Assembly (NCBI GenBank): GCA_012961055.1
Contig: DUAA01000265.1
Span: 1-10,806, forward strand
Length of the DNA stretch: 10,806 nt
DNA from: Nitrospinaceae bacterium
GTDB lineage: Bacteria; Nitrospinota; Nitrospinia; Nitrospinales; VA-1
Direction of reading: 5' to 3'
This document shows, in pieces, positions 1 to 10,806 of the stretch. The notes beneath the pieces were generated by a model that searched no databases, was not told where the DNA came from, and saw nothing but the letters and a program-made list of their open reading frames with translations. Both the position numbers and the translations under genes were made by a program. Every line of letters begins with the position of its first letter. The stretch's first letter is position 1.

Positions 1-953
1 CAAAAACTGCACGAAAGCACTTTATAAACCGTTTCGTGGTTTTCGCCATAGGCGCCATTTCGCGCAGGATCTGTGGGGCCGAAAATTGAAACCGTGGGAA
101 TGCCTAATGCCGCCGCCAAGTGAAGCGGACCTGAATCACAGCTTACCAGCAGTGCCATCCTTTTGTACAGGGCAATAGATTCTAAAATTGTAGTGGGGGG
201 TGCGATCCAGCTTTTTTGTTTCATGGTGTTGGAGATTTGCTGTACCTTCGATTCTTCTCCCGGTCCCCAGGTTAGTAATATGGAGTACCCCAACTCTGCG
301 GAAATGCGATCGGCCAAATTGGCGAAGCGGTCCAACTCCCATTGTTTAGTTGCGAATCCCGCGCCTGGATTAATTCCGATAACGGGACGTTCGGCTAGAC
401 CTGAGTTTGTGTTAAAAAAATGTGCGCTTTTTTCATCTATTTCTTCAGGAATGGGCAGGGGGAAATGTTTTGTTGCTTTAATTTCACCCAAAGCTGTTTG
501 CAATAAAGTTAGGTACATATCGACTACGTGGAGTCCCCCAGCGATGTAGGGAGTTTTTTGGTTGGTGAACAGAGCGCTAATTTTTTCTTTGCAGTTTTTG
601 GAATGAAACCCTGTTCGGTTTGGAGCCCCGCTCAACCTAGCGATGATGCCACTTTTGATAAGGCCGTGCAGATCGAGCGTTAGATCAAAATTATGCTGAC
701 GCATGATTTTGATAGTGTCCCGAATTTCTCTGAGCGATTGACTGTTCCAATTTTTGCGCCACACTTTAGTACGAAGTGGAATGATTTCATCGATATCGGG
801 GTTGTCGAGCAACAAATCCTGAAATCGTTCTTCTACCATCCAAACGATATGTGAACCGGGCAGAGACTTTCTAAGGGTTGCGGCAACAGGAAGAGAATGA
901 ACGATATCCCCCAAAGCGCTGAACTTTAGAATTAGTATTTTGGATATACTCAT
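1..953 (-). CDS. GT9 heptosyltransferase-like LPS glycosyltransferase, 3' end cut by window edge
   Basis: Reading the minus strand from ATG at 953-951 gives 317 codons with no stop before the window edge, so the C-terminus is missing. The N-terminus ILILKFSALGDIVHSLP (residues 6-22) is the glycosyltransferase family 9 signature. D16 sits where the catalytic Asp of WaaC (TSSMGDVLHTLP) lies. A central NPGAGFATKQW and a late SCDSGPLHLAAALGIP followed by FGPTDPARNGAYG match the nucleotide-sugar-binding C-terminal Rossmann domain; GPTDP..xGxYG is especially WaaC-like. Known GT9 members add ADP-heptose to the Kdo or inner core of lipopolysaccharide at the cytoplasmic face of the inner membrane. The start lies 17 bp after the stop of the PAP2 gene, so the two probably share a transcript. 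The ribosome site is weak. Family is confident; heptosyltransferase I rather than II or another GT9 sugar is less so. Confidence 0.88.
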   Translation of the reverse strand, partial: MSISKILILKFSALGDIVHSLPVAATLRKSLPGSHIVWMVEERFQDLLLDNPDIDEIIPLRTKVWRKNWNSQSLREIRDTIKIMRQHNFDLTLDLHGLIKSGIIARLSGAPNRTGFHSKNCKEKISALFTNQKTPYIAGGLHVVDMYLTLLQTALGEIKATKHFPLPIPEEIDEKSAHFFNTNSGLAERPVIGINPGAGFATKQWELDRFANLADRISAELGYSILLTWGPGEESKVQQISNTMKQKSWIAPPTTILESIALYKRMALLVSCDSGPLHLAAALGIPTVSIFGPTDPARNGAYGENHETVYKVLSCSF

Positions 954-970
954 GGGGTTATGGGGCCCCG

Positions 971-1513
971 TCAGGATTTGATGAGTTTTAAAATTCGGAC
1001 ATACATGTGACGATAACACAGGTAGCCTACCAGACTTCCGTATATTGCTCCGCCTAAAACATCAAACGGATAGTGCACCTTCAGGTACACTCTTGAATAA
1101 CAGACCAGCAGAGCCAAGCCTATAGCCAGGAGTGTGGTATTGCGAAAGCAAAGGCTTATGAGAGTCGCTGCGGCGAAAGTATTGCTGGCATGATTTGAGG
1201 GAAAAGAAAAACTGTTCGAGCATCTAAAAGTCATTTCAAGATCTGGCAAGACATGACATGGCCTGAGGCGAGCGATCCCCTCTTTAAGAATATAATGGCT
1301 GCTTGCATCACTCAGGGCGACAGTTATCCCAACGGTCAAAAGGAAGGCCAAACCATTGAGTCGGTAAACAGCAAGGATAGCCACCAGGCAAGCAATGCCT
1401 AAATAGTAAAAATTGTTTTTCATGGTGATGAACGCCATGAATGCATACATTATTGGGGATTGAAAATGCTCGTTGATCCAGTAAAATAGCAAAACGTCGA
1501 GATCGTGAAGAAT
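971..1513 (-). CDS. PAP2-family membrane phosphatase (lipid phosphatase-like), probable ATT start
   Basis: This is a small PAP2 (type 2 phosphatidic acid phosphatase) membrane protein. With the ATT start (180 residues), all three catalytic motifs are visible: KEGIARLRP (K77 to P85, KX6RP), PSNH (105-108, a variant of PSGH), and SRVYLKVHYPFD (S140, R141, H147, D151, SRX5HX3D). Hydrophobic helices fill the spaces between them. Relatives dephosphorylate undecaprenyl diphosphate, phosphatidylglycerophosphate or lipid A; the substrate cannot be read here. The earliest conventional start is TTG at 1492-1490, which has no ribosome site and cuts the usual N-terminus. An ATT at 1513-1511 has AAGGA seven bases upstream and yields (M)LHDLDVLLFYWIN, the typical PAP2 opening. 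An in-frame TAA at 1558-1556 bounds the frame. It is the first gene of an operon with the GT9 gene. Confidence 0.85.
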   Translation of the reverse strand: MLHDLDVLLFYWINEHFQSPIMYAFMAFITMKNNFYYLGIACLVAILAVYRLNGLAFLLTVGITVALSDASSHYILKEGIARLRPCHVLPDLEMTFRCSNSFSFPSNHASNTFAAATLISLCFRNTTLLAIGLALLVCYSRVYLKVHYPFDVLGGAIYGSLVGYLCYRHMYVRILKLIKS

Positions 1514-1520
1514 GGGGTAT

Positions 1521-1525
1521 TCCTT
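1521..1525 (-). promoter_or_regulatory. Shine-Dalgarno AAGGA that favours an ATT start for the PAP2 gene
   Basis: On the minus strand AAGGA is followed by seven bases (ATACCCC) and then ATT at 1513-1511. No comparable purine run precedes the TTG at 1492-1490. The site lies downstream of the predicted transcription start near 1546. Confidence 0.5.
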
Positions 1526-1552
1526 ATCTGCGGGAGTTGAAATTATGTGGAA

Positions 1553-1581
1553 ATTTTATGGGGTTTGATCGTTTGAGTCAA
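1553..1581 (-). promoter_or_regulatory. Sigma-70 promoter of the PAP2-GT9 operon
   Basis: On the minus strand TTGACT (1581-1576) and TAAAAT (1558-1553) are separated by exactly 17 bases, and each matches the consensus at five of six positions. The predicted start near 1546 gives a leader of about 33 bases to the proposed ATT start, long enough to include the AAGGA site. Confidence 0.6.
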
Positions 1582-1584
1582 ACG
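1570..1584. promoter_or_regulatory. Palindrome CGTTTGA-g-TCAAACG, candidate operator
   Basis: A perfect 7-bp inverted repeat with a single central base lies in the 149-bp divergent spacer between the PAP2 gene and the TIGR04282 gene. It covers the -35 box of the minus-strand promoter, the position expected of a repressor operator. It has no loop suited to an RNA hairpin. No regulator gene is nearby, so the role is inferred from geometry only. Confidence 0.35.
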
Positions 1585-1662
1585 TTTTATCGGCCCTATT
1601 TTTTGGGATTAGCAGGACAAGCCTTTTTCCTAGTTACTTGCGTTATCTTTTTTCGGGAGTAG

Positions 1663-2349
1663 ATGATAGTGAGAACGCATGATAGCGCGGTGATCTTGTT
1701 TGCCCGGGACCCCGTTCTTGGGAAGGTGAAGACCCGGCTTTTCCCTTTTTTAAGTGAAGAAACAATCCTCCAGCTTTATACCTGTTTTCTTCATGACAGT
1801 CTTGATAAGATTCGGCAGGTGAAAAACGCGGACTTATTTGTCGGTGTAGCTCCCTCGAACCAGTCCGGATTCTTTACCGCAATACAGGATGCTGGTATGC
1901 GCCTGTTTGCACAGGAAGGAAAGGACCTAGGCGATAAAATGCGCCGGGCCATTCATGACCGGTTTGTGGAAGGGTATAAGAGGGCGGTTATCATTGGTTC
2001 GGACAGTCCTTCACTGCCCGTTTCTTATATTGAGCAGGCCCTTAGTTCCGATAAAGATATGGTATTGGGTCCTAGCACAGATGGCGGTTACTACCTGATT
2101 GGAATGCGGGAGAAAGTGGTCGAGATTTTTGATGGGGTGGCCTGGGGCACGGAGAGGGTTTTGGCGGAAACGTATGAACGCCTGGTGAAGAATGGGGCAG
2201 CACTGGAAACTTTGCCCGTTTGGTACGATATTGACAGCCCTGAAGACTTAAAGTTCTTCCAAACCCATTTGCAACTCATTGAGCAGTCAGGACTAGGGAA
2301 AGTGGGAGAGACAGGAAAATTTCTAAATAAAATTTTAAGGAACCGCTAA
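1663..2349 (+). CDS. TIGR04282/DUF2064 glycosyltransferase-like protein (CofC-like fold)
   Basis: The 228-residue soluble protein has the hallmarks of the TIGR04282 (DUF2064) family, a GT-A/nucleotidyltransferase-like fold. These are FARDPVLGKVKTRL (residues 13-26), GSDSPSLP (112-119), LGPSTDGGYYLIG (135-147), WGTERVLAET (161-170) and YDIDSPEDL (188-196). The K-x-K-T-R-L and DGGYYLIG segments resemble nucleotide-binding parts of CofC/MobA-type transferases. Family members are variously named rSAM/selenodomain-associated transferase 1 or arsenosugar biosynthesis glycosyltransferase, and the substrate is unproven in most genomes. None of the radical-SAM partners usually cited lies in this window. 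GGGAG (1655-1659) is only three bases before ATG 1663, so GTG at 1669 (nine bases away) is a reasonable alternative start. It lies close upstream of hisD on the same strand and is probably co-transcribed. Confidence 0.85.
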   Translation: MIVRTHDSAVILFARDPVLGKVKTRLFPFLSEETILQLYTCFLHDSLDKIRQVKNADLFVGVAPSNQSGFFTAIQDAGMRLFAQEGKDLGDKMRRAIHDRFVEGYKRAVIIGSDSPSLPVSYIEQALSSDKDMVLGPSTDGGYYLIGMREKVVEIFDGVAWGTERVLAETYERLVKNGAALETLPVWYDIDSPEDLKFFQTHLQLIEQSGLGKVGETGKFLNKILRNR

Positions 2350-2399
2350 AATAGACTGGGATCATGAGCATCCCTTTAATTGAATTGAATGGAAACCAT

Positions 2400-3701
2400 A
2401 TGAAGCTTTGTAAATATACAGATTCGGATTATCAAGCGGTGATTGAGGCGTTGGAGAATCGTTCCAACATGGATTTATTTGCCCATGATGAAACCGTCCG
2501 CAAGATTTTACAGGATGTGAAAGATAGAGGCGATTTAGCAGTGTTGGAGTACACGCACCGTTTTGACCGCTACAATCTTACTCTGGAGGAAATGCGGGTT
2601 ACTGCTGAAGAAATTAATCGTGCTTATGAGGACGTTAGCGAAAAAGAACTTTCGGCGCTCAAGGCAGCAGAAGAACGCATTCGTAAATTTCACGAGCGCC
2701 AGAAGCAGGAGTCTTGGCGTTACCAGGAGGAGGGAATCACTTTAGGGCAGGTGGTAAGGCCGCTTGCTACAGCAGGAATCTATGTTCCTGGTGGTAAGGC
2801 ATCCTATCCATCTTCGGTGTTGATGAATGCTGTTCCGGCTAAAGTGGCAGGGGTGGAGCGGATTGTCATGTGTTCGCCGTTTCCTGATGGCAAAACGCGA
2901 TCGCATGTTCTGGTTGCGGCTGATATAGCGGGGGTAACAGAAATCTATAAAATTGGTGGTGCGCAGGCTATCGGGGCAATGGCTTTTGGTACCCCCACCG
3001 TTCCGCGGGTAGATAAGATAGTTGGTCCGGGCAATATCTATGTGGCATTAGCGAAGCGGCTCGTGTTTGGGATTGTCGGTATTGATATGATAGCAGGACC
3101 CAGTGAAATACTGATTGTGGCCGATCACAGTGCCAACCCGGCATACGTTGCGGCGGATTTGCTGTCTCAGGCTGAGCACGATGAAGAGGCGGTCCCGATT
3201 CTGGTGACTCCGGAGGAAGGTCTGGCTCGAGAGGTGATGGACGAATTGGAAAAACAGAAAAACAATCTGGGCCGCCGCTCTATAATAGAAGCTTCTTTAG
3301 ACACGCAATGTCGATTGCTGGTAACAGAATCCCTTGAAGCGGCGGTGGATCTGGCTAACAGGCTGGCCCCAGAGCACCTGGAGTTGGCTCTGGAAGATCC
3401 TGAATTTTGGGTTGAAAAAGTTCAAAATGCGGGTGCTATTTTCCTAGGTCATTTTACGCCGGAGGCGCTAGGCGATTATCTGGCAGGCCCAAATCATGTG
3501 TTACCAACAAGCGGCACGGCGCGGTTTTCGTCCCCGCTGGGAGTGTATGATTTTATCAAGCGAACTAGTTTGATTTCCTATTCTCAACCGGCATTAGAAA
3601 AATGCAGCAAAACTGTAACATTGTTGGCCGAAATGGAAGGTTTGGGAGCACATGCGAACTCAGTTAAACTACGGACTACCGGGACGGAAAATAAATCCTG
3701 A
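2400..3701 (+). CDS. hisD: Histidinol dehydrogenase
   Basis: HisD oxidises L-histidinol to L-histidine in two NAD-dependent steps, the last reactions of histidine synthesis, in the cytoplasm as a Zn homodimer. Counting from the ATG at 2364, the residues corresponding to E. coli Q259, H262, E326, H327, D360, H367 and H419 are Q269 and H272 (in LLSQAEHDEEA), E337 and H338 (APEHLELA), D371 (LGDYLAGPNHVLPTSG), H378 and H430 (GLGAHANSV). GPGNIYV and IAGPSEILI are also typical. I chose ATG 2400 because MKLCKYTDSDYQ is the usual HisD opening, it has GGA six bases upstream, and 433 residues fits E. coli's 434. The in-frame ATG at 2364 would add 12 unconserved residues with a poorly spaced ribosome site. 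No other his gene is visible in this window. Confidence 0.96.
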   Translation: MKLCKYTDSDYQAVIEALENRSNMDLFAHDETVRKILQDVKDRGDLAVLEYTHRFDRYNLTLEEMRVTAEEINRAYEDVSEKELSALKAAEERIRKFHERQKQESWRYQEEGITLGQVVRPLATAGIYVPGGKASYPSSVLMNAVPAKVAGVERIVMCSPFPDGKTRSHVLVAADIAGVTEIYKIGGAQAIGAMAFGTPTVPRVDKIVGPGNIYVALAKRLVFGIVGIDMIAGPSEILIVADHSANPAYVAADLLSQAEHDEEAVPILVTPEEGLAREVMDELEKQKNNLGRRSIIEASLDTQCRLLVTESLEAAVDLANRLAPEHLELALEDPEFWVEKVQNAGAIFLGHFTPEALGDYLAGPNHVLPTSGTARFSSPLGVYDFIKRTSLISYSQPALEKCSKTVTLLAEMEGLGAHANSVKLRTTGTENKS

Positions 3702-3719
3702 AAACATTATATTTTCAGG
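3697..3719 (+). terminator. Weak hairpin overlapping the hisD stop
   Basis: CCTGAAAA (3697-3704), loop CATTATA, TTTTCAGG (3712-3719) forms a perfect 8-bp stem that includes the hisD TGA (3699-3701). The stem is AU-rich at the loop end and is not followed by a clear U-tract, so termination is likely partial. It could instead protect the 3' end of the message. Confidence 0.35.
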
Positions 3720-3740
3720 GTTCTGGGGTTCGATTTTGTC

Positions 3741-3769
3741 TTGACAGCCAAGGAAGGCTATGTTTTAAT
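3741..3769 (+). promoter_or_regulatory. Near-consensus sigma-70 promoter, distal to the oxidase operon
   Basis: TTGACA (3741-3746, perfect) and TTTAAT (3764-3769, five of six) are separated by 17 bases. The start would be near 3776, giving an untranslated leader of about 265 bases before the oxidase gene. No open reading frame of note begins in that leader. Confidence 0.5.
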
Positions 3770-3945
3770 CACCATCATTTTGGGCATTTATGCGCCTGAA
3801 AACTGATGGCAGGGCAGGGCTTGCAAACCCATGTAAAACCAAGACTTATTGGGTTATGGGTGGAACAGACTACTAGATTTAGGTCGACTCAGGACGCGCT
3901 TTCTCGTTGTAAATGAGGCTGGGAGTTCTGAGGTTCGAATTTTTT

Positions 3946-3975
3946 TTGAAAGCTGGATTGACATATATAGATAAT
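3946..3975 (+). promoter_or_regulatory. Possible proximal promoter of the oxidase operon
   Basis: TTGAAA (3946-3951) and GATAAT (3970-3975) are separated by 18 bases, each one base off consensus. The region is AT-rich, so chance matches are easier. A second TTGACA at 3958-3963 has no good -10 at the right distance. The predicted start near 3982 would give a leader of about 60 bases. Confidence 0.35.
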
Positions 3976-4027
3976 AGGTACCTTTTAAAGTTTGTATTAA
4001 TAAGCTAAGGATCCTGATCAGATCCAA

Positions 4028-4035
4028 AAGGAGGT
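4028..4035 (+). promoter_or_regulatory. Strong ribosome binding site of the bd-like oxidase gene
   Basis: AAGGAGGT, a full match to the anti-Shine-Dalgarno sequence, lies six bases before ATG 4042. It is the strongest ribosome site in the window, consistent with an abundant product. It fixes the start at 4042. Confidence 0.85.
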
Positions 4036-4041
4036 TAAGAT

Positions 4042-6012
4042 ATGTTGGGGAATAATAAACATTGGATAAAGGCATTTTCACTTGGTTTGATAATGGCTAT
4101 GGCCATTTATTTTACTCCGGGTGTGACCAGCGATGCGATTGCCAAAGAGGCGTTTGCAGAACAGGTTTTTGCTGAGCAGGCATTTGCCAAAGAGGTTTTG
4201 GCTGAAGATGATGCCGCAGAAGGTGAAGGCGAGACTGAGGTTGAGTGGAGCCAGGACGTGTTCTATAAGGACTGGGAAGGTAATCCGCTGAAAGGACCTG
4301 TGAGTGGTTTTCCTGCTCCGGAACTTGGGCCGTCGGATTATAACAACTATGAGTTTGCTCCTAGTCGGATGCTTTTATGGGTTGCCAATCAGCAGCATCT
4401 TTATTTTGGTAGCTTCGTTCTTGCTGTTCCGATTTTCTGCATGCTCATCGAGTTTATCGGGATTCGTTCCAAGGAAGAAGATCCGATCATGTCTGCCAAG
4501 TATGACAGGTTGGCGCATGACCTGATGAAGGTCAGCTTGACTGCTTATTCCTGGACGGCGATTCTTGGTGGTATTCTCCTTTTTACATTCATCACCTTGT
4601 TCCCTGGTTTCTTTAAGTATATGGCAGGCATTTTCCGCCCGGTTATGCATGTGTACGCATTGATGTTCCTGGCTGAATCTGGCGTTCTGTATGTTTATTA
4701 CTATGGTTGGGATAGGATGAAGGACGATCCGTTCCTCAAGTGGATCCATTGTAGTCTTTCCGTGTTACTGAACCTCATTGGTACGGTTCTGATGTACCTG
4801 GCTAATTCATGGGCAACGTTCATGCAGGCTCCTGGTGGAATCGATTCTGAGGGTCGTTTTCTCGGGAATATTTGGCATGTTATTCATTCCACCCTATGGA
4901 ACCCTGTCGGAGTACACAGGATTCTTGGGAATATCGTATTTGGTGGTGGAATCGTAGGTGCTTACGCTGCGTATCATTACCTCACGGCGAAAAATGAAGA
5001 AGAGAAGGCGCATTACGATTGGGTATGTTATGTAGCCATGTTTATTTGTATTTTTGGTTTGATTCCGCTTCCTTTCGCTGGGTACTGGTTGATGAAGGAA
5101 GTGTATGCTTTCCGCCAACAAATGGGTATCACCCTGATGGGTGGCATCATGGCTTGGTTGTTCATCATTCAGGCTGTTATGATCGGGCTCCTGTTCTTCG
5201 CCGCCAACTCCTATCTGCATAATGGGATGTCGCGGGTCAAGGGTGCGCATCGGTATATGAAGTATTGTAAGTATATGGTGCTTCTCCTGATCTGTTGTTT
5301 CACCATGTGGATGACGCCGCATACTATTGTGATGACGCCGGCTGAATTGAAAGCGATGGGTGGTGCGCAGCATCCGGTTATCGGTCACTTCGGGGTAATG
5401 TCGGCTAAGAATACGGCGGTTAACCTAATGATTACGACAACCGTGCTCTGCTTTTTGCTTTATCAGAAGGCGAATAAAAGGATAACGGTGCCTTGGCAGA
5501 CGGTAGGTAACTGTTGGATTGCGGCAATTTTTGTTGGCGCTGCGGCCAATATCATCTTCCTAGGTGTTTATGGTTATTTCCTCCCTGCTAACCAGAGGGT
5601 TGGGCTTTCCGTTCCTCAGGTAACCACTACACTGACAACCTTGTTCGCTGGAACAGCGATCAATATCTCCATGTTTAAGGATTCTGAGTCTTACGGGGAG
5701 ATTCAATGGGGTAGTCAGTCAAAGGTTGGAACTTACGCTATATTTCTACTGGCGATTTCCTTTACCTGGTTGATGGGTCTAATGGGCTATATCCGTTCAG
5801 CCGTTCGTTTGTTCTGGCATGTAACGGAAGTGGTTCGCGATAACTCTGTTGATGCTTACACGCTCACCATTGGTGAAGCGGGTAAGATGCTTACCTTTAA
5901 CACTCTATTCGTGTGGACACAGTTTGTGGTTGTGTTCTGGGTAGGTAGCTTGACCGGTAAAAAAGTTGTAGAGAAGACTGCGGACGCTGTTCCGGTACCG
6001 GCTCAACAATAA
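4042..6012 (+). CDS. Cytochrome bd-like oxidase, CydA-like subunit lacking the quinol loop
   Basis: This 656-residue membrane protein aligns by eye with E. coli CydA at the heme sites. SRMLLWVANQQH gives R109 and H119 (CydA R9, H19). AES then GWDR gives E212 (CydA E107). VGVHRILGN gives H292 (CydA H186), and AFRQQMG gives M361 (CydA M393). So ligands for two or three b/d-type hemes are present. CydA has 207 residues between H186 and M393; here there are 69, so the Q-loop that binds quinol is absent. CydA E99 is replaced by V204, with H203 beside it. An N-terminal signal-like helix (11-34) and a repeat-bearing acidic region precede the first core helix. I estimate about 13 membrane helices, so the C-terminus extends beyond CydA. 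Inferred role: oxygen reduction with electrons from cytochrome c rather than quinol. It is the first gene of the four-gene operon. Confidence 0.85.
   Translation: MLGNNKHWIKAFSLGLIMAMAIYFTPGVTSDAIAKEAFAEQVFAEQAFAKEVLAEDDAAEGEGETEVEWSQDVFYKDWEGNPLKGPVSGFPAPELGPSDYNNYEFAPSRMLLWVANQQHLYFGSFVLAVPIFCMLIEFIGIRSKEEDPIMSAKYDRLAHDLMKVSLTAYSWTAILGGILLFTFITLFPGFFKYMAGIFRPVMHVYALMFLAESGVLYVYYYGWDRMKDDPFLKWIHCSLSVLLNLIGTVLMYLANSWATFMQAPGGIDSEGRFLGNIWHVIHSTLWNPVGVHRILGNIVFGGGIVGAYAAYHYLTAKNEEEKAHYDWVCYVAMFICIFGLIPLPFAGYWLMKEVYAFRQQMGITLMGGIMAWLFIIQAVMIGLLFFAANSYLHNGMSRVKGAHRYMKYCKYMVLLLICCFTMWMTPHTIVMTPAELKAMGGAQHPVIGHFGVMSAKNTAVNLMITTTVLCFLLYQKANKRITVPWQTVGNCWIAAIFVGAAANIIFLGVYGYFLPANQRVGLSVPQVTTTLTTLFAGTAINISMFKDSESYGEIQWGSQSKVGTYAIFLLAISFTWLMGLMGYIRSAVRLFWHVTEVVRDNSVDAYTLTIGEAGKMLTFNTLFVWTQFVVVFWVGSLTGKKVVEKTADAVPVPAQQ
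4150..4209 (+). repeat. Degenerate 15-bp repeat encoding AFAEQ-type pentapeptides
   Basis: Residues 37-56 of the oxidase read AFAEQ VFAEQ AFAKE VLAED, four imperfect copies of a five-residue unit. The repeat follows the predicted signal sequence and precedes an acidic stretch. The codons differ between copies, so the protein pattern is better kept than the DNA. A/E-rich repeats here suggest a helical extracytoplasmic spacer. Confidence 0.7.
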
Positions 6013-6030
6013 TAAACTGTTAACTTGTTT

Positions 6031-6059
6031 GCGGGGTTCCAGATGTTTTGGAGCCCCGC
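6031..6059 (+). promoter_or_regulatory. GC-rich hairpin between the oxidase and the first cytochrome gene
   Basis: GCGGGGTTCC (6031-6040), a nine-base loop, then GGAGCCCCGC (6050-6059) forms a 10-bp stem with one G-U pair. No U-tract follows (CCCAATTTAATC), so it is not a full terminator. It may lower downstream expression, or protect the oxidase mRNA 3' end after processing so that the core subunit is made in excess. Confidence 0.6.
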
Positions 6060-6095
6060 CCCAATTTAATCTGAGGGCATAGGGAGAGAGGGAAA

Positions 6096-7463
6096 ATGTT
6101 ACCAGAGCAGCATGATATTTTATTTTCATTTATAGCCATCGTTTTTGCCGTTTTCGGGGTTTTTGTTTTCGGCAGTGTGGTGCAAAATTGTAGGGAGAGA
6201 GAAAGCCTGAACGGCAAGAAGTGGGGTGCTATTTTTGGTGTCTTCGCTATTGCTTGTTTCTTGTTTACGGTTCATATGTTTAGCCTGGTCCAGGCTGATC
6301 AATTGGCATTTTTCTTTTCAACATATTTATGGCTTATAGTAGTAATGCTAATCACTTGGGGAATTTTCTTAAAAAGTTCCGGTGTGGAAAGTCAGTCCCC
6401 TCCCATTATTAGAGGATTTTTCTTCTGGACGACAGTTTCGCTTCTGCTGGCAGGTTACACGAACTGGTTGCCGCAGCAACGCAGTGACCCACCACCTAAA
6501 GAAGCAGCGATAGTGGGTGATGTTACGATGGAAGAGTTTGCGGAAATGGGTCGTGTCATAATTTTTGGTGCTAAGCAGGTTGCGGGTCAGAAATCAATCG
6601 GTAAAGGCCAGTGTCCTCTGTGTCACACCTTTGATCCTGGCGATCATATGGGCCGTTGTCCGAACCTGTTCGGAGTTGAAAAAAGAAGTCATGATCGCAT
6701 AAAAGAGGATAGGTATGCATCAAGTCCTATGGCGGTGGGCGAAACAGAGCCGGCTTCAGGAATTGTTAAGGGTAAGTATGATGAGATACCAGAAGAGTAT
6801 CGGCGTCAAAATGGTCCTGATGAGTTCACAGGCGAAGATTATATTCGTGAGTCTCTGATGTGCCCAACCTGTTATGTGGTGGAAGGCTTCGGTAAAGATG
6901 GCGACACAAAAAGCCCGATGCCGGTTATTGTCAAACCGCCTATCAGTTTGAGCCGGGTTGAGGTCAATGCAGTTGTTGCATACCTTCAGTCAAAGGATAC
7001 GCCGGGTGAGTTTGCTACTGTAACTGTTCCGCTGCCTCAGGATGATGCGGGAAATACAGGTGGCGCGGTGGTTGAAGAAGATTCAGATGATGAGGATCGT
7101 CCTGTGTTTGTTACCGGTACTGAGGATATTCAGGCCATGATCAATACATTAGGTTGTCCGCTTTGTCACACTATTCCTGGTGTCGAAGGTGCTATGGGTG
7201 AGTTAGGTCCGAAGCTTCATGAAAAGACCAATGCTCCCATGCGTATCAAAGATCCAAATTACAAGGGCAAGGCCACGAATACAAGAGAATATGTTAGGGA
7301 GTCTATTTTGAACCCTGGCGCGTATGTGGTCTTTAATGAAGCAGAGGGGGAGTTGTTCCCAGATGGTTTAATGCCTACAACTTTTTCGCAGATGCTTTCA
7401 GTTGATGCTCTCGATAAGCTTGTGGATTTTATTAGTCAGACCGAAGCTCCGGCTGGCAGTTAA
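6096..7463 (+). CDS. Membrane-anchored diheme cytochrome c, four helices plus two c domains
   Basis: The 455-residue protein opens with four hydrophobic helices (about 8-30, 44-66, 71-93, 104-125). A proline-rich exit and two related cytochrome c domains follow. Heme sites are CPLCH at 173-177 and CPLCH at 354-358. Likely distal ligands are M275 (KSPMPV) and M426 (DGLMPT). An acidic linker (about 326-335) joins the domains. The domains look like an internal duplication: both end with YIRES or YVRES, a divergent stretch, YVV and the Met loop. At that place the first copy has CPTCY (256-260) where the second has NPGAY. A purine-rich GGGAGAGAGGG precedes ATG 6096. It lies 83 bp after the oxidase and 12 bp before the next gene. 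I infer an electron-transfer subunit feeding the oxidase from the periplasm; no close named family is recognised for the whole protein. Confidence 0.85.
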   Translation: MLPEQHDILFSFIAIVFAVFGVFVFGSVVQNCRERESLNGKKWGAIFGVFAIACFLFTVHMFSLVQADQLAFFFSTYLWLIVVMLITWGIFLKSSGVESQSPPIIRGFFFWTTVSLLLAGYTNWLPQQRSDPPPKEAAIVGDVTMEEFAEMGRVIIFGAKQVAGQKSIGKGQCPLCHTFDPGDHMGRCPNLFGVEKRSHDRIKEDRYASSPMAVGETEPASGIVKGKYDEIPEEYRRQNGPDEFTGEDYIRESLMCPTCYVVEGFGKDGDTKSPMPVIVKPPISLSRVEVNAVVAYLQSKDTPGEFATVTVPLPQDDAGNTGGAVVEEDSDDEDRPVFVTGTEDIQAMINTLGCPLCHTIPGVEGAMGELGPKLHEKTNAPMRIKDPNYKGKATNTREYVRESILNPGAYVVFNEAEGELFPDGLMPTTFSQMLSVDALDKLVDFISQTEAPAGS

Positions 7464-7475
7464 TAGGAGACAACA

Positions 7476-8444
7476 ATGAATAAGACGTTAGTAAGCTTTT
7501 TAGTTTTTGTTGTCGGCCTGGCGGTTTTTCATAACGCCATATTTCCTATCTTTACACCGAAGGAGGTCGGCTGGGTTTTAAATAGGTATGTTTACTTTTT
7601 GGTGTTTATAGCTTATCTAATCATTACACATTTAGTCCTTAGACTTAAGGCTCCAATCGCATTGACGGCTTTGTATGTCTGGTCTTTGGGTTTTTACTTT
7701 TATAAGTATGTTTTATTTCCGCCGATTCCTTGGACCCTGTTTATTACCTATATGGTGATGTGGTCAATTGGTACCTTTCTGTTCGTCAGTCAGGACCCTG
7801 AAACCTTTAGGGCGTTTAGGAAACCAATTGTCAAAACTATTGTCGGGGAATATAAGTTTGCGCAAATCATCGTGCTGATAGCAATGCCGCTTTTGGTTGG
7901 GTTTGCGACTTATAATGTTATTTATCCGTCCTACCAGGAGCCGGTTGAGTTAAGGACGGTGCATCCAGCGCCGCCTGCCACCACCAAGGTGCATGGTAAG
8001 ACGTATCCGCTGGAGTCAACCAATAACCCTTTCCGGATCGATGAGCAGGATAACTATAAGGACAGTTTTCCGTTTCTAGATGCGGACAAGCATGAGTACA
8101 TGAAGTATGTGACAGAGGGAGGAACAATCTTCTTTCAGAACTGTCATTACTGTCATGGTGATCAGTTGAATGGTTTGGGGATGTTCTCCCATGTGTTCAA
8201 CCCCACTCCGGCGAACTTTATCGATCCGGGTACAATTGCTATGCTCCAGGAAGCATTCCTTTTCTGGCGGGTAGCTAAAGGAGGACCGGGTCTTCCGAAC
8301 GAGTCGACTCCATGGTCCTCAGCAATGCCTCCTTGGGAAGAGCATTTGAAAACGGATGAAATGTGGAAGGTCATCCTTTTTGAATACTGGTACACGGGAT
8401 GGCATCCAAGAACATTCGGTACTGAAGGTTCTGTGGGTGAATAA
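7476..8444 (+). CDS. Membrane-anchored monoheme cytochrome c
   Basis: The 322-residue protein has about five hydrophobic helices (4-25, 36-57, 62-80, 86-104, 129-148). A proline-rich linker and one C-terminal class I-like cytochrome c domain follow. The heme site is CHYCH (223-227), with CHGDQLNGLG after it, and the probable distal ligand is M284 (SSAMPPWEEH). The closing ..EMWKVILFEYWYTG.. is the C-terminal helix of such domains. AGGAGA (7465-7470) lies five bases before ATG 7476, and the upstream stop is only 12 bp away, so translation may be coupled. The topology places the heme in the periplasm. Position and layout parallel the preceding gene, so I infer a second electron-entry or structural subunit of the oxidase complex. 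It is not CydB: that family has no c heme and about eight to nine helices. Confidence 0.85.
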   Translation: MNKTLVSFLVFVVGLAVFHNAIFPIFTPKEVGWVLNRYVYFLVFIAYLIITHLVLRLKAPIALTALYVWSLGFYFYKYVLFPPIPWTLFITYMVMWSIGTFLFVSQDPETFRAFRKPIVKTIVGEYKFAQIIVLIAMPLLVGFATYNVIYPSYQEPVELRTVHPAPPATTKVHGKTYPLESTNNPFRIDEQDNYKDSFPFLDADKHEYMKYVTEGGTIFFQNCHYCHGDQLNGLGMFSHVFNPTPANFIDPGTIAMLQEAFLFWRVAKGGPGLPNESTPWSSAMPPWEEHLKTDEMWKVILFEYWYTGWHPRTFGTEGSVGE

Positions 8445-8492
8445 CTTAAGTTGCATTTTCGGTTACTAAAACCTAAACATATGGGAATGATA

Positions 8493-10211
8493 ATGAATAA
8501 GAATAACAACTTTATCAAACGCCTAATCTTTTCTTTCTTGGCGGTGCTGATGATTGCGATTCCTTCTACGGTGATTGCCGCAGTTCCGGATCCAGTCAAG
8601 AAGGACCTGCTGGAGAAGGGCAAAAAGGTTTACTTTAAAAGGTGTGTCTGGTGTCATGGGGTTGAGGGGGGCGGAGATGGCCCATCTGCAGACCGCTTGT
8701 TCACCCGGCCTAGAAACTTCATCCAGGGTACTTTTAAGATTCGTACAACGGATTCTGGAGAGTTACCAATGGACGCGGATCTAATCACAACCGTTAAAAA
8801 TGGTCTCCAGGGTTCGGCGATGCCGGCTTGGGGAGAATTTTTATCAAATGATGAGATCCTCGCGGTGGTCCAATTTGTTAAGACTCTTGTGCAGGATAGG
8901 GATTTTAATGACATTGAAGATGAAGAAGTATTCGTTCAGGACTTTGGCACCAATCCTTGGGGGACAACAGGTCCTTACCATCTAGGTATTCCTCAGGCGG
9001 ATATTGACACGGGTAAAGAAATATTTACGAAAAATAAATGTTTTGAGTGTCATGGCGGCGAAGGCCGAGGTGACGGTAACCCGACAATGAAAGACGACTG
9101 GGGTTTCCCGATTGTTGCAGCCGATTGGCAGCAATGCTGGAATTTCCGTGGCGCACGTCGAGATCCATTCGATCCCTTCCATGTCGTTCGCACCATTTCT
9201 ACCGGTTTGAATGGCACGCCGATGCCTAACTTCAAGGATCAAATCAAAGTTGAAGATCGTTGGAAAATTGCTGCGTTCGTTAACTCACTTTGTCCGAGGA
9301 AGAATATTGATAGATTGACCAACAAGCCTATCCCGGATTTTCTGATTCAGTCTATCTATACTGAAGGAAAAGTATCTCCAAAGATAGATGATCCCAGTTG
9401 GGCGTCTCCAGACACCGATCACCGGATTGTTGCTCTTTCAGAAGAGACTGTGGACAACCCGAAGAAGCATTACATTGCTATGGCGGGTCAGATCACTCGG
9501 GGTAGAAGAAATTTCGATCCTAAAAGCGACAATCTCTGGGTTTCATCTCGATGGAGTGCGGAAGATCAGGCGGTGTACTATCTAGTTGAATACCATACTC
9601 GTTTTCTAACTGATGATCCCGAGTATCCTGATGCGGTAGCGATTCAGTGGCCGGCAAAACTTCAGGATCTATTTGGTGCAGAGAAGCCCTACTTTATCAT
9701 GGGAGACTCTAAAAAACCGGTTGATATCTGGAAGGCAAGTTTCACGCCTCAAGATTACAGTGCGACCGCTGCACCAAATGAAAAAGGTTACCAGTTAAAC
9801 ATGAGTGTGTCAGAAACAGTAGGCTATGGTTTTGATTCCCTTCAGGACAAGGAGTCAGAAGGTAAAGTGGAGATCGTAGACTCTATCTTTCATCAGGGCC
9901 GTGTAAAAATCATGTTTAAACGGAGTTTGGCTACCGATGGTGAATTTGATGTTCAAATTCCCACCGAGAAATTCATTCCTGTTGCATTCATGCAGTGGTC
10001 TGGACGGGATAAGGAAACGGATGAACATAATGCCATCTCAACATGGTATTACACTATTCTGAAACCTGCATTGCCGCAGTCTCTTTATTACATGCCTCCA
10101 ATCATAGCAGCTATATTTGTTGTTTTTCAGGGTTGGGTGGTATGGATGACGAAACGTACGCGTAAAATGTATTCCGAAGGAAAAGTTATACGTGACGAGA
10201 CTCCAAAATAG
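8493..10211 (+). CDS. Diheme cytochrome c fused to an ethylbenzene-dehydrogenase-gamma-like heme b domain (NxrC-like)
   Basis: From ATG 8493 the product has 572 residues. GGGA at 8483-8486 lies six bases upstream, and upstream in-frame starts (TTG 8451, ATG 8481/8487) give a poorer N-terminus. A signal sequence or anchor (7-30, ending TVIAA) is followed by two cytochrome c domains: CVWCH 51-55 with M110 (GSAMP), and CFECH 183-187 with M244 (TPMPN). Residues about 291-524 resemble the EB_dh heme-binding domain of DMSO-reductase-family gamma subunits. Its landmarks are YFIMGDSKKPVDIWKA (400-415), with M403 a possible heme b ligand, and PVAFMQWSGRD followed by AISTWYYTIL. A C-terminal helix (about 533-552) with a positive tail anchors it. 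Such gamma-like proteins carry electrons out of nitrite oxidoreductase-type enzymes. No alpha or beta subunit is nearby, so I infer an electron-relay subunit working with the oxidase. It is the last gene of the operon. Confidence 0.87.
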   Translation: MNKNNNFIKRLIFSFLAVLMIAIPSTVIAAVPDPVKKDLLEKGKKVYFKRCVWCHGVEGGGDGPSADRLFTRPRNFIQGTFKIRTTDSGELPMDADLITTVKNGLQGSAMPAWGEFLSNDEILAVVQFVKTLVQDRDFNDIEDEEVFVQDFGTNPWGTTGPYHLGIPQADIDTGKEIFTKNKCFECHGGEGRGDGNPTMKDDWGFPIVAADWQQCWNFRGARRDPFDPFHVVRTISTGLNGTPMPNFKDQIKVEDRWKIAAFVNSLCPRKNIDRLTNKPIPDFLIQSIYTEGKVSPKIDDPSWASPDTDHRIVALSEETVDNPKKHYIAMAGQITRGRRNFDPKSDNLWVSSRWSAEDQAVYYLVEYHTRFLTDDPEYPDAVAIQWPAKLQDLFGAEKPYFIMGDSKKPVDIWKASFTPQDYSATAAPNEKGYQLNMSVSETVGYGFDSLQDKESEGKVEIVDSIFHQGRVKIMFKRSLATDGEFDVQIPTEKFIPVAFMQWSGRDKETDEHNAISTWYYTILKPALPQSLYYMPPIIAAIFVVFQGWVVWMTKRTRKMYSEGKVIRDETPK

Positions 10212-10217
10212 GCGTCA

Positions 10218-10336
10218 CTAGTATTATAAGAAAAGCCCACCGATTATTCGGTGGGCTTTTTTTATGTCTTTTATTCCGCGTTTAAAGGATCGAAATAGAT
10301 ATCATAAAATGATACAGATACATCCTAGTATTATAA
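10218..10336. repeat. Pair of 12-bp direct repeats CTAGTATTATAA around the terminator
   Basis: CTAGTATTATAA occurs at 10218-10229 and again at 10325-10336, one on each side of the terminator and 107 bp apart. The second copy extends into a near-palindrome, CTAGTATTATAATATTAG. A separate hairpin TATCAT-AAA-ATGATA lies at 10300-10314. These are short AT-rich matches, and no mobile-element gene or target duplication is seen. Confidence 0.4.
10231..10263 (+). terminator. Strong intrinsic terminator of the oxidase operon
   Basis: GCCCACCGA (10235-10243), loop TTAT, TCGGTGGGC (10248-10256), then seven T. The flanking AAAA (10231-10234) extends pairing with the T-run. It lies 20 bp after the last stop. 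The A-run upstream means it could also work for minus-strand transcription arriving from rpoZ. Confidence 0.93.
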
Positions 10337-10431
10337 TATTAGAGACGTAATTCCTGAGGAGTTCTAGAGTTTTAACTTAGCAGTTACTTGACGGAATTTT
10401 TTAATGCCGGGATGTTGATGGATCGGGGGAT
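10264..10431. other. Gene-free convergent spacer
   Basis: The 168 bases between the oxidase-operon terminator and the rpoZ stop hold only small AT-rich palindromes. No clear separate terminator for rpoZ is visible, so the shared terminator upstream may serve both sides. Confidence 0.6.
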
Positions 10432-10674
10432 TTAGACTTCTTCAGTAACCTGTTCCAGTTCCATATTTCCTTCAATAATTTCTCTGAGTGCCAATTCAAA
10501 AAATGATTTTGGGTCAGAATATTCATCAGGGTCTACATCAATCGTAGGTTGGGCTCCGGTCTCAAGTTGATGAATCCTTTGCGTAACTAGGAGGCATAGC
10601 AGAAACCGGCTTTTTACTACATCTTGCGCCTGGCGTATCAACTCCAAAGTGTCTTGCATTTCCAATTGCTTCAT
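10432..10674 (-). CDS. rpoZ: RNA polymerase omega subunit
   Basis: The 80-residue product fits the omega family, which binds the RNA polymerase beta-prime subunit and aids its assembly and stability. Conserved points seen are a short N-terminal helix, SRFLLCLLVTQRIHQLETG (residues 22-40, matching the usual NRFxLVxxAxxRxxQLxxG), and FFELALREIIEG (58-69, matching xxALREIxEG). Length is close to E. coli omega (91 residues). ATG 10674-10672 is preceded by TAGGA about five bases away. A promoter sits directly upstream, so it is transcribed from its own start. The gmk gene that often precedes rpoZ is not recognisable in the remaining ~130 bases. Confidence 0.85.
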   Translation of the reverse strand: MKQLEMQDTLELIRQAQDVVKSRFLLCLLVTQRIHQLETGAQPTIDVDPDEYSDPKSFFELALREIIEGNMELEQVTEEV

Positions 10675-10701
10675 ATTTTTCCTATTTTAAAAGTTTGCGC
10701 T

Positions 10702-10730
10702 ATTGTAGTGGCATTTTTATCTTCTGTCAA
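10702..10730 (-). promoter_or_regulatory. rpoZ: Sigma-70 promoter of rpoZ
   Basis: On the minus strand TTGACA (10730-10725, perfect) and TACAAT (10707-10702, five of six) are separated by exactly 17 bases. The start near 10695 leaves a leader of about 20 bases that contains the AGGA ribosome site. Confidence 0.75.
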
Positions 10731-10806
10731 CTGCTAGCCGAAGGGGCAAGTATAGAGTGATTTTTCAGCCGTGCTAACTCTTCGCTCGCCGTAATAGTCA
10801 TTGCTG
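10731..10806. other. Unassigned right edge
   Basis: Two minus-strand frames stay open to the window edge here; one would end in a TGA at 10729-10727, inside the rpoZ -35 box. Neither tail (for example ...LARLKNHSILAPSASS) is recognisable. It could be the end of an upstream gene or plain intergenic DNA. Confidence 0.3.

Follow-up and report, generated by a model that had tools for sequence, protein, structure and literature searches.

The 10,806-base stretch of DNA analysed here (the window), which is the whole of one contig (C265) in a Nitrospinaceae MAG of 1.61 Mb and 305 contigs that is 74% complete, carries a copy of a gene cluster already described in nitrite oxidisers, and the sequences and a structure model suggest that this module probably encodes the electron-entry side and the bd-type core of a cytochrome c:O2 oxidoreductase. 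Canonical bd enzymes accept electrons from quinol only, and a bd-type oxidase fed by cytochrome c would, if real, break that rule. The OR-N family of the cytochrome bd O2 reductase superfamily was reportedly described by Murali et al. in 2021. Proteins of the kind encoded here have been assigned to OR-N (PMC10839748, PMC12342949), which PMC10839748 regards as putative cytochrome c oxidases; a 14-helix bd-like protein without a Q loop, accompanied by cytochromes c and an alternative NxrC, appears in PMC3578206, and the cluster and its synteny in PMC6606698 and PMC8026999. The original prediction of a cytochrome c-fed oxidase is thus supported as the most likely role, and its remark that the make-up of such a complex is poorly described is not, since both the cluster and the proposal of a cytochrome c oxidase are in print (PMC3578206, PMC6606698, PMC8026999, PMC10839748). 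What is new here is modest, namely the counts, a doubt over M361 as a haem ligand, substitutions at the haem b ligand positions of the alternative NxrC (alt-NxrC)-like protein and module genes in genomes without detectable NXR. The window is one more copy; the mapped residues and these last genomes facilitate tests of the published hypothesis.

The four open reading frames all lie on the plus strand between positions 4042 and 10,211, separated by 83, 12 and 6 bp. They encode a CydA-like protein of 656 aa, an OR-N1-like bd-type subunit with about 14 helices and no quinol loop (4042–6012); a membrane-anchored dihaem c-type cytochrome of 455 aa with three to four N-terminal hydrophobic helices and CxxCH at residues 173 and 354, examined also in an 18-row alignment (6096–7463); a membrane-anchored monohaem c-type cytochrome of 322 aa with four N-terminal hydrophobic helices and CxxCH at residue 223 (7476–8444); and an alt-NxrC-like protein (8481–10,211) made up, by its two CxxCH motifs and profile matches, of an N-terminal helix, a dihaem c part, an EB_dh/NxrC-like domain and a C-terminal helix. 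The start of this last gene is uncertain (ATG at 8481, 8487 or 8493, or the TTG at 8451 given in the list of reading frames), and the last gap becomes 36 bp if it begins at 8481. The label OR-N1 is given by resemblance and follows the naming in PMC10839748 and PMC12342949. A Shine-Dalgarno-like AGGAGGT, read from the sequence, precedes the CydA-like gene (4029–4035, plus strand), and an intrinsic terminator with a 19-pair stem, a loop of 4 and a T run closes the cluster (10,225–10,266, plus strand). The cluster had been called terminator-bounded, which is correct for the downstream side only, because no terminator of similar strength is listed upstream; terminator-like sites overall (6 found, 6.7 expected) and promoter-like sites (13 found, 13.1 expected) are at chance level.

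The CydA-like protein has the bd fold across the membrane part of its structure model (pLDDT 87), which was built from 103 sequences, that is, 102 remaining from 360 protein matches after a 560–690 aa length filter and an 80% identity filter, plus the window protein; an earlier model from 12 sequences was set aside at a pLDDT of 51.5. The only Pfam match at E up to 0.1 is Cyt_bd_oxida_I (PF01654), which covers just profile positions 2–239 of 418, and the COX1 domain (PF00115) was not found in this protein at the same limit; a published claim speaks of haem-copper residues. H119 and H292 align with H19 and H186 of Escherichia coli CydA, counterparts of which are present in 18 of 18 OR-N rows, and H119, E212 and H292 are invariant in all 103 rows of the alignment behind the model (A5). 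The core had been predicted to comprise H119, H292 and M361, and both histidines stand; M361 (Met in 100 of the 103 rows) is not established as a haem ligand, and M453 and H427, both kept in 103 of 103 rows and on the same side as M361 by helix count on the model, are better conserved candidates. The predicted loss of the quinol loop is borne out by a MAFFT alignment, in which all 18 OR-N rows have a gap opposite the E. coli quinol-site residue E257 and another residue in place of K252, and by the model, where helices 6 and 7 are only 27 residues apart. Some 14 helices can be read from the secondary structure of the model, in agreement with the 14 reported for the bd-like protein of N. gracilis (PMC3578206). 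In the MAFFT alignment Y205 takes the place of E. coli E99 and no counterpart of E445/GRQPW is seen, sequence alignment being not significant past helix 5; likewise, E. coli M393 and E445 cannot be placed by sequence, since hmmsearch and hhalign lose significance after helix 5 or 6. An oxygen site, if present, would therefore be built differently. Set beside E. coli CydAB, then, the window protein shares the CydA fold and the H19/H186 counterparts, but the quinol loop is missing, the C-terminal half has extra helices and genes for c-type cytochromes lie alongside, and no CydB match (PF02322) was found in the 74% complete host MAG.

The three membrane-anchored c-type cytochromes with five CxxCH sites are as foreseen, with two, one and two sites in the 455-aa, 322-aa and alt-NxrC-like proteins, respectively (residue shuffles yield on average no more than 0.003 per protein), and with Pfam Cytochrom_C matches in all three. 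C223, C226 and H227 of the 322-aa cytochrome are invariant in 17 rows, and the 455-aa protein also has CPTCY at residue 256, which departs from the standard haem c motif. By profile matches, the C-terminal domain of the alt-NxrC-like protein is related to NXR-C and to the gamma subunit of ethylbenzene dehydrogenase (EbDH). The domain profile matches NXR-C (7b04_C) at E 7.9e-18, and the protein matches 6h5l_B, a chain that carries only the name "conserved hypothetical cytochrome protein", at E 2.7e-65, with the dihaem part as the close region; EB_dh stays below its cut-off of 33.3 bits (22.5 bits in the last protein, 25.7 bits for the window domain) and is matched by 13 of 15 alt-NxrC-like family members at E 0.01. 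The haem b ligands of EbDH gamma are presumably Met and Lys. The window residues aligned with them are Q and H; the Met position holds Q or E in 15 of 15 rows, and Lys is kept at its position in 8 of the 15, all of them outside the six rows of the window and its closest relatives. The probable haem b domain of the original prediction thus finds support at the level of fold only, from the NXR-C and EbDH gamma matches, and the Met/Lys pair is not there.

Conservation of the module was followed in 82 loci, comprising the window, the host's second copy and the best 80 of 498 relatives encoded among 533 pattern matches in a scan of genome contigs, a set that is biased to close relatives in Nitrospinota and Nitrospirota records because only the best 80 were retained. 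Within that set the four genes do keep together, in fixed order on one strand, at 69 of the 82 loci, three of which (L032, L048, L055) have a CydA gene cut by the contig start. A further 11 end at a contig edge, and their genes keep the usual order up to that point (L062 also has a split 322-aa gene); L065 has all four genes with the second one split, and L059, perhaps a mis-join, is broken, with a shortened second gene followed by what is by eye a NuoH-like frame. Outside the host's order, where all nine genomes matching the CydA profile were inspected, the CydA, dihaem and monohaem genes are ordered in eight and rearranged in one (G001), and the alt-NxrC-like gene is found in four, the contig ending first in the other five. 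The 322-aa cytochrome is present in seven of 11 genomes tested and was not found in G067–G070, other-order genomes that likewise have no CydA-like match. The 38 best database matches of the CydA-like protein are 90–95% identical, the single one that carries an organism name being Nitrospinaceae bacterium P0018; a named Nitrospiraceae match (P0104) is 61% identical, and the named contigs nearest to the window are Nitrospina, which places the host in the Nitrospinaceae. Names such as Deltaproteobacteria, Rhodospirillales, Nitrospirota and Ca. Manganitrophaceae are found among more distant CydA relatives, and the CydA family thus extends beyond the nitrite oxidisers.

The published clusters are similar in content. 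The N. moscoviensis cluster of bd-like_3, two cytochromes c and alt_NxrC_2 has the same gene types, which are known from Nitrospinae, Nitrospirae and anammox bacteria too (PMC6606698, PMC8026999, PMC3578206), and an N. moscoviensis locus (L082), taken to be bd-like_3 because of the genes it contains and a CydA paralogue close by rather than through locus tags, has all four genes in the window order and a CydA-like protein 61% identical to that of the window. The cluster in PMC3578206 pairs one monohaem with one dihaem cytochrome c, as does the window, and that in PMC8026999 differs in pairing a dihaem with a trihaem cytochrome. The absent quinol site, the adjoining cytochromes c and the Nitrospinota host are all features of the OR-N family (PMC10839748), and TO_1 of Ca. 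Manganitrophaceae, likened here by description, is a proposed terminal oxidase in which a periplasmic cytochrome b subunit accompanies a bd-like protein (PMC9040806).

The oxidase repertoire of these organisms also bears on function. The CydA-like profile matches 72 of 77 Nitrospinota genomes and 63 of the 64 in the host's order, which I sorted by score and span into 57 with an OR-N1-type match and six with only a more distant type; the one host-order genome without a CydA-like match (G021) yet has the 322-aa gene. Haem-copper oxidases are scarce in the order, with full-length COX1 above 200 bits in only five of the 64 genomes (G004, G016, G019, G024, G029), weaker partial matches in others, two of which exceed the family cut-off (G021, G023), and no COX1 match in the 74% complete host MAG. 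This scarcity against the widespread OR-N1 (57/64), or some OR-N type (63/64), argues for an oxidase, as do the bd fold, the lost quinol site, the synteny and natural fusions of CydA with cytochrome c, and in N. moscoviensis the cluster ranked within the top 40 genes by transcription (PMC6606698). The fusions, proteins of more than 700 aa with CxxCH within the last 220 residues, account for 30 of the 120 matches listed for a related CydA (L106) and for none of the 240 listed for two closer queries, L106 being the most distant of the three, which counts against the argument; they are absent from the 103-row alignment because of its length filter. They suggest that the cytochrome and the CydA-like protein touch.

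The electron path, carrier order, haem types, oxygen chemistry and partner subunits that I infer would be as follows. A periplasmic cytochrome c, reduced by NXR in nitrite oxidisers, would reduce the haem c domains of the three cytochrome subunits (alt-NxrC-like, 322 aa and 455 aa), which would pass the electrons to a b-type haem at the periplasmic face of the CydA-like protein (H292 with M453, M361 or H427); from there they would reach an oxygen-reducing haem site that would include H119. The literature searched yielded no purified or solved complex and no activity data, which does not prove that such biochemistry is absent. The core probably works together with, and may need, a second CydA-like protein encoded elsewhere, the more distant OR-N2-like type of about 700–730 aa, whose gene adjoins one for a two-CxxCH protein in the three loci inspected. 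OR-N2-type matches occur in at least 52 of the 64 host-order genomes (at least 51 counted, plus the host, where a piece on contig C176 shares 83%, 87% and 70% identity with three relatives), and the two types have been proposed to form a CydAA' pair (PMC10839748, PMC12342949).

Such a pair could also be read as one in which OR-N2 reduces oxygen and the OR-N1 of the module just relays electrons, which is a doubtful though serious possibility. The co-occurrence and the pair hypothesis are compatible with it, E99 and, where alignable, E445 are not conserved in OR-N1, and PMC6606698 places the oxidase-type residues in the other paralogue (bd-like_2/Nide0901, that is, OR-N2); E99, however, is not conserved in three OR-N2 rows either, and the invariance of H119, E212 and H292 in all 103 rows argues against a mere relay. 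Less likely still is a cytochrome c:quinone oxidoreductase, which would use reverse electron transport to reduce quinone with nitrite-derived electrons from cytochrome c, in effect an alternative complex III working in the opposite direction. Reverse electron flow has been suggested for the bd-like_3-type cluster (PMC6606698), which counts against the oxidase reading, as does the presence of the cluster in anammox bacteria (PMC8026999, PMC3578206), organisms that PMC3578206 terms strictly anaerobic. Against the quinone reading, the canonical bd quinol site is gone, and an oxidase is favoured both by the fusions, seen in a related branch, and by how rare haem-copper oxidases are; the match of the structure model to alternative complex III subunits, which may be generic, is not counted as evidence for quinone binding.

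NXR itself can be traced only in part: at 1e-50 the host NxrA (contig C117, L016) matches 32 of the 77 genomes, of which 30 belong to the host's order, so that NXR goes missed in 34 of the 64 genomes of that order and absence of NxrA counts weakly. No NxrA candidate was found in two genomes with module genes, namely G001 (96% complete), where the genes are rearranged on L103, and G073 (86% complete), where a single CBS-like gene precedes alt-NxrC in the module on L100. In G071 the genes ahead of the module resemble, by eye, the last part of a NarGHJ-type operon, so other molybdoenzymes exist in some of these lineages. That the complex is a dedicated membrane anchor onto which alt-NxrC docks NXR, as suggested in PMC6606698 and PMC8026999 and in keeping with the NXR-C match (7b04_C), is improbable given TO_1, a bd-like complex in Manganitrophaceae without the Nitrospira nitrification genes (PMC9040806), and, weakly since both genomes are incomplete and NXR is so often missed, given G073 and G001.

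Returning to the cytochrome c-fed oxidase, one can tentatively, and with less confidence than for the function of the module by itself, join these observations into a wider reading, in which the module and OR-N2 would together be the sole terminal oxidase of most marine nitrite-oxidising Nitrospinia, with the oxygen site rebuilt (E99 lost; H427, H593, M453 and M581 invariant) and the whole independent of, and perhaps older than, NXR. Sister lineages would have recombined its parts into forms in which CydA carries a fused cytochrome c and Mrp-type antiporter subunits are included, possibly giving an ion-pumping bd oxidase.

Finally, the second copy of the module, on host contig C302, raised the question of a duplication in the host, which is not claimed here because a misbinned contig or transfer explains this copy equally well. 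In a tree of the four joined proteins (50 of the 82 loci taken, nine dropped for a missing gene, 41 used), the C302 copy groups with L033, L039, L040 and L048, away from the window.

Operons in which a CydA-like gene stands together with genes for antiporter proteins were found in two Nitrospinota MAGs, at 616-6732 on the + strand of locus L107 (MAG G073) and at 1867-10279 on the - strand of locus L108 (MAG G001), and in both the CydA-like protein carries a CxxCH haem c site at its C-terminus. Mrp/NuoM-type antiporter proteins (PF00361) are encoded once in the L107 operon and twice in the L108 operon, alongside a cytochrome like the 322-aa one of the window and an alt-NxrC-like protein. PMC9040806 describes a similar cluster with two MrpD-like subunits, TO_2, which according to that paper is confined within Nitrospirota to Manganitrophaceae and may be unique to them on a wider scale too. 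Among the papers that a literature search listed, none dealt with a CydA/antiporter operon of this type in Nitrospinota. Bin contamination is a possible source of the two operons.

The host MAG itself holds another four-gene module (L010, contig C302), which may lie on a foreign contig because its tree position is with a different Nitrospinaceae lineage. Within the window, the dihaem part of alt-NxrC (8595-9305) has a close match in chain B of PDB 6h5l, an entry for the hydrazine dehydrogenase of anammox bacteria. A GC-rich inverted repeat that lacks a T run, read from the sequence at 6031-6059 in the spacer separating the CydA-like gene from the gene after it, might have a role in setting subunit ratios.

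The host also encodes a further NxrC-type paralogue (L012 820-2838, contig C284), which combines an EB_dh domain with three CxxCH sites; a nearby 1670-aa frame looks multicopper-like by eye. Also by eye, the module in Nitrospinota genome G071 is preceded by genes resembling the last part of an operon of the NarG, NarH and NarJ type (L097 2-2499). Frames of ~310 aa in several Nitrospinota (for example G024:C1:816956-817327) weakly match the first third of COX1 (~30 bits).
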